A stretch of DNA of 49,233 nt from Anaerolineae bacterium (GTDB lineage Bacteria > Chloroflexota > Anaerolineae > J102). The position numbers were made by a program, and so were the translations under genes. Under the pieces are notes generated by a model. The model was not told where the DNA came from. It searched no databases and saw only the letters and a program-made list of their open reading frames with translations. Positions 1-49,233 of this stretch are shown one piece after another (the first letter of the stretch is position 1; each line of letters opens with the position of its first letter). The DNA lies in assembly GCA_026991225.1 (NCBI GenBank), contig JALXCB010000122.1, positions 1 through 49,233 of the forward strand, written 5' to 3'.

Positions 1-3000
1 GATGGTGGCGTCCTCTTCCGTACGGAAGATGGCGGGGAGACCTGGTTGCCCGATGATACGGGCGCCGGCGTGGATTTGTTTGCGTTGGACATGATCGATG
101 AGCAACATGGCTGGGCGGCTGGCGCCCAGGGGCGATTGCTGTACACCGAAGATGGGGGTCACACCTGGCGGCCGGTGACTTCGGGCGTTTCCACCGATTT
201 GCATGGACTTGCTTTCTTCGACGATCTGCGGGGCTGGGTCGTGGGCGATGATGGCGTTATTCTGCACACCGAAGATGGCGGTCGCACCTGGCAGCGCCAA
301 ATTATCCAGGTGCACACCGATCTACGCGCGGTCACTTTCGAGACAGCTTATCGGGGCTGGGCCGTCGGGTCGGATGGCGTCATTCTTGGCACCGTCAACA
401 GCGGCGGCGTCTGGACCGCCGCGTCCGACACCGGTTTCCCCACCAGCTTTTTCCAGGATGTGGATTGCGTTAGCGGCGTGTGTTATGTGGTGGGCAGTGC
501 GGGCGCCACCCTGCGCTATGATGGATCCTGGCATCGATTCTACGACCTAAACGACGAGAATCGCACTCTTTACGCGGTTCAGGCGTTGGACAAACGCCGG
601 GCGTGGAGCGCGGGCGCGCGTCACACCGCCGATGTCGAATTCAATGACTCTGCGCTGGAATATGATGCGTGGGGCGTGTTTTTGACCACCAACGGCGCAG
701 CCCACTGGACGTTGCAGGTGGGCGATCTCTTCCCTCGCTTCCGCAAGTTGGATTTTGTGAACGATCAGGTTGGCTATGTAGTGGGGGGCGATTGGTCCTA
801 TCGCCGCACCACCGACGGCGGCAGAACCTGGTCCCAATTCCAGGCGCCGCCTCCCGACAAAAAAGCGCACCAGTTCTACTATGATGTCGATTGTCTGAGT
901 CCGGATGATTGTTACTTCGTAGGGCGCTATGGCGTGGTGCGGCGCACCACTGACGGCGGCGTCACCTGGCAGGATCAGGGCATCATCGACAGCCCCACGG
1001 GCATTGGACGCGGTTACGGAAAATTCCTGTATGCAGTCAAGATGCAAGATGAACGCAACGCCTTCGCTGGCGGCAGTTACCGCTTGTTTTTCACCGATGA
1101 CGGCTATCATTGGCGGCGCGCCGCGACCGCCAACGGCGATGTGTTCGATATCGAAACCCTTGGGGATGGCGACGGCATGGCCGCCACATCCACCAATTAT
1201 TTTTTGAGTCGCAACGCCGAGGGGGGCTGGTATCAACGCAGCACCCGAATTGGGGACGTCAGGCTTTATGGCGTGGATGTAAAGGATAGCGATCATGATG
1301 GCCGGGTGGATAAAGCCTGGTTGGCGGGTTGTAAAAGCTCTCGATGCAGTGAGACGGCGGTGGTCATCTACACCGACGATGGCGGGGCCAATTGGAGCCG
1401 CGCCCAAGTTGATCCTGGCGTTGGCCAATTGCTGGATATCAGCATGGCGGATGAGTTGCACGGTTGGGCCGTGGGGGAGCAGGGCGCGATTCTTTATACC
1501 GCCGATGGCGGGCGTAGCTGGAAAAAGACTTATTCGCCGGTCGATACCCGTTTGGAATCGGTCCAGGCCCTGGATAAAGACATCGCTTTCGCCTCTGGCT
1601 GGGAGGGCGTCATCTTGCGCTATGGCGATTCACCCCTGGCGTTCAATGCACGTCCAAGACATTATGATGATGTCATCGACGGCCATCTGACCGAATGGCT
1701 CGACGGGGACGACGTCGTGATGAAGATCGATGCGGTGCTGGCTTATCATTGGGAGGCAAGCGACGGCCAGGCGCCCGCGTTCGATGACGCCAGCGCCGAA
1801 CTGAGAATGCGCTGGCAAGAGGATCAGCTTGTTCTGGCCGTCGACGTTCGAGACGACGAAGTGACATCGGCAGATAGTATCGGTCTGGCCCTGGATGGAC
1901 GTAACGATAACCTCTGGGGGGACGATGATCTCACATTCATCGTGCACTCCGATGGTCGGATGGAGGGGGCGCCAACGGGCGTTCGCGTCGTCGCCCGAGC
2001 CAACGATCACGGCTATCAGATGGAAATCGGCGTCCCGGCGGCGCTCTTGGGCGATGGTCTGCATCGCGGCGGCGGCGTCGGTTTGAACTTCCAGCTCCAT
2101 GATGTGGATGGCGACGGCGGCAGCGCCCTGCTGGTGTGGACGGCGCCCGAACTTGTCGGTATGCCCGAAGCTCCCGATCGCTTTGCCGACATCGCGCTGG
2201 CCCCCTTCGATGAGCAAAACCGCAGCCTCACGGCCTTTGCCGCGGCCGGACAAATCGTAGATGGCGATCTCAGCGATTGGGATGATCTCAGCGCGCTTAC
2301 ACTGGACACAGGCGCCGCTGATTCTCAGTATGGCCCCGACACCACGGCCAACGCCCATCTGCAATTGCAATGGCAGCCCCAGGGCCTTCTTGGCGCGCTG
2401 CGAGTGAACGATGCGGATATTCGAGATGGGGATAGCGTTATTCTGGCTCTGGATGGCGATGGCGACGGCAAGAATGACGGGGCGCAAGATATGATCCTGA
2501 CATTCACGCCCAATGGCTTGCAAACGCCCGTGGCGGGCGTCATCAGCTTTGTCTCAGGTGATGACGATGGCTACCATGCCGAATTCTTCATTCCTGTGCA
2601 GCTGCTGGGAGGCGACCTGGCGCATGGTCGTCAGATGGGCGTGAACCTCAGCCTGATCGACGTCGCCGTCGGAACGGAAAAGAGCGTTTTGGTCTGGGAG
2701 GGCGCCACGCCCGCGGCCAATTTCGGCGATTTCGGCCGACTCGTCATCAGCGACCGATTGCTGGCGTTGCAAGAAGGCCAGGCCGGTTTCACCGGCGTCC
2801 TCGATGCAAATCTGGATGGATTCCACCCCACCGACAACTTCGCCCACGCGCCCGTTCACGCCTGGCGAGGCAATCCCAACAAGAGCACGGTCATTCGTTT
2901 TCCTCTCGACGACATTCCAGCCCAGGCCACTGTCACCGGCGGTTCGCTGTGGTTTTGGGTCATCCGCGCGGATGAGGAGCCGTTGCAGGCTGCGGTTTAT

Positions 3001-3798
3001 GCGTTGCGTCGCGATTGGGATATCAACGCCGTTTCCTGGAGCTTCGCCCGAACCGGCGAGCGATGGGAAGTGGCGGGCGCTCAGGGCGCCGCCGATCGAT
3101 ATACGCCTGCCACCGATGTCGAGCCGCTGAGCAAAGAAGGATGGATTCATTTCGATGTGGGCGCGGATCTCGTGGCCATGAGTCTGGGACAAAGAGAGAA
3201 TAGAGGCTGGCTCATCGAGACTACGGGGGCGTTCAGTCAGTTCCAGGTGGCCGCGTCGGAATACGCCGCACCCGTCTATCGTCCCAAATTGATTGTGCGT
3301 TATGTCTTGCCGGTGGGAGAGCAGCCCACGCCCACGCCTACGCTCACGCCCACCGCCACGCCTACGCCCACTTCCACGCCGAGCCCCACCCCCACGCCCC
3401 TCCTCCGTTTCCTGCCGCTGCTGCTTCACAAGTACGAGATCCCTCCTGTGCTCCTGCCCGATCTGGCTCCTCTGGACATGCACATCGACACAGAAACGCC
3501 CATGGTGTGCACGGATGCCAGTCATCCTGCCATCCTGGGTGTGCGCGCCCGTTTCATCAACCAGGGCACAGCGCCAGCCGGCGCATTCGTCATTCAGCTC
3601 AATGGCGTCCGCAAGTCCTGGCCCGACCTGCCTGTCAATGCGGAAGGGGAATTTTGGACGCCGGGCTTCTCCATTGGACAAAATCGCCTGCAGTTGGACG
3701 TCGACGAGCAAGTCATGGAACTCTCGGAAGGAAACAATACGCTCGTACAGACCCTGCCTATTCCCACGCCTTTGCCCACATGCACGCCGGCGCCGTAA
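1..3798 (+). CDS. Secreted multidomain protein: YCF48 repeats, two DOMON/CBM9-like domains, DNRLRE and CARDB domains (5' truncated)
   Basis: The reading frame is open from base 1 and already encodes a repeat (TEDGGETW), so the true start and any signal peptide lie outside the window. Up to about base 1630 the protein is a chain of YCF48/BNR-type beta-propeller repeats with the motif T(D/E)DGGxTW followed by GWAVG. Two domains opening with (I/V)DGxLxxW (about 1675-2200 and 2250-2750) look like CBM9/DOMON sugar-binding modules. Bases 2755-3306 resemble a DNRLRE (CBM96-like) domain ending in PKLIVRY. A Pro/Thr linker (3322-3404) leads to a CARDB-like module (about 3451-3770). The composition points to an extracellular binding or adhesion protein. 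YCF48 repeats are also known from photosystem II assembly factors, but nothing here suggests photosynthesis. No enzymatic motif was seen. Domain borders are approximate. Confidence 0.85.
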   Translation, partial: DGGVLFRTEDGGETWLPDDTGAGVDLFALDMIDEQHGWAAGAQGRLLYTEDGGHTWRPVTSGVSTDLHGLAFFDDLRGWVVGDDGVILHTEDGGRTWQRQIIQVHTDLRAVTFETAYRGWAVGSDGVILGTVNSGGVWTAASDTGFPTSFFQDVDCVSGVCYVVGSAGATLRYDGSWHRFYDLNDENRTLYAVQALDKRRAWSAGARHTADVEFNDSALEYDAWGVFLTTNGAAHWTLQVGDLFPRFRKLDFVNDQVGYVVGGDWSYRRTTDGGRTWSQFQAPPPDKKAHQFYYDVDCLSPDDCYFVGRYGVVRRTTDGGVTWQDQGIIDSPTGIGRGYGKFLYAVKMQDERNAFAGGSYRLFFTDDGYHWRRAATANGDVFDIETLGDGDGMAATSTNYFLSRNAEGGWYQRSTRIGDVRLYGVDVKDSDHDGRVDKAWLAGCKSSRCSETAVVIYTDDGGANWSRAQVDPGVGQLLDISMADELHGWAVGEQGAILYTADGGRSWKKTYSPVDTRLESVQALDKDIAFASGWEGVILRYGDSPLAFNARPRHYDDVIDGHLTEWLDGDDVVMKIDAVLAYHWEASDGQAPAFDDASAELRMRWQEDQLVLAVDVRDDEVTSADSIGLALDGRNDNLWGDDDLTFIVHSDGRMEGAPTGVRVVARANDHGYQMEIGVPAALLGDGLHRGGGVGLNFQLHDVDGDGGSALLVWTAPELVGMPEAPDRFADIALAPFDEQNRSLTAFAAAGQIVDGDLSDWDDLSALTLDTGAADSQYGPDTTANAHLQLQWQPQGLLGALRVNDADIRDGDSVILALDGDGDGKNDGAQDMILTFTPNGLQTPVAGVISFVSGDDDGYHAEFFIPVQLLGGDLAHGRQMGVNLSLIDVAVGTEKSVLVWEGATPAANFGDFGRLVISDRLLALQEGQAGFTGVLDANLDGFHPTDNFAHAPVHAWRGNPNKSTVIRFPLDDIPAQATVTGGSLWFWVIRADEEPLQAAVYALRRDWDINAVSWSFARTGERWEVAGAQGAADRYTPATDVEPLSKEGWIHFDVGADLVAMSLGQRENRGWLIETTGAFSQFQVAASEYAAPVYRPKLIVRYVLPVGEQPTPTPTLTPTATPTPTSTPSPTPTPLLRFLPLLLHKYEIPPVLLPDLAPLDMHIDTETPMVCTDASHPAILGVRARFINQGTAPAGAFVIQLNGVRKSWPDLPVNAEGEFWTPGFSIGQNRLQLDVDEQVMELSEGNNTLVQTLPIPTPLPTCTPAP

Positions 3799-4154
3799 CG
3801 CTGGATGGAAGGCGCTGTAGACCTCGGAGGTCTGGGAGACCTCCGAAGTCTTTGGCCTCGCACAGCCAGATAAACGTCCAAATCGCATTGGCTTGCAACG
3901 GTGTTTGCAAGATTCACCCATTGCAAAACGATGCAGCGAGTGCGGTAGAAATTCCGTCGGAGCCCGACACAAGACCTCGGAGGCTGATTGACTGACAAAA
4001 CGCGTTTTGGTCTGCTGTGGTCGTCTATGCTGTCGACTGAAGTCGTCCCATTCCAGGCCTGCGGCCAGTGGACGGCCTCCGCCGTCCATGTTCATGATGG
4101 AAATCAGGTCGACGAAGGTCGACCACAGGCGCGAAGCGCCTAAAGAGCCCGAGT
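3799..4154. repeat. Gene-free gap with a chained-hairpin array
   Basis: No coding region is convincing here. Near 3819-3851 a palindrome made of ACCTCGGAGGTCT words appears, and a close relative recurs at 32259-32291. From about 4032 to 4170 six short hairpins follow one another (arms TCGACTGAAGTCG, GGCCTGCGGCC, GACGGCCTCCGCCGTC, GGTCGACGAAGGTCGACC, GGCGCGAAGCGCC, CCGAGTTTACTCGG). This is the same order as the core of the element at 31603-31799, read on the other strand. The terminal repeats of that element are not visible here. Confidence 0.75.
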
Positions 4155-4574
4155 TTACTCGGTGAATACGGTCGGAAAGGAAAGCCTCAAGAGCACCATC
4201 CCCGCATCGGGAAACGCCTTCACCTTGAGCACCCTCTCAACCCTTATCTCAAGGCCCGTTTCCTCCTGCGCTTCTCGTTTCAAAGCCAGAAAGGGATCTT
4301 CACCCCGTTCCACAAATCCGGCCAGCAGCGCCCACTTGCCCTTCCCGGGCTCTTTCGCCCTTTTTAGCAGCAAAATGCGTGAGCCAAACGTCACAATCGC
4401 CAATACTGCCAGCTTGGGATCAAGATAAAATACGAATTTGCAGGCGTGGCACACCAATTGCGGCTGCCCGGGAATATCGATATCTTCCAGGGTGAATGGC
4501 GCGCCGCAACGAGGGCAGTATTTCAGATCGGCTTTATCGTATTGCCATTGATAGGCGGCGGGCGATCCTCTCAT
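4155..4574 (-). CDS. Nudix hydrolase with N-terminal zinc ribbon, probably C-terminally truncated
   Basis: The protein carries a zinc ribbon (CPRCG, then CHAC) followed by a complete Nudix box, G(x5)E(x7)REAQEETGL, so it should hydrolyse a nucleoside diphosphate derivative with a divalent metal. I start it at MRGSPAAYQW (139 aa), because the in-frame upstream extension to 4667 is translated repeat DNA. Only about 30 residues follow the Nudix box. The last codons and the TAA stop come from a hairpin repeat that recurs at 31603-31799, so the original C-terminus seems to have been replaced. On the other side an inverted-repeat element begins 12 bp upstream of the ATG and no Shine-Dalgarno is visible. 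The gene may be decaying. The fold assignment is firm; the substrate and activity are unknown. Confidence 0.7.
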   Translation of the reverse strand: MRGSPAAYQWQYDKADLKYCPRCGAPFTLEDIDIPGQPQLVCHACKFVFYLDPKLAVLAIVTFGSRILLLKRAKEPGKGKWALLAGFVERGEDPFLALKREAQEETGLEIRVERVLKVKAFPDAGMVLLRLSFPTVFTE

Positions 4575-4586
4575 TAGCCGTTTTTG

Positions 4587-4730
4587 GTAACTGCTAAGGT
4601 AGTTGGCCCCAATCGCCCCTTTTTTGCCACGAAGACACGAAGGAAACGAAGGCGCGAAGTCATTCAAAAAAGATTTTATCCGTGTTTCCTCGTATCCGTG
4701 TCGAATGAACAGGGCTACGTTAGCAGTTAC
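4587..4730. mobile_element. MITE-like element, family 1 (GTAACT ends), no target duplication seen
   Basis: The 144-bp unit starts GTAACTGCTAAGGTAG and ends CTACGTTAGCAGTTAC, which are near-perfect inverted ends. The interior has the GCCACGAAGACACGAAGG words typical of the family. The flanking octamers (CGTTTTTG and TTCCCAAA) differ, so this copy is old, rearranged or end-degraded. It lies just upstream of the Nudix gene at 4155-4574. Confidence 0.75.
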
Positions 4731-4821
4731 TTCCCAAATAACGACAACCTCTTATTCGAAAGTTCCAAATACGCCAATGAGGGGATCGTTGTGTCGAAGC
4801 ACCCTCACGTTCAGCACCATT

Positions 4822-5628
4822 TCACGATAACCAGCGCTTGCGGCGCTTGTAGTGCTTCACCTCGCGGTAGCTCTTGCGCTTGCCCACCTCGGTCAGGCCC
4901 AGGTAGAACTCGCGCACGTCGGGGTTATCGGCCAGGGTCTGGGGGTCGCCCTCCAGCACGATGCGCCCGCTCTCCATGATGTAGGCGTAATCCGCGATGC
5001 CCAGGGCCAAGCGGGCGTTCTGTTCCACCAACAGAATCGTCACGCCCCGCTCCTGGTTGATGCGCTGGATGATGTTGAAGATTTCCTTCACCAGCAGCGG
5101 AGCCAGGCCCAGGGAGGGCTCATCCAGCATCATCAGTTTGGGGGTGGCCATCAGCGCCCGGCCAATGGCCAACATCTGCTGTTCTCCGCCCGAAAGATAC
5201 CCCGCGGTCTGCTTGCGCCGCTCCTTCAGCCGTGGGAAGTACTCATAAACCATCTCGATATCCCGCGTGATGTTCCGGCGATCCTTGCGGGTGTACGCCC
5301 CCGTCCTCAAATTCTCCTCCACGGTGAGATGCTCGAAGACGCGGCGGCCCTCCATCACCTGGAAGATGCCCTTGCGCACGATCTTCGAGGCTTCCTCGTT
5401 GTGGATGGGCTCGCCCATGAACAGGATCTCGCCATCGGTGACCTCGCCATCCTCCGGTTTGAGCAGGCCAGAGATGGCTTTCAGGGTGGTGGACTTGCCG
5501 GCGCCGTTCGCGCCCAGCAGGGCCACGATTTGCCCTTCGCCGACCTCCATGGACATGCCCTTGAGGACGAGGATGACGTCATCGTAAATGACTTCGACAT
5601 TGTTGAGACTGAGCATAGGACTTGTCAT
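4822..5628 (-). CDS. livF: Branched-chain amino acid-type ABC transporter ATP-binding protein LivF
   Basis: This is one of two ATPases of a LivFGHMK-type importer and powers substrate uptake at the cytoplasmic face of the membrane. Walker A (GANGAGKST), the signature (LSGGEQQ) and Walker B (LMMLDEPSLGLAP) are intact, and the length fits the LivF family. I place the start at MTSPMLSLNN. The frame runs upstream to 5706, but that part is a palindromic repeat rich in GTGAAACGTGA words. The gene is last in the transporter locus, 148 bp after livK. Substrate cannot be read from the ATPase; the linked acyl-CoA ligase argues for an organic acid as an alternative to leucine, isoleucine or valine. Confidence 0.92.
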   Translation of the reverse strand: MTSPMLSLNNVEVIYDDVILVLKGMSMEVGEGQIVALLGANGAGKSTTLKAISGLLKPEDGEVTDGEILFMGEPIHNEEASKIVRKGIFQVMEGRRVFEHLTVEENLRTGAYTRKDRRNITRDIEMVYEYFPRLKERRKQTAGYLSGGEQQMLAIGRALMATPKLMMLDEPSLGLAPLLVKEIFNIIQRINQERGVTILLVEQNARLALGIADYAYIMESGRIVLEGDPQTLADNPDVREFYLGLTEVGKRKSYREVKHYKRRKRWLS

Positions 5629-5639
5629 TTTCCGTAGCC

Positions 5640-5730
5640 GCACCATGGTTGGAGAAGCGGGAAACGTGAAGACGTGAAACGTGAGGAAAAGAATCTCACG
5701 CATCACGCTTCACGTTTCAGCATGGGAAGT
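5640..5730. repeat. Palindromic repeat built of GTGAAACGTGA words (family E)
   Basis: Words such as GAAACGTGAAGACGTGAAACGTGA face their complement CACGCATCACGCTTCACGTTTCA, giving a long imperfect hairpin between livK and livF. Related hairpins lie at 11950-12045, 15315-15400, 37470-37520, 43460-43555 and 47565-47660. Confidence 0.7.
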
Positions 5731-5776
5731 TAAAGGCGCATTGCGATGACGGTCTTCCGCCTCAACACGAGGGGAC

Positions 5777-6976
5777 TTATTGCAACGGGATGCGGCTTTG
5801 CATGAAGTCGGTGATGGGGACCCATTTGCCGCCCTGGACCTGGTGGATCTTGGCCTTGTCATTGCCACGATGGTCGGTGGAGGAGAAGGAGATGGGAGCG
5901 GTCACATCGCCCGTGCTGTAATCCTTCATGGCCTCCAGCGTGGCCTTGATGTTGGCGCCATCGTTAATATCCTTCTTCGCGTCCAGGGTGCGTTTGATGC
6001 CCTCAACCATGGCGGCTGCGGTCCACCAGCCCTGCACGTAGTGCAGACCCTGGTTGTCCAGGCTGTCGCCCTTGGATTCCAGGAATTTCTTGGGAGCCTG
6101 TGCGCCAGGGACGGAGAAGTCGGAGGTGAAGGGCATGACGCCCAGGACGCCATCGCTCGCGCCTTCCGCCAGCTTGATGAACAGTTCGTCAGCGCACCAG
6201 TTCAGGCAGATGAACTGCACATTGTCGGTCATGCCCAGATTCTTGGCGTTCTTCAGGAGCAGGGCCGCGCCGCTGGAGACGTTCTGGATGACCACATAGT
6301 TCACGCCGAAGTCTTGGGCCTGAGTGAGCTGCGGGGTGAGGTCGGTTGCGCCCTTGGGCATGGCGATGTTGGTGTAGGCGATGCCGTTTTCATCCGCGAA
6401 TTTCTGGCCGTCGGGCACAGGGCTCTTGCCGAAGGGGCTGTCATGGTGGAAGACGACGACTTTGGGATCCACGCCTTTCTTCTGGGCGTCTTCCAGCACC
6501 CATTTCAGGGCGATGACCATCTGATCGGAGTAGGTGGTGCCCACCAGGAAGTTGTACGGGGCCTCATTGGGGCTGGCCAGATTGATGGAGTAGGATGCGG
6601 ACATGAAGGGGATTTTGTCCTGGGCGATCTTGCCGCGCAGGGCCTCGGTGTCGCCCGTGCCCCAGCCTAAGAAGGCGACGACTTTATCTTGATTGACGTA
6701 CTGGGAGTAGAGCTGTTCCGCCTGGTCCACTTTGTATGCGTAATCCTGGCCGACGAGCTCGACCTTGCGACCGTTGACGCCGCCGTTGGCGTTGAGCCAT
6801 TCGACGAAGCCTTTCTCGCCGTTGGCGTAGGGGGTGCCCACGTCCGCGGTGGGACCGGTAAGATCGAAGAGGGCGCCGATCTTGATCGGGCCTTCACTTC
6901 CGCCACCGCCGCCGCACGCGGCCAACGCCAGGGCGACGACGACAAGTAGTGCTGCGAAAAGGAAATACTTTTTCAC
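5777..6976 (-). CDS. livK: Substrate-binding lipoprotein of the LivK (periplasmic-binding type 1) family
   Basis: The 399-aa product should capture the ligand outside the membrane and deliver it to the LivHM channel. It begins with a lipoprotein signal peptide: MKKY, a hydrophobic stretch, then the lipobox LAAC with Cys21 as the lipidation site, followed by a Gly-rich tether. The mature part (IKIGALFDLTGPTADVG) is typical of receptor-type ANF/LivK domains. The start codon is GTG, preceded by a strong AAGGAGGAGG ribosome site. It lies between the CBS-ACT gene and livF in the locus. Ligand specificity is not evident. Confidence 0.93.
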   Translation of the reverse strand: MKKYFLFAALLVVVALALAACGGGGGSEGPIKIGALFDLTGPTADVGTPYANGEKGFVEWLNANGGVNGRKVELVGQDYAYKVDQAEQLYSQYVNQDKVVAFLGWGTGDTEALRGKIAQDKIPFMSASYSINLASPNEAPYNFLVGTTYSDQMVIALKWVLEDAQKKGVDPKVVVFHHDSPFGKSPVPDGQKFADENGIAYTNIAMPKGATDLTPQLTQAQDFGVNYVVIQNVSSGAALLLKNAKNLGMTDNVQFICLNWCADELFIKLAEGASDGVLGVMPFTSDFSVPGAQAPKKFLESKGDSLDNQGLHYVQGWWTAAAMVEGIKRTLDAKKDINDGANIKATLEAMKDYSTGDVTAPISFSSTDHRGNDKAKIHQVQGGKWVPITDFMQSRIPLQ

Positions 6977-7032
6977 GACCTCCTCCTTTGGAAAGTTGGG
7001 TGGGTGGATAGGGATAGATGGGGTGGGGTGGA

Positions 7033-7201
7033 TTGAGTCAGTAATCAGTGATCAGGCGGCCCGAGCGATAGCTCGCCGATACGGATGAAAATGAGAACGC
7101 TGATAACGCGGATGCGACGCTGATTTTCACAGATTTTTCTTTTTATCTGCGCTCATCCGTTTCAATCTGCGTCATCTGCGTTCCCTAATCCAAAGCAGCC
7201 G
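7033..7201. repeat. Intergenic palindromic repeat, uninterrupted copy (family C)
   Basis: The stretch contains the hairpin CGAGCGATAGCTCG, then words of the type GATGAAAATGAGAACGC and CAGATTTTTCTTTTTATCTGCG. The sequence CACAGATTTTTCTTTTTATC is the empty-site counterpart of 40341-40530, where the same repeat is split by a family 1 element. Confidence 0.75.
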
Positions 7202-7879
7202 TCAGGAAGGGACGGTGGAGAAGGCGCAGGTGCGGCGCTCGCGCACGTCCAGCACCTCGATATCGGCTTCGGCCAGGGCTTTGCGCACTGCGGCGGCGTC
7301 CGCGCCCTCCTCCTTGACCAGTACCCGCTTGTGCTTGCCGTCCGGTTCGTTTTCGGTGGCGATGGCGATGATGCCGCCGCCATTTTCGTTGATGATGCTG
7401 GCCAGCGTGGCGAGGATGCCTTTGTGGCGCTCCACCCGCAGCACGAAGCGCAGGCCCGGCACATCGCCGCCGCTGAGCATATCCACGAACGCCTGGAAGA
7501 AATCGGTCTCGGTGATGATGCCGACCAGGTCGCCATCCTTCACCACGGGCAACGCCCCGATCTTCTTCTCGATAAGCACGCGGGCGGCCTCCTCCAGCGG
7601 GCAATCGGGCGCAGTGACCAGCACGGGCGTGGTCATGATCTCCTCCGCCTTCAGTTGGTCCAGCAGCGTGTTGATCTCCCATTTGCTGAGGGTGGTGGCG
7701 GGCGAAGGCATATTCTCCCGCACATCCCGGTCGGAGATGATGCCCACCAGCTTGCCGTCGTGGTCTAACACGGGCACGCGGCGGATTTTTTTATCCACCA
7801 TGAGCCGGGCGATATCGGGCAGCGTGGCGTCCACCGTCACGGTGATGGGATTTTGCGTCATAACGTCTTGAACGAACAT
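7202..7879 (-). CDS. CBS-pair protein with C-terminal ACT-like domain (AcuB-like)
   Basis: Residues 1 to about 58 (MFVQDVMTQNPITV...VGIISDRDVRE) and about 78-135 (AEEIMTTPVLV...LVGIITETDFFQAF) form two CBS motifs, which usually bind adenosine nucleotides. Residues about 140-205 (FVLRVERHKGILATLASII) look like an ACT domain, a small-ligand sensor. The layout matches AcuB-like proteins. The start has an AGGGGG ribosome site 5 nt upstream. It sits between livM and livK. I infer a regulatory role, perhaps sensing adenylate charge or the imported ligand, but no partner is proven by sequence. Confidence 0.8.
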   Translation of the reverse strand: MFVQDVMTQNPITVTVDATLPDIARLMVDKKIRRVPVLDHDGKLVGIISDRDVRENMPSPATTLSKWEINTLLDQLKAEEIMTTPVLVTAPDCPLEEAARVLIEKKIGALPVVKDGDLVGIITETDFFQAFVDMLSGGDVPGLRFVLRVERHKGILATLASIINENGGGIIAIATENEPDGKHKRVLVKEEGADAAAVRKALAEADIEVLDVRERRTCAFSTVPS

Positions 7880-7908
7880 GGAAGCCCCCTGATTGGAGTG
7901 ATTGGTGA

Positions 7909-8958
7909 TCAGTAACTAAATGGCCAGAGGCGGAAGTAATCTCGGATGTTCTTCCACATTTTGGCGATGCCTTCGGGCTCGAAGATGAGGAAGAGGATGA
8001 TGACCAGCCCGAAAACCGCCTGTTGGACGAAGGGAATGAGAATATCCATGCTTGGGATCACGCCCGAGAGCGCTTTGCCGATATTGTTGAGGATGGCGGG
8101 CAGCAGCACCATGAAGATGGCCCCATAGATGGAGCCGGAGACCGATCCCAACCCGCCGATGATGATCACGGCCAGATAGAAAATGGACACCTCGATGGTA
8201 AAGCGTTCCCAGGTGACGATCTGCCGCCAGTGGGCGATGAGCGCGCCGGTGAGCCCCACGAAGAAGGAGGAAGTAGCGAAGGCCAGCATCTTGTATTTGA
8301 ACAGGTCGATGCCCATGACTTCGGCGGCGATGTCCTGGTCCCGAATGGCGATAAAGGCCCGACCCACCCGCGTGCGGAAAATGTTCACCGTCGCCATGGT
8401 CGTCAGCGCAGCCAGGGCCAGGATAATCCAGTAGAACTGAAACTCGCTGAAGTAATGATTGGCCCCGCCGAACCAGAGATAGTTCTTGGTGTTCAGCGCG
8501 TCCACGCCCCCTGTTACGGCGTCCCAGTGGGTGATGACCCAGATGATGATCTCCTGAGCGGCCAGCGTCGCGATGGCCAGATAAAGGCCCTTCAGGCGCA
8601 GGGAGGGAATGCCGAAGATGGCTCCGATGAGGGCGGTGGAGATGGCTCCGGCGGGGATCGTCAACCACATGGGCGCGCCCCAGTGGATGGACATGAGCGC
8701 GGCCACGTAGGCGCCCACGGCCATGAATGCGCCCTGGCCCAGGGAGATCTGCCCGGTGAAGCCGGTGAGGATGTTCAGGCCGATGGCGCCGATGGCCACG
8801 ACGCCGATGGTGTTGGCCAGATTCAGCCAGTAATTATCGGCGAAGAAAGGAAAGACCAGCAGGAAGAGGATGATCAGCGCCAGACGCGCCTTTTCGATGG
8901 GCGTATGGCGCAGGGCCATGTCCTTTTGATAAGTCGAATGAAATATGCCGCTTTCCAT
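7909..8958 (-). CDS. livM: ABC transporter permease LivM
   Basis: This is a membrane permease of a branched-chain-type importer, forming the channel with LivH. The sequence is strongly hydrophobic with about nine or ten predicted membrane spans. It carries the family signature GLNILTGFTGQISLGQGAFMAVGAY near residue 63 and the cytoplasmic loop FIAIRDQDIAAEVMGID that contacts the ATPase. The start is uncertain: ATG at 8958 has no clear ribosome site, and an internal ATG at 8919 (MALRHTPIEK) is possible. The C-terminus (MWKNIRDYFRLWPFSY) is normal. A tandem-hexamer repeat separates it from livH. Confidence 0.92.
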   Translation of the reverse strand: MESGIFHSTYQKDMALRHTPIEKARLALIILFLLVFPFFADNYWLNLANTIGVVAIGAIGLNILTGFTGQISLGQGAFMAVGAYVAALMSIHWGAPMWLTIPAGAISTALIGAIFGIPSLRLKGLYLAIATLAAQEIIIWVITHWDAVTGGVDALNTKNYLWFGGANHYFSEFQFYWIILALAALTTMATVNIFRTRVGRAFIAIRDQDIAAEVMGIDLFKYKMLAFATSSFFVGLTGALIAHWRQIVTWERFTIEVSIFYLAVIIIGGLGSVSGSIYGAIFMVLLPAILNNIGKALSGVIPSMDILIPFVQQAVFGLVIILFLIFEPEGIAKMWKNIRDYFRLWPFSY

Positions 8959-8994
8959 AGGGGAGAGGTACCAATCGGTAATGAATGAAGGAAG

Positions 8995-9100
8995 ATTGGA
9001 TGGATTGGGATTGGGATTGGGATTGGGATTAGGATTGGGATTGGGATTGGGATTTAATCGTCAATTCCTTTCATCTTTCATTCTTATCCTTATCCTGATC
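8995..9100. repeat. Tandem GGGATT hexamers facing ATCCTT words
   Basis: About nine near-perfect GGATTG/GGGATT hexamers run from about 9000 to 9055, followed at 9070-9100 by ATCCTTATCCTGATCC, which is a degenerate complement. RNA from this strand or the other could fold into a hairpin between the livH and livM messages. A related arm appears at 43555-43590. Confidence 0.85.
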
Positions 9101-9104
9101 CTTG

Positions 9105-9980
9105 TTAAACCCGTTCGATGATCTCTTTGCCGAACAAGCCGTAAGGCCGGATCATGAGGATGATGACCAGGACGATGTAGGAGATGACCTGCGCCAGGCT
9201 GCCATCGCCCACGTAGCCGCCCGCGTAAGCCTCCAGCAGCCCGATGATGGCCGCGCCCACCAGCGCGCCCGGAATGCTGTCCAGGCCGCCCAGGATGACC
9301 ACGGGGAACACCCGCAGGCCCACCCCCGAGAGGTTGGGGCTCACCTCCAGCACATTGGCCACGATGATGCCCGCCACGGCCGCGGTGATGGCGGCGATGG
9401 ACCAGGCCCAGGCGAAGATCTTTTGCACGCTGATGCCCACGCTCAACGCGGCCTGCTGATCATCCGCCACCGCGCGCATGGCCACGCCTTCCTTGTTGTA
9501 GCGAAAAAAGAGGGTGAAGATGACCAGGAAGGCCAGGGCGATGACGATGGCCCACAACTTGTCTGTGGTCACCACGGCGTTGAAGATATGCACTTCGTTC
9601 TTGGGAATGAACGCGGGGAACACCTGGGGATTCGTGCCCCAGATGCCGCCGACGATGGCTTTGAGCAAACTCGCCAAACCGATGGTGACCATGATGACCG
9701 AGATGATGGGTTCGCCGATGAGCGGGCGCAACACCAACCGTTCGATGATTACGCCCATAGCCGCGGCCACGATGATGGTCAAAATCACGCCGATGCTCCA
9801 GTGCACGCCCAACTGGCCCAGGAAGAAGTAAGCCAGATACGCGCCGATGAGCAGGAATTCGCCCTGGGCGAAGTTGATCACATCGCTGGACTTGTAGATG
9901 AGGACAAAGCCCAAGGCCACCAGCGCGTACACCGCGCCGCTGGTCAAGCCGGTCAACGTCAATTGCAAAAATTTATCCAT
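9105..9980 (-). CDS. livH: ABC transporter permease LivH
   Basis: This 291-aa integral membrane protein is the partner channel subunit of LivM. Diagnostic segments are GLTSGAVYALVALGFVLIYKSS at the N-terminus, NFAQGEFLLIGAYLAYF, and VFPVVILGGLDSIPGALVGA near the C-terminus (the EAA-like loop). The ATG is preceded by GAGGAG located inside the end of the upstream acyl-CoA ligase gene. The two genes overlap by 8 bp (ATGGATAA), implying translational coupling of ligase and channel. Confidence 0.94.
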   Translation of the reverse strand: MDKFLQLTLTGLTSGAVYALVALGFVLIYKSSDVINFAQGEFLLIGAYLAYFFLGQLGVHWSIGVILTIIVAAAMGVIIERLVLRPLIGEPIISVIMVTIGLASLLKAIVGGIWGTNPQVFPAFIPKNEVHIFNAVVTTDKLWAIVIALAFLVIFTLFFRYNKEGVAMRAVADDQQAALSVGISVQKIFAWAWSIAAITAAVAGIIVANVLEVSPNLSGVGLRVFPVVILGGLDSIPGALVGAAIIGLLEAYAGGYVGDGSLAQVISYIVLVIILMIRPYGLFGKEIIERV

Positions 9981-11883
9981 GCGTGTCCAACTCCTCGATC
10001 TTCAAGCGGGTCTTGATCACCGCCGTGCGGCCATCCTGATAGGTAATCGTGGACTCCACGTCCAGATAATCGTTTTCGCCGTAAAGGGCTTCGATGATGT
10101 CCTTGTAGCGTTCGGCCACGAAACGCCGCCGCACTTTGCGGGTGCGGGTCAACTCCGCGTCATCCGCGTCCAGCTCCTTGTGCAGCAGCAGGAAGCGGCG
10201 GATGCGGGCGGCCGGGGGCAGGTCCTGGTTGGATTGCTCCACATGCTTGCGCACCAGCGCGTAGACTTCGGGCTTTTGGGCCAGGTCGGTGTAGGTGGTG
10301 TACGCGATCTGGTTCTTCTCCGCCCAGGTGCCCACATTGCCCATATCGATGTTGATCATGGCCGTGATGTAAGGCAGATCGCCGCCGCCGAAGACCACCG
10401 CCTCCCGGATGTAGGGGCTGAATTTGAGCTTGTTTTCGATGAATTGCGGGCTGAATTTCGTACCGTCGGCCAGGGTCATCACGTCCTTGGCCCGGTCGAT
10501 GACGATGAGATGCCCGTCTTCGTCGAAATATCCGGCATCGCCTGTATGAAGCCAGCCATCCACCAGGGTCGTGCGGGTGGCCTCGTCGTTCTTGTAATAC
10601 CCCTTGAACACGGCCGGGCTCTTGATTTGGATCTCGCCCGTGTCCTCGTCGATGCGGACTTCGGTCTCGGGCAGGGGCGTGCCCACCGTCTGGAATTTGA
10701 TGTCGCCATCCCGATGCAGCACGGCGATGCCGCTGACCTCGGTCTGACCGTAGATCTGCTTCAGATTGACGCCCAATGCGTGGAAGAAGCGGAATACGTC
10801 CGGGCCCAGCGCCGCGCCGCCGGTGTAGGCCCGCACAATGTGTCGCAGACCCAAATGGTCTTTGATTTCCTGGAACATGACCCAGTCCGCGATCTTGTAT
10901 TTCAGCTTCAGGCCGAAGCCGGGCGTCTGCTTGTTGAAGCGCACATCCGCCATCTGATAGCCCACGGGCAGGGCCCAGTCGTACACCCTACGCTTGAGCC
11001 AGGTGGTATCCTCGATCTTCACCTGCACCCGGCTGACCAGATTCTCCCAGATGCGCGGGGGCGAGAACATGGTCTGAGGCCCGATCTCCCGGATGTTTTC
11101 CTGCACCGTCTCCGGCTCCTCCGGGAAGTTGATGGTGAATCCGGCCTGCAGGCCGCAGGCCAGGGACATCATCTGCTCGCCAATCCAGGCCAGGGGCAAG
11201 AAGCTGACGAACTCATCATCCTCCGACATGGGATCCACCTTCATCAGGTTGCGCCCCATGCTGATGAGGTTGTTGTGGGTGAGGATGGCCAGCTTGGGAT
11301 AGCCCGTCGTGCCGGACGTGGTGGAGAGGATGGCGATGTCTTCGCCCTGGCCCCGGGCCACCATCTCCTCCCACCAGCCCGGATGCTCTTTCTCATAAGC
11401 CCGGCCCAGCTCTTCGACTTCGGGAAAGTGCATGAGGTAGGGTTCGGTGTAATTGCGCAGGCCCTTGGGGTCGTAGTAGATGACCTTTTCCACCGTGTGC
11501 AGCCTGGGCCACAGTTCGATGACTTTGTCCACCTGCTCCTGGTCTTCCACCACCATGAATTTGGCGTCGCTGTGGGTGACGATGTAGGCGACTTCATCGA
11601 CGATGCTGTCCTGATAGATGCCGATGGACTTGCCCCCGATGCTTTGCGCCGCCAGCTCGGCGTACACCCACTCGGGCCGGTTGTCCCCGATGATGGCCAC
11701 GGTGTCGTCTGGCTCGAAGCCCATGCTGGCCAGGCCCAGGGCGAAATACCTGACATGATCCAGATACTCCGCCCAGCTTACGCTTTGCCAGATGCCGAAC
11801 TCTTTCTCGCGCAAAGCGGTCTTCTTGTCACCGTAAAGCTTCGCTTTCTCGACCAAAAATTGTGGAAACGTTTCGGGCTGCAT
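9973..11883 (-). CDS. AMP-forming long-chain-type acyl-CoA synthetase
   Basis: The enzyme should activate a carboxylic acid as an acyl-adenylate and transfer it to CoA in the cytoplasm. Core motifs of the ANL superfamily are present: STTSGTTGYPK (P-loop), YGQTEVSG, and GWLHTGDAGYFDEDGHL leading into the hinge DRAKDVMTLADG. The C-terminal half (TRTRKVRRRFVAERYKDII) is of the FAA1/FadD15 long-chain type. I start at MQPETFPQFL, because the frame above it begins with a TTG and has no ribosome site. The gene sits inside the transporter locus and overlaps livH, so the ligand of the importer is probably its substrate. Chain length and aromaticity cannot be read. Confidence 0.9.
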   Translation of the reverse strand: MQPETFPQFLVEKAKLYGDKKTALREKEFGIWQSVSWAEYLDHVRYFALGLASMGFEPDDTVAIIGDNRPEWVYAELAAQSIGGKSIGIYQDSIVDEVAYIVTHSDAKFMVVEDQEQVDKVIELWPRLHTVEKVIYYDPKGLRNYTEPYLMHFPEVEELGRAYEKEHPGWWEEMVARGQGEDIAILSTTSGTTGYPKLAILTHNNLISMGRNLMKVDPMSEDDEFVSFLPLAWIGEQMMSLACGLQAGFTINFPEEPETVQENIREIGPQTMFSPPRIWENLVSRVQVKIEDTTWLKRRVYDWALPVGYQMADVRFNKQTPGFGLKLKYKIADWVMFQEIKDHLGLRHIVRAYTGGAALGPDVFRFFHALGVNLKQIYGQTEVSGIAVLHRDGDIKFQTVGTPLPETEVRIDEDTGEIQIKSPAVFKGYYKNDEATRTTLVDGWLHTGDAGYFDEDGHLIVIDRAKDVMTLADGTKFSPQFIENKLKFSPYIREAVVFGGGDLPYITAMINIDMGNVGTWAEKNQIAYTTYTDLAQKPEVYALVRKHVEQSNQDLPPAARIRRFLLLHKELDADDAELTRTRKVRRRFVAERYKDIIEALYGENDYLDVESTITYQDGRTAVIKTRLKIEELDTHG

Positions 11884-12210
11884 GGCGGTTCGATAGAGGA
11901 TGAGAGGCAAGAGTGGAATGGGTGCAAGCCAATCTGGCGCATGACGCCGTCATTGTGAAACGTGATGCGCAATGCGTCACAACTTTACGGATTACGCATG
12001 ACGCATTCCGCTCGTTGCAGACTCGCCCAACGTGGACTTTAGTGCCTTATCAATGGAATTCTTGCTCACTGGGCAAGAAAATGCCTCACGCAAAGACGCA
12101 GAGCCGCAAAGGGAAAAAAGAAGCAAAGAAAAGCTTAGCGCCTTGGCGACTTTGCGCGAGATCAGCTTTTTGGTTCCGGCTTGTCCAGGTTAGGTTATTT
12201 TGTATACGAA
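11884..12210. repeat. Gap holding two palindromic repeats (families E and D)
   Basis: At 11950-12045 GTGAAACGTGATGCGCAATGC faces GGATTACGCATGACGCATTC, followed by the recurrent tail TTGCAGACTCGCCCAACG. At 12085-12170 CACGCAAAGACGCAGAGCCG faces CGCCTTGGCGACTTTGCGCG. The string TGCAAGCCAATCTGGCGC near 11925 recurs near 37440. I see no gene, promoter or T-tract terminator, although the gap lies inside the transporter locus. Confidence 0.7.
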
Positions 12211-13056
12211 TTAAAACAACGAGAACGCGCTCGATTCCTCACCGAGATAAGCCTCGATGACGCGAGGGTTCTGGCGCACCTCATCGGGCGTGCCATCGCC
12301 GATCTTCTGACCGAAATCGAGCACAGCCACATGGTCGGAGATATCCATGACAACGCCCATATCATGCTCGATGAGCACGATGGTGACGCCATGTTCTTCG
12401 TTGACGTCCAGAATAAAGCGGGCCATGTCCTCCTTTTCCTCGGTGTTCATGCCCGCCATCGGTTCATCCAGCAGCAGAATGGCCGGTTTCATGGCCAACG
12501 CCCGGCCCAATTCCACCCGTTTCTGCAGCCCATACGCCAGGGTCCCCACGGTCTTCTTACGGATGGATTCGATTTCCAGGAGATCGATGATCTCTTCGAC
12601 GAATTTCCGGTATTCGATCTCCTCGCGCTGCGCCGATCCCCAATAAAGTGCGGCGCTCAACACCCCGGTTTTCATGTGCACATGACATCCGGCCAGCAGA
12701 TTCTCCAGCACAGTCATGTGTTTGAATAATTCGATATTCTGAAAAGATCGGGCCACGCCCACTTTGGCAATCTTATGAGGCGGCATCCTGGTCAATTCGA
12801 ACTGCTTCCCGTCGTTATGAAAGGTGATATGCCCTTCTTGCGGACGATACAATCCGCTGATGCAATTCAGCAGCGATGTCTTCCCCGCGCCGTTGGGCCC
12901 GATGATGGCGATGATCTCACTCTGCTTGACGGTCAGGCTCACCCCGGCTAACGCGGTGACGCCCCCAAACCTCAACTTCACATTCTCCACTTCCAATTGC
13001 ACGTCACCAGGCTTCAACGTACTCCCATTGAGATTATGCTGCATTGCGTGAGCCAT
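12211..13056 (-). CDS. livG: Branched-chain amino acid-type ABC transporter ATP-binding protein LivG
   Basis: This is the second ATPase of the importer. Walker A is GPNGAGKTS, the signature region is LAYGLQKRVELGRAL (the family usually has LSYGxQRR), and Walker B is ILLLDEPMAGMN. The C-terminus VIEAYLGEE is the LivG hallmark. An AAGGAAA ribosome site lies 6 nt before the chosen ATG (MAHAMQHN). It is the first gene of the locus, downstream of two sigma70-like promoters. The product is slightly longer than usual because of an N-terminal extension of about 18 residues before QLEVENVKLRFGG. Confidence 0.94.
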   Translation of the reverse strand: MAHAMQHNLNGSTLKPGDVQLEVENVKLRFGGVTALAGVSLTVKQSEIIAIIGPNGAGKTSLLNCISGLYRPQEGHITFHNDGKQFELTRMPPHKIAKVGVARSFQNIELFKHMTVLENLLAGCHVHMKTGVLSAALYWGSAQREEIEYRKFVEEIIDLLEIESIRKKTVGTLAYGLQKRVELGRALAMKPAILLLDEPMAGMNTEEKEDMARFILDVNEEHGVTIVLIEHDMGVVMDISDHVAVLDFGQKIGDGTPDEVRQNPRVIEAYLGEESSAFSLF

Positions 13057-13115
13057 AACGTTTCCTTTGGGGCGAGAAAAAGGACGGAACGGATGCGACA
13101 GCGGCTTGGAAAAAG

Positions 13116-13144
13116 TTTGTATCGCAGAATGCTCAAAGTGTCAA
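13116..13144 (-). promoter_or_regulatory. Proximal sigma70-like promoter of the liv locus
   Basis: On the minus strand TTGACA (13139-13144) and TACAAA (13116-13121) are separated by 17 bp, about 60 bp upstream of livG. The -35 is consensus and the -10 matches at five of six. Confidence 0.7.
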
Positions 13145-13176
13145 GGGGCACATCAAGGGGCGTGTGATGGTTTGAG

Positions 13177-13205
13177 AGTATACCAGCATCCAATTGATAT
13201 GGCAA
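13177..13205 (-). promoter_or_regulatory. Distal sigma70-like promoter of the liv locus
   Basis: On the minus strand TTGCCA (13200-13205) and TATACT (13177-13182) are separated by 17 bp. With the proximal promoter this would give two start points for the transporter transcript, both in the divergent gap shared with sdaA. Confidence 0.65.
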
Positions 13206-13282
13206 TTTTTCTTTAACCCGTGATTTGGCTTGATTTTGCATCCAGATGACGGGTTTACAGTTTTGCGCGCCATCATGGCTTA

Positions 13283-13312
13283 TTTTCAAGACGGGATTCC
13301 TTGCGCTACAAT
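13283..13312 (+). promoter_or_regulatory. sdaA promoter with a leaderless geometry
   Basis: TTTTCA (13283-13288), an 18-bp spacer and TACAAT (13307-13312) end only 6 nt before the ATG of sdaA. Transcription starting about 7 nt after the -10 would begin at the initiation codon. No ribosome site is present. Confidence 0.6.
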
Positions 13313-13318
13313 GACCTC

Positions 13319-14266
13319 ATGTTCGAATCCCTTGCCGAAATGCTCTCCCTGGCTGAAGCGGAAAACCAGCCTCTGCACGCCATCGTCATCGCCCGCGAGG
13401 CGGAGACCACCGGTCGCTCGCGAGAGGAAGTGTGGGCCGCCATGGCCCGCCGTCTGCAAGTCATGCGTCAGAGCGCGGAGGAGGGGCTTTCCCGCCCCGT
13501 GCGATCCCTCAGCGGCATGACGGGCGGCGATGCTTATCGTCTGTGGCAGTGGTTGGCGGCCGGGCATGAGCCCGTCACCGGCCCCATCCTCAGCCGGGCC
13601 ATCGCCCGCGCCATGGCGGTGAACGAGGTCAACGCGGGCATGGGCTGTATCGTGGCCACGCCCACCGCGGGCTCCGCCGGCATCCTCCCCGGCGTCCTCC
13701 TCACCCTGCAGGAAGCCTACGGTTTCAGTGATGACGACCTGGTAAACGCGTTGTTCACGGCCAGCGGCGTGGGCGCGGTCATCGCCCGCCGGGCCAGCAT
13801 CGCCGGGGCCGCGGGCGGTTGTCAGGCCGAGACGGGCAGCGCCGCAGCCATGGCCGCGGCCGCGGGCGTGGAACTGCTGGGCGGCTCACCCCATCAGTCG
13901 GCTCATGCCGTGGCCATCACCCTGAAAAACATGCTGGGGCTGGTGTGCGATCCGGTCGCGGGGCTGGTGGAAGTTCCCTGCATTAAGCGCAACGCTGCGG
14001 GCGCGGCCCAATGCTTCATCGCCATCGACCTGGCTCTGGCTGGGGTGAAGAGCGTCATCCCGCCCGATGAGGTCATCGACGCCATGGGGCGCATCGGACG
14101 CCGCATGGATCCGCGTTTCAAGGAGACCGCGGAAGGCGGCCTCGCGGCCACGCCCACAGGCCGTCGTCTGGCCCGGATGATCTGGAGCCATTCAGAGGAC
14201 CAGAGGGACAGAAAGCCAGAAGGACAGCGGGATGCCGCCAGCACAAACGCCCCAACGACCGAATGA
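13319..14266 (+). CDS. sdaAA: L-serine dehydratase, iron-sulfur-dependent, alpha subunit
   Basis: The enzyme deaminates L-serine to pyruvate and ammonia using a [4Fe-4S] cluster. The alpha-subunit signature is clear: NAGMGCIVATPTAGSAGILPG, GAAGGCQAETGSA, and CDPVAGLVEVPCIKRNA, which supply conserved cysteines. At 315 aa it matches the separate alpha chain of two-subunit enzymes. The regulatory beta chain (SdaAB) is not in this window, so it must be encoded elsewhere or be absent. The last 25 or so residues (EDQRDRKPEGQRDAAS) are hydrophilic and low in complexity. I start at the ATG at 13319, because the frame upstream opens with a TTG overlapping the -10 box. It diverges from the liv locus. 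Confidence 0.93.
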   Translation: MFESLAEMLSLAEAENQPLHAIVIAREAETTGRSREEVWAAMARRLQVMRQSAEEGLSRPVRSLSGMTGGDAYRLWQWLAAGHEPVTGPILSRAIARAMAVNEVNAGMGCIVATPTAGSAGILPGVLLTLQEAYGFSDDDLVNALFTASGVGAVIARRASIAGAAGGCQAETGSAAAMAAAAGVELLGGSPHQSAHAVAITLKNMLGLVCDPVAGLVEVPCIKRNAAGAAQCFIAIDLALAGVKSVIPPDEVIDAMGRIGRRMDPRFKETAEGGLAATPTGRRLARMIWSHSEDQRDRKPEGQRDAASTNAPTTE

Positions 14267-14315
14267 CCAGATAACACCCTCCCCCCACTGATCACTGATT
14301 ACTGACTCCTCCCCC

Positions 14316-15197
14316 ATGCCTCTCTCCGCCGCGGTCATCATCGTCAACTGGAATGGCAAAGACTACCTGCGCGTCTGTCTGGACAGCCTGCGCGACCAAA
14401 CCCATCCCGATTTCCGGGTCATCGTCGTGGACAATGGCTCCACGGATGGGTCATTGGAGATGCTGGCGGCACGCTATCCCGAGGTGCAGGTGGAGGCCCT
14501 GGGCGAGAACATGGGGTTCGTCGTGGCCAGCAATTTGGGCGCGGAACGGGCGGGGGATGTCGACGTGTTGGTCATGCTGAACAACGACACCGAAGCGGAG
14601 CCCCAATGGTTGAAAGCGCTCTGCGCGACGCTGGAAGCCCACCCCGAAGCGGGTGCGGCCGCCAGCAAGATGCTGCTTTTCGACCGTCGCGACGTGCTGC
14701 ACGCCGCGGGCGACGTCATGGCCCCGGGCTTCTTCCCCCAAAACCGAGGCGTGTGGGAGGTGGACCGCGGTCAGTATGATGACGATATCTGGGTGTTTGG
14801 CCCGTGCGGAGGCGCGGCCGCGTATCGCCGCGAGGTATGGGAGGCTCTGGGCGGGTTCGACGCCCGGCTGTTCATGTATCTGGAGGACGTGGACCTGGCC
14901 TGGCGCATGAACAAAGCGGGCTGGAAGACGGTCTTCGCGCCCGAGGCCCGGGTCTATCATCATCTCAGCGCCACGGGCGGCGGGAAGATCGCCAGCTACT
15001 ACGTGGGCCGCAATCTCATCCTCCTTCACCGCTGGCATCTCACCTGGGCCGACTGGCGGCGGGAATGGCGGGCCATCCTGGGGGGGCACGCCAGAATCGT
15101 ATGGGATGCGCTGCAGGCGTGGCGGGGAGAGGCCGCGCGGGCGAGGTTGAAGGGCGTGCTGCACGGGCTGCTGGGGATCACGGGCAAACGGCATTGA
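14316..15197 (+). CDS. Family 2 glycosyltransferase (rhamnosyltransferase-like)
   Basis: This is an inverting GT-A enzyme that would transfer a sugar from a nucleotide donor to a growing surface glycan on the cytoplasmic side. Characteristic segments are VIIVNWNGKDYLRVCLDSL, VVDNGSTDGSLEML, LNNDTEAEPQW (the acidic metal-binding motif) and GGFDARLFMYLEDVDLAWRM (the acceptor/base region). At 293 aa it is a minimal single-domain enzyme with no obvious membrane span. It follows sdaAA by 49 bp, through a short GATCACTGATTACTGA repeat. Sugar specificity cannot be read. Confidence 0.9.
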   Translation: MPLSAAVIIVNWNGKDYLRVCLDSLRDQTHPDFRVIVVDNGSTDGSLEMLAARYPEVQVEALGENMGFVVASNLGAERAGDVDVLVMLNNDTEAEPQWLKALCATLEAHPEAGAAASKMLLFDRRDVLHAAGDVMAPGFFPQNRGVWEVDRGQYDDDIWVFGPCGGAAAYRREVWEALGGFDARLFMYLEDVDLAWRMNKAGWKTVFAPEARVYHHLSATGGGKIASYYVGRNLILLHRWHLTWADWRREWRAILGGHARIVWDALQAWRGEAARARLKGVLHGLLGITGKRH

Positions 15198-15439
15198 CGG
15201 GCGTTTGGGCGCGAACTCCCTGGCCGACGCACACAAAAGCGGGCGGCCCGAGCGACAGATCACAGATCGTCGATACGAACAAAATGCCGCGCGGCCACGT
15301 GGGCGCGGGGAGCCAATCCGTAATGCGTAGCGACCTCACGAATTACGCATTACGCATCACGTGCGTGGCAGACTCGCCCAACGCAGGCTTCAAGTCCCTT
15401 TAGCAAACCAATGCAACCCTATTTTCGGAACTGTCCCCC
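15198..15439. repeat. Convergent gap with palindromic repeats
   Basis: Between two converging genes, 15240-15300 carries a degenerate family C hairpin (GGCCCGAGCGACAGATCACAG). At 15315-15400 a family E palindrome (AATCCGTAATGCGTAGCG facing GAATTACGCATTACGC) is followed by the recurrent GCAGACTCGCCCAACG tail. No T-tract terminator was found. Confidence 0.65.
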
Positions 15440-15910
15440 TCATCGCCGCAGCGTCGCCCGGATGCGATCGGGATGGAGGAGCAGGTCGAGGGCGTCGAGG
15501 ATGTCCGGGATGTAAATGTCCGCGGCCAGGATCGCGGCCACAGCCGCGCCCTCGCCGCCGTTGACCGCGAGGCCCAACGCGGCTTCTTTCAGCATGAGCG
15601 CGTCGTTGGCCCCGTTGCCGATGGCGACGACGCTGTCTGCACCCAGGCCCTGCACCAACTGCTTCTTTTGCGGCCCGCCCGGGCCGGGCGTCATCTTGTG
15701 GAAGTGAATGCCCAGCGCCAGCGCAGCCTCCTGCCCCCCGCCATGGGTGTCCGCGGTGATGAGATGAACGGCCAACAAAGGTTTGAGCTGGTCCAGGCGC
15801 TCTTTCACGCCCGGAAGCAGAACGCCGTCTCGGGCCAGGGTGCCGTTCATATCCAGCACGAGGTGTTGCAGGGTGATTTCTCGATAGTCAGGGATGGAGA
15901 TGGAGATCAT
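15440..15910 (-). CDS. HAD-superfamily phosphatase of the soluble P-type-ATPase-like group
   Basis: A small (156 aa) HAD phosphatase. Motif I is DMNGTLARDG with the nucleophilic Asp first. The second acidic residue is replaced by Asn, as in P-type-ATPase-like HAD proteins (DKTGT). Motif II is probably the Thr of LITAD. GNGANDALMLKEAALGLAV forms motifs III/IV with the metal-binding Asp. No cap domain is present, so a small phosphoester or protein substrate is possible, but the natural substrate is unknown. A family 1 mobile element inserted 33 bp upstream of the start and may have separated the gene from its -35 region. Confidence 0.82.
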   Translation of the reverse strand: MISISIPDYREITLQHLVLDMNGTLARDGVLLPGVKERLDQLKPLLAVHLITADTHGGGQEAALALGIHFHKMTPGPGGPQKKQLVQGLGADSVVAIGNGANDALMLKEAALGLAVNGGEGAAVAAILAADIYIPDILDALDLLLHPDRIRATLRR

Positions 15911-15942
15911 GAGATTCGGCTTCCTCTAAACTAAACGCATTT

Positions 15943-16095
15943 GTAACTACTAAGGTCTCGCCACCGCTTTTTGCCACGAAGATACGAAGAAAAACGAAGG
16001 CACGAAGTTTTTCCTTTATTTTTCCTTCGTGTCTTCGAAAAACTTCGAGCCTTCGTGGCTTTTCGAGGCCTGAAATCGAGTACGTTAGTAGTTAC
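15943..16095 (+). mobile_element. MITE-like element, family 1, 153 bp, 8-bp target duplication ACGCATTT
   Basis: The unit begins GTAACTACTAAGG and ends GTACGTTAGTAGTTAC. It is flanked on both sides by ACGCATTT (15935-15942 and 16096-16103). The interior is almost a single hairpin of CACGAAG words. By direct comparison it is identical, base for base, to the reverse complement of 29701-29853. No reading frame inside encodes a transposase. Confidence 0.93.
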
Positions 16096-16125
16096 ACGCA
16101 TTTTGAAATCAGGTGTTTTCGGCCT

Positions 16126-16340
16126 CGGCCACCCGGCGCTGAAGCTCCGGGCTACGAAACGACGCCGGGTGAACCCGGCTTCCCGCGGCGCGCGACCTGC
16201 GCCGTAGCCCCATTTATGGGGCGTCGTTTTTAGCCCGCAGGTTCACCTGCGGGCGGTGGCGCGGCCAGAGAATCGCCTTTCATTGATGATCCAATGCGAA
16301 CCAAAAAGCCTTGGTTTCAATTTGCTTTCAGTTTAAATAT
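16126..16340. repeat. Chained-hairpin repeat with a second inverted copy at the window end
   Basis: Hairpins CCCGGCGCTGAAGCTCCGGG, GCCGGGTGAACCCGGC, GCCCCATTTATGGGGC and CCCGCAGGTTCACCTGCGGG follow in order. Bases 16210-16340 match the reverse complement of 49104-49233, with about seven differences by eye. The repeat edge coincides with the stop codon of the CoA-transferase gene on the minus strand. The hairpin order resembles the cores of the elements at 29255 and 39867. Confidence 0.85.
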
Positions 16341-17637
16341 AGCCCAACGCCCGGGCCTGCTTGCGCAAATCCGCCCGGAAGTCGGGGTGGGCGATGCCGA
16401 TGAGGGCCTCGACCCGCTGGCGGATGGTCTTGCCATACAAATCGGCTACGCCGTATTCGGTGACCACATAGTGCACGTCGTTGCGAGTGGTCACCACGCC
16501 CGCGCCCTGCTTGAGCATGGGCACGATGCGGGAGATAGTCCCGCCTTTGGCCGTGGAAGGCAGGGCAATGATGGGCTTACCGCCCTTGCTGCGAGTGGCG
16601 CCGCGGATGAAATCCACCTGGCCGCCCACACCGCTGTACAGCTTGGGCCCGATGGAATCCGCACACACCTGCCCCGTCAGGTCCACCTCGATGGCGGAGT
16701 TGATGGCGATCATGTTGTCGTTTTGGGCGATGACGAAAGGATCATTGACGTAATCCTGGGGGTGAAATTCCACCATGGCGTTATCATCGATGAAATCATA
16801 GAGCCGCTGCGTGCCCAGCACAAACCCGGCGATGATCTTGCCCGGATGCAGGGTCTTGCGATCTCCGGTGATCACGCCCATCTCCACCAGGTCCACCACG
16901 CCGTCGGAAAAAAGCTCGGTGTGAATGCCCAGGTCGCGCTTGTCTCTGAGAAAATAGAGCACGCCATCGGGAATAGAGCCGATGCCCATCTGCAGGGTGG
17001 CTCCATCGGGGATCATCTCGGCGATGTGGGCGCCGATGGCCTTTTGCAGCTCGCCCGGCTCGCCCTGGGGCAGCTCGGGCAGCCGATAATTGACGGGCAC
17101 GACATGGGTGAGCTTGGAGACGTGGATGAAGCTGTTGCCCAGGGCCCGGGGCATCTGGTCGTTGACTTCGGCGATGATGATGCGGGCGGATTCGGCCGCG
17201 GGCTTGGTCAGCCCCACCTCCACGCCGAAAGAACAAAACCCGTGCTCATCGGGCGGCGAGAGATGCACCAGGGCCACGTCCAGAGAGATGATGCGCTGTT
17301 TGAACAGCTTGGGCACTTCGTTGAGGAAGACGGGCGTAAAATCGGCCCGGCCTTCGTGCACGGCCTTACGCACATTGGGGCTGATGAACATGGTGTTCAC
17401 CCGGATCTTCCCCTCCATGTCCGGGGCCACATAGTCCGCGTCGCCGATGGTGAGGATCTGGTGGATGGTCGTGCCGTGGATATCGTTGGCTCGGGCCCGC
17501 TCCACCAGCGCATGAAGCAGCTTTTGCGGCACGGAGCAGTTGCCAGTGAGGAAAATGTCATCCCCATCGGAAATGGATTGAATGGCCTCCTCCGCCGTGG
17601 TGATTTTGGAATGATAAATGCGTTCCCATGCTTTCAT
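16333..17637 (-). CDS. Acetyl-CoA hydrolase / 4-hydroxybutyrate CoA-transferase family protein
   Basis: The 434-aa enzyme belongs to the family that moves CoA between acetate and other short acids through a glutamyl-CoA intermediate. The likely catalytic Glu is in GIHTELFSDGVVDL. Other family segments are AEVNDQMPRALGNSFIHVS, QMGIGSIPDGVLYFL, GGQVDFIRGATRSKGGKPIIALPSTAK and VVTEYGVADLYGKTIRQR. Its ATG overlaps the stop of the alanine dehydrogenase gene by 4 bp (ATGA), so the pair is translationally coupled. A role in converting alanine-derived pyruvate/acetyl-CoA to an organic acid is inferred. Substrate preference among acetate, propionate, butyrate or 4-hydroxybutyrate is not resolvable here. 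Confidence 0.9.
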   Translation of the reverse strand: MKAWERIYHSKITTAEEAIQSISDGDDIFLTGNCSVPQKLLHALVERARANDIHGTTIHQILTIGDADYVAPDMEGKIRVNTMFISPNVRKAVHEGRADFTPVFLNEVPKLFKQRIISLDVALVHLSPPDEHGFCSFGVEVGLTKPAAESARIIIAEVNDQMPRALGNSFIHVSKLTHVVPVNYRLPELPQGEPGELQKAIGAHIAEMIPDGATLQMGIGSIPDGVLYFLRDKRDLGIHTELFSDGVVDLVEMGVITGDRKTLHPGKIIAGFVLGTQRLYDFIDDNAMVEFHPQDYVNDPFVIAQNDNMIAINSAIEVDLTGQVCADSIGPKLYSGVGGQVDFIRGATRSKGGKPIIALPSTAKGGTISRIVPMLKQGAGVVTTRNDVHYVVTEYGVADLYGKTIRQRVEALIGIAHPDFRADLRKQARALGYI

Positions 17638-18737
17638 GAAGTCACCTCCTCGCCCAGCGTGCGTTTCAGCCCCTCGTGAATGATCTTGCCATGGCAGATA
17701 TTGATGCCGCGGGCCAGTTCCGGGAATTGGTCGATGGCTTGGTCCAGGCCGTCATTGGCGATGGCCAGGAGATAGGGCAGCGTGGCGTGGGTGAGGGAAT
17801 GGGTGGTGGTGCGGCCCACGACGCTGGTGATATTGGGCACGCAATAATGGATGACGCCCTCTTCGATGTAGGTGGGGTTGCCGTGGGTGGTGGGACGGCT
17901 GGTCTCGGCGCAGCCGCCCTGGTCGATGCTGGCGTCCACGAACAGGCTGCGGGGGCGCATGGTGCGGATGAGCTCGCGAGTGAGGATGACGGGTGTGCGC
18001 TGGCCCGGCACGTACACCGCACCGATGATGGCGTCCGCGAAGCGCACCACCTTGCGCAGGTTATAATCCGTGGCGGCCATGGTCACCCCGCGCCCGGCCA
18101 GACGCCGATTGAGCCGCTCCAGGGCCCGGGCGTTGACGTCGAGCACATAGACCGAGGCGTTGTTGCCCGCCAGGGCCACCGCGGCCTCGGAGCCGAAGGC
18201 GCCCGCGCCCAGAATGACTACTTCGGCCGGGGGCACGGTGGGACAGCCGCTCAGCGCCACGCCCCGCCCGCCGTGATCGTTCTGCATGAACCGGCCCACG
18301 ATCTGAGGCATCATGCGCCCGGCGATGGCGCTCATCCATCGCAGCACGGGCAGAAACCCATCCTCCTGCTGCACGGTTTCCCAGCCGATGGCGCAAGCCC
18401 CGCTGTCCCGCAAAATCTGAATTTTCTGCCGTCGCCCTGCGGCCAGGTGCAAAAACCCCAGCAACACCTGATCATCTCCCAGCAGCGCGAACTCGTCGTT
18501 GGTGGGACGGGCCACCTTAAGCACCATTTGTCCTCGCACCCAGGCCTCTTCGTGGCTATAGACGATTTCTGCGCCCACATTGCGGTAGGCGTCATCATCG
18601 AAGCCGGAGCCCAGCCCGGCGTCGTGTTCGATGAACACGCGATGGCCCGCCCTGGTGAGGGCGTGCACGCCCGACGGCGCCAGGGCCACGCGATATTCAT
18701 GCGGACGCACTTCTTTGGGAATGCTGATATCGGTCAT
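17634..18737 (-). CDS. ald: Alanine dehydrogenase
   Basis: An NAD-dependent enzyme that interconverts L-alanine with pyruvate and ammonia. The N-terminus (ISIPKEVRPHEYRVALAPSGV) and the catalytic Lys/His regions (KVARPTNDE, LGFLHLAA) fit the family. So do the Rossmann motif VVILGAGAFGSEAA, the catalytic Asp in LFVDASIDQGG and the C-terminal TTTHSLTHATLPYLL. I start at MTDISIP, which has a GAAGGAG ribosome site; the frame upstream is repeat DNA. At 367 aa it has the usual length. A relative, the transhydrogenase alpha subunit, lacks this C-terminal pattern. Confidence 0.92.
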   Translation of the reverse strand: MTDISIPKEVRPHEYRVALAPSGVHALTRAGHRVFIEHDAGLGSGFDDDAYRNVGAEIVYSHEEAWVRGQMVLKVARPTNDEFALLGDDQVLLGFLHLAAGRRQKIQILRDSGACAIGWETVQQEDGFLPVLRWMSAIAGRMMPQIVGRFMQNDHGGRGVALSGCPTVPPAEVVILGAGAFGSEAAVALAGNNASVYVLDVNARALERLNRRLAGRGVTMAATDYNLRKVVRFADAIIGAVYVPGQRTPVILTRELIRTMRPRSLFVDASIDQGGCAETSRPTTHGNPTYIEEGVIHYCVPNITSVVGRTTTHSLTHATLPYLLAIANDGLDQAIDQFPELARGINICHGKIIHEGLKRTLGEEVTS

Positions 18738-18759
18738 GGAAACGCTCCTTCGGAGACAG

Positions 18760-19120
18760 TGTTCAGAAAGCAGGCGATACGAGCGATAGCTCGCCGATAC
18801 GGACAAAAATCTCACGCAAAGTCGCCAAGGCGCAAAGGGGAAAGGTAACTGCTAACGTACTCGATTTCAGGCCACAAGAAGCCACGAAGGCTCGAAGTTT
18901 TTCGAAGACACGAAGGGGAAAATAAAGAAAAATACGTCGTGCCTTCGTTTTCTTCGTGTCTTCGTGGCAAAAAGCGGCGGTGCGACCTTAGCAGTTACGG
19001 GGAAAGAAGCGTTTGCAGGTGGCAAGTCAGCTTGCGCAGCTCTACTTGCTACCTGCCACCTGCGACTTGCAAACTTGTCTTGGCGACTCTGCGCCCTGGC
19101 GTGAGATCGATTTTCAAAGC
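18760..19120. repeat. Nested repeat cluster: family D palindrome split by a family 1 element
   Basis: An outer palindrome starts CACGCAAAGTCGCCAAGGCG (about 18810) and closes with CTTGGCGACTCTGCGCCCTG (about 19078). A family 1 element (18845-18998) interrupts it. A further hairpin (GCAGGTGGCAAGTCAG facing TACCTGCCACCTGCGACTTG, 19015-19075) fills its loop. A family C hairpin end lies at 18775-18800. There is no gene here. Confidence 0.8.
18845..18998 (-). mobile_element. MITE-like element, family 1, 154 bp, 8-bp target duplication GGGGAAAG
   Basis: The ends are GTAACTGCTAACGTAC and GACCTTAGCAGTTAC. It is flanked by perfect GGGGAAAG octamers (18837-18844 and 18999-19006). The host sequence is another repeat, so this is a nested, later insertion. 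Orientation is opposite to the copy at 15943. Confidence 0.92.
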
Positions 19121-19125
19121 AATTT

Positions 19126-19635
19126 TCAGTGTTCCGTGCGAGGTGATGGGATTATGCGGATGTCCTCGCCATCCTCGCGGGGCGTTTTGTAAATGTAGAA
19201 AAACGCGTCGGCGTCGAGGACGTGGCGGAGGATGAGGGGCAGGTCGGGCAGCGTGGGAAGTGAGGGAAGCTGGGAGCGGAGAATCCAGTGGGGAACGCCT
19301 TCGGCGTTGCGGGCGTGGAGCTCGCCCGAGACCCGCGCGTGGTAGATGAAGACGATGACGCCCGGCAAATCTTCCACCGCATCGCCAATGAGCAGCCCGC
19401 GCAGGGTGAGCGCGTCCGCATGAAGCCCCGTCTCCTCGGCCAGCTCCCGAGCAGCGGCTTCGATGGGCGTCTCGCCCTGCTCTACATGCCCGCCAGGCGC
19501 GTTATAGAGGCCGGGCCAGAGCCGCTTGTGCTCGGCGCGTTTCAGCAGCAACACGTTTTCCCCGCGGGTGGCGATGACCAGCACGCGGGGAATGAGGGTG
19601 AAGCGGGCGAGATCGACGCCGTAGGGGTTGTTCAT
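19126..19635 (-). CDS. Nudix hydrolase
   Basis: The 169-aa protein contains a full Nudix box, G(HVEQG)E(TPIEAAA)RELAEETGL, preceded by VLVIATRGENVLLLKRA and GLYNAPGG, the classic MutT-like fold. It should cleave a nucleoside diphosphate linked to another moiety. No extra domain is seen and the substrate is unknown. The C-terminal part (WILRSQLPSLPTLPDLPLILRHVLDADAFFYIY) is typical of small housecleaning members. It is complete, in contrast to the truncated Nudix gene at 4155. It lies 87 bp downstream of the metallophosphoesterase gene. Confidence 0.88.
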   Translation of the reverse strand: MNNPYGVDLARFTLIPRVLVIATRGENVLLLKRAEHKRLWPGLYNAPGGHVEQGETPIEAAARELAEETGLHADALTLRGLLIGDAVEDLPGVIVFIYHARVSGELHARNAEGVPHWILRSQLPSLPTLPDLPLILRHVLDADAFFYIYKTPREDGEDIRIIPSPRTEH

Positions 19636-19722
19636 GGGAAGGCGAGGTGCGACGCACCTGACGAATGCGGATCGAAATCAGGAATAGGACTTGATAGGGA
19701 TAGAAGTGCACAATGGGTGCAT

Positions 19723-20394
19723 TCAGATGGAGAGGTGCGTCGTACCTGGCCAGGAAATCCCCACCAGCTCCACCTCCCAGGCGACGTCGTCGAAGAGAAC
19801 GCAGCGGAGGGCGTTGCCATCGCGGGGGACGCCCACGGAGCCCACGCCCACCAAGGTGATGGCGTCCGGGTGAAGTGACATGATGGGGCCGGTCAATCGT
19901 CGGTAATGATTGTCGGGGTCGAGTTGTTGCACGGCCTGGACGTGGGTGTGTCCGTGGAAGAAGACGCGGCGTCCCTGCGCTCCCAGCTCGGCAAAGGCCG
20001 CCCAAACCGCCTTCTCGTCGTGCAGGAGGCTGGGGAAGAGCTGCATCCAGCGGGGGCGGTGTTGGGCCATATAGCGTTGCGTAGCAGCCAGATCCGTGCA
20101 TTCGGGCGGAAAGACGGGGCTGGCGTGGGCCGCCAGCCAGCCTTCGCCCGCGAGCTGCGCGGGCCAGGCCGCGATCTCGGGCTGGCGTTCGGGCGGAAAG
20201 CGGTGAAGCTGGCTCACCTCCCAGTTGCCAAACGTGTGACGGACGGGCAGTGGGTCGAGCAAGGGAAGGGGGCTCGGGCCCAGATCGCCAAGCTGGAGAT
20301 AGACATCCACCTGGCGGGTTGCCAGATAGCTCAAAGCCCGTTCCAGACGGTCGTTGCGATGATGTACGTCGGAGAAAATGGCGTAAACGGTCAT
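19723..20394 (-). CDS. Metallophosphoesterase of the YfcE/MJ0936-like type
   Basis: This 223-aa single-domain calcineurin-like phosphoesterase has metal ligands in order: SDVHHRND (DxH), QLGDLG (GD), FGNWE (GNxE, a variant of GNHD/E) and HGHTH (GHxH). Such proteins hydrolyse phosphodiesters or phosphomonoesters with two metal ions. The Trp in place of His in the GNH motif is shared by some family members. A promoter TTGTTC-17-TAAACT ends 9 nt before the ATG with no ribosome site. Confidence 0.88.
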   Translation of the reverse strand: MTVYAIFSDVHHRNDRLERALSYLATRQVDVYLQLGDLGPSPLPLLDPLPVRHTFGNWEVSQLHRFPPERQPEIAAWPAQLAGEGWLAAHASPVFPPECTDLAATQRYMAQHRPRWMQLFPSLLHDEKAVWAAFAELGAQGRRVFFHGHTHVQAVQQLDPDNHYRRLTGPIMSLHPDAITLVGVGSVGVPRDGNALRCVLFDDVAWEVELVGISWPGTTHLSI

Positions 20395-20403
20395 GCTGTC
20401 TAT

Positions 20404-20432
20404 AGTTTATGCCAGGAAAGGCGTGTGAACAA
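20404..20432 (-). promoter_or_regulatory. Promoter of the metallophosphoesterase gene, near-leaderless
   Basis: On the minus strand TTGTTC (20427-20432), a 17-bp spacer and TAAACT (20404-20409) precede the ATG (20394) by 9 nt. Confidence 0.5.
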
Positions 20433-20454
20433 GGATGAAGATCATACGGCGTGG

Positions 20455-20840
20455 AATCTGTAAATCGGGAAACCGGTAGACCTGTAGACCGGGCGGGGGA
20501 GTGACATGATCCGGTTTCCCGGTTTCCTGGTCTACTGCTTTGAAAATAGAGCCACGAAGGCGCGAAGGAAAGCGAAGGCACGAAGAAAAAAGACTGAAGA
20601 CTAAAGATTATCTGCGGAAATCAGCGTTGCATCTGCGTCATCTGCGTTCTCATTTTCATCAGTATCGGCGCGCCGCCGCGCGTGGTGCCTGCTATGAAAA
20701 TAGGATTCGGGAACGCAGATGATAAAGAAAAAATCTGCGAAAATCATCTGCGAAAATCTGCGATGCGAAGCATCCGTGTCATCTGCGTTCTCATTTTCCT
20801 CGGTATCGGCGCGCGGTCGCTCGTGTCGCCTGTATTCATA
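20455..20840. repeat. Mosaic of palindromic repeats (families F and C) with an 89-bp duplicated block
   Basis: A family F hairpin (AAACCGGTAGACCTGTAGACCG facing CGGTTTCCTGGTCTAC) lies at 20460-20535. Bases 20534-20622 are identical to 26330-26418. Two head-to-tail family C units follow (to about 20690 and to about 20835). They have words such as AAAATCTGCGAAAATCATC and the junction motif TGAAAATAG. From 20840 to 21066 the sequence looks unique and should hold the control region of the next gene; TACAAT at about 20934 is one possible -10. Confidence 0.75.
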
Positions 20841-21066
20841 TCGGTGGATGCATCTGCAATGGGACGGATTCGAATTCGCTGCACACGCGCATTTTTCAGA
20901 CGCCGAAAGTAGCGTTTTCTCGGCGATCTCGATTACAATATGGCCGGATGTCACCGGCCCGTCAACGATCCCTCCATCGCAAGGTGACATCATTTTCATC
21001 ATGTTATGAGGATCCGGTCAATGGCGACTGGATCCCCATTTATCTACTGTCGAGAGATTTGCAATT

Positions 21067-22647
21067 ATGTTCGAAATCACTGGCGCACGTCATATCAACC
21101 GCAAAGAGCTTTTACTGATTCCACGCGTTCCTGTTCCGAAGCAACCCCCGGAGGAGCGCGTTTTTAATTTTCACGAAGTTTATCTGGGATACAACGAGGA
21201 GACGGTCAAGATCGAGGCTTCCCGCTGCATTCAATGCCCCGAACCGCAAGCGTGTCTGACCGCCTGCCCGGTGCACAATGATATCCCTCTGGCCATGTGG
21301 CACACCGCCCGCGGCGAGTTCCTGGATGGCTATCTCGCTTTCCGCAAGCACAGCACCATGTCCGAGGTGTGCGGCCGCGTCTGCCCGCAGGAGCGCCTTT
21401 GCCAGGGATCCTGCGTGGTGGGCGCGTATGAGCCGCCTGTCTATATCGGCAAGGTGGAGTACTTTCTGGCGGATTGGGTGCGCCGCGAGGGGTTATACGA
21501 TGAGATCCTGGATCGGGAACAGCAGCCGCCTACGGGGCGCACAGTGGCCATCGTGGGATCAGGCCCGGCGGGCCTGCACGCAGCCGAGCTGCTGGCGCTG
21601 AAAGGCCATCATGTGGATGTCTACGAGCGCCATCCCAAGCCCGGCGGCCTGCTCATGTACGGCATTCCCGACTTCAAGCTGGAAAAGGACAAGGTCAAGG
21701 GGCTGGTCGAACGGTGCGAGAAGGCGGGCGTGCGGTTCATCTGCAATACGACGGTGAACGAACCCGGCCATCCCCACGTCGAAGACCTGCTCTATGAATA
21801 CGACGCCGTGCTCATCGCCATCGGCGCAGAAATCCCTGCCACCATGGGCACCGAGGGCGAGGACCTGCCCGGCGTGTGGAAATCTCTGGACTTCCTCATC
21901 GCCTTGAACCTGCCTGAGGAAATGTATCCGCCCGGCCTGGAACGCCCTGACATCGAGGGCAAGACGGTCATGGTCGTGGGCGGCGGCGACACGAGCTCCG
22001 ACTGTGTGCGTTCTGCAGTGCGAGCGGGCGCGGGCCGCGTCATCCTCAGCTACCGCCGTTCCGAGGCGGAGATGCCCGGACGGGAAGAGGATCGGCAGTT
22101 CGCCAAGGAGGAGGGTGTGGAATACGAATTCCTCACCCAGCCGGTGCGCTTCATCCCCGGCCCGGACGGGCGTCTGGCCCAGGTGGAGCTGCGTCGTATG
22201 AAGTTGGGCGAGCCCGACAAATCAGGTCGTCGGCGCCCCGTTCCCATCCCCGGCAGTGAGTTCATCACGGATGTGGATATCGCCGTGCTGGCCCTGGGCT
22301 TCTGGCCGGATGAGAAATTCGCCAAAGCCATCCCCAATCTGGAGACGAAACGCTGGGGCGAGATCCTGGTGGATCCTGAGACGGGCATGACTTCTCGCAT
22401 CGGCCTGTGGGCCGCAGGCGATGCCGTGAACGGCGCCGACCTGGTGGTGACGGCCATGGCGAGCGCTCGCAAGGCCGCCGACTCTATTCACGAATACCTG
22501 CTGGAACTGAGCAAGGAATACGAGGATCTGGGCGTCCAGCCGCCGCAGCCGCCCGAGAATCCGCCGGGCCTGGAACTGAGTTGCGCCCAGACGTTCGTGG
22601 TCGTTACGCCCGAGCGACGCCCCGTCAAGCTGGAACGCATCTTCTGA
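21067..22647 (+). CDS. GltD-like NAD(P)H-dependent flavoprotein (glutamate synthase small-subunit family)
   Basis: The N-terminal third holds two cysteine clusters (CIQCPEPQACLTACP and CGRVCPQERLCQGSC) that bind 4Fe-4S centres, as in glutamate synthase beta subunits. A FAD motif (VAIVGSGPAGLHAAE, about residue 159), the motif PGGLLMYGIPDFKLEK and an NADPH site (VMVVGGGDTSSD, about residue 302) follow, then the C-terminal GLWAAGDAVNGADLVVTA. It should pass electrons from NAD(P)H to a partner. No glutamate synthase large subunit is nearby, so NfnB-like or other oxidoreductase partners are possible. A 45-residue C-terminal tail (QPPQPPENPPGLELS) is Pro-rich. The ATG at 21067 has only a weak GAGAG ribosome site. 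Confidence 0.87.
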   Translation: MFEITGARHINRKELLLIPRVPVPKQPPEERVFNFHEVYLGYNEETVKIEASRCIQCPEPQACLTACPVHNDIPLAMWHTARGEFLDGYLAFRKHSTMSEVCGRVCPQERLCQGSCVVGAYEPPVYIGKVEYFLADWVRREGLYDEILDREQQPPTGRTVAIVGSGPAGLHAAELLALKGHHVDVYERHPKPGGLLMYGIPDFKLEKDKVKGLVERCEKAGVRFICNTTVNEPGHPHVEDLLYEYDAVLIAIGAEIPATMGTEGEDLPGVWKSLDFLIALNLPEEMYPPGLERPDIEGKTVMVVGGGDTSSDCVRSAVRAGAGRVILSYRRSEAEMPGREEDRQFAKEEGVEYEFLTQPVRFIPGPDGRLAQVELRRMKLGEPDKSGRRRPVPIPGSEFITDVDIAVLALGFWPDEKFAKAIPNLETKRWGEILVDPETGMTSRIGLWAAGDAVNGADLVVTAMASARKAADSIHEYLLELSKEYEDLGVQPPQPPENPPGLELSCAQTFVVVTPERRPVKLERIF

Positions 22648-22663
22648 CGTTCTGACAGCAACC

Positions 22664-22703
22664 ATGAAAAAAAACGCCCTCCGAGTCGCATGGAGGGCGT
22701 TTC
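22664..22703 (-). terminator. Intrinsic terminator in the convergent gap
   Basis: A stem ACGCCCTCC/GGAGGGCGT with a loop of about 8 nt is followed, on the minus strand, by eight T residues. It best terminates the NERD-like gene reading leftward. On the plus strand only three T residues follow, so it is a weak terminator for the GltD-like gene. Confidence 0.8.
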
Positions 22704-22809
22704 AAAGTCGCTAAGACGCAAAGGGGAAAAAGATGAAAATCCTTAGCGGCCTTTGCGTCTTTGCGTGAGATTTTCGTCGGTATCGGCGAGCTTTCGCTCG
22801 GGCCGCCTG
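22704..22809. repeat. Family D palindrome followed by a family C end
   Basis: TCGCTAAGACGCAAAGG faces CCTTAGCGGCCTTTGCG (about 22705-22770). After it comes the family C tail with hairpin CGAGCTTTCGCTCG (22788-22801). Confidence 0.7.
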
Positions 22810-23598
22810 CTAAATGGGTTCAGCGCCCTGGCTTTCGGCGTAGGCGTCCATCACCTCCACCACCTTTTGCAAGGCGGGCTTGGTAATGGGTTTGGCCTTC
22901 AACTGACTGCGCAGATAGGACTTGAGCTGTTTGTAAGGGATCACGGGGGCGTCGGGATCCTGGACGTGCAGATCCACCTTGTCGTTGGTGAACACAACCA
23001 GCGGTTTGACCGTGATTTTCGCGTCGTCGCCCAGCTGCTCCCGTAGCCACTTCTCCAGCCTTTCAGCATCCATCTGAGCCTCGGCCAATGGTCGCCCGCC
23101 GCTTTCATCGCCGAAGAAGAACAGGATTTTGCGGAGAGAGAAAGGCGTCCTCACCTTGCCATCGACGATATCCACGCGCCCGGCCAGATCCCGGCCTACG
23201 ATGGCGTAAATGCCCGCGGGCCCGACGAACGCCAGGTCGATGGGGCTGGACCACACATAGAGTCGATTGCGATCGTCGAATCCCTTGAGGGCTTTGGCGA
23301 CGACCATGTCGGGGCGGTTGGGCCGGAGGAAACGGCGCATGTAGCTGTTGCCGATCTGGCCCAGGATGAAACCGCCGATGAGCGCGCCCATGGAGAGATA
23401 GAGCCAGCCTCCCCCATAAACCCATTGAACGAAGGGATTTTGGGCCAGCGGATTGCCGGTATCGTTCCATTTCTGGATCATGCCCGGTGCAAAGGAGGCG
23501 AGCATGCCCAGGCCGAGGATGATGAGCCCAGCCATACTCATGCGACGGCCCAGCGTTCCTTTTTTGGCGATGGTTTCGTTGTTTGCGTAAACGCGCAT
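22810..23598 (-). CDS. Membrane protein with a NERD-like cytoplasmic domain
   Basis: The 262-aa protein has two hydrophobic spans (about residues 22-40, GLIILGLGMLASF, and 65-82, LYLSMGALIGGFILGQIG). A soluble domain follows (VVAKALKGFDDRNRLYVWSSPIDLAFVGPAGIYAIVG to LVVFTNDKVDL) that resembles the NERD nuclease-related fold, including the pattern QMDAERLEKWLREQLG. The usual catalytic Lys of NERD proteins is not evident, so nuclease activity is doubtful. Related hypothetical proteins are common in Chloroflexota, as far as I recall. The annotation as NERD-like is by motif and is tentative. It reads toward the intrinsic terminator at 22664-22703. Confidence 0.6.
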   Translation of the reverse strand: MRVYANNETIAKKGTLGRRMSMAGLIILGLGMLASFAPGMIQKWNDTGNPLAQNPFVQWVYGGGWLYLSMGALIGGFILGQIGNSYMRRFLRPNRPDMVVAKALKGFDDRNRLYVWSSPIDLAFVGPAGIYAIVGRDLAGRVDIVDGKVRTPFSLRKILFFFGDESGGRPLAEAQMDAERLEKWLREQLGDDAKITVKPLVVFTNDKVDLHVQDPDAPVIPYKQLKSYLRSQLKAKPITKPALQKVVEVMDAYAESQGAEPI

Positions 23599-23778
23599 AG
23601 GAATTCCTGTTCCGAAAATAGAATTTTAGGGAACGCAGATGACGCAGATTGAAACGGATGAACGCAGATAAAAAATCTGTGAAAATCATCCGCGAAAATC
23701 AGCGTCGCATCCGCGTTATCAGCGTTCTCATTTTGGTCGGTATCAGCGCTGGCGCGCCAGCCGTTGGACTGCACGCTC
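23599..23778. repeat. Family C palindromic repeat
   Basis: Starting with GAAAATAGAATTTTAGGG, words AACGCAGATGACGCAGATTG and AAAATCTGTGAAAATCATCC face GCATCCGCGTTATCAGCG. It resembles the unit at 7033-7201 read on the other strand. Confidence 0.7.
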
Positions 23779-25236
23779 TCAACCGGCGAATTTCTTAACT
23801 ACAAGACAGGCGTTCTGACCGCCCAGGCCGAAGGAGTTGGAGAGGGCGATGTTCACAGGCTGCCTGCGGGCCTCGTTGGGCACATAGTCGAGATCGCACT
23901 CCGGGTCGGGGGTTTCGTAGTTGATGGTGGGATGCAGGAGATCGTGGAAAACGCTGAGCACGCTGACCACGGCCTCGATGGCCCCTGCGCCGCCGAAGGC
24001 GTGACCGATCATCGATTTGGTGGAGTTGATGGCGATGTTGTAGGCGTGTTCGCCAAAAAGTTTCTTGATGGCGTAGGTCTCAGTTTTGTCGTTCAGGCGG
24101 GTGCTGGTGCCATGGGCGTTGATGTAATCCACATCCTTCGGCTCGATCCCGGCATCCTCCAGCGCCCAACGCATGGCGTTCTGCGCCCCCAGCCCTTCGG
24201 GATGGGGCGCGGCCACATGGTAGGCGTCGGCCGAGGCGGAATGGCCGATGACCTCGGCGTAAATGTGGGCGCCGCGGGCCAACGCGTGCTCCAGGTCTTC
24301 GAGGATGAGCGCGGCGCCCCCTTCGCCGATGATGAACCCGTCCCGATTCGCGTCGAAGGGGCGGCTGGCCTTCTCGGGGGGATCGTTGCGGGTGCTGATG
24401 GCTTTCATGGCGGAGAAGCTGGCGAAGAACATGTGGGTGACCAAAGCCTCTACGCCGCCAGCGATGACCACATCGGCGAAACCATGGCGAATGAGCTCCG
24501 CGCCTTCGCCGATAGCCTGGGTGCCTGCGGCGCAAGCGGTGACCACCGTGTTCAGCGGGCCCATGGCGCCGAAGCGTTGGCTGATATGAAAAGCGGGCAT
24601 GTTGGGCAGACCGCCCACGGCCACCATGGGCGCAATGCGATAGCGTCCTCGTTTGGCCGCGTCGGTGATGGCCTGCTGGTAGATCTCGAAACCGCCCAGC
24701 CCCGTGCCGATGACAGTGGCGGTGCGTTCTCCCAGCGACCCATCGGTGGGAAGTCCGGCGTCTTCCAGGGCCTGTTGGGCCATGCCCACCGCGAACTGGG
24801 AGCAGCGAGCCATGCGGCGGGCCTCCTTGCGCGGCAGATATGTCGTGGGATCCCAGTTCTTGACTTCGCCCGCGATGCGGGAGGGATAAGGTGACGCATC
24901 GAACAGGGTCACATAGTCGATGCCCGAGCGACCGGCCACGAGATTCTCCCACATTTCGGAGACATTCTGCCCCACCGCGGTGATGGCTCCCATGCCGGTG
25001 ACCACGACCCGGCGGCGGATGCCTTCTCGGGCCAGGTGGATGGCCTGGTCGATGGCCTCGGCGGAGAGGTTTCTGGTCTTGGCAAGGACTTCTTCTGCAA
25101 TGACCGTGGGTGGGCGATCAGGTTTCTCCAGCGCTTTCAATGTTTCCAGGATCAGTTCCCGCACGGCGGCGGGGGCGTCCTGCAATCGTTTTGCCAGCTC
25201 GATGAGCTGGTCGCGGGATGGGGGGTCAAAAGTCAT
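23779..25236 (-). CDS. fabF: 3-oxoacyl-ACP synthase II with an N-terminal helical extension
   Basis: This condensing enzyme elongates acyl-ACP with malonyl-ACP in fatty acid synthesis. The catalytic Cys lies in VVTACAAGTQAIGEGAE (about residue 234) and the two His in NAHGTSTRLND (about 375) and STKSMIGHAFGGAGA (about 410). The C-terminus is NSFGLGGQNACLVV. The enzyme core starts only at RRRVVVTGMGAITAVG, so about 70 residues precede it. They begin MTFDPPSRDQLIELAKRL and look amphipathic-helical. This extension is unusual for FabF; it might be a docking or oligomerisation segment. The gene overlaps plsX by 4 bp (ATGA), and that overlap supports the distal start. Confidence 0.92.
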   Translation of the reverse strand: MTFDPPSRDQLIELAKRLQDAPAAVRELILETLKALEKPDRPPTVIAEEVLAKTRNLSAEAIDQAIHLAREGIRRRVVVTGMGAITAVGQNVSEMWENLVAGRSGIDYVTLFDASPYPSRIAGEVKNWDPTTYLPRKEARRMARCSQFAVGMAQQALEDAGLPTDGSLGERTATVIGTGLGGFEIYQQAITDAAKRGRYRIAPMVAVGGLPNMPAFHISQRFGAMGPLNTVVTACAAGTQAIGEGAELIRHGFADVVIAGGVEALVTHMFFASFSAMKAISTRNDPPEKASRPFDANRDGFIIGEGGAALILEDLEHALARGAHIYAEVIGHSASADAYHVAAPHPEGLGAQNAMRWALEDAGIEPKDVDYINAHGTSTRLNDKTETYAIKKLFGEHAYNIAINSTKSMIGHAFGGAGAIEAVVSVLSVFHDLLHPTINYETPDPECDLDYVPNEARRQPVNIALSNSFGLGGQNACLVVKKFAG

Positions 25237-26261
25237 GACGCTTTCTCTTGGAGAGAGGCTTGGAGATGAAGCAGGGTTTCGATCTTATGGCGGGTCTCCT
25301 CCAGCACGTCCGCTTCGACGAGACGCCCGGTGGTCTTGAGGGCGTAGTAGATGCTCTCCCGTTTGGACCGTCCATGGGCCACCGTGACAAGCCCATTGAG
25401 TCCCAGAAGCAGGCCGGCCCCATGCTCTTTGTTGGTCAGCCTGTCCAGGGAGGATTGAAAGGCGGGACGGGCCAGCGCCGCGCCGATTTTCGAGCGCGAT
25501 CGGGCCATGAGTTCCTCTTTGAGGGTCTGGAAGATGAAGTTGGCCACCGCTTCCGATTGTTTCACGATCATATTGCCGGTAAAACCATCGGTGACCACGA
25601 CATCCGCCTGTCCCGCCATCATCTCCTTGGGCTCGACGACGCCGATATAGTTGAGATGATTGCGCTGGGCCATGAGCACCTGGGCGGTCTTGATGAGCTG
25701 GTTGCCTTTGCCCACTTCCTCGCCGTTGGCAAGAAAGGCGACGCGCGGCTCCTGGATATCCAGCAGGGGCTTGGCGTAGATGGCGAGCATGTGCGCCCAT
25801 TGCACCAGCCATTCGGGTTTGCAATCGGTGTTGGCCCCCACGTCGCCACAGACGTGGAACCCTTTGGCGTTGGGGAAAGCGACGGTCAACACAGACCGGT
25901 ACACCCCGCGCATCCGCCGAAAAACCATATGGCCCGCGGTAAGCACCGCGCCTGTGTTTCCGACCGAACAAAACGCATCCGCATGGCCATCGCGGACCAG
26001 CTTCATGCCCACGACCATGGGATTGTTTTTTTTGCGACGCACTGCCATGGCGGGCTGCTCATCCATGGCGACGGCGTCGGGCGCGTGCACGATGGGCAGG
26101 TCCAGGCCAGCCGTGTCATATTTTTCGAGTTCCTGGCGGATAGCGGTTTTGTCACCGACCAGGATGACGGTGTGGTTGCCTTCACGGGCGTATTGAACAG
26201 CGCCAGCAACGGTTTCTGCGGGAGCGAAATCGCCGCCCATGGCATCAAGAACCAGTTTCAT
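25233..26261 (-). CDS. plsX: Phosphate acyltransferase PlsX
   Basis: PlsX converts acyl-ACP to acyl-phosphate, the acyl donor for glycerol-3-phosphate acylation in phospholipid synthesis. Hallmarks are the N-terminus MKLVLDAMGGDFAPAETVAGA, GNTGAVLTAGHMVFRRMRGV, CDVGAN-type segment CGDVGANTDCKPEWLVQWA and VTDGFTGNMIVKQSE. I start at MKLVLDAMGG, preceded by GGGAG; the upstream frame is repeat DNA. The coupled plsX-fabF arrangement is common in bacteria and supports both calls. Confidence 0.94.
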   Translation of the reverse strand: MKLVLDAMGGDFAPAETVAGAVQYAREGNHTVILVGDKTAIRQELEKYDTAGLDLPIVHAPDAVAMDEQPAMAVRRKKNNPMVVGMKLVRDGHADAFCSVGNTGAVLTAGHMVFRRMRGVYRSVLTVAFPNAKGFHVCGDVGANTDCKPEWLVQWAHMLAIYAKPLLDIQEPRVAFLANGEEVGKGNQLIKTAQVLMAQRNHLNYIGVVEPKEMMAGQADVVVTDGFTGNMIVKQSEAVANFIFQTLKEELMARSRSKIGAALARPAFQSSLDRLTNKEHGAGLLLGLNGLVTVAHGRSKRESIYYALKTTGRLVEADVLEETRHKIETLLHLQASLQEKAS

Positions 26262-26329
26262 GGGCGACGTCTCCCGAAAGGGTTGGAAAAGGATAGCGTT
26301 TTCAACTGCATGAGTGGGAATGGGAAGAG

Positions 26330-26530
26330 ACTGCTTTGAAAATAGAGCCACGAAGGCGCGAAGGAAAGCGAAGGCACGAAGAAAAAAGACTGAAGACTAA
26401 AGATTATCTGCGGAAATCTGCGATGCGAAGCATCCATGTCATCTGCGTTCTCATTTTCGTCCGTATCGGCGAGCTTTCGCTCGTGACGCCTGCTATGAAA
26501 ATAAAGTAATCAGTGATCAGTTATCAGTAA
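26330..26530. repeat. Family C repeat containing the 89-bp block shared with 20534-20622
   Basis: Bases 26330-26418 are identical to 20534-20622, from ACTGCTTTGAAAATAGAGCC to GCGGAAATC. The unit ends with hairpin CGAGCTTTCGCTCG and TATGAAAATA, then GTAATCAGTGATCAGTTATC words (26506-26530). Confidence 0.8.
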
Positions 26531-26532
26531 TC

Positions 26533-26748
26533 GTAACTACTAACGTAGCGAGGTCGAAAACCACGAAGACACGACGACACGAAGGCGCGAAGGGTAATAG
26601 TGGCAGGTGGCAGGTAGCAAGTTGCAGGTGAAAATTCGCTGTCAGAAGGACTTGCCACTTGCGACTGACAAACCTGCATTGTCTTCGTCCCTTCGAGCCT
26701 TCGTGGCAAGGCATTTTCGATGCCGAACCAGGCTACCTTAGCAGTTAC
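26533..26748. mobile_element. Enlarged family 1 MITE-like element (216 bp), no target duplication
   Basis: The ends are GTAACTACTAACGTAGC and GGCTACCTTAGCAGTTAC. In the middle a second palindrome (GGCAGGTGGCAGGTAGCAAG facing CTTGCCACTTGCGACTGACA) has been inserted; it is related to 19015-19075. Flanking octamers CAGTAATC and TCATGACC do not match. Confidence 0.7.
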
Positions 26749-26790
26749 TCATGACCATCAAAAACCCATTGTAATGGATCGGGACGAATG

Positions 26791-26819
26791 TTGACAAGTG
26801 AGGCTTGCATTCGTATAAT
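26791..26819 (+). promoter_or_regulatory. Consensus sigma70 promoter of the tRNA-Leu gene
   Basis: TTGACA (26791-26796), a 17-bp spacer and TATAAT (26814-26819) are both perfect consensus hexamers, 12 bp upstream of the mature tRNA start. Confidence 0.92.
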
Positions 26820-26831
26820 TGGTGTTGGTGA

Positions 26832-26917
26832 GCCCCCGTGGCGGAATTGGCATACGCGGCAGGTTGAGGGCCTGTGCCCAACCGGGCGTCTCCGTTCGAG
26901 TCGGAGCGGGGGCACCA
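26832..26917 (+). tRNA. tRNA-Leu (anticodon GAG)
   Basis: The 7-bp acceptor stem GCCCCCG/CGGGGGC is perfect. The anticodon arm GCAGG-TTGAGGG-CCTGT gives anticodon GAG. A long variable arm marks a class II tRNA, and the T arm contains GTTCGAGTC. The discriminator base is A, as expected for leucine, and CCA is encoded. It would read CUC and CUU codons. Confidence 0.95.
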
Positions 26918-26923
26918 CAAGCA

Positions 26924-26952
26924 AGCGTCGGTCGCATGACCGGCGCTTTTTT
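26924..26952 (+). terminator. Intrinsic terminator after tRNA-Leu
   Basis: A 10-bp stem (AGCGTCGGTC/GACCGGCGCT, one G-U pair) with loop GCAT is followed by six T residues, 7 nt after the CCA end. Confidence 0.92.
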
Positions 26953-27021
26953 GTTATCCGCTGAAGTTCACGCGACGCCGCCAAGGGGCAAAGGGAAAGA
27001 AGCAAAAGGTTTTTGTGGGAT

Positions 27022-27050
27022 TTGCGAATTGGGAACGTATGTGCTATCAT
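27022..27050 (+). promoter_or_regulatory. recA promoter
   Basis: TTGCGA (27022-27027), a 17-bp spacer and TATCAT (27045-27050) give a good sigma70-type promoter with transcription expected to start near 27057, inside the LexA box. Confidence 0.75.
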
Positions 27051-27056
27051 AGCTTC

Positions 27057-27070
27057 CGAACAAGTGTTCC
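27057..27070 (+). promoter_or_regulatory. LexA (SOS) box of the Bacillus type
   Basis: CGAACAAGTGTTCC matches the Gram-positive LexA/DinR consensus CGAACRNRYGTTCG at 13 of 14 positions. It lies just downstream of the -10 box, where a bound repressor would block recA transcription until DNA damage. Confidence 0.85.
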
Positions 27071-27105
27071 CGAAACAAATCTTCTATCCTCAAGGAGAAA
27101 GCCTC

Positions 27106-28161
27106 ATGGCCGCGAGCAATGGCAACGGCAAAGACAAAGTTCTGGAAACCACCATCCATCAACTCACCAAACGCTTTGGCGATGGCATCATCATGCGCCT
27201 GGGCGAGGCCGACGCCCTGAACGTGGAGGTGATCCCCACGGGCGCGCTGCCCCTGGATATCGCCCTGGGGGTGGGAGGTCTGCCTCGAGGCCGGGTCATC
27301 GAGATCTACGGGCCCGAATCCTCCGGCAAGACGACCCTTTGCCTCCATGTCATCGCCGAGGCCCAAAAGCGGGGCGGCCTCGCCGCTTTCATCGACGTGG
27401 AGCACGCGCTGGACCCGGCCTACGCCCGCAAGATCGGCGTGGATGTGGACAATCTCTACGTCTCCCAGCCCGACACGGGCGAGCAAGCGCTGGAGATCGC
27501 AGAGATGCTGGTGCGTTCGGGCGCGTTGGACGTGGTCGTCATCGATTCGGTGGCCGCGCTGGTTCCTCGGGCCGAGATCGAAGGTGAAATGGGCGACGCG
27601 CACATGGGCCTGCAGGCCCGACTCATGAGCCAGGCCCTGCGCAAGCTCAGCGGCGTCATCAAGCAAACCGACACCATCGTCATTTTCACCAACCAGCTTC
27701 GCATGAAGATCGGCGTCATGTTCGGGAACCCCGAGACCACCACGGGCGGCATGGCCCTGCGCTTTTACTCCTCCGTGCGTCTCGACATCCGCCGCATCCA
27801 ATCCATCAAACAGGGCGGCGAGACCATCGGCAACCGCACCCGGGTCACCGTGCGCAAAAACAAGGTCGCGCCCCCCTTCCGCACGGCCGAGTTCGACATC
27901 ATGTTCAACGAGGGCATCTCCCAGACGGGCGCGATCCTCGACCTGGGCGCGGAGATGGATATCATCGAAAAGCGAGGCTCCTTCTACAGCTTCGAGGGCC
28001 AGCGTCTGGCCCAGGGCCGGGAGAACGCCAAGCGCTTCCTCAAGGAGAATCCCGACATCGCCCGTCGCGTCGAACGGCTCATCCGCGAGCGCGCGGGCCT
28101 GCCTGTGGACGACTATCTGCTGGAGGAAGCGGGCCTGGAAGAAGGCCTGTTCGCGGCGTAA
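27106..28161 (+). CDS. recA: Recombinase A
   Basis: RecA forms filaments on single-stranded DNA, drives strand exchange and triggers LexA self-cleavage. The 351-aa product has Walker [10 protein letters not shown] (about residue 67), the segment [26 protein letters not shown], the Walker B region [19 protein letters not shown] and the L2-loop region [22 protein letters not shown] start at [10 protein letters not shown] because AAGGAG lies 8 nt upstream; the frame runs further upstream only through the promoter and LexA box. The C-terminal acidic tail is short ([12 protein letters not shown]). Confidence 0.97.
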
Positions 28162-28164
28162 GCC

Positions 28165-28365
28165 TGCCTTGAAAATAGATTGGGTAAACCGGGAAACCGG
28201 GAAACCGGTAGACCAGTAGACCGGGTGGATAAGCAAGTTGGTTCGGTTTCCCCGGCTTCCTGGTTTACAGGTTTCCTGGGCTACCGGTTTACAGGGCTCC
28301 GTAGCCCTCCATTTTCATCCACATCCGCGAGCCGCCGCACGCCTTACGTTTCACGGTGCGATACT
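28165..28365. repeat. Family F palindromic repeat (GGAAACCGGTAGACC words)
   Basis: After the junction motif TTGAAAATAGA, the left arm GGGAAACCGGTAGACCAG and the right arm CCGGCTTCCTGGTTTACAGG face each other. Similar units are at 20460-20535 and 34445-34570. Confidence 0.75.
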
Positions 28366-28393
28366 GGTCAAACCGGGCGAAAGTGTGGATAAT
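28365..28393 (+). promoter_or_regulatory. larE promoter, near-leaderless
   Basis: TGGTCA (28365-28370), a 17-bp spacer and GATAAT (28388-28393) end 8 nt before the ATG of larE, with no ribosome site. Confidence 0.5.
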
Positions 28394-28401
28394 GGGCGGT
28401 T

Positions 28402-29253
28402 ATGACGACCATCACCCTGATTGACACGCCCCAAACCGCCGACATTTCCCTGGACGCCAAACTCGCCCGGCTGCGCGCCATCCTGCGCGGCATGGGCCGG
28501 GTCATCATCGCCTTCTCCGGCGGCGTCGATTCCGCGTTCCTGTGGCTGGTGGCCCATCAGGAATTGGGCGAAGACGCGCTGGCGGTGACCGCGCTCTCGC
28601 CCTCCCTGGCCTCGTGGGAGCGGGAAGAGATCCAACGCCTGGTGAAGGAGATCGGCGGACGGCATCGCTTCATCGAAACGCATGAAGTCGAAGACCCCAA
28701 CTACGCGGCCAATCCCATCAACCGTTGCTATTTTTGCAAGGACGCGCTGTGGGAGACGCTGGACGCGGTGGCTGCGGAAGAGGGCGTCCCTTACCTGCTG
28801 GATGGCTACAACCTGGACGATATCGGCGATTTTCGCCCGGGCCAGCAGGCGGGCCAGGAACACAGGGTGCGCAGCCCGTTGAAGGAAGCGGGCTTCACCA
28901 AGGCCGATATCCGCGCAGCGGCCCGGCGGCTGGGCCTGAGCGCCTGGAACAAGCCCGCGGCCGCGTGTCTGGCCTCCCGCTTCGCCTATGGCGTGCGCAT
29001 CGACGAGGCGCGATTGAGCCGGGTGGATCGGGCGGAGCGCTGGCTGCGGGAGCGGGGTTTCAGCCAGCTTCGCGTACGGGTGCAGGATGAGAAGCTCGTA
29101 CGCATCGAAGTCCCTGTCGAGCAAATCCCCGCCATCATCGCCTTGCGCCAGGAACTGGTCGCCTATTTCAAATCCCTGGGCTTCGTCTACATCACCCTCG
29201 ACCTGGAAGGATTCCGCTCGGGCAGCATGAACGAGGCGTTGGGCGCGGATTGA
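28402..29253 (+). CDS. larE: ATP-dependent sacrificial sulfur transferase LarE
   Basis: LarE adds sulfur to the carboxylated nicotinic acid precursor of the nickel-pincer cofactor used by lactate racemase-type enzymes. The PP-loop is IIAFSGGVDSAFLW, and the family segments NPINRCYFCKDALW, DGYNLDDIGDFRPG and RSPLKEAGFTKADIR are present. The Cys in KPAAACLASRFAYG corresponds to the sulfur-donating residue of single-Cys LarE proteins. The 283-aa length is normal. larB lies 1 kb downstream, separated by a mobile element and a toxin-antitoxin remnant; larC and larA are not in the window. Confidence 0.93.
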   Translation: MTTITLIDTPQTADISLDAKLARLRAILRGMGRVIIAFSGGVDSAFLWLVAHQELGEDALAVTALSPSLASWEREEIQRLVKEIGGRHRFIETHEVEDPNYAANPINRCYFCKDALWETLDAVAAEEGVPYLLDGYNLDDIGDFRPGQQAGQEHRVRSPLKEAGFTKADIRAAARRLGLSAWNKPAAACLASRFAYGVRIDEARLSRVDRAERWLRERGFSQLRVRVQDEKLVRIEVPVEQIPAIIALRQELVAYFKSLGFVYITLDLEGFRSGSMNEALGAD

Positions 29254-29254
29254 T

Positions 29255-29481
29255 GGGTGCGTCCCAATTTTTTGGCAAATTGCGTTGTCATCGGGAAAGC
29301 CGTCGCGCGGGCATTACCCCTACACCCGGCGCTGAAGCGCCGGGCTACAAAACCACGCCGGGTGAACCCGGCTTTTGACGCGGGCTAGCTCTGAAAGCCC
29401 CCTTGAGGGGGCGTCGTTTCTAGCCCGGAGGTTCACCTCCGGGGCGCCCGGCGCAACGCGCCAATAATTTGGGACGCACCC
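29255..29481 (+). mobile_element. MITE-like element, family 2, 227 bp, 9-bp target duplication CGGATTGAT
   Basis: It begins GGGTGCGTCCCAATTTTTTG and ends AATTTGGGACGCACCC as inverted termini. Perfect CGGATTGAT copies flank it (29246-29254 and 29482-29490), and the left copy includes the TGA stop of larE. The core chains hairpins CCCGGCGCTGAAGCGCCGGG, GCCGGGTGAACCCGGC, GCCCCCTTGAGGGGGC and GCCCGGAGGTTCACCTCCGG. No coding capacity was seen. Confidence 0.92.
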
Positions 29482-29497
29482 CGGATTGATGGGATGA

Positions 29498-30011
<514 letters not shown>

Positions 30012-30019
<8 letters not shown>

Positions 30020-30245
30020 TCCACCTGCTGATCCGGAAGACGATTTGCGGGACGAGTATGACCTGCGCGAGCTGCTTCCGAAAGGCGTGCGGGGGAAATA
30101 CGTCGATCAATATCGTGCAGGCACGAACCTTGTACTTTTGGAACCGGATGTAGCAGAGGCGTTTCCGGATGAAGAGGCTGTCAACGAAGCGCTTCGGCTA
30201 GTGATGAAATTGGCGGAAATTCAGCAAAGGAAAAAAGTGGCGTAA
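30012..30245 (+). CDS. Probable antitoxin partner of BrnT
   Basis: A 77-residue acidic protein (DDLRDEYDLRELLPKGVRGKY, then YRAGTNLVLLEPDVAEAFPDEEAVNEALR). It resembles the small proteins that commonly follow brnT genes where the canonical BrnA is missing. The ATG at 30012 overlaps the brnT stop (ATGGTTAA), the usual coupled arrangement; an in-frame ATG at 29997 is the alternative. I infer that it neutralised the toxin. With brnT broken it has no local target, but could still act as an autoregulator or protect against related toxins. The family name is uncertain. Confidence 0.72.
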
Positions 30246-30296
30246 TTCTGAAGGAACATTGGATGGGGTGAAGAACATCTGGAATATCGGTTTTTC

Positions 30297-30986
30297 ATGA
30301 AAAAATCAGCCTCCGAAATCGATTCCTTCGCCAACCTGGATCACGACCGTCAGGCCCGCAACGGCCTGCCCGAGATCGTCTACGCGGAGAGCAAAACGCC
30401 CGAGCAGGTCGCGGCCATCATGGCCGAATTGTATGAGCGGGCGGGAACGGCCCTGGCCACGCGGGCGTCTTCCGAGCATTTTGCCGCGGTCCAGGCCCGC
30501 CTGCCCGAAGCCATCTATCACGAACTGCCCCGGCTCATCACCGTGGGCCAACCCCTGCGCCAGCCCCAGCCCGAGGATCCCTACGTGGCCGTGGTCTGCG
30601 CGGGCACCAGCGACCTGCCCGCGGCCGAAGAGGCCGCGCTCACCCTGGCATGGGCGGGCTGGCCCGTGCGCCGGGTGACCGACGTGGGCGTGGCAGGCAT
30701 TCATCGCCTCTTTGCTGTGGAGGACGTGTTGCGCGAGGCCGCAGTGTGCATCGTGGTGGCGGGCATGGAGGGGGCGCTGCCCAGCGTCGTGGGCGGACGC
30801 ATCCCCACGCCCATCATCGCCGTACCCACCAGCGTGGGCTACGGCGCCAGCTTCGGCGGTCTCAGCGCCCTGTTGGGAATGCTCACCGCCTGCGCGCCCG
30901 GCATCACGGTGGTGAACATCGACAACGGCTTCGGCGCGGCCGCGGCCGCGCATCGCATTTTGCGAACGCTTATGCAACGCGAATGA
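30297..30986 (+). CDS. larB: Nickel-pincer cofactor biosynthesis protein LarB
   Basis: LarB carboxylates and dephosphorylates nicotinic acid adenine dinucleotide, the first step of nickel-pincer cofactor synthesis. The C-terminal half has the AIR-carboxylase-like segment [17 protein letters not shown] and the conserved [21 protein letters not shown] and [14 protein letters not shown]. The N-terminal part ([23 protein letters not shown]) is the LarB extension. At 229 aa it is slightly short but complete. A hairpin element begins immediately after the stop. The association with larE supports the call. Confidence 0.93.
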
Positions 30987-30987
30987 A

Positions 30988-31107
30988 GGGTGTGTCCCAA
31001 TTTTTTGGCAGACCTCCGGGAGGTGGCGCCAAACGCTTCATTTTGCCCCAAACCCTGTCGCCACCTCCCGGAGGTCGTCTGCGTCGCCAAATTTCTGGGA
31101 CACACCT
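30988..31107 (+). mobile_element. MITE-like element, family 2 (120 bp), at the larB stop codon
   Basis: The ends are GGGTGTGTCCCAATTTTTTG and CCAAATTTCTGGGACACACC. The core is one long hairpin (GACCTCCGGGAGGTGGCG facing CGCCACCTCCCGGAGGTC). The flanks CGAATGAA and CTAATGAA match at seven of eight positions, a decayed target duplication that includes the larB TGA. Confidence 0.8.
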
Positions 31108-31122
31108 CTAATGAAAATGGGG

Positions 31123-31151
31123 TTGACAAAGCTTCATTTATGGGTTACAAT
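31123..31151 (+). promoter_or_regulatory. Strong promoter of the arsR-type gene
   Basis: TTGACA (31123-31128), 17 bp and TACAAT (31146-31151) form a near-consensus sigma70 promoter, 56 bp upstream of the regulator's ATG. Confidence 0.85.
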
Positions 31152-31164
31152 CTATTCAACTCTT

Positions 31165-31180
31165 GGAATAAGGTTATTCC
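31165..31180. promoter_or_regulatory. Candidate operator for the ArsR-family regulator
   Basis: GGAATAAGGTTATTCC is a perfect palindrome (7-bp arms, 2-bp centre) placed 13 bp after the -10 box. A dimeric winged-helix repressor bound here would block its own transcription. The match to a known site has not been tested. Confidence 0.65.
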
Positions 31181-31206
31181 ACTTCGAATGCCCATCCTGA
31201 TCCATC

Positions 31207-31599
31207 ATGCCGGCCAACGACCCCCTGATTTCGGATGCCGCCCGCATCGCCCGGGCCATCAGCCACCCCGTCCGCTTGCAGATCCTCAATGAACTGCGAG
31301 GGGATGGGGCCTACGTCATGCACCTCACCTCGGTGCTGGGAAGGCCCCAGGCCAATATCTCCCAACATTTGATGGTGCTGCGGGAAGCGGGCCTCGTCCG
31401 AGCCATCCGCGAGGGCATGACCGTGTTCTATGTGGTCAGTGACCCCGATGTGCTGACCGTGGTCGATGCGCTTTTGGCCCTGGCAAAAAAACGCGCGGCG
31501 CAGCGCGAACTCATGGCCGAGGCGGGGATGGAGGAAGGACGAGGCGGCAGGCGACGTCATCGCGGCAAATGCCGATGCCCGCGCTGTCGCCAGCAATGA
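31207..31599 (+). CDS. ArsR-family winged-helix repressor with a C-terminal Cys-rich tail
   Basis: Residues 10-90 form a compact helix-turn-helix domain (ARAISHPVRLQILNELR, then VLGRPQANISQHLMVLREAGLVRAIREG, then MTVFYVVSD). This is typical of metal- or redox-sensing ArsR/SmtB repressors. The tail is Arg-rich and ends GKCRCPRCRQQ, giving three closely spaced cysteines that could bind a soft metal. The classical ELCVC motif is absent. A strong promoter and palindrome upstream suggest autoregulation. The small protein at 31911 may be co-regulated, although a terminator and a mobile element now lie between them. Confidence 0.88.
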   Translation: MPANDPLISDAARIARAISHPVRLQILNELRGDGAYVMHLTSVLGRPQANISQHLMVLREAGLVRAIREGMTVFYVVSDPDVLTVVDALLALAKKRAAQRELMAEAGMEEGRGGRRRHRGKCRCPRCRQQ

Positions 31600-31602
31600 A
31601 AT

Positions 31603-31799
31603 GGGTGCTTCCCAAATCAGTTGGCGCCAGCGTCCTGTCCGAGTGAACTCGGGCGTTTTAGGCGCTTCGCGCCAGGGGTCGACCTCCGTCGACCGGAAGA
31701 CTGGACGGCGTAGGCCGTCCACTGGCCGCAGGCCAAAAGTGTCCGACTTCAGTCGGTGAGTACGGCAGTGCAACGCTTCAACCGAAAAAGGACGCACCC
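31603..31799 (+). mobile_element. MITE-like element, family 2 (197 bp), at the arsR-type stop codon
   Basis: The ends are GGGTGCTTCCCAAATCAGTT and AAAAAGGACGCACCC. Flanking CAATGAAAT and CCATGAAAT match at eight of nine and include the gene's TGA. The core chains six hairpins (CCGAGTGAACTCGG, GGCGCTTCGCGCC, GGTCGACCTCCGTCGACC, GACGGCGTAGGCCGTC, GGCCGCAGGCC, CCGACTTCAGTCGG). The element sits between the gene and its terminator. Confidence 0.85.
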
Positions 31800-31805
31800 C
31801 CATGA

Positions 31806-31837
31806 AATAACGCCGTCCAACGGGCTGTTATTTTTTT
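31806..31837 (+). terminator. Intrinsic terminator displaced from the arsR-type gene
   Basis: AATAAC/GTTATT arms with an inner CCGT/ACGG pairing are followed by a run of seven T residues (31831-31837). Without the 197-bp element, the terminator would start a few bases after the arsR-type stop. Confidence 0.75.
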
Positions 31838-31910
31838 ACCAAAGGACATTCGATTTCAGGAATAACTTTTTCTCACTTACTTCTTACGCTCACCAAGGAG
31901 GTAAAAACTT

Positions 31911-32186
31911 ATGATGTACGGAAAGAAACGATACAGCCATTGGCATGAGAACATGAACGACGTTCCCGGCGGAGGTCGCCACGGCGCTGGCCGCGGCATG
32001 GAAGGCTTCGGCCGCGGCCCGATGTGGGGCCAGAGGCGGCGTATGCGACGCCGCGATTGCTGGGAGCAGGAAGACGCGGACACGCAACGGGCCTGGCTCG
32101 AAGCCCGCAAACAGCGCTTGCAAAGCCGTCTGGCCGAGGTCGAAGAGGCCTTGCTCGCTCTCGACCAGGACAATCCCGCTGGCTGA
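31911..32186 (+). CDS. Small Gly/Arg-rich protein with C-terminal coiled coil (DUF5320-like)
   Basis: A strong AAGGAGGT ribosome site stands 7 nt before ATGATG. The first 50 residues are rich in Gly, Arg, Met and His (GRHGAGRGMEGFGRGPMWGQ). The remainder forms an amphipathic helix (AWLEARKQRLQSRLAEVEEALLAL). The pattern resembles DUF5320-type proteins, often found near metal- or redox-related regulators. His and Met residues could bind a metal, but this is a guess. The gene follows the ArsR-type repressor. Confidence 0.7.
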   Translation: MMYGKKRYSHWHENMNDVPGGGRHGAGRGMEGFGRGPMWGQRRRMRRRDCWEQEDADTQRAWLEARKQRLQSRLAEVEEALLALDQDNPAG

Positions 32187-32399
32187 CTCCATCCAAATCC
32201 CGCAATTTCAACCATCACGCACTGAGAACAGCAGCAACCTCGTCGGCGCCCGGCATGAGACCTCGGAGGTCTGCGCAGACCTCCGAGGTCTGGGCGAAGC
32301 GCTCCCAATGCAATGATTCTGGGCTTTGACGAAGCCGGGTGCATAGCAGCCTCCAAATTCGGAATTGCGGGGCCAAATTGATACAGTCTCTTTCCACCC

Positions 32400-32708
32400 G
32401 GGCGCGTCCCAAATCATTGGCAGACACTTGCCGAGTAAACTCGGGCTCTTTAGGCGCAAGCCCCCTCCTTTGCTTCCTCCCCCACTCCGAGACGGGCGGG
32501 GGAGGAGATAAGGAAGGAGGATTCGATGGCGCCGGTGGTCGCCCTTCGGCGACCATTTGTTGGCATGATTTTGGACGGCGTAGGCCGTCATCTTATTCCC
32601 TTCCGCTATTCTCCCCCGCAAGCGGGGGAGATGAAGAGGGGGATGGCCGCAGGCCTGAAGAGTTCGACTTCAGTCCGCTGAATGATGCCAAATTCCTGGG
32701 ACACACCC
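32400..32708 (+). mobile_element. MITE-like element, family 2 (309 bp), with exchanged hairpin modules
   Basis: The ends are GGGCGCGTCCCAAATCATTG and CCAAATTCCTGGGACACACC. The core keeps the outer hairpins of the 31603 element (CCGAGTAAACTCGG, GGACGGCGTAGGCCGTC, GGCCGCAGGCC). Different hairpins replace the others: CCTCCCCCACTCCG facing GGGCGGGGGAGG, GTCGCCCTTCGGCGAC, and CTCCCCCGCAAGCGGGGGAG. Flanks TTTCCACCC and CTTCCAACC agree at seven of nine. Confidence 0.78.
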
Positions 32709-32723
32709 CTTCCAACCTGCGCA

Positions 32724-32754
32724 TTGGACGGAAAACGGGATTTTGTGCGACAAT
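32724..32754 (+). promoter_or_regulatory. Possible near-leaderless promoter of the first phosphatase-family gene
   Basis: TTGGAC (32724-32729) and GACAAT (32749-32754) are 19 bp apart. The -10 ends 8 nt before the ATG. The spacing is long and the call weak. Confidence 0.35.
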
Positions 32755-32762
32755 GGGAAGCT

Positions 32763-34412
32763 ATGAAGACCCTGATCATCGGCCTGGACGGCGGCACATG
32801 GGACCTGTTCGGCCCTTTGTGCGATCTGGAAGCCATGCCCCATCTGGCCGCGTTGCGCCAGCGCAGCGCCTGGGGCCCGCTGCTTTCCACGCAGCCCCCC
32901 TTCACCGCGCCCGCGTGGGCCAGTTTCGCCACCGGCGTCAATCCCGGCAAGCACGGCATCCTCAATTTCATCCAGGCCGAGGGCTCGCCCGCCCGGCTGC
33001 TGCGCGGGGAGGGAACGCCCGTGAACAGCGCCCACATTCGCGCGCCCCTGCTGTGGGAATACTTCGACGCCTACGACAGGCCCACCGGCGTCCTCAACGT
33101 GCCTCTCAGCTATCCCCTGCGCCCGGTGGCGGGCTTCGCCATCAGCGGGATGCTCACCCCGCCCCACGCCCGCGACTGGGCCCATCCACCCGACCTTCTT
33201 CACGCCCTCAAAGGCTACATCATCGACCTGGATTACGGACGGCCCGGCCAGCCCCTCACCCGCGAGGATCTGCCCCGGCCTCTGGCCATGCTGGATGACA
33301 TCCTGCAAATGACCGAGCGCCGGGGAAGGCACGCCCTGCGCCTCATGCAGCAACGGGCCTGGGATGCGTTCATGGTCGTGTTCACCGGTACCGACCGCAT
33401 TTCCCATCACTTCTGGCACTATCTCGCTCCTGATTACAGCCATCTCGCCCCCAAACTCGACGTGCGCATCTCTCAACGGCTGGCCGATTATTTCGATCTC
33501 CTGGATCAACTGCTGGGCGCGCTGGTGAAAAACGCCGGGCCCGACGCCGTCATCCTCATCCTCTCCGACCACGGCTTCGGCCCCGCGGCCCGGCATTGGG
33601 TGCATCTCAACAACTGGCTGCTGGAGCTGGACCTGCTCCGCCTGCGTATGGGCAAATCGGGTTGGATGCAGCGACTCAAGCGGGGCGCGCCCTGGCTTTC
33701 CGACATGGCCAAACGCATCCTGCCCGCCGAAGCCCGCAACGCGGTCAAGCAGCATGGCAGCCTGGCCGACGCCATGGATTGGGAAAACACCCTGGCCTGG
33801 GCCATGCCCCTCTACAACAACGTGGCCGGAATCTACCTCCACCGCACCAGTCACAAACCGCCCGGCCCGGTCAGCCCCGCGGCCGCGCCCAAACTGCTGG
33901 ACTTCCTCATCGAACAGGCCCGAACCCTGCGCATCCCCGGCGCGGACAGGCCCCTGTTCACCGACATCCACCTGGGCAGCGAACTCTACCACGGCTCCTA
34001 CACCGACAGCTTCCCCGACATCGTCCTCACCATGGACCCCGACTACGCGGCCGTGCCCACCCTGGGCTCCACCCTCATCACCCCCATCCCGCCCGGACAA
34101 TTCCTGCGCAGCGGCGACCACCGGCCCGAAGGCATGTTCCTGGCCGCAGGCCCGCCCATCCAGCCCGGCCCCCTGCCGGAAGTCCCCCGCCTCATCGACC
34201 TGGCCCCCACCATCCTCCATCTGGCCGACCTGCCCATTCCCGAAAGCATGGATGGCCGGGTCCTCGACGCCATCTTCCAACCCCGCTGGCTGCAAACCCC
34301 TCCCCCCAAACCGGGCCCCGACCTGCCCCCGCCCGACGCCGCGGCCGCGCTCTCGCCCGACGATCAGGCCGCCATCGCCGACCGCCTCCGCGGCCTGGGC
34401 TATATGACCTGA
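32763..34412 (+). CDS. Alkaline-phosphatase-superfamily phosphodiesterase/hydrolase, paralogue 1
   Basis: The 549-aa protein has the type I phosphodiesterase/nucleotide pyrophosphatase fold. The first metal Asp is in LIIGLDGGTWDLF. The probable nucleophile Thr is in FTAPAWASFATGVNPGKHGI. Later ligands are in FTGTDRISHHFWHYL and LILSDHGFGPA. The C-terminus ends SPDDQAAIADRLRGLGYM, a motif shared with the next paralogue. It may remodel phosphate groups on surface glycans or lipid-linked sugars, since glycosyltransferases follow. I start at MKTLIIGLDGG; earlier in-frame codons are repeat DNA. Confidence 0.85.
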   Translation: MKTLIIGLDGGTWDLFGPLCDLEAMPHLAALRQRSAWGPLLSTQPPFTAPAWASFATGVNPGKHGILNFIQAEGSPARLLRGEGTPVNSAHIRAPLLWEYFDAYDRPTGVLNVPLSYPLRPVAGFAISGMLTPPHARDWAHPPDLLHALKGYIIDLDYGRPGQPLTREDLPRPLAMLDDILQMTERRGRHALRLMQQRAWDAFMVVFTGTDRISHHFWHYLAPDYSHLAPKLDVRISQRLADYFDLLDQLLGALVKNAGPDAVILILSDHGFGPAARHWVHLNNWLLELDLLRLRMGKSGWMQRLKRGAPWLSDMAKRILPAEARNAVKQHGSLADAMDWENTLAWAMPLYNNVAGIYLHRTSHKPPGPVSPAAAPKLLDFLIEQARTLRIPGADRPLFTDIHLGSELYHGSYTDSFPDIVLTMDPDYAAVPTLGSTLITPIPPGQFLRSGDHRPEGMFLAAGPPIQPGPLPEVPRLIDLAPTILHLADLPIPESMDGRVLDAIFQPRWLQTPPPKPGPDLPPPDAAAALSPDDQAAIADRLRGLGYMT

Positions 34413-34641
34413 TCCCAGCCGAGCGCGATTGAAAACACGATGGTAAAACGCAGTTTACAGTGGTAAACCGGGGAACCGGTAGACCCGTAGGCCGGGAAGG
34501 TGATCGACGCGGCCCGGTTTCCCTGGTTTCCTGGTCTACCGGTTTACGGGGCTACGTGGCCCGCCATTTTCGACCATCTCGGCAGGCAGCCGCCCAAGGT
34601 GACTGATGACTGCACACCGATTATTGATCACTCCCTTCCCC
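34413..34641. repeat. Family F palindromic repeat between the two phosphatase-family genes
   Basis: GTAAACCGGGGAACCGGTAG faces CCTGGTTTCCTGGTCTACCG (34450-34550). The family G words GACTGATGACTGCACACC and GATTATTGATCACTC follow, up to the next start. Confidence 0.75.
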
Positions 34642-36243
34642 ATGCTCCTCATCCTCGGCCTCGACGGCGCGGACTGGCGCATCCTCGACCCCTGGCTGCA
34701 AGCAGGCCATCTGCCCGCCCTGGCCGCGCTCAAGGCCCGCAGCCGCTGGGGCGGCCTGCAATCCACCATCCGCCCCGAATCCTCCGTGGCCTGGTCCACC
34801 TTCGCCACGGGCGTCAATCCGGGCAAACACGGTGTCTTCGGCTTCGTGGGGCAACAGCCCGCAAGCTATGAAGTCACCCTGAACACCGCGGGCTCGATGC
34901 GGGCCGCGCCCTTCTGGCAGCGGGCCGCGGCCGCGGGGCAACGCCTGGCCCTGCTCAACGTCCCCATGACCTACCCGCCCCGGCCTCTGCCCGGCGGCGC
35001 CGTGGTGGCGGGCATGCTCACGCCCGACGTGCACAGCCCCTTCACCCAGCCGCCCGAGCTGCGAGAACGGCTCTTGCACGCCGCGCCCGACTACGTCATC
35101 AATGTGGAGCGCACGGGGCTGGGATTGAGCGAGTTCATTCGAGCCACGACGCGGGCGATTCGGGCGCGGGGGCGAGCCGCCCGCTGGCTGTTGGCGCAGG
35201 AGGATTGGGACGCGTTCGTCGCCGTCTTCACCGCCACCGACCGCCTGCAACACTACACCCTGCACCTCCTCCATCCCGACCATCCCCGCCACGACCCGGC
35301 GGAGGCGAAGCGCCTGCTGCCCGACCTCCTGGCTGCGTATCAGGCTCTGGATGAAGCCGTAGCCGGGCTGTTGCACGACGCGGGGGAGAAGGCCACCGTC
35401 ATCCTCCTCTCCGACCACGGTTTCAGCCCCGTGGCCCGGGCCTTTTACGTCAACGCCTTTCTGGAACGAGCGGGATGGCTGGTTTGGAAGCAAGCGCCCG
35501 GGGGCAGTCCCGGCCTCTGGCGTCGTCTGCGACGTCACCCCTCGCTGCGACGACTCAAGCGCCGCCTGCCCGGCCTGCGCGAAGTGCGCCGTCCCCCCTC
35601 CCCCGCGCCCTGGCTCCAGGCCATCGACTGGACCCGAACCCGCGCCTTCTACTCTCCCGCCGGCGGTCTCCGCCTCAACCTGCGGGGCCGCGAGCCCCAG
35701 GGCGTCGTCGATGCGAGGGATCGCGAAGCGATCCTGGACGAGCTGACGGACGCCTTCCTGGCCGCCCGCGACCCCGCCACCGGGCGCCCGCCCATCCAGC
35801 AAATCTATCGCCGCGAGGCCCTGTACGCAGGCCCCTGGGTCCATCTCGCGCCCGATCTCATCCTCGAACCCCGCCGCGATGCGCCTGACCCCGGTCAGAA
35901 TACCCTCATCCGGGCGGGATACGCGGCCCATCCCTTTGGAGATACGGACGATTTGACTGGCAACCACGCGTTGCGGGGCATCCTGGCCGCGGCCGGGCCC
36001 GAGATCGCCCCCGGCGAGATGGCGGACGCCCATCTGCACGACCTGGCCCCCACCATCCTGCACCTGCTGGGCCTGCCCGCGCCCGAAGCGATGGATGGCC
36101 GGGCGTTGGACTTCGCGCCGGGCGAAGTCGTGCGCGTGGAGGAAGCGGCATCGCCCGCGATCCCGCCCGAAGCGAACCTCAATCCCGATGACCAGCGCCT
36201 CATTCAGGAACGGCTGCGGGGGTTGGGGTATCTGGACGGATGA
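34642..36243 (+). CDS. Alkaline-phosphatase-superfamily phosphodiesterase/hydrolase, paralogue 2
   Basis: This 533-aa neighbour shares the architecture of the preceding gene: LLILGLDGADWRILDPW, SSVAWSTFATGVNPGKHGVF, VFTATDRLQHYTLHLL, ILLSDHGFSPVAR and the ending NPDDQRLIQERLRGLGYLDG. The nucleophile position is Ser rather than Thr, which is permitted in the superfamily. I start at MLLILGLDGAD; the alternative start 36 bp upstream lies in repeat words. Tandem duplication followed by divergence is likely. Substrate is unknown. It is followed after 16 bp by a GT4 gene in the same orientation. Confidence 0.85.
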   Translation: MLLILGLDGADWRILDPWLQAGHLPALAALKARSRWGGLQSTIRPESSVAWSTFATGVNPGKHGVFGFVGQQPASYEVTLNTAGSMRAAPFWQRAAAAGQRLALLNVPMTYPPRPLPGGAVVAGMLTPDVHSPFTQPPELRERLLHAAPDYVINVERTGLGLSEFIRATTRAIRARGRAARWLLAQEDWDAFVAVFTATDRLQHYTLHLLHPDHPRHDPAEAKRLLPDLLAAYQALDEAVAGLLHDAGEKATVILLSDHGFSPVARAFYVNAFLERAGWLVWKQAPGGSPGLWRRLRRHPSLRRLKRRLPGLREVRRPPSPAPWLQAIDWTRTRAFYSPAGGLRLNLRGREPQGVVDARDREAILDELTDAFLAARDPATGRPPIQQIYRREALYAGPWVHLAPDLILEPRRDAPDPGQNTLIRAGYAAHPFGDTDDLTGNHALRGILAAAGPEIAPGEMADAHLHDLAPTILHLLGLPAPEAMDGRALDFAPGEVVRVEEAASPAIPPEANLNPDDQRLIQERLRGLGYLDG

Positions 36244-36259
36244 TGAACGTGACTTGATC

Positions 36260-37411
36260 ATGCCTTTCCGCATTCTCGCCATCGCCCCCACCGCGTTCTA
36301 CAACGATTACGGGTGCCATGTGCGGATTCAGGGACAATTGCTGGGGTTGCAGGCGCGGGGGCATGAGGTGCGGCTGGTCACCTATCCGGTGGGGCGGAAC
36401 GCACCCGGTTTGGATATCCGGCGGGCGCCCGGATGGGGGATGCGGGAGCTGGCGGTGGGATCGTCGCGCATCAAGGTGGCGCTGGATGCGGCGCTGGGCC
36501 CCACGGCCCTGGCCCAGGCCATCCGCTTCCGCCCCGACCTGATCTACGCCTATCTGCACGAGGGCGCGCTCATCGGTTGGGTGTTGGCCCGGCTGCTGGG
36601 ACGGCCTCTCGCTTTCGATTACCAGGGCTCCCTCACCGCGGAGATGACGGCCCACGGCTTTCTGAAGCCGAACAGCCTCTGGCGGGGCCCCCTCACCCGG
36701 CTGGAGCACTGGCTGGACGCCCGCGGCCAGGCCGTTCTCGCTTCCACCGAACACGCCCGGGCTGCGCTCACGGCCCGCGGCGTCCCTGCGTCCCGCATCC
36801 ACCTCCTGCCCGACGCGGTGGACCCCGACCGCTTCCGTCCTCAGCCGCCCGACCCGGCCTTGCAAGCCCATCTGGGCCTCGATCCCGGCATTCCCACCCT
36901 GGTCTACCTGGGCCTGCTGGCGCCCTACCAGGGCATCGACCTGCTTTTGCAAGCCCTGGCCAGGGTTGAGCGATCCTGGCAGGGGCTGATCATGGGCTTT
37001 CCCCACGAAGCGCGCTATCGGGCCATGGCCGAATCCCTGGGGATCGGGCCGCGTCTGCGCTTCACCGGCGCCATCCCCTACGCTCAGGCTCCTCGCTATC
37101 TCGCCCTGGGGGACCTGGCCCTGGCGCCCAAGCTGGCCACCAGCGAAGGCAGCGGCAAGCTGCTCCCCTACATGAGCATGGCCCTGCCCATCGTCGCCAC
37201 CGACACGCCCGCGCATCGCCAATACCTGGGCGACCTGGGCCTCTACGCGCCGCCCCAGCCCGCCGCCCTGGCCCGGGCCATCGAGGAAGCGCTGGCCCAT
37301 CTGCCCGAGCTATCCTCCGTGGGACGGGCCTTGCGGGCGCGCGTTCTGGCCCGCTACACCTGGGATCATACCGCCGGGCAAATGGAACGCATCTTCCGGG
37401 CTGTGCTATAA
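36260..37411 (+). CDS. Family 4 glycosyltransferase
   Basis: A retaining GT-B enzyme of 383 aa. The N-terminal acceptor lobe is FRILAIAPTAFYNDYGCHVRI. The C-terminal donor lobe contains LVYLGLLAPYQGIDLLLQAL and the nucleotide-sugar region KLATSEGSGKLLPYMSMALPIVATD. The EGSGKLxxYM motif is typical of mannosyl/glucosyl-type GT4 proteins of surface glycan pathways. The start MPFRILA lies 16 bp after the previous stop. Longer in-frame readings upstream overlap the phosphatase-family gene in another frame and are rejected. It probably acts with the neighbouring membrane protein. Confidence 0.88.
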   Translation: MPFRILAIAPTAFYNDYGCHVRIQGQLLGLQARGHEVRLVTYPVGRNAPGLDIRRAPGWGMRELAVGSSRIKVALDAALGPTALAQAIRFRPDLIYAYLHEGALIGWVLARLLGRPLAFDYQGSLTAEMTAHGFLKPNSLWRGPLTRLEHWLDARGQAVLASTEHARAALTARGVPASRIHLLPDAVDPDRFRPQPPDPALQAHLGLDPGIPTLVYLGLLAPYQGIDLLLQALARVERSWQGLIMGFPHEARYRAMAESLGIGPRLRFTGAIPYAQAPRYLALGDLALAPKLATSEGSGKLLPYMSMALPIVATDTPAHRQYLGDLGLYAPPQPAALARAIEEALAHLPELSSVGRALRARVLARYTWDHTAGQMERIFRAVL

Positions 37412-37412
37412 T
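37407..37412 (+). promoter_or_regulatory. Isolated TATAAT -10 box over the GT4 stop codon
   Basis: TATAAT overlaps the TAA stop of the GT4 gene. At the expected distance only a weak -35 (TGGAAC, 37383-37388) is seen. It could drive the large membrane protein downstream. Confidence 0.35.
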
Positions 37413-37439
37413 GGACAGGCCGCCGATTCAGGCCTTGCT

Positions 37440-37520
37440 GCAAGCCAATCTGGCGCGGGCAGCCGAATTCGTCAAACGTAAAACGTAAAACGTCAGGACA
37501 TGACGATTGACGTTTGACGA
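37440..37520. repeat. Palindromic repeat of CGTCAAACGT words (family E-like)
   Basis: TCGTCAAACGTAAAACGT faces ACGATTGACGTTTGACGA, just upstream of the membrane-protein gene. The TGCAAGCCAATCTGGCGC string at 37440 also occurs near 11925. Confidence 0.7.
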
Positions 37521-39841
37521 CCTTGTCTCCACGCCAGCTCCACTTTGTCGACCCCATCGTGTCAAAAAGCGCCTCCCTCATCCAACTAAGCCGTCGTCAA
37601 TGGTTGGGCGTGATCTTGTTGGGGCATGTGTTGTTGGCGTTGTTTTACAGCGTGATCATCCCGCCGTGGGAGGCGCACGATGAGTGGGCGCATTATCGCT
37701 ATGCGGCGTTCATCGCCGAAACGGGCCATCTGCCCGATCCGGGGCAGCGTCTCACCACCGAATTCGAATTCGACGAAGCCAGCCAGCCCCCGCTCTACTA
37801 TCTGCTGGCGGCGATTCCGATGGTTTTGGTGAATACAGAAGATGGCTATGTCCCGCAGGTGAATCCTTACGTCAGCGGCGAGACCGCCCAAACGGGCGTG
37901 AATATGGCCATCCACGATCCTGCGATGGAGTCCTTTCCCTGGCGGGGGACCATCCTGGCCCTGCACCTGGGGCGCATGGTCTCCATCCTCATCAGCCTGC
38001 TGGCCTTGCTGGTCACCTGGCGGTTGATTCGCCATCTCGTTCCCGACCGGCCCGGCATCGCGCTCTTCACCGTCGCATTTCAGGCTTTCGCGCCCCAATT
38101 CGTCTTCATCAGCGCCGTGATGACCAACGACATCCTGGTCATCCTGCTGTCTCCCCTGCTGATCTATCTTTCCCTGCGCCTCATCGAAGAAGGCCCGCGT
38201 CCGCGGCTCACCCTGGCGGCCGGACTGATCGCGGGGCTGGCTCTGCTCACGAAATATCTGGCCCTGGCCATCGCGCCCCTGGCCCTGGTCGCGTTCCTGT
38301 GGGGCGCATGGCGGCATCGCCGCCGTTCGGGCGTGGGACGGCAGTTGGCCCTCAGCGGGCTCATCTTCCTGGTCATGCTGTTGTTGACCGGGGGCGCGTT
38401 GTTTTGGCGGAATTTGCAATCCACGGGTGTATGGATTCCCCGAGATCCGGTCTCGCAGCAATCGCTTATCGCCGGGCTGGATCAGGGCGGGCTGGCTATC
38501 GATTGGGCGCTTCTGCCCGAAGCCCTGCGCAACGGCTTCATGACCTATTGGGTCTCATTCGGATGGGGGAATCTGGCTCCGCCGGATTGGGTGTATGACG
38601 TGTGGCTGGGCCTCAGCCTGGTGGGCGGGGCAGGCGTCCTCCTCTGGCTCATTCGGGAGAAAGACGCCCGCTCCCGACGGCTGGTTCTGTTCCTGGCGAT
38701 TTTCGTGGCTGCGGCCGTAGCCTTCCCCCTGCTGCGGGAACTGCTGCACGACAGCCCCTTCTTGCGCGGGCGCTACATGCTGGCGACGCTGCCCGTGGCC
38801 GCCTGGGTCATCGTGCAGGGTTGGGCGACGCTTTTCGCCCGGGCCTGGACATGGCTTCGTTGGGCACTGCTGGCCTGGCCCCTGGGCCTTAGCCTCGTCC
38901 TGCCCTTCACCCTGGTCCTCCCGGCCTACGCGCCGCCCCAACCGCTCTCAGCTCTCCCCGCCGATGAGGACGTCATCCCCATCGAGGCCCGTTTCGACGA
39001 CGCGGCCATCCTTCACAGCGCCACTTTCTGGCCGAAGGATGAAGTGCAGGTGGGGCAGGGGCTTGCCGTCACCCTGTATTGGGAAGCGCTGAAGCGCACG
39101 CAGACGCCCTACGCGCTCAGCATCCAGCTCGTGGGCGCGGGCGATCAGCCCTACGCATCCCTCCTCACCTATCCCGGCCATGGCAACGCGCCCACCACGG
39201 TTTGGGAGCCGGGCGCCACCTTCGAGGACACGTACTGGCTGGTGGTCGAACACGAATTGCCTTTGCCCACCTCGGCCCGCCTCCTGGTGACCCTCTTCAA
39301 CCCGGACGCTGACCCCGCCTATCTGCCCGTGTACGACAGCAAAGGCGCTCCTGCGGGCGACAGCGTGCATTTCGGCTCCCTGCGCATCAGCCCCGACGCT
39401 TCCCACCCCCCGCCGCCGATGACCGCCACGCCCCTGGCCCGGTTCGGCGACGTTCTCCTGTTGGAGCAGGCCAGGGTGGAGCCGGGACCGCAGGACGTGG
39501 GCGGCGTCTTCCCGGTGTGGCTGGAATGGCAGGCGCTGGGCCCGGGCCCGGACGACCTGCTCCTCTCCCTGCAACTGTTGAACGCCCGGGGCGAGTGGGC
39601 GGCGGGCGTCGACGGCCCCGTGAGCGAGATTCTGTTGCCGCCCCATTGGCGCGCGGGCGATGCGCTGAACACGACCCGCTGGTTCCCCCTGCCCGACGAT
39701 CTGCCGCCGGGCCGGTATCAGCTCGTGGCCGCGCTCTACCGCTCGGGCGATCTCTCCCGCCTGCCCGCGACCGACGCCCAGGGGCATCCTCTTCCCAACG
39801 CCCTCTATCCCCTTGCCGAGATCGAGATCATCGAGCGGTAA
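37514..39841 (+). CDS. Large polytopic GT-C (GT39/DUF2142-like) membrane protein with C-terminal beta domains
   Basis: Residues about 25-490 hold some ten to twelve membrane spans. The first periplasmic loop has the signature IIPPWEAHDEWAHYRYAAFIAETG, like the DE motif of lipid-linked-sugar-dependent glycosyltransferases. The last 280 residues are soluble and contain two beta-rich segments (VGQGLAVTLYWEALK and GVFPVWLEWQALGPG), probably outside the membrane. A role in adding a sugar to an exported glycan or protein is likely. The start is uncertain: TTG at 37514 overlaps a repeat; GTG at 37559 is an alternative. The 775-aa length is larger than typical GT39 enzymes because of the C-terminal domains. 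Confidence 0.82.
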   Translation: MTTLSPRQLHFVDPIVSKSASLIQLSRRQWLGVILLGHVLLALFYSVIIPPWEAHDEWAHYRYAAFIAETGHLPDPGQRLTTEFEFDEASQPPLYYLLAAIPMVLVNTEDGYVPQVNPYVSGETAQTGVNMAIHDPAMESFPWRGTILALHLGRMVSILISLLALLVTWRLIRHLVPDRPGIALFTVAFQAFAPQFVFISAVMTNDILVILLSPLLIYLSLRLIEEGPRPRLTLAAGLIAGLALLTKYLALAIAPLALVAFLWGAWRHRRRSGVGRQLALSGLIFLVMLLLTGGALFWRNLQSTGVWIPRDPVSQQSLIAGLDQGGLAIDWALLPEALRNGFMTYWVSFGWGNLAPPDWVYDVWLGLSLVGGAGVLLWLIREKDARSRRLVLFLAIFVAAAVAFPLLRELLHDSPFLRGRYMLATLPVAAWVIVQGWATLFARAWTWLRWALLAWPLGLSLVLPFTLVLPAYAPPQPLSALPADEDVIPIEARFDDAAILHSATFWPKDEVQVGQGLAVTLYWEALKRTQTPYALSIQLVGAGDQPYASLLTYPGHGNAPTTVWEPGATFEDTYWLVVEHELPLPTSARLLVTLFNPDADPAYLPVYDSKGAPAGDSVHFGSLRISPDASHPPPPMTATPLARFGDVLLLEQARVEPGPQDVGGVFPVWLEWQALGPGPDDLLLSLQLLNARGEWAAGVDGPVSEILLPPHWRAGDALNTTRWFPLPDDLPPGRYQLVAALYRSGDLSRLPATDAQGHPLPNALYPLAEIEIIER

Positions 39842-39866
39842 GGAGACGAAAATCCACGCAACACGA

Positions 39867-40084
39867 GGGTGCGTCCTAAAATTTTGGCAAATCGCGTTGT
39901 CATCAGGAATTCGGTCATGCGGGCTCCACCCGGCGCTGAAGCGCCGGGCTACAAAACAACGCCGGGTGAACCCGGCTTTTGACGCGGGCTGGCTCTGAAA
40001 GCCCCCTTGAGGGGGCGTCGTTTCTAGCCCGGAGTTCACCTCCGGGGTGCCAGGCGCAACGCGCCAATAATTTGGGACACACCC
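39867..40084 (+). mobile_element. MITE-like element, family 2 (218 bp), second copy of the 29255 type
   Basis: Hairpin order and most bases match 29255-29481. The ends are GGGTGCGTCCTAAAATTTTG and AATTTGGGACACACCC. It begins 25 bp after the stop of the preceding gene. The flanks do not form a target duplication. Confidence 0.85.
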
Positions 40085-40356
40085 CTGCGGGCTGTTTTGG
40101 AGTTGTACGAAGACATGGGACGTCCCATTCCTCCTGCTTTGCAACGTGATCTTGATGAAACGCCTTTCCTACTGGAAACCGCAGTTGCTATATGAGATAT
40201 GCTGAGGTCGCTCGAAAGCTCAGGGCATTGGGGGTGTGAGGAATTGCATAGCAGGCACCACGAGCGATAGCTCGCCGATACGGATGAAAATGAGAACGCA
40301 GATGACATGGATGCTTCGCATCGCAGATTTCCGCAGATGATTTTTACAGATTTTTT

Positions 40357-40510
40357 GTAACTACTAAGGTGTCGCCACCACTTTTTGCCACGAAGACACG
40401 AAGAAAAGCGAAGGCACGACGTATTTTTCTTTATTTTTCCTTCGTGTCTTCGAAAAACTTCGAGCCTTCGTGGCTTTTGGCGGCCTAAAGTCAAGTACGT
40501 CAGCAGTTAC
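40357..40510 (+). mobile_element. MITE-like element, family 1, 154 bp, nested in a family C repeat; 8-bp duplication GATTTTTT
   Basis: GATTTTTT flanks both ends (40349-40356 and 40511-40518). The ends are GTAACTACTAAGGTG and TACGTCAGCAGTTAC. The host repeat, CAGATTTTTCTTTTTATCTG, is seen uninterrupted at about 7137. Confidence 0.93.
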
Positions 40511-40592
40511 GATTTTTTCTTTTTATCTGCGTTCATCCGTTTCAATCTGCGTCATCTGCGTTCCCTAATCCTATTTTCAAAGCAGAGCTTGC

Positions 40593-42614
40593 TCATCCCC
40601 CAGGCTCGGGCGGCTCGGGCGGGGGCTGGTCCGACTTGAAGTACTCCATCCGGGTGTTCTCGCAATCGGGCGAGGGCAGGGTTCCCGTATCGGCGCAGAT
40701 TTCGAGCCGAACCACGTTGGGCGGGCGCTGGAATTGCTGGACGGGCAGGCCCTTGTGGGCTTCCATCATGAACTGCCGCCAGATGGGCGCTGCCGAAGTA
40801 ACGCCGCTGACGCCTTTCATGGGCGCGTTGTCCGCGTTCCCCACCCACACGCCCGCCACAAGCTGCGGCGTGTAGCCGATGGTCCAGCCGTCGCGCTCGT
40901 CGTTGGTGGTGCCGGTCTTGGCGGCCACGGGCCGGTCGGGCAGCTCCAGCCAGCGGGCAGCGCGGCCAAATGCGGGGCGGCGGGCCGCGCGGTCGCTGAG
41001 GATGGAGGTGATGAGGAAGGCGTGGGCGGGATCGATGGCCTGGACTTTGTAGGGCTGGCTGGCGTCGGCCAGCAGATCGCCGTCCTGGGTTTCCACCCGC
41101 AGGATGAGATGGGGTTCCAGCCGCTGACCGCCGTTGGCGAAGGCCGCGAACGCGTTGGTCATCTCCAGCAGGCTGACTTCGCCGCTGCCCAAGGCCAGGG
41201 AGAGGCCGTAGTCATCTCGAGTGAGGGTGCTGACGCCCAACCGCTGGGCCAGCTCCTTCAGCGCGGGGATGCCCGCGTGTTGCAGGGCCTTCACCGCGGG
41301 AATGTTGTAGCTGTTGGCCAGGGCGGAGCGCACGCTGACCGGGCCGTGGAATTTGCCATCGTAGTTGCGGGGCACATAGGGCGGGCGGCCCGGCCCGTCG
41401 GGAAATTCTGTGCGCTCGTCCATGATGATGGTGGCGGGCGTCCAGTAATCCTCGGGCATCTCGAAAGTGGCGAGATAGTCCAGGGGTTTGATGACGCTGC
41501 CCGTCTGCCTGGGCGTGATGGCCATGTTCACCTGTCCGCCGATGGCCTGATTGTTGTAATCGGCTGAGCCCACCAGAGCCAGCACCTCGCCCGTCTTCGG
41601 GTCCAACGCCACCAGAGCCGCGTCCGTGGCATTCGCCTTGCGTTGGGCCAGATTGCGGATCCCGTCCCGCACGGCCCGCTCGGCCGCGGCCTGAAGTTTG
41701 GGATCCAGGGTGGTGACCACCCGCAGCCCGCCCCGAGTGACGACCTCGGGCCCGTACGTGGCCTCCAGCTCCTGCCGCACCATGAGCACGAAATGGGGAT
41801 AGCGGAAATCGGCCCTGGGTTGGGCCAGCACGTCCTCGGGCGATTTGTCCGCGAAGGCCAGCCAGGCCCGGGTGGCCTCCGCCGGTGTGATGAACCCATG
41901 CTCCACCATGAGCCGCAGCACGTCGGCCTGGCGGTTGCGGGTGGCTTCCCAGTGGGTGTAAGGATCGTAGTCGCCCGGGCGCTGGGGAATGCCCGCCAAC
42001 AGCGAAGCTTCGGCCAGGGTGAGGTCGCTGGCGTGTTTGCCGAAGTAGGTCTGGGCCGCGGTCTCGATGCCGTAGGCGAGGTTACCGTAGAAAATGTGGT
42101 TGAGATAGATTTCGAGGATGGCGTCCTTGGGATAGCGACGGTTGATCTCGATGGCCAGCACTGCCTCTTTGATCTTGCGAGAGAGGGAGCGTTCGCCCGA
42201 GAGATAGGTGAGCTTGACCAGTTGCTGGACCAGGGTGCTGCCGCCCGGGCCCACCGCGTCCTGCCGCAGGATGTAGTAGATGGCCCGGGCGATGCCCACC
42301 GGGTCCACGCCCGGATGCCGGTAGAAGTTGGGGTCCTCCACCGCCAGGGTGGCGTTGATGAGGTGGGGACTGATATCGGCCAGGGAGACGAGGGTGCGCC
42401 GTCCTGCGTCGGAAGGGAACACCTCGTAGATGACGTTGCCCTCCCGGTCGTAGATGGTGGTCGTCTTGAAGGTGTTGGCCCGGTCCACCAGCTCATCGGG
42501 CGGGGGCAGCGTGGCGGCGATGCGCACATAGCCCACGATCAGCAAGCCCAACGTCAGCAGGACGAGGGCGCCGAGGATGAGGATGGTGATGAGCAGGGGG
42601 CGTTGGGAGGGCAT
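40593..42614 (-). CDS. Class A penicillin-binding protein (PBP1A type)
   Basis: A bifunctional peptidoglycan synthase of 673 aa with one N-terminal membrane anchor (residues 7-31). The GT51 transglycosylase has AVEDPNFYRHPGVDP (catalytic Glu), GGSTLVQQLVK, RKIKEAVLAIEINRRYPK and EIYLNHIFYGNLAYG. The transpeptidase has the active-site SVIK (GSVIKPLDYLAT), the SYN triad (ANSYNIPA) and KTGTT. It cross-links glycan strands outside the membrane. The Pro-rich C-terminus (PPPEPPEPGG) follows two Cys near DTGTLPSPDCENT. It is the first gene of this block on the minus strand to be read after 42799; the preceding gap is repeat DNA. Confidence 0.95.
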   Translation of the reverse strand: MPSQRPLLITILILGALVLLTLGLLIVGYVRIAATLPPPDELVDRANTFKTTTIYDREGNVIYEVFPSDAGRRTLVSLADISPHLINATLAVEDPNFYRHPGVDPVGIARAIYYILRQDAVGPGGSTLVQQLVKLTYLSGERSLSRKIKEAVLAIEINRRYPKDAILEIYLNHIFYGNLAYGIETAAQTYFGKHASDLTLAEASLLAGIPQRPGDYDPYTHWEATRNRQADVLRLMVEHGFITPAEATRAWLAFADKSPEDVLAQPRADFRYPHFVLMVRQELEATYGPEVVTRGGLRVVTTLDPKLQAAAERAVRDGIRNLAQRKANATDAALVALDPKTGEVLALVGSADYNNQAIGGQVNMAITPRQTGSVIKPLDYLATFEMPEDYWTPATIIMDERTEFPDGPGRPPYVPRNYDGKFHGPVSVRSALANSYNIPAVKALQHAGIPALKELAQRLGVSTLTRDDYGLSLALGSGEVSLLEMTNAFAAFANGGQRLEPHLILRVETQDGDLLADASQPYKVQAIDPAHAFLITSILSDRAARRPAFGRAARWLELPDRPVAAKTGTTNDERDGWTIGYTPQLVAGVWVGNADNAPMKGVSGVTSAAPIWRQFMMEAHKGLPVQQFQRPPNVVRLEICADTGTLPSPDCENTRMEYFKSDQPPPEPPEPGG

Positions 42615-42798
42615 TTTGGGGGAGTGTTCAGTGTTGGCTTCAGTGCAAAAAGGTTACTCACCGCGGAGAACGCAGAGGACGCAGAGTTAAAAGATTGGAT
42701 TCAGGGGTGTTTTCTCTTCGAAACCTTATGATTTTCTCAGCGTTCTCAGCGCACTCTGCGATGAAATTGGTTTTTTCAGGAGAGCTAGTGTTCTAGCG
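42615..42798. repeat. Family D-like palindrome
   Basis: CTCACCGCGGAGAACGCAGAGG faces CTCAGCGTTCTCAGCGCACTC (42657-42765) around a unique loop. It lies between the PBP and the DUF402 gene. Confidence 0.65.
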
Positions 42799-43404
42799 TT
42801 AGATGTTGTGTTCTCTGGGAGAGTGGGAATTGGGTGACTGGCAAGGGGAGAGGGGGAGGCGGCCGGCGAGAATATCGCGTTTGGCCTCTTCGATGGCCCG
42901 GGCCAGTTCGGGCTCGCGGGCATCCAGGTTCAACGCCTGATAATCTGCTTCATCCAGGACGAGAGGCTGACCCCGCGCAGGCGTCCAGATATCCAGGGCC
43001 AGGTCGAACCAGGCCAGGCGGCGGGCGCCGGGATCGAAGCGAACGGGGCGGGTGAAGTTGATGTAGAGGCCCTTCAGCGCCTCGTTCGGGAGTTGGCGGC
43101 AGAGCCGGGGCAAGGCGTCATCCTGGGCCCGAGCCAGGAACGCACCCCAATCTGTCTCCGGAATTTCTCGGCCATCGTAGAGGGCGAAGACGTTGTAGGG
43201 GCGCTGGCGGTAGTAGGCTTCCAGCAGCAAGTCGCCCTGGGCGAAGGTGACGTAGGGTAGGGCCAGGTCGGGCGCGTGCCAGCGGGCGAAGATGAGGATG
43301 GGGTCGCCGTTCTGCACCAGCCATCCTGGATAGGAGACGACGAGTTCGCCCTCCTCGTTCCGTTTTTCGATGATGAGGCGGGCGCCGGGCGGGAGGGGAG
43401 GCAT
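42799..43404 (-). CDS. DUF402 (FomD-like) protein
   Basis: The 201-aa protein contains the DUF402 core pattern GLYINFTRPVRFDPGARRLAWFDLALDIWTPA followed by LDEADYQALNL. DUF402 proteins are often phosphatases of nucleoside di- or triphosphates, or RNase E/G-associated. The Tyr/Asp-rich active-site pattern YIN...DLALDIW is consistent with a metal-dependent hydrolase. I start at MPPLPPGARLIIEK; the in-frame upstream extension is a family G/E repeat. The last residues (SPCQSPNSHSPREHNI) are unstructured. No operon link with the PBP is obvious. Confidence 0.75.
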   Translation of the reverse strand: MPPLPPGARLIIEKRNEEGELVVSYPGWLVQNGDPILIFARWHAPDLALPYVTFAQGDLLLEAYYRQRPYNVFALYDGREIPETDWGAFLARAQDDALPRLCRQLPNEALKGLYINFTRPVRFDPGARRLAWFDLALDIWTPARGQPLVLDEADYQALNLDAREPELARAIEEAKRDILAGRLPLSPCQSPNSHSPREHNI

Positions 43405-43584
43405 TTTAGTGTGTAGTGTGCAGTAATCAATTACCACGAGCGATGGCCCGCTGGGAAGCCAGGCACGTAATGCGTAATGCGTGATGCGTAAGGATCTCAC
43501 GTTTCACGTTTTCACGCATCACGTTCGTTGCAAGCTCGCTCAACGTCGGCCTGACGATCCTCAATCCTAATCCTGATCCGAATC
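43405..43584. repeat. Family E palindrome and ATCC-word repeat
   Basis: Words GTAATGCGTAATGCGTGATGCG face CACGTTTTCACGCATCACGTTC. The tail TTGCAAGCTCGCTCAACG and then TCAATCCTAATCCTGATCCG follow. The last segment is akin to the hexamer tract at 9000. Confidence 0.65.
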
Positions 43585-44700
43585 CTATTTACATAGCAGC
43601 CCGTATGCGCGGGCAAGCTGAGGGGAGATATGGGACCAGTCGAAGCGGGCGGCGTTCGCCCGCGCGGCCAACGAGAGTCGGCGGGCCAGATTCGCGTTGG
43701 TCAGCAGCCGCAGGATGGCGTCGGCCAGCGCTTCGACGTCGCCCACGGGAGCCAGCAAGCCGTTTTCGCCATCCTGAATCAGGTCGGGAATGGCTCCTGC
43801 ATTGGTGGAGACGATAGGAAGCCCGCTGGCGCTGGCTTCGATCAGCGTCAAGGGGAGGTTGTCCACGGCGGAGGTGTTCAAGAAGATATCCGCGGCGTCG
43901 TATACCGCGGGCAACCGGTCGAAGGAGATGGGACCAGTGAAAGTCACGCCCGAAAGCCCCTGGCGACGGGCCTGCATCTTCAGATTTTCGAGCAGTGCGC
44001 CTCCTCCCACCATGGTCAGCGTGGCGGCGGGATGCGCGTCGCGAATGCGAGCGAACACCGCGAGGGCGTCCTGGGGATGATAGCGAGACTCCAGATGGCG
44101 CAGCCACAACAGGTGGGGGTTCACCGGGCCGCGCGGGCGAAAATGAAAGCGGTCAATGGGAACGATGTTGGGGATGATTTCGGGGGTCAATCCGTAGGCC
44201 CGAAAGATGGCCGCCTGGGTCGGCGTCAGGGTCAGCAAGGCATGATAACGTATGAGCGCGGGGCGGGCAAGGAAGCCGTAACGGGCCATGAACGCGGCCG
44301 CCTCGCCGCCGTGATAGGTGACCACCAGGCGCTTGCCCCATGGCCGGGCGCGCAGCCCCGCCACGGCGGGCATGAACCCCCACCACGACGCCGCGTGGAC
44401 GTGCAAAATGTCCCACTGGTCGCGGGTGCGACGCATTTCCCGCACGACATGCGCGATCTGCGCAGCAGGAAACAGGGCCTTCCGCCAGCCTCCCCCCCGC
44501 CATCCCGGCAGGTCGGTATTGATGCGCGTGACCCGTGCGCCCTCCCCCGCCAGCGCTTCCGTCAGAATGGCGCATTGCACGGCCACGCCGCCCGGGCGCG
44601 GGGGAAATGGACCAAGAATCGCCACTCGCGCCCCCTCCCAGGGCGACTCATGCCCCACGGACGCGCGACCTTTCCCTAACGAAATGGAGAACGCCATCAC
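43585..44700 (-). CDS. Family 4 glycosyltransferase of a surface-polysaccharide operon
   Basis: The 371-aa GT-B enzyme has the acceptor-lobe start VAILGPFPPRPGGVAVQCAILTEAL. Its donor-lobe signature is LIEASASGLPIVSTNAGAIPDLIQDGENGLL, including the Glu of the EX7E-like region. It should transfer a hexose from a nucleotide sugar in the cytoplasm. Its start overlaps the stop of the CapK-like gene by 4 bp (ATGA), so it is translated in step with it. It is the last gene of a three-gene unit with an O-antigen-ligase-like membrane protein. Confidence 0.9.
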   Translation of the reverse strand: MMAFSISLGKGRASVGHESPWEGARVAILGPFPPRPGGVAVQCAILTEALAGEGARVTRINTDLPGWRGGGWRKALFPAAQIAHVVREMRRTRDQWDILHVHAASWWGFMPAVAGLRARPWGKRLVVTYHGGEAAAFMARYGFLARPALIRYHALLTLTPTQAAIFRAYGLTPEIIPNIVPIDRFHFRPRGPVNPHLLWLRHLESRYHPQDALAVFARIRDAHPAATLTMVGGGALLENLKMQARRQGLSGVTFTGPISFDRLPAVYDAADIFLNTSAVDNLPLTLIEASASGLPIVSTNAGAIPDLIQDGENGLLAPVGDVEALADAILRLLTNANLARRLSLAARANAARFDWSHISPQLARAYGLLCK

Positions 44701-46070
44701 ACTTCGCTCGGCGATCCTTGAATCACCTCGGAGATGAAAAAGCGACGTTTGCCCACGGGCGAAACAGGGATTTCATCGACGAATTCCAATTCGAAACGCG
44801 TGTTCGGCCCCATATAGCTCCGAAACGCCTCCACGATGCGCTGCCGATCCCTGTCAGTGAAGGTTACATCCACCACCAACTTGATGAGGATGAAATCCAC
44901 CTCCTTTTGGATTACCTGGAAGGCTCTGACTGAATGCACTTTCGCAAAGAAAGCGGTGAACTGGTGGACGGTCAACCAATGCCCATCCGAGGTGACGAAC
45001 ATATCCGTGAGGCGGCCTTCCAGGTGACTGAGCCGGGGCAAGCCCCGGCCGCATGCACATGGTTCATGGCTGAGTGCGGCCACGTCGTGAATGTTATATC
45101 GAATGAAGGGCGTGGCTGTAGCCTCCAGGTTGGTCAGAACAACTTCGCCCAACTCACCGTCTGGCACGCGCCTTCCATCCTTGATGATTTCTACGATGTA
45201 TGTTTCGGCGTTGATGTGCAGCCCGTGGTGCATCTCGCATTCCGCCGCGATCTGCATGCCATCCCCGCCATACTCATTGAACACTCGCCCCGGCGCAAAC
45301 GCCCGTTCGATGGTCTCCCGCATGTGATCTGTCAGTGTTTCGCCGGTGGTGAGTATGGAGGGGATGGGCGTCCGCAGCCCGGCTTCGTTCATTTTTCGGG
45401 CCAGATAGTAAACCGTGGAAGCGTAACTTCGGAATAAGCGAGGCTTCCATGCGCGCAGGTTCTCCACATACTGCGCCAACACCTCGTCGGTCATCTCTTG
45501 AGCCGAGAGCCAATGATGACGCAACAACCACCATTCCAATTTGCCCACCACAGGCCAGCCTTTGAAGCCTTGATTGGGAGCGAGTTGAAACGTCACATAA
45601 GAATCGCCAAACTCGTATCCCACCATTTCCCACCAACGAAACAACCCCGCCCATTTCTTGGCTTTCTGCGATTTCGTCGTCCAATAGTGCAGCCTTTCGG
45701 CCGTGGATCCGCTGGAAGTCGCATGAATGAGTTGCTTACGCGGGATGGAACGATCCCGTAAGGCGTCATCATAATGGGCGGTGACTACTTTCTTGTCGAT
45801 GATGGGCAATTTGACCAGATCATCCGTGGTCTGGATATCGGCGGGCGTGAGCCCTCGTTCCTCCATCACTTGTCGATAAAAAGGCACGTTTTTGTAGACG
45901 TGGGCGATGAGTCGGCGTAGTTTGGCGTTCTGAAGTTCCTGGAGCTGATCGAAGGGCCACCACTGACTGGCCTCCAGGGATTCGAGATAGGGCAGAAAAT
46001 CCCCATACCCGGCAAGACGCGAGCCAACGGGGATCACGGCTTTTCGTAGAAACCGGCTGTAAAGACTCAT
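44697..46070 (-). CDS. CapK/PaaK-like adenylate-forming protein
   Basis: A 457-aa member of the phenylacetate-CoA ligase-like family found in capsule clusters. Motifs: ATSSGSTAERLHYW (nucleotide loop), LTTGETLTDHM, NEYGGDGMQIAAECEMHHG, and the C-terminal GRLTDMFVTSDGHWL. Two Cys in HEPCACGRGLPRL are typical. Known members are linked to capsular polysaccharide synthesis, but their reaction is poorly understood; activation of an acid for attachment to a sugar is one possibility. ATGA overlaps link it to both neighbours. Confidence 0.88.
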   Translation of the reverse strand: MSLYSRFLRKAVIPVGSRLAGYGDFLPYLESLEASQWWPFDQLQELQNAKLRRLIAHVYKNVPFYRQVMEERGLTPADIQTTDDLVKLPIIDKKVVTAHYDDALRDRSIPRKQLIHATSSGSTAERLHYWTTKSQKAKKWAGLFRWWEMVGYEFGDSYVTFQLAPNQGFKGWPVVGKLEWWLLRHHWLSAQEMTDEVLAQYVENLRAWKPRLFRSYASTVYYLARKMNEAGLRTPIPSILTTGETLTDHMRETIERAFAPGRVFNEYGGDGMQIAAECEMHHGLHINAETYIVEIIKDGRRVPDGELGEVVLTNLEATATPFIRYNIHDVAALSHEPCACGRGLPRLSHLEGRLTDMFVTSDGHWLTVHQFTAFFAKVHSVRAFQVIQKEVDFILIKLVVDVTFTDRDRQRIVEAFRSYMGPNTRFELEFVDEIPVSPVGKRRFFISEVIQGSPSEV

Positions 46071-47509
46071 TTGACGAATTCCGAAGAGCTGTCGGTGTGG
46101 GAGCCGCCCCCCAGAGTGGCCGAGATGACGCCCCCCATGAGGGCGAAAAAGAGGAGGTTGGCGTAACCTGAAAATGTATTATCGAAAAAGGCGATGGGAA
46201 TGAAATAGGCGACCAGATTCCCGAAGGCCATTTGAATGTAGAGGGGAAAGAATCGACGTGCTTTTCGCCGCGGCCATCCGATGAGGATCAGCGTGGCCCC
46301 CAGCCCCAAGATCATCAGCAGGTAGCCTCCCAGCAGCGCATATCCGCCCGAAACCAGCAGATTCAGATAGGAATTATGGGTGGTGGAGAGGACATTGACG
46401 CCATTTTCGCGAAAACCCTTTCCTGCCGCCAGACGCCCGAACCAGCCCCAACCCACACCCCAATAGGGCGCGCTTTTGTGGATTTCCAGCCCCGTCTGCA
46501 TGGCTTCCAACCGATAATCGATGGGACTTTCAGAACCGAGTCTCCTGCCGATCGAGGTGTTTTCCAGGGCGCTCCAGCTCAACCCCACCGCCAGAACGAT
46601 GGCCAGGATAACAGGCAGGACGTATTTCAACAAACGGCGGTTGAGAATGGAAAACGTCAGCGGGCCCAGCGTTCCCCCCAGAATGGCAGATCGGTTGAAT
46701 GTGGAAAGGATGCCGATTTCCAACACGACCAGGGCCAACAGATATCCGGCTTTGTGAAGGTGATGTTTCGATTCGATGGCTAACATGATGGCCGGAGGCG
46801 TGGCCACGGCCAGCGCCAGCCCGACGTAAGCGGGGTTTCCCAGAAAGCTGGCCACTTTTCGGATGTCGCCGGTGTAGATGCGCGTCGTTGTGCCAATGCG
46901 AAAAGGCGCGAATCCAGTGGCTTGCTCAATAATGGCGGCAACGGCGATGACAAGGGCGATTCCCACCGCGGTTTTCGCCAATTTCGGGAAATTTTCTGGC
47001 TGCGTAATCAATTGGCGGGCGATGAAGTAAGCCAGCAAGGGAATCAGAAACGCGTCGAATGTTGATTGCAATCCCCACAACCATCCCAAATAGCCGCGCA
47101 TGGCGGACCACAGCAGAGGGATGACGAAAAAGGGGAGGGCAAGGTCGAAGAAGGTGGGCGTCAGCAATTTGCGACGCCCCAAGGCAATCTGTGCAAACAA
47201 ATAGACGGCCAGCACGCTGCCCACCACTCGCGTGTAACTGAGGTCGGGAATGCCCTCGGGCATGTGCAAATCGAATCGCCCGAAGGGTGCGAAGGGGATG
47301 AAAAACAGCCAGACCAGGAACGCGAGCAGAGGGTCGAAATAGATCAGCGCCAGGGTAAAGCTGATGGCGCTGAGGGCGATGATTTGATCCGCGAATTCGG
47401 GCCGGTAGAGCGCCGCCCACGCCAATCCCATCGCCCCTATCACGCCCATCAGCACGGCCAACGCATTCAACAGGGCGGCGGTTTTTCGGGATGGAGCCAG
47501 GGTGTCCAT
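46067..47509 (-). CDS. O-antigen ligase / polymerase-like membrane protein
   Basis: The 480-aa product has about a dozen hydrophobic spans. The conserved segment ILSTFNRSAILGGTLGPLTF and the large-loop region SAPYWGVGWGWFGRLA followed by THNSYLNLLVSGGYALLGGYLL are diagnostic of the Wzy_C/O-antigen-ligase family. It would ligate or polymerise lipid-linked glycans at the outer membrane face. I start at MDTLAPSRK because a promoter (TTGTCA-18-TATGAT) ends only 6 nt before this ATG; upstream codons in frame overlap the promoter. Confidence 0.9.
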   Translation of the reverse strand: MDTLAPSRKTAALLNALAVLMGVIGAMGLAWAALYRPEFADQIIALSAISFTLALIYFDPLLAFLVWLFFIPFAPFGRFDLHMPEGIPDLSYTRVVGSVLAVYLFAQIALGRRKLLTPTFFDLALPFFVIPLLWSAMRGYLGWLWGLQSTFDAFLIPLLAYFIARQLITQPENFPKLAKTAVGIALVIAVAAIIEQATGFAPFRIGTTTRIYTGDIRKVASFLGNPAYVGLALAVATPPAIMLAIESKHHLHKAGYLLALVVLEIGILSTFNRSAILGGTLGPLTFSILNRRLLKYVLPVILAIVLAVGLSWSALENTSIGRRLGSESPIDYRLEAMQTGLEIHKSAPYWGVGWGWFGRLAAGKGFRENGVNVLSTTHNSYLNLLVSGGYALLGGYLLMILGLGATLILIGWPRRKARRFFPLYIQMAFGNLVAYFIPIAFFDNTFSGYANLLFFALMGGVISATLGGGSHTDSSSEFVK

Positions 47510-47515
47510 GCCGCT

Positions 47516-47545
47516 ATCATAGCCCAAAATCTTCCATTTTGACAA
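47516..47545 (-). promoter_or_regulatory. Leaderless-type promoter of the polysaccharide trio
   Basis: On the minus strand TTGTCA (47540-47545), 18 bp and TATGAT (47516-47521) are followed after 6 nt by the ATG of the O-antigen-ligase-like gene. Confidence 0.6.
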
Positions 47546-47564
47546 GCTGTTCCGAAAATAACGT

Positions 47565-47732
47565 TGGCGCTGATTGCGAAAGATCGCCAATCCAAAGTTG
47601 GGCGATCCTGCAACGGGCGTAATGCGTGATGCGTAACGACTTTACGGGTTACGGAATCGGCTTCCCGCGCCGCCCCGGCCGCGAGGCCCATTTATTGACT
47701 TTGGCGAGCCGTCGCTCGTGGTGCTTGTTTTT
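47565..47732. repeat. Family E palindrome and family C end
   Basis: GCGTAATGCGTGATGCGTAACG faces ACTTTACGGGTTACGG, and GAGCCGTCGCTCGTGGTGC is a family C hairpin tail, between the DegV gene and the promoter of the polysaccharide trio. Confidence 0.6.
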
Positions 47733-48572
47733 TTATTGCTCGATGAATGTCACCCCAAACGCCCGAAAACCGCCATGCGCGCCCAACACCGGGCCCGCCT
47801 CGGCCACCAGAATCTCATCTCGGGGGAAATCGAGGACGGGGGCGATGGCGTCGGCCAGGCGTTGGGCCAGGTCGGGCGCGCGGGTGTGGGCCACGGCCAG
47901 GCGTTCCGCCTGTTTTCCTTCACAGAATTGCACCATGTGACGAATGCCCTTTTTGGGGCTGCGCACCGCGCCCGCCAGCGTCAGCGCTCCCTCGCGCATC
48001 TCCAGGATGATACGGATGGAGAGCATGGAGGTCATGCGTTTGGCCGCGTTCATGGCCAGGGCCAGCCGTCCGCTGCGCTGCAACGCGTCCAACGAATCCA
48101 GGTAGATCATCAGACGAAGCCGGGAGCGGGCGTCTTCCAGTTGGGCAAGGATGGCGTCCATGCGCGCTCCCCGCTCGATGAGGTCCGCAGCTTCCAATAC
48201 CAGAAGCCCTTGCGCCAGGGAGATGGCCCACGAGTCGAACACCCGGACGCGGCCGTCGAAGGCGCGGGCGGCCAGGCGTGCGTTCTGATAGACGCTGCTG
48301 TGTCTGCCCGTGACTGTGATCATGAGGGCCTCGTCGGCCCGGTTCAGGGCCTGGCGATAGGCTTCGGCGAAGATGGCGGGCGCGGGCGCGGCGGTGCGGG
48401 GAATCTCGCCCGCGGCGAATCGGGCCCAGAACGCCTCGCGGCGGTCATACTCATCCGGGAACGCTTGCTCGTCAAAATGGATATGGAGGGGAACCACGGC
48501 GATATGATGGCGATCCCGAAGAGCGAGAGGGAGATCGCTGGCGCTGTCGGTAAGGAGAGCAATGGTGGGCAT
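47733..48572 (-). CDS. DegV family fatty-acid-binding protein
   Basis: The 279-aa protein begins IALLTDSASDLPLALRDRHHIAVVPLHIHF. It has the segments RTAAPAPAIFAEAYRQAL, MITVTGRHSSVYQNARLAA and VFDSWAISLAQGLLVLEAA, the DegV pattern with small changes (the usual TSQPS is TAAPA and SGTYQ is SSVYQ). DegV/FakB proteins bind a fatty acid for phosphorylation by FakA. No fakA is in the window. A promoter overlapping the end of the GNAT gene ends 7 nt before the ATG, so the gene may be leaderless. Confidence 0.88.
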   Translation of the reverse strand: MPTIALLTDSASDLPLALRDRHHIAVVPLHIHFDEQAFPDEYDRREAFWARFAAGEIPRTAAPAPAIFAEAYRQALNRADEALMITVTGRHSSVYQNARLAARAFDGRVRVFDSWAISLAQGLLVLEAADLIERGARMDAILAQLEDARSRLRLMIYLDSLDALQRSGRLALAMNAAKRMTSMLSIRIILEMREGALTLAGAVRSPKKGIRHMVQFCEGKQAERLAVAHTRAPDLAQRLADAIAPVLDFPRDEILVAEAGPVLGAHGGFRAFGVTFIEQ

Positions 48573-48579
48573 GAGCGTC

Positions 48580-48608
48580 AGTTTAGCTCAAACCGCCCGT
48601 TGAAACAA
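48580..48608 (-). promoter_or_regulatory. Leaderless-type promoter of the DegV gene
   Basis: On the minus strand TTGTTT (48603-48608), 17 bp and TAAACT (48580-48585) lie over the 3' end of the GNAT gene and end 7 nt before the DegV ATG. Confidence 0.5.
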
Positions 48609-49082
48609 CCTCACCCAATAGCCCTCTTCCTGCACCCGCCCGCGATCCTCAAACCCCCGCGCTCGATAGTATCCCTTCAGGAAGTCATTGTCATCCCAGC
48701 AATCCAGCCGCAGGCGGGTCTTGCCCTGGCGACGCGCGGCTTCCGCGGCCGCATCCAGAATCCGCGCGCCCAGGTCCTTGCCCGCGGCCCAGCGGGCGAC
48801 CACCAACCCGCTCAGGTAGAGGGCATCTGAAGCGGCGTCAGGCCAGCAGGCGGGCGCGACTTCAGTTAGCAGGCAGCCGCCCGCCAGTCGCCCATCCTCC
48901 TCCGCCAGGATAAGGCAGCCGCTCTGGAGTTGGGCCCGCAGCTCAGCGCGGGCGGCGCGATGTTCGCCGGGCCGCCACTGGCGCACGCCTTTCGCCCACA
49001 ACCACGTAGCAGCCTCTTCCAGCAGGTCGATGTAAGCGTCGAGTTGGGTTTCGTCGGCAGGATAAATCCTCACACACGTCAT
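48588..49082 (-). CDS. GNAT family N-acetyltransferase
   Basis: The 164-aa protein carries the acetyl-CoA-binding region LYLSGLVVARWAAGKDLGARILDAAAEAARR. The GNAT ending LRLDCWDDNDFLKGYYRARGFEDRG follows, with the characteristic YYxxxGF motif. It should acetylate an amine; the substrate is unknown. The start codon ATG at 49082 is followed by MTCVRIYPADETQLD. A long repeat, also found near 16210, begins about 22 bp upstream and may carry or disrupt its promoter. Confidence 0.85.
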   Translation of the reverse strand: MTCVRIYPADETQLDAYIDLLEEAATWLWAKGVRQWRPGEHRAARAELRAQLQSGCLILAEEDGRLAGGCLLTEVAPACWPDAASDALYLSGLVVARWAAGKDLGARILDAAAEAARRQGKTRLRLDCWDDNDFLKGYYRARGFEDRGRVQEEGYWVRLFQRAV

Positions 49083-49103
49083 CGCGTCTCAATGGCGAAA
49101 CAA

Positions 49104-49233
49104 TATATTAAACTGAAAGCAAATTGAAACCAAGGCTTTTGGTTTGCATTGGATCATCCATGAAAGGCGATTCTCTGGCCGCGCTGCCGCCCGCAGGTGA
49201 ACCTGCGGGCTAAAAACGACGCCCCATGAATGG
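49104..49233. repeat. Inverted copy of the 16210-16340 repeat (continues beyond the window)
   Basis: TATTAAACTGAAAGCAAATT and the following sequence, up to GACGCCCCATGAATGG at the last base, match the reverse complement of 16210-16340, with about seven differences. The hairpin CCCGCAGGTGAACCTGCGGG is preserved exactly. Confidence 0.88.

Follow-up and report, generated by a model that had tools for sequence, protein, structure and literature searches.

The stack of repeats at positions 18769–19122 of an Anaerolineae bacterium contig (JALXCB010000122.1) was very probably built by successive insertions of non-autonomous mobile elements, the order of which is local to each site. The whole 49,233-nt stretch of DNA that was analysed is referred to here as the window. 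In the history that we propose, a CACGCAAAG-core cassette, its loop already holding a GCARGT palindrome, would have come between two genes. A 154-bp MITE with IS66-type ends later jumped into the spacer of this composite, duplicating 8 bp, as the bases on both sides of the element show. A MITE of the same family likewise jumped into a CGCAGAT-core unit at 40357, and a MITE of another subfamily would have hit the same base in another copy of that unit on contig C135. The cassette units are mobile as well: at locus L347, one has inserted into the end sequence of a family-1 MITE, directly behind a CTGCT. An IS66 transposase acting on GTAACT ends is the likely mover of the MITEs, and an HUH-type single-strand enzyme is our best guess for that of the cassettes. 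Nested sites give ordered insertion events, with layering in both directions. The draft genome comprises 201 contigs, of which the stretches around matches were read.

Layers of the stack at 18769–19122

The original prediction had read three levels of nesting at 18810–19115, and the arrangement of a CACGCAAAG palindrome, a family-1 element in its spacer and a GCARGT palindrome was confirmed. The family-1 element does split the CACGCAAAG composite with a duplication, but it sits in the spacer that separates the outer left arm from the inner palindrome and not in the inner loop. The third palindrome, which had been described as filling the remaining loop, is present inside the outer arms but is not private to this site, since a GCARGT palindrome was found inside a CACGCAAAG palindrome at 15 other places, 13 of them with both outer arms complete.

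The whole stack is carried by a cassette-like unit on the minus strand (18769–19122), which was delimited from the end consensus and has the ends CTGCT (18769–18773) and TTGCT (19118–19122), both read on the minus strand. From left to right, it contains the right-end hairpin of the unit ('hairpin A', 18789–18810, minus strand), the left arm of the CACGCAAAG palindrome (CTCACGCAAAGTCGCCAAGGCGCAAAG, 18813–18837, plus strand), the left copy of the 8-bp target duplication GGGGAAAG (18837–18844, plus strand), the 154-bp family-1 element (18845–18998, minus strand), the right copy of GGGGAAAG (18999–19006, plus strand), the inner GCARGT-word palindrome (19011–19074, plus strand, GTTTGCAGGTGGCAAG...CTTGCAAAC) and the right arm of the CACGCAAAG palindrome (19080–19106, minus strand). 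The family-1 element, an IS66-type MITE with a CACGAAG palindrome inside, starts with GTAACTGCTAACGTA and ends with TTAGCAGTTAC. Eight bases match exactly at a given place by chance once in 65,536 cases, and the duplications at 18845 and 40357 are each not attributable to chance.

Removing the family-1 element and one GGGGAAAG copy from 18810–19115 in silico left 144 nt, which aligned with uninterrupted siblings (L044, L047, L050 and L280) from position 1–3 to position 134–135 at ~80% and with E near 1e-32; a failure of the restored sequence to align, the outcome that was to count against the nesting, did not occur. Before restoration, unbroken alignment of the stretch with any other locus covered only 107 of 306 nt.

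The unit is situated beside the start, not the end, of an alanine-dehydrogenase-like gene, and the stack is absent from the available parts of the orthologous gap in all seven genus relatives having the flanking gene. These two facts, together with the sharp unit ends and the lack of any Rfam family matching the window, argue against the palindromes being selected structures, such as terminators or RNA hairpins, that family 1 hits as intergenic filler; this explanation would agree with the occurrence of the CACGCAAAG arm in many phyla and with the lack of loop targeting by family 1 (both below), but we regard it as unlikely. The contig of the relative G005 stops inside the orthologous gap, and in the available part of the gap there is a unit whose core is a different one. 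Empty-site borders could not be fixed in the relatives because the intergenic DNA is too diverged (the flanking gene has 78–84% identity). The unit at 23606 was plainly absent in G003. L078, L324 and L091 were also joined as possible empty sites, without a clean joint being obtained.

A recurrent composite of two palindromes

Genome-wide, 63 CACGCAAAG arms were found against 0 in the control. Besides the GCARGT-containing palindromes, 13 distinct CACGCAAAG palindromes had a short empty loop, and the remaining arms had no recognisable second arm within 480 bp, had a loose-pattern match only, or were themselves the second arm of a palindrome already included. These loop classes come from manual reading, as an automatic loose second-arm pattern gave false partners. 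A MITE layer in a complete CACGCAAAG–GCARGT composite was seen once only, at the 18769–19122 locus itself (L051). Given the 15 other places, the two palindrome layers are a composite that recurs in the genome, with family 1 as a late guest at 18845. Within the genus, the CACGCAAAG arm occurs in two different container types. The second container is represented in the window by the CACGCAAAG palindrome at 12075–12170, with flanks TTGCTCACTGGGCAAGAAAA and TTTTTGGTTCCGGCTTG, and is abundant in the relative G001.

Interrupted CGCAGAT-core units

A cassette-like unit with a CGCAGAT core on the minus strand (40250–40585) is interrupted by a family-1 element on the plus strand (40357–40510) with the duplication GATTTTTT at 40349–40356 and 40511–40518. 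The claim that this element splits a unit of what had been named family C was therefore borne out, with GATTTTTT on both sides and CGCAGAT words around it. The proposed empty version at 7033–7201 is indeed an uninterrupted CGCAGAT-core unit (7043–7201, minus strand), but a distant relative (81% over 158 nt), and two other loci were closer: the restored sequence of 40242–40584 (181 nt) was 94% identical to L343 over 179 nt and to L093 over 174 nt. Excision thus gave a unit that aligns with its family members here as well, and the contrary outcome was again absent.

On contig C135 (L027), the base used at 40357 is also the point at which a MITE of another subfamily interrupts a CGCAGAT unit. The pair can be told apart at 6 sites, and MITEs identical to the C135 one occur elsewhere, so that separate jumps into the same spot are favoured; at C135, however, an independent insertion could be imitated by gene conversion following copying. 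These same-base MITEs of different subfamilies bear on whether composites were copied as finished stacks, in which case the loci would not record separate jumps. The CACGCAAAG–GCARGT pair itself probably does spread as one, judging from its 15 other places, but for the stacks as a whole such copying is quite unlikely, since it accounts neither for the different subfamilies nor for the single occurrence of the MITE layer in a complete composite.

Order of insertion

The original prediction had placed word palindromes first and family 1 later. This order stood at 18845 and 40357, where it is shown by the duplications and the restored alignments, but not as a general one. In L347 (contig C190), a complete CGCAGAT-core unit splits a family-1 element that is still flanked by its duplication ATTTACAG; the unit is inserted directly after CTGCT in the family-1 element's own end sequence. 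With CTGCT on both sides of this unit, a duplicated CTGCT is indistinguishable from an element-borne one. Among the DNA stretches read around matches, L347 was the one case of a unit in a MITE with an intact duplication, and this one fossil event gives both the borders and the target of a cassette-like element. Family 1 was also found inside family 1 (L018 and L008), and a GCARGT palindrome lies in the loop of the family-1 element at 26533–26748.

A one-way history, in which the word palindromes are an old layer and family 1 is a later invader of them all, would explain 18845 and 40357 in the window and the C135 site, but it conflicts with the unit inside a family-1 element at L347 and with the GCARGT palindrome inside family 1 at 26533–26748, and we consider it very unlikely. 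The reverse nesting at L347 instead means that each site has its own order of insertion and that 'palindromes first' does not hold genome-wide.

Plan and borders of the cassette-like units

The containers at 18769–19122 and 40250–40585 have their ends in common with many other units and follow a common plan of CTGYT..GAAAATA, an interchangeable palindrome core, a hairpin and CTGYT. From the DNA stretches read around matches, 142 distinct sites were obtained, a left end not being found for every one; typical ends are CTGYTNN-GAAAATA on the left and, on the right, ATTTTCRTCNGTATCGGCG followed by the hairpin and CTGYT. Aligned borders were sharp, with random sequence before the C of CTG and decay after TGYT; the search pattern for the left ends tolerated two mismatches, and this influences the conserved part and not the random flank. 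The cores included CACGCAAAG, CGCAGAT, CACGGAT, a CACGAAG/CGCAGAT chimera, AAACCGG, ATCAGTGATCAG and others.

Units are arranged head to tail, with 55 of 118 right ends directly followed by another left end and neighbouring hairpins within 330 bp pointing in the same direction in 33 of 34 cases. In the window, two units lie head to tail on the plus strand (20533–20834) with one shared junction at 20688–20703. In the first of them, a CACGAAG left arm is combined with a CGCAGAT right arm, and this chimera was also seen at many other loci.

Hairpin A was examined in 71 sequences that make up one 50-nt length class among 113 extracted sites, and was paired in 94.2% of cells. In 18 sequences, one pair was C-G in place of A-T, with both sides changed. 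The number of hairpin cells changed on both sides (19) was above that in all 500 shuffles, whereas pairs changed on both sides were only 2 of 8, a number reached by 123 of the 500 shuffles.

The unit junction pattern was present in 17 of 100 related genomes, several of them with a single match that may be due to chance, and reached up to 230 junctions in G005 and 25 in G012, which belongs to another genus. A four-unit array in G012 had the same left end with a different core word, GACGAT. Junctions and CACGCAAAG arms were distributed differently, with 230 junctions and one CACGCAAAG match in G005 and 0 junctions and 89 CACGCAAAG matches in G001.

We tentatively propose, at somewhat less than even chances, that the units form a class of gene-less cassettes that insert after CTGYT, join into arrays with one junction and swap their cores within constant ends (CTGYT-NN-GAAAATA on one side, the covarying hairpin and CTGYT on the other), and that the word palindromes are an independent second layer. 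In the literature searched, which was largely without subscription papers, no description of the cassette system or its word strings was found, and the word-string search returned one match, which was unrelated. If cores truly swap within fixed ends, the capture and trade of non-coding DNA by small mobile elements becomes testable, and the recurrence of the same short palindrome words in distant phyla would also be open to test.

Comparison with known systems

Integron gene cassettes form head-to-tail arrays in which neighbouring units share a single site with a hairpin beside it, and are characterised by a GTT core, the integrase IntI and attC. The cassette-like units resemble them in the head-to-tail array, the one shared site and the hairpin beside it, but differ in being gene-less in the units read, in lying at many scattered loci and in having CTGYT instead of GTT.

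The HUH-type guess was based on the hairpin at the end, the lack of terminal inverted repeats and the short fixed target. A non-autonomous IS200/IS605-like (HUH) element, which inserts just 3' of a short fixed target with no further duplication, would fit the sharp CTGYT borders, the insertion at L347 and the paired hairpin with a compensatory change. The right-border CTGCT, however, may have arisen by duplication or belong to the element, and a hairpin was seen at one end only. Five Y1_Tnp matches were found in the genome, none with matching ends in the 2.3–3.3 kb around each, and thus none is recognisable as the partner of hairpin A. The guess is weakened by this absence of unit ends flanking the Y1 genes and by the two possible origins, target or element, of the second CTGCT. 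Within these stretches, only L100 of the five loci has a cassette unit, more than 1 kb away, and most adjoin other hairpin repeats. As in REP-transposase pairs, most of these Y1 genes (L096–L100) stand beside dense hairpin repeats of their own (for example GGTCGCC...GGCGACC and CCGAGTTTACTCGG), and similar repeats were seen at 4104–4162 in the window.

Among described systems, the REP superfamilies and REPINs provide the closest accounts of the cassette-like units, as far as the available parts of the two sources reach. The available part of PMC3733652 gives the REP superfamilies GTAG and CGTC and notes REPs inside other palindromes. Like the REPs described there, the units have a short, imperfect hairpin that is intergenic and carries a tag at the foot, but the tag is GCAG or ACAG (the right ends CTGYT read on the other strand) and not GTAG or CGTC, and the hairpin forms just one end of a longer unit whose far end is conserved and whose core changes. 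In addition, no Y1 transposase gene flanked by these hairpins was found at the five Y1 loci. REPINs, which the available part of PMC3116915 presents as inverted REP doublets, are likewise small non-autonomous hairpin elements in high copy, but the neighbouring hairpins of the cassette units, with their nearly uniform direction, are not inverted doublets.

The CACGCAAAG arm in other phyla

At least 119 stretches of genome contigs (L129–L247) contain an exact match to the 27-base CACGCAAAG arm pattern, in which 24 bases are fixed; by our own estimate, its chance expectation in the collection is far below one. By record titles, the matches listed came from about a dozen phyla, including Cyanobacteria, Planctomycetota, Verrucomicrobiota, Acidobacteriota, Bacteroidota, spirochaetes and others, with several proteobacterial classes also represented. 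An inverted second arm was present within 220 bp in 44 of the 119 matches listed, versus a same-direction arm in 5 of 119. The arm often formed a palindrome, with a loop that differed each time. In viral contigs, 37 stretches matched the arm, and of the 36 loci that could be tested, 5 had an inverted second arm, which does not make viruses an obvious reservoir of CACGCAAAG.

Family 1 as an IS66-type MITE

The window contains six family-1 copies. In addition to those at 18845 and 40357, copies lie at 15943–16095 (plus strand, duplication ACGCATTT) and 29701–29853 (minus strand, duplication GATCATTC, inside a BrnT-like gene), a diverged copy at 4587–4730 (plus strand) has no detected duplication, and the copy at 26533–26748 (plus strand), with the GCARGT palindrome in its own loop, has no detected 8-bp duplication. 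The BrnT-like gene split at 29701–29853 is a toxin-antitoxin gene, and each of its pieces alone matches PF04365. Among the 37 copies read, an exact 8-bp duplication was found in 31, one copy had 7 of 8 bases, and five had none (L007, L009, L024 and the window copies at 4587 and 26533). The end pattern GTAACTRCTAASGTA, with up to 1 mismatch, occurred 515 times genome-wide against 4 times for the reversed control, corresponding, at two ends per element, to ~250 elements in the 3.87-Mb genome. No match to the family-1 MITE was found on plasmids by blastn against 72,556 records.

We also considered whether family 1 targets palindrome loops, using 32 restored sites (the five copies without duplication excluded), 1280 random positions and 447 nearby positions. 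Loop-target scores of 14 or more were obtained at 4 of the 32 restored sites versus 4.4% of random and 7.6% of nearby positions (Mann-Whitney p = 0.87 and 0.69), and targeting was rejected.

Judged by its sequence, family 1 is a MITE of a resident IS66-like element. On contig C180, a broken gene for an IS66 transposase (L032; PF03050, E = 1.6e-33, also zf-IS66) carries the family-1 end CTACCTTAGTAGTTAC just upstream of its start codon, one end only being seen in this broken copy. In the relative G001, an open IS66 frame of 468 aa lies at C116. According to the available part of PMC11946415, IS66 has 8-bp duplications and an inverted repeat starting with GTAAGCG. Family-1 ends read GTAACT[AG]CTAA[CG]GTA and have only GTAA in common with that start; since the 8-bp duplication fits IS66 while the ends match only in GTAA, family 1 is assigned to a resident IS66-like element and not to classical IS66. 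Family 1 resembles IS66-derived MITEs in its GTAA ends, its 8-bp duplication, its lack of coding capacity and the agreement of its ends with the resident IS66-like transposase copy, but differs from the IS66 of that source in having GTAACT instead of GTAAGCG, and its interior is a CACGAAG word palindrome that is common to other repeats. A second IS66-like end, GTAACTATACAG, was seen after a CACGCAAAG arm in L041 near position 1501, and the same end also lies upstream of an IS66 gene in the relative G001.
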